Assembly: GCA_018667995.1 (NCBI GenBank)
Contig: JABIQT010000746.1
Location: forward strand, 1 to 6,899
DNA length: 6,899 nucleotides
Reading direction: 5' to 3'
From: Candidatus Latescibacterota bacterium
GTDB lineage: Bacteria; JAAXHH01; JABIQT01
Each line of letters opens with the position of its first letter. Within the stretch, counting starts at the first letter, position 1. Shown piece after piece: positions 1 to 6,899 of this stretch. Made by a program: the position numbers and the translations under genes. The notes under the pieces are model-generated. The model saw nothing but the letters and a program-made list of their open reading frames with translations, was not told the DNA's origin and did no database searches.

Positions 1-401
1 CCTGCTGCCCGAATACCATCGAGATCTCTGACGCACCCGTCCACTACAGCACCGACAACTCCGAGTGCCTTTTGAAGATGGGCCATTCCATCTCCAAAAA
101 TAGCCGCGCGATTGGGACGGGAATCCACATCCTTGAAGACTGTGACAATCGGCCCCGTTAGATCCGCCAGATAATCGTAGAATGTATCCCACGAAAGGTC
201 CGGCGGGGTTGGATCGAGGGGAGTCGCCTCGACGGTTACTGCATATCCAATGATGGCCCCCATCTCCGGCAGCAAGTATCGGATTTCAGGTCCCGTATAG
301 TCTTCATTGGCATAACCCTCGACTTCAGCCATGGCATTGAAAACCGTGGCGGAGTCAAGTTCGCGTAGGTGGTCCAGTATGCTTTGGTCGATCTGATTCA
401 T
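1..401 (-). CDS. RraA-family protein (HMG aldolase / oxaloacetate decarboxylase-like), C-terminus missing
   Basis: The first 133 residues are visible; the rest lies beyond the left edge. I translated the frame by hand from ATG at 401, which has an AGGAG Shine-Dalgarno site (407-411) five bases upstream. The diagnostic part is residues 103-126: GDGMAHLQ followed by an Ala/Gly-Val segment and DGCVRD. This is the RraA/4-hydroxy-4-methyl-2-oxoglutarate aldolase signature. In characterised aldolases the Arg of VRD (R125 here) contacts the pyruvate moiety and the following Asp (D126) binds the divalent metal. The family includes class II pyruvate aldolases, oxaloacetate decarboxylases and the RNase E inhibitor RraA. 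The family is clear, but the substrate is not. Full-length members usually have about 160-240 residues, so a substantial C-terminal part is absent. The gene is divergent from the DUF2911 pair. The catabolic genes further right on the same strand suggest, by inference, an enzymatic role on oxo-acids rather than RNase E control. Confidence 0.85.
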   Translation of the reverse strand, partial: MNQIDQSILDHLRELDSATVFNAMAEVEGYANEDYTGPEIRYLLPEMGAIIGYAVTVEATPLDPTPPDLSWDTFYDYLADLTGPIVTVFKDVDSRPNRAAIFGDGMAHLQKALGVVGAVVDGCVRDLDGIRAA

Positions 402-432
402 GCCTGCTCCTGTCTGTTGGGGATTAAATGCC

Positions 433-461
433 TTGACGGTAGTGGCGTCTCCTTGTTTATT
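433..461 (+). promoter_or_regulatory. Candidate sigma70-type promoter for the first DUF2911 gene
   Basis: In the divergent intergenic region (402-526), TTGACG at 433-438 matches the -35 consensus at five of six positions. After a 17-nt spacer, TTTATT at 456-461 matches the -10 consensus at four of six. Initiation would lie near 468-470, leaving a leader of about 60 nt before the ATG at 527. This is pattern matching only, and AT-rich stretches give such matches by chance. I saw no comparably good promoter for the divergent RraA-family gene. Confidence 0.28.
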
Positions 462-526
462 TTCGGCCGCTTGATTGTGTCAGATATGAGGCTGTTTCGA
501 GGAACAATTGCACTGCGGAGACTTCT

Positions 527-1039
527 ATGAAGGCGGCGATTAAAATTGGATTGAGCACGGTATTTCTGGTATTGTTTTCCTGCGGAATGTTCACTTCAGA
601 GACGACCTCTGAGATCAAACTTGAGGAGTTCACCCTATCGGTCACCTCCGAACTAGCATCCATGGGCGAGAGCGACCGCGTTGAAGTCGTATTCCCTGGC
701 CGAACACTAAAATTGGGGAACGAGCGTCCGGCCACCTTTCGAACGGACACGAACCTGCTATCGGGTCCCGGCTACTTGTACGAAGGTGAATACACGATTT
801 GGCTTCAGCGTGGATTAAAGGACAATTGGTTTCTCATCTATAGCCGCAACCTTGAGAGCAACGAATATCTTGAGGAATATGATTCATCCATTCTACCGCT
901 CAACTATCGCAAGGTCGCCGATGTCGAAGAAGATCTTTCAATCTATCTGACCACACAGGATGACAATGGCTTAATGCTGATTTCCTGGGGTGTACACCGA
1001 TTCAATACGGGTTTTACGTTGCCTCCATCCAAGAAATAA
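527..1039 (+). CDS. DUF2911-like putative lipoprotein, divergent short paralog
   Basis: This is a 170-residue exported protein of unknown function. The N-terminus has a charged start (MKAAIK), a hydrophobic stretch (residues 8-18) and a lipobox-like LFSC, so Cys19 would be lipidated. Gly20 follows it rather than Asp, so the usual +2 rule would allow outer-membrane sorting. The ATG has GGAG (517-520) six bases upstream. Residues 71-163 align by eye with the next gene: EGEYTIWLQ against MGKYSTWLK, NWFLIYSRN against QWALVFNSE, and NGLMLISWGVHRFNTGF against NGHMLITWGTHRLETSF. It is therefore a diverged paralog of the DUF2911 protein downstream. It lacks the family's N-terminal Tyr-x-Arg-Pro and Gly-Arg segment and the Trp-Arg before the Asn-Thr motif, keeping mainly the C-terminal half. 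It could equally be called a hypothetical lipoprotein. No catalytic motif is visible. Confidence 0.72.
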   Translation: MKAAIKIGLSTVFLVLFSCGMFTSETTSEIKLEEFTLSVTSELASMGESDRVEVVFPGRTLKLGNERPATFRTDTNLLSGPGYLYEGEYTIWLQRGLKDNWFLIYSRNLESNEYLEEYDSSILPLNYRKVADVEEDLSIYLTTQDDNGLMLISWGVHRFNTGFTLPPSKK

Positions 1040-1045
1040 GAAGGT

Positions 1046-1071
1046 GGCGTGAGAATATGCGTTTTAGCGCC
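1046..1071 (+). other. Imperfect hairpin downstream of the lipoprotein gene
   Basis: GGCG (1046-1049) pairs with CGCC (1068-1071), and the stem continues inward with weaker pairs (one mismatch, two G-T wobbles) to about 1055/1062. It begins seven bases after the stop codon at 1037-1039. No U-run follows, so it is not a typical intrinsic terminator. It may protect the 3' end of the transcript, or may be chance. A second weak inverted repeat (CCCC near 1088-1091, GGGG near 1108-1111) has an A-run on its left and so would only look like a terminator on the minus strand, where no gene needs one. Confidence 0.25.
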
Positions 1072-1221
1072 TGTTGGCAAGAAAAAACCCCGAGCTTTTT
1101 ATATTTTGGGGAACCGCGAACAGAGCGTGTGCGTTCAGTGTCTGAGAATCCCGTGATCATATACCTGAGGCCTGATATCGAGAGGGCTCCGGGGTAGTAA
1201 GACTCAAATCTTGATCAGCTG

Positions 1222-1247
1222 AGCATATCTGCTGCATGCTGTTTTTT
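1222..1247 (+). promoter_or_regulatory. Small hairpin plus U-tract in the leader of the second DUF2911 gene
   Basis: AGCAT (1222-1226) and ATGCT (1236-1240) can form a 5-bp stem with a 9-nt loop. One base later comes a run of six T (1242-1247). The shape resembles a weak intrinsic terminator or attenuator about 50 nt upstream of the ATG at 1298. It could end read-through from the lipoprotein gene. The stem is short, so this is a low-confidence call. Confidence 0.22.
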
Positions 1248-1263
1248 GTCCATAAATCTGCTT

Positions 1264-1277
1264 CGGCCATATGGCCG
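1264..1277. repeat. 14-bp perfect palindrome just upstream of the ribosome binding site
   Basis: CGGCCATATGGCCG reads identically on both strands. It lies 10 nt upstream of the AGGAGG at 1287-1292. Two activities are possible: an operator bound by a dimeric regulator, or an mRNA hairpin next to the ribosome binding site. As a hairpin it would need to open its AT centre, leaving a stem of about five GC-rich pairs. The rest of the 1040-1297 spacer holds no gene that I can support. Confidence 0.45.
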
Positions 1278-1286
1278 GAACATTTC

Positions 1287-1292
1287 AGGAGG
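1287..1292 (+). promoter_or_regulatory. Consensus Shine-Dalgarno site AGGAGG for the second DUF2911 gene
   Basis: A perfect AGGAGG lies five bases before the ATG at 1298. It is the strongest ribosome binding site in the window and fixes this start against the longer overlapping frame that opens at 1236. It implies efficient translation of the exported protein. Confidence 0.8.
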
Positions 1293-1297
1293 CTTAA

Positions 1298-1876
1298 ATG
1301 CGTCGTTCTTCCCGGTTTTTCCGCTCTGCTGCACTTGCTCTCACGATTCTCATCGCGGGTGCAGGCGCTGCGGAAGCTCAATCAAGTCGTCCGGCTGGCA
1401 TGGGCAAGACTTCTAACAATAGTGAGAATGCAGACCGCGGTATGGTCAAGGTTGCATTTGGTGATAAGAGTGTATCCATCGACTATGGTCGGCCACAACT
1501 CAAGGGGCGCGACATGCTTGCCATGGCGCCCGATGGTTTCATATGGAGGTTCGGCTCTAACACTTCCACGACCATCGAATCTTCGGCTGATGTCATGTTT
1601 GGTACCAAGAAACTGGCGATGGGCAAATACAGCACCTGGTTGAAGCATATCACGGGCGATCAATGGGCCTTGGTTTTCAATTCGGAAACTGGTATGTGGG
1701 GAGATCCTGGTGCAAAGCGGGAGAACGATATTTTGGAAATACCGCTGTCATACACCAAAGGTGGCAAAGAGGTAGAGCGTTTCACGGTGGATATCATGGA
1801 TCATGGCAACAAAAATGGTCACATGCTTATAACTTGGGGCACTCATAGGCTCGAAACGAGCTTTAAGACCAACTAA
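1298..1876 (+). CDS. DUF2911 domain-containing exported protein
   Basis: This is a 192-residue protein of unknown biochemical role, predicted to be secreted by the Sec pathway. The signal peptide has an Arg-rich start (MRRSSRFFR), a hydrophobic core (residues 11-24) and a likely signal peptidase I site after AEA (residue 27), leaving Gln28 as the mature N-terminus. The DUF2911 features follow in order: IDYGRPQLKGRDM (residues 61-73), FIWRFGSNTSTTI (81-93), the MGKYSTWL turn (108-115), QWALVFNSE (122-130), and the C-terminal GHMLITWGTHRLETSF block (174-189). The first two blocks match the Tyr-x-Arg-Pro/Gly-Arg and Trp-Arg-x-Gly-x-Asn-x-Thr signatures of the family. The length, about 165 residues after cleavage, fits a single domain. 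It lies 258 nt downstream of a shortened paralog and ends at a strong terminator, so it may be transcribed alone or with that gene. Family assignment is firm; function is unknown. Confidence 0.88.
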   Translation: MRRSSRFFRSAALALTILIAGAGAAEAQSSRPAGMGKTSNNSENADRGMVKVAFGDKSVSIDYGRPQLKGRDMLAMAPDGFIWRFGSNTSTTIESSADVMFGTKKLAMGKYSTWLKHITGDQWALVFNSETGMWGDPGAKRENDILEIPLSYTKGGKEVERFTVDIMDHGNKNGHMLITWGTHRLETSFKTN

Positions 1877-1901
1877 TATAGATATGCATTAGCCAGAATA
1901 G

Positions 1902-1945
1902 AAAAAGCCGGACAGAGTACATCAGCTCTGTCCGGCTTTCTTTTT
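1902..1945. terminator. Strong bidirectional Rho-independent terminator
   Basis: A perfect 14-bp inverted repeat (1904-1917 and 1926-1939, core GCCGGACAGAG / CTCTGTCCGGC) surrounds an 8-nt loop. On the plus strand a T-rich tract with five T at 1941-1945 follows; on the minus strand the A-run at 1902-1906 supplies the U-tract. It sits between the stop codons of convergent genes (1876 plus, 1962 minus), so it can end both the DUF2911 transcript and the minus-strand catabolic operon. Confidence 0.93.
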
Positions 1946-1961
1946 GCTTGTTTGATGCTGA

Positions 1962-3020
1962 CTACAACCACTTAGTGGCATCAATACCTACCATATCTGC
2001 AGCCTCTACGATGTCAGACCAGGTCTTGTCGTCAATCTCGATACCGTGGGCCCGCCGATGCTTCGCCATATTGAATTCAGGCTCTCCCGGCGCGAGGATC
2101 TCCGAAAATCCGGGGGCCAGTCGGCTAGATTTCACGTGAGTCATCATTGTTTCCACGTGATCGTAGTATTGATCCATCGGTGTGAAGTGCTCAATGTTGA
2201 AGACGGTAAATAGAACACCGTTGCTCTCCATAGTATTTTCACCGGCGGCACACCCTTGGCCACTGAGAGCACCACCCAATATCTCTACCATGATGCCCAG
2301 ACCATAGCCCTTATGAGCCACAATTCCACCTAAGGGTAGAATGGCGCCCCGCGGATCTGATTTCAGTTTCGTGGGATCCGTGGTCGGGTTCCCATCGGAA
2401 TCTATCATCCAACCTTCCGGAACCTGGACACCCTTGTTGGCAGCAACCCGCACTTTACCCTCAGCTACCACGGATGTAGTCATGTCCACCATAATCGGGG
2501 CCGCATCACGTCGAGGAGCCGCAAATGCAATGGGATCCGTACTCAGCTTCCCATCAATTCCTCCGAACGGCGCAATCTGATTGCCAAACTTACCTGCATT
2601 TACCGTGGCAAAGGCAATCATGCCCTCTCTGGCTGCCCTCAATGGGTACGCGCCCGCCCGTCCAACGTGACTGGTATTCCTCAAGGTAACGGTCGCCGTC
2701 CCATTCTCCCGAGCTTTCTTTATGGCGAGATCGATTGCGAACGTTCCTCCTACCTGCCCTAGTCCTCCGCCATTGTCGACAACTGCAGTACAGGGGCTGT
2801 TCTCCGTGACCTCTGTCGTCGCTGAAGCATTGAATCTCCCCTCCTTTACTATGGCCTTCACATATTCGGGATATCGAATGGCACCGTGTGAATCATGGCC
2901 GAAGAGGTTGGACTCCACCAGATGGTCGATGACCATTTGAGTCTGCTCATCCGGCACACCTGCGGCCTTGAACAGTTCCACTCCGATAGCGTGTAACGTC
3001 TGTTCCGTGAAAACTGGCAT
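1962..3020 (-). CDS. Ldh_2-family NAD(P)-dependent oxidoreductase (malate/L-lactate dehydrogenase type)
   Basis: This 352-residue cytoplasmic dehydrogenase belongs to the family of ComC (sulfolactate), YiaK (2,3-diketogulonate), AllD (ureidoglycolate) and MdhII (malate). These enzymes interconvert 2-hydroxyacids and 2-oxoacids with NAD(P)H and have a fold unrelated to classical LDH. Family motifs in order: GHDSHGAIRYPEY (41-53), with His45 matching the catalytic His of YiaK; GGGLGQVGG (84-92); TLRNTSHVGRAGAY (112-125); APFGGIDGKLSTDPIAFA (150-167); DMTTSVVAEGK (179-189); VPEGWMID (200-207); LPLGG and HKGYGLG (228-242). I chose the ATG at 3020 because AAGGAAG (3024-3030) lies just upstream; the alternative GTG at 3062 and ATG at 3041 lack such a site. 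The gene follows the 2-hydroxyacid dehydrogenase by 53 nt and is the last of the operon, before the terminator. The substrate cannot be predicted. Family confidence is high. Confidence 0.93.
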   Translation of the reverse strand: MPVFTEQTLHAIGVELFKAAGVPDEQTQMVIDHLVESNLFGHDSHGAIRYPEYVKAIVKEGRFNASATTEVTENSPCTAVVDNGGGLGQVGGTFAIDLAIKKARENGTATVTLRNTSHVGRAGAYPLRAAREGMIAFATVNAGKFGNQIAPFGGIDGKLSTDPIAFAAPRRDAAPIMVDMTTSVVAEGKVRVAANKGVQVPEGWMIDSDGNPTTDPTKLKSDPRGAILPLGGIVAHKGYGLGIMVEILGGALSGQGCAAGENTMESNGVLFTVFNIEHFTPMDQYYDHVETMMTHVKSSRLAPGFSEILAPGEPEFNMAKHRRAHGIEIDDKTWSDIVEAADMVGIDATKWL

Positions 3021-3023
3021 GTT

Positions 3024-3030
3024 CTTCCTT
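3024..3030 (-). promoter_or_regulatory. Shine-Dalgarno site that decides the Ldh_2 start
   Basis: AAGGAAG on the minus strand precedes the ATG at 3020 with normal spacing. It favours the 352-residue protein over a version with 14 more N-terminal residues (GTG at 3062). Those extra residues (mainly Arg, Lys and His) have no counterpart in the family, whose members begin close to the MPVF-type start. Confidence 0.7.
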
Positions 3031-3073
3031 TCTAATTGCATTCGCGTCCGTCGATGGTTCACATCGACTCGGT

Positions 3074-4144
3074 CTATCGGTTACTGTTTTGTGCATGTTG
3101 CTCTTTGTAGTTCTGGAGCTTTGCTTTTAAACCGGGTCGTTCTAGTACTGCAGAATTTACTACGTGCTCCGGTATCTCCCCTTTCGCGACCGCACAAGTG
3201 GCCGCGACACAATCGTGACCTATATCACGAAATAGCTCGTAGGTCCATGCAGACGAATGGGGACCGAGGATTACGTTATCCATGGACAGTAAGGGATCGT
3301 CTTTAACAGGTGGCTCATCGGTGAATACGTCCAAAGCCGCGCCCTGAATCCAGCCATGCTGCAAAGCAGTCGTGAGCGCTGATTGGTCGATTATCGGCCC
3401 GCGAGCCGTGTTTACAACGAAAGCGGTCTCTTTCATCAATCTGAGTTCGGGCGCGCCGATAAGCCCTTGGGTATGGGTAGTCAGGGGACAATGAATGGAA
3501 ACAAAGTCACTATCCTTCAACAAGGTTTCGAACGATACCAGCTCAACCCCGAGAGACTGGGCCTGGTCCGCATTTACGGCAGGATCACACGCTATAATTC
3601 GAGATGGACTGAAAGCAGGCAAGAGCGTTACGACTTCTCTGGCTATGTGCCCCAAACCCACTAATCCTACCACACGATCGCGAATCTCACAGCCCATGTG
3701 ATGAAATCGGTCATCCCATCTGTTTTCTCGAACAATGCGGTCCTTGATAACCACTCTGTGACAAAGCCCCAGGATTAATGCCAGGGTCGCACTGGCCACA
3801 GGACGACGTGTCGCTGATGGCGTTATCGTAACCATTACATCGGCTTCCGTGGCGGCATCGAGGTCTACCATTTCATAACCGACACCCGTGCGGGCTATAA
3901 GCGATAGTCTACTGTTGGTGTGGAAGGAGGATGGCACGTAGGGCTGCCCCATTGAGATAACCGCGTCAACGCCTTCGAGTTGATCCGCGTTGACAGGACG
4001 GTTGTCCTCCTCCAGAAAATGATAGGGTAAGCCTGCGGCGTCCAGTCCCTCCAATCCGAAATCCTCGAAAACCATTTGGCCGCTGCTATTTCGCAGATCG
4101 GCCACAAGCCCTACTTGAAACTCGTTGCGCATCGTTTCTTTCAT
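3074..4144 (-). CDS. D-isomer-specific 2-hydroxyacid dehydrogenase (NAD-dependent)
   Basis: This is a 356-residue cytoplasmic enzyme that should oxidise a 2-hydroxyacid or reduce a 2-oxoacid with NAD(H). The family includes phosphoglycerate, glyoxylate, hydroxypyruvate and (S)-sulfolactate dehydrogenases. Residues 1-110 form the first part of the substrate domain, with the RTGVGYEMVDL segment at 85-95. The Rossmann domain carries GLVGLGHIA (160-168), whose third motif position is Ala168 instead of the usual Gly. Asp187 lies at the end of strand 2 (IIACDP) and suggests NAD preference. The catalytic triad is complete: Arg248 in NTARGP, Glu277 in DVFTDEP and His296 in GPHSSAWT. The ATG at 4144 has GAGG (4150-4153) five bases upstream. 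There is no C-terminal ACT domain as in long SerA proteins; a polar tail (about 338-356) ends the chain. It lies 42 nt after the transporter gene and 53 nt before the Ldh_2 gene. The substrate is unknown. Confidence 0.93.
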   Translation of the reverse strand: MKETMRNEFQVGLVADLRNSSGQMVFEDFGLEGLDAAGLPYHFLEEDNRPVNADQLEGVDAVISMGQPYVPSSFHTNSRLSLIARTGVGYEMVDLDAATEADVMVTITPSATRRPVASATLALILGLCHRVVIKDRIVRENRWDDRFHHMGCEIRDRVVGLVGLGHIAREVVTLLPAFSPSRIIACDPAVNADQAQSLGVELVSFETLLKDSDFVSIHCPLTTHTQGLIGAPELRLMKETAFVVNTARGPIIDQSALTTALQHGWIQGAALDVFTDEPPVKDDPLLSMDNVILGPHSSAWTYELFRDIGHDCVAATCAVAKGEIPEHVVNSAVLERPGLKAKLQNYKEQHAQNSNR

Positions 4145-4186
4145 AGCGACCTCGTAATAACGACAGGTTGCGTCTTGATTATTCTT

Positions 4187-6181
4187 TCAAAACAGGATCT
4201 GGGAAGTGGACTTAGCGATCAATACAAGTGAAACTGCGGCCATTCCGATAAGACCCAGCCCACAGCCGTAACCCGCCAGGAGAACGGGGGCATATGCCCG
4301 CCATCGATTCACTCCGAAGCGTGGACCAAAATAGTAGCGGCCCATGACAGCTCCCAGAAAAGTTAAAATGGTATAGTGAGGCCATGCTCCGGTACCAAGC
4401 CCAGCGACGAGGCCATAAAACAGGAGCGGGGGAGCGTTCAGCACAGTTAGGATCGCATATAGGCCTGCCGTTGTCAGCACACCTGCGCCGATGTACTCCC
4501 ACTTTATGATCTGAGAGATCATGTCAGATCCACCCGGCAGCGTGGACTTTATCCAGAGCGTTTCCATCGTGGCCTGAAGGGGCCACATTTTCTCGACATA
4601 GGGATAGGCCGCTGAAGGTATTGGAGCCAGCTTCCAAATCAGCGAATAAAACACGGCGCTGAACAGGATTAGCAGCAGCAGGCTGAGTGCAGACAGTTTC
4701 ACGAGACTTCCAAATTTGGTCTTTGTCAACTCAAGCTGCCGAAAGGTGGCAACCATTCCGCTATGGTCAAATATCGGCACGGGTGCGAACCAGATGGCGG
4801 CTCCTTTATAGCCGGAGAGATAGAAAGATCCCTCCCGGGCATATGGAAAAGCGGAGCCGTAGGGCGATCCTGTAATCCCTATCATTCTTGCCCCGATATA
4901 GGAGAAGAATGGTGTCCATACAAAACCAAACAGCGCTGAAATCCAAAGGGGAAAATCCGGCACAAGATAGTACACCAGAGCAATGTAGCAAAATGTAGAC
5001 GCTGCCCAGAGAGCGATGGGAACCGACAGTCGAATATCTCCACGTCCGTCAGGTGGCTTCCTTGGACCGCTCTCGCCCTGCCCTGGGGGTTTGCGGAAAC
5101 TCCTAATTGCCGCAATGATCCCAATTGCTCCAATTACTAGGGATGTACCGATTGAGGAGAAACTTAGCCAGAAATCGATCATATTGTTAATGCTTGTAGG
5201 GATCGTAGTCATACCGGGCGTCCAGCTCGTAAGGATACCCATGTCGTATAGAAGGGGATTCGCAAAAAATGTGACTACCATCGAAGATATGAAGGTCCCT
5301 GCTACGATCCAGAACGGCAGTACGAATCCTACGAGCAGCGTGGCTAGATCAGTTCCGATCCCAATTGGACTTGCAGGTAGCACGGATCGCACTCTGGGCG
5401 TAAAATCAGCGAATGGAATTGGAACAATCTCCACGGCTTTGGTAAGCACAATCCCGGACACCGTGGGTACGACAATATAGATGATACCCCATCCGAGACC
5501 GATCATTGCCCCGATTGTAAACACCTTCCATCGCCACGTTTCGGTACCTGCAGAAGTCTCGGCAAGCGCCGTCGCACCGGACGCTTGCACCGGTGCCATT
5601 GGAAACGGCAATCTCTCTACATCGGCGGTGAGGCGAAAAAGGACATAGCCGACCGTCAGGGAGCTCACCATACCAAGGGCAGCCACTATTACTGAAATGC
5701 CTATCGGTTCGATCCACTCAACGGCCCAGAAGGAACGTTCAATCAGGGAATCTGTCCCTCTGGCGGGAATAACCCAGCTTGGAATGAATTCTGCCAGACC
5801 GTCAGCCTGTGGTGACTGTATGAGATATTGCAGCCAGATCATACGTGCGAACGGACCGCCGCTGGCCGCGGAACCTGCCGCCAATCCACTCGCGGCTAAA
5901 CCACTCGCCAGCCAGTAGAGAATGATGGTCTCTTGTGGCTTGAGCTTGACGAAGAGCTTCTTGGAGATCTCTATAAACATGATGATAGTGACCCACTCCG
6001 CAGCTCCAGCGAAGCTCTTCCCCGTTACTAATTCCAGGTAGATCGAACCCGGCAGCATGATAAGACCCACGAAAAACGCCGCCCAGACGGTTTTAAGATT
6101 AAAACCGTCCTCGTACGCCATATCGGCAGGTACTATCCTGAGTTCATCACCACGATCAATTTGATCGGCGGGAGTCGCCAT
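4187..6181 (-). CDS. Polytopic membrane transporter, OPT (oligopeptide transporter)-like
   Basis: This 664-residue inner-membrane protein has about 12-14 hydrophobic segments, at roughly 32-50, 62-78, 85-107, 157-182, 218-245, 279-308, 337-359, 386-407, 411-433, 494-516, 562-580, 583-603 and 630-656. There is no signal peptide; the N-terminus is polar and acidic. DVERLPFPMAPVQASGATA (187-205) and the C-terminal GRYYFGPRFGVNRWRAYAP (614-632) followed by a Gly-rich helix (LLAGYGCGLGLIG) resemble the OPT family and related bacterial proteins often labelled peptide transporters. I recognise this by pattern, so the OPT link is moderate. A soluble Pro/Gly/Arg/Lys-rich loop (360-384) splits the protein into halves, and residues 91-109 form an Ala/Gly/Ser-rich run. 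The start at 6181 has AGAGGA overlapping the stop codon of the hydrolase gene upstream. It most likely imports the substrate that the neighbouring enzymes degrade. Substrate and coupling ion are unknown. Confidence 0.75.
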   Translation of the reverse strand: MATPADQIDRGDELRIVPADMAYEDGFNLKTVWAAFFVGLIMLPGSIYLELVTGKSFAGAAEWVTIIMFIEISKKLFVKLKPQETIILYWLASGLAASGLAAGSAASGGPFARMIWLQYLIQSPQADGLAEFIPSWVIPARGTDSLIERSFWAVEWIEPIGISVIVAALGMVSSLTVGYVLFRLTADVERLPFPMAPVQASGATALAETSAGTETWRWKVFTIGAMIGLGWGIIYIVVPTVSGIVLTKAVEIVPIPFADFTPRVRSVLPASPIGIGTDLATLLVGFVLPFWIVAGTFISSMVVTFFANPLLYDMGILTSWTPGMTTIPTSINNMIDFWLSFSSIGTSLVIGAIGIIAAIRSFRKPPGQGESGPRKPPDGRGDIRLSVPIALWAASTFCYIALVYYLVPDFPLWISALFGFVWTPFFSYIGARMIGITGSPYGSAFPYAREGSFYLSGYKGAAIWFAPVPIFDHSGMVATFRQLELTKTKFGSLVKLSALSLLLLILFSAVFYSLIWKLAPIPSAAYPYVEKMWPLQATMETLWIKSTLPGGSDMISQIIKWEYIGAGVLTTAGLYAILTVLNAPPLLFYGLVAGLGTGAWPHYTILTFLGAVMGRYYFGPRFGVNRWRAYAPVLLAGYGCGLGLIGMAAVSLVLIAKSTSQILF

Positions 6182-6187
6182 TTTCTA

Positions 6188-6193
6188 TCCTCT
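6188..6193 (-). promoter_or_regulatory. Shine-Dalgarno site overlapping the upstream stop codon (translational coupling)
   Basis: AGAGGA on the minus strand lies six bases before the transporter ATG (6181) and shares two bases with the TAG stop of the amidohydrolase gene (6194-6192). The 10-nt intergenic gap means the two genes are almost certainly cotranscribed and probably translationally coupled. Confidence 0.7.
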
Positions 6194-6899
6194 ATTCCGC
6201 GCGTTTGTACTCGCCGATGCTGTTCCAATCAGGACGAGTCAGACCGTTTCTATCCCATACAAGCTCACCAGCTCGGAGCGTAAGCGCACACTGCAGGCGC
6301 TGTCGGCCCGTCAATCTTGCCCGGCCGGAATCCACAAAACCAAAGTCGCCCTCTAGCAGATCCAGAATGGCCATGTCAGCTTCTGCACCTTCGCTGAGCG
6401 TACCGAGTTCAGGACGATCGATTTCTTTGGCCGGTTCAATCGTTGACATTCTGATCACGTCATACAATGGAATGCCCATGTTCAAACACTTGGACATGGT
6501 TTCCGGCATCTGGGCGTTCGGAACGAGCGCGCTGTGTCTGTGGAGATCCGTACTAATTGAGTCCGGCCAGAAACCTTGATCGATGGCGGGAACGGCTATC
6601 CGGAACCAGAAGCTGCCACCACCGTGTCCAAGATCGAAGATGATTCCCCTCTGTCGAGCCTCTGTTACGTAATCATTGACGACCTTCTCGTCATCAAGTA
6701 GCGGAATGTGCTGTGCATACATGTGGGTATGTATGTCGCCAGGACTCATTTTCTCGAGAAGCAGATCTCTGTAGCTCCTCGTCGGCTGGGGAGCGAAATC
6801 GATCATGGCGATGGTGTTTGACATGCGTGCAGCCGCGATAGCCCCATCAACGGCCTCCCACCCGGGTCCTCCGAAATGTGCGGTCTTGCTTCCAACGAC
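6192..6899 (-). CDS. Amidohydrolase/deacetylase-family metallohydrolase, N-terminus missing
   Basis: The last 235 residues are visible. The frame stays open through the right edge, so the Met at 6824 is internal, not the start. Using visible numbering, the VGSKTAHFGGPGWE segment (2-15) contains Lys5, which fits the carboxylated metal-bridging Lys of this TIM-barrel class. Next come GDIHTHMYAQ (54-63, metal-binding His), RGIIFDLGHGGGSFWFR (84-100), PDSISTDLH (112-120, with the catalytic Asp118) and the closing STIEPAKEI...LGTLSEGAEAD block typical of amidohydrolases. The closest recognised group is the amidohydrolase/deacetylase metallohydrolases, of about 380-420 residues, related to dihydroorotases and N-acyl amino acid deacetylases. 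These hydrolyse amide, cyclic amide or ester bonds in small molecules. The strand-5 position, usually His in a Val-Met-Val-His segment, is Asp34 here (AMIDF). About 40% of the protein is outside the window, including the HxH metal site. It is the most upstream visible gene of the operon. Confidence 0.88.
   Translation of the reverse strand, partial: VVGSKTAHFGGPGWEAVDGAIAAARMSNTIAMIDFAPQPTRSYRDLLLEKMSPGDIHTHMYAQHIPLLDDEKVVNDYVTEARQRGIIFDLGHGGGSFWFRIAVPAIDQGFWPDSISTDLHRHSALVPNAQMPETMSKCLNMGIPLYDVIRMSTIEPAKEIDRPELGTLSEGAEADMAILDLLEGDFGFVDSGRARLTGRQRLQCALTLRAGELVWDRNGLTRPDWNSIGEYKRAE

Follow-up and report, generated by a model that had tools for sequence, protein, structure and literature searches.

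The window analysed here, a stretch of 6,899 nt, represents the entire contig C66 of genome G000 (host assembly of 6.06 Mb in 1165 contigs). Four genes are encoded on its minus strand: the C-terminal part of an amidohydrolase gene (6192..6899), the 5′ end of which runs off the contig; a gene for a predicted divergent OPT-superfamily transporter of 664 aa (4187..6181); a gene for an NAD-type, D-isomer-specific 2-hydroxyacid dehydrogenase of 356 aa (3074..4144); and a gene for a dehydrogenase of the Ldh_2 family (type II malate/L-lactate/sulfolactate/ureidoglycolate; 1962..3020). The start of the Ldh_2 gene was set at MPVF... following its relatives; a longer ORF with a GTG start begins at 3062. 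A preliminary description of this DNA had named these four families, separated by gaps of 10, 42 and 53 nt and ending at one strong terminator. The ORF coordinates confirmed the gaps, and the families hold according to Pfam, NCBIfam and, for the transporter, predicted fold. The shared terminator was also recovered, as a bidirectional intrinsic terminator (1904..1939) between the operon and a convergent gene encoding a DUF2911 protein (1298..1876, plus strand; PF11138, E 2e-30). This hairpin folds far better than shuffled sequences on both strands (z -6.7 on the plus and -5.6 on the minus strand) and is flanked by T runs on both sides, and it would thus serve the operon and the convergent gene alike. 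Four terminator-like sites were found in the window compared with 5.4 expected by chance, a count not above chance, so the case leans on the hairpin's location and its 15-bp stem. An Rfam scan of the 6,899-nt window returned no RNA families. The layout and the short gaps support an operon, and the four genes are probably cotranscribed.

The DUF2911 gene is kept between the Ldh_2 gene and an RraA-family gene in relatives, on the opposite strand. A second, diverged DUF2911-like protein is encoded at 527..1039 on the plus strand (PF11138 E 3e-5, under the curated cut-off). At the left end of the window lies the start of the RraA-family gene itself (3..401, minus strand; aldolase/decarboxylase superfamily, PF03737 E 2e-11), which shares 62-64% identity with relatives in a conserved neighbourhood and forms a separate transcription unit.

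The hydrolase fragment comprises the last 235 aa of a metallo-deacylase, an amidohydrolase of the PRK09237/cog3964 type (NCBIfam NF006689, E 3e-59). Being partial in the window, it scores 200 bits against the NF006689 cut-off of 371, and the full-length orthologue at L037 is barely over that cut-off (371.9 bits). The fragment matches PDB 2ogj (E 3e-23), which we take to be Atu3266, a solved cog3964 enzyme, and the L037 hydrolase aligns with solved members of the group (PDB 2ogj, 8je0, 8wzy and 2ics). Known substrates of Atu3266 are acetyl esters of 2-hydroxyacids, acetyl-(R)-mandelate among them. The window encodes a metal-binding Lys (VVGSK), two His (HTHMY and LGHGG) and an Asp (STDLH), and the HxH motif lies on contig C97 of the same genome; together they make up a complete binuclear metal site (HxH, Lys, His, His, Asp) that is conserved across 14 aligned orthologue rows. 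The operon hydrolase shares full-length homology and metal-site ligands with the PRK09237/cog3964 amidohydrolases, but the solved members, Atu3266 included, are distant from it and have different gene neighbours. In our main reading it would remove an acyl group, with an N-acyl D-amino acid or the O-acyl form of an (R)-2-hydroxyacid as the likeliest substrate.

Both dehydrogenases were assigned with high scores at the family level. The D-isomer enzyme exceeds the cut-offs of PF02826 (E 4e-54) and PF00389 (E 8e-14), and its catalytic Arg (NTARG), Glu (DEPP) and His (GPHSS) are kept in orthologues. The Ldh_2 protein matches PF02615 (E 9e-105; 350.9 bits against a cut-off of 38.8) and is 66-70% identical to orthologues at the same locus position. 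Neither dehydrogenase reached an NCBIfam equivalog cut-off, and the sequences therefore do not reveal which substrates they act on.

The 664-aa transporter had no Pfam match even at E 10 and no NCBIfam or PDB-sequence match, and its profile gave only a chance match against PDB sequences. A single-sequence scan of the genome contigs likewise found zero relatives, whereas an alignment-based scan recovered them; these were submitted mostly as Candidatus Latescibacterota, with some as Gemmatimonadetes or Zixiibacteriota. An AlphaFold2 model built from 42 relatives (pLDDT 81.9, pTM 0.85) resembles barley Yellow stripe 1 (YS1; PDB 7wst/7wsr), a plant OPT/YSL transporter, with a Foldseek E of 7e-10. 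In a comparison of the model with YS1, VIA aligned 547 residues with Z 20.9 and an rmsd of 4.3, and the next unrelated row had Z 4.3. The Pfam OPT domain (PF03169) was also found in four of the 42 relatives (best E 1e-12). On the strength of the predicted fold and these PF03169 matches, the protein is a divergent member of the OPT superfamily, which bears out the earlier label of an OPT-like importer. The predicted fold is common to the operon protein and YS1 over the 547 residues, but identity is only about 12% and, unlike OPT/YSL transporters, the operon protein is invisible to Pfam and paired with an FtsX-type permease. The same genome (G000) carries two more OPT paralogues, at 57% and 47% identity, neither with such enzymes beside it (L036:6742-8760 on C732 and L007:989-2971 on C111). 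By start sequence only, one of the two adjoins a recD-like gene and the other lies near a lexA-like gene.

The preliminary description had suggested that further enzymes, binding proteins or a regulator might be found by extending the contig to the right. In the same genome, C97 breaks off within the hydrolase at residue 145 and C66 resumes at approximately residue 151, a join made by protein alignment. On C97, 54 nt ahead of the hydrolase gene, lies a gene whose product is 67% identical to a protein of approximately 1,520 aa that is encoded before the hydrolase in relatives, and the operon thus appears to continue upstream of the hydrolase with a gene for a large permease; no regulator or binding protein linked to the operon was found. 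The permease is an FtsX-type protein of approximately 1,500 aa with an M28-fold ectodomain (L165:1-4266 on G000:C97; L059:4164-8732; L122:145-4581), and its Pfam domains are PA, Peptidase_M28, MacB_PCD and FtsX. The predicted ectodomain (pLDDT 79.6) resembles M28 aminopeptidases (1amp, Z 27.9 over 268 residues), and its profile also matches nicalin and the transferrin receptor. In relatives, only 1 nt separates the gene for a DUF6785/DUF6784 membrane protein (L059:2168-4162; L037:16606-18600) from the large permease gene that follows it.

We considered an active M28 zinc peptidase for this ectodomain and rejected it, as most zinc ligands and the catalytic Glu pair are lost although the M28 fold is present. 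In most rows Tyr or Phe takes the place of the zinc-binding His, which a few rows retain; the bridging Asp is Glu or some other residue, His and a non-Glu residue stand in for the Glu-Glu pair, and the last His is absent in the alignments. Ordinary zinc peptidase activity is therefore unlikely on sequence grounds. Some changed activity may remain, as PDB 2anp, in which His replaces the catalytic Glu, is titled functional.

The order amidohydrolase, transporter, D-2-hydroxyacid dehydrogenase and Ldh_2 dehydrogenase was intact in 12 of the 16 phylum-set genomes (G000, G002-G010, G012 and G013), which span three genera and two families and keep the short gaps. Three more (G011, G014 and G015) agree with this order as far as their contigs extend, being cut by contig ends, and one (G001) is rearranged; conservation of gene order in related genomes, on which the preliminary description had made the operon depend, was thus found. 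All of these genomes are metagenome-assembled, and conservation of the block is confined to one order. In G001 a DgaE-like PLP enzyme, a relative of PLP ammonia-lyases that scores below the TIGR01437 cut-off (214 bits), is encoded ahead of the transporter, and a hydrolase with 74% identity is found on a separate contig. At this locus (L044:3607-6969; L056), the DgaE-like enzyme together with a HAMP/guanylate-cyclase protein replaces both hydrolase and permease before the transporter. The flanks differ among relatives, with hut genes in L037 and L039 and unrelated genes in L043, so the four-gene block is preserved while its surroundings change. We conclude that the operon is a real and conserved one, whose enzyme families are known but whose combination is undescribed.

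Pairing of permease and transporter extends well beyond these genomes. Among 79 loci carrying the transporter family, the large permease was present in 49 and was in 26 the immediate upstream neighbour, within 600 nt and on the same strand, and a DUF6785-like protein was present in 28. The permease adjoins the transporter in records from Desantisbacteria, TA06, Omnitrophota, Abditibacteriota, Planctomycetota and Latescibacterota. An extended cassette in Desantisbacteria L122 (6665-9412) and Latescibacterota record L110 (10560-13391) adds an unfamiliar protein of approximately 295 aa, a PqqD-domain protein, an FtsX protein of 220-228 aa and an ABC ATPase; in L110 a TPR protein is encoded upstream as well. 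Outside the Latescibacterota-like phylum the OPT family is patchy, as it occurred in only three of 59 genomes among relatives of G053. In a tree of the family, the enzyme-linked transporters formed one clade of 14 rows with 100% SH-aLRT support, nested among permease-adjacent rows; row L064 was labelled otherwise only because an overlapping ORF masked its hydrolase. This nesting, together with the recurrence of the pair across phyla, suggests that permease and transporter are the older unit, and the simplest history would be that the hydrolase and dehydrogenases were inserted once, in one clade. We tentatively propose, at somewhat less than even odds, a widespread inner-membrane system in which the OPT-superfamily transporter works with the FtsX-type ABC permease, the zinc-less M28-like ectodomain acts in binding or gating, and the hydrolase and two dehydrogenases gave substrate specificity in one clade. 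A literature search on DUF6785, on M28, FtsX and OPT together, and on Latescibacterota hydroxyacid dehydrogenases found no description of a recurrent pairing between an OPT transporter and an FtsX-type permease with a degenerate peptidase domain.

Taken with its enzymes, the operon probably takes up and degrades an acylated hydroxyacid. Our main reading, to which we give a probability of slightly under one half, is that a catabolic operon has formed around a membrane cassette, with uptake, deacylation and 2-hydroxyacid oxidation or epimerisation as reactions suggested, like the substrate, by the protein families. The compound that the FtsX-type permease and OPT transporter would move through the inner membrane may be an organic anion, an ester or something small and peptide-like, with the direction of transport, the cooperation of the two proteins and the order of the subsequent reactions all putative. 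The amidohydrolase would strip an acyl group from the imported compound, and the two unrelated NAD(P)-dependent dehydrogenases would each oxidise one enantiomer of the freed 2-hydroxyacid to a 2-oxoacid, or would jointly interconvert the enantiomers. The RraA-family lyase encoded next door might then cleave or decarboxylate the 2-oxoacid. Formation of a 2-oxoacid is also suggested by the position of the DgaE-like PLP lyase gene of G001, which sits in the place of the hydrolase. Uptake, hydrolysis and hydroxyacid oxidation had been proposed in the preliminary description, and the families fit this proposal. Counting against a catabolic operon are the OPT paralogues of G000 that have none of these enzymes beside them, the distance between the hydrolase and Atu3266, and the location of the G001 hydrolase on a different contig from the transporter, which indicates that the enzyme set is separable. 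Further points against it are the sub-cut-off equivalog scores of both dehydrogenases, the search that found neither regulator nor binding protein, and a conservation seen within one order and in metagenome assemblies. The catabolic reading provides a testable operon from a phylum known almost only through metagenome assemblies.

It is also conceivable, if unlikely, that the OPT protein is the importer of peptides or metal chelates within the permease cassette, and that the enzymes are its neighbours for regulatory or historical reasons and act on a different substrate. Such an arrangement would fit the transporter-permease pairs that recur in several phyla with none of these enzymes, the nearest solved structure, which is that of a metal-chelate importer, and the enzyme-free paralogues of the same genome. 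Against it, the hydrolase gene comes before the transporter gene and the dehydrogenase genes after it, and this interleaving is maintained across two families and three genera despite changing flanks.

The closest known counterpart to the two dehydrogenases is the pair formed by SlcC, presumably of the D-2-hydroxyacid dehydrogenase family, and ComC, presumably of the Ldh_2 family, in Chromohalobacter and Paracoccus, where two unrelated families are encoded together as they are in the operon. The L-sulfolactate dehydrogenase model NF040650 is among the top matches of our Ldh_2 protein (221 bits), which also matches the ComC-type structure 2x06 (1e-57). SlcC and ComC act as a two-component racemase in sulfolactate catabolism (PMC12421959), and from the same side-by-side arrangement one could propose a two-enzyme racemase here, with sulfolactate or a close relative as substrate and net oxidation incidental. 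This is quite improbable, as 221 bits is far below the cut-off of 500 for the sulfolactate-specific model, a search of four genomes for sulfoacetaldehyde acetyltransferase (Xsc) gave nothing over cut-off, and the matches to sulfolyase-type PF04295 come from a family too broad to be informative. Moreover, sulfolactate requires no such hydrolase, and in the operon the hydrolase and OPT transporter stand in place of sulfolactate genes. A pathway that acts not on hydroxyacid esters but on N-acyl D-amino acids or amino-sugar acids, with the dehydrogenases removing 2-oxoacid products, has in its favour the sub-cut-off DgaE-like relative in the G001 operon and the word deacetylase in the name of the hydrolase family, but is very doubtful given that the main block has no aminotransferase, racemase or ammonia-lyase and that two hydroxyacid dehydrogenases would be hard to account for.

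Outside the operon, the two DUF2911 genes lie in tandem at 527-1876, and the second copy is also present in L055 and L043. HutH- and HutI-type genes come after the RraA-family gene in several relatives (L037:219-3183; L039:1916-5207), and L037 and L039 also carry a probable hutU, as judged by its position and start.
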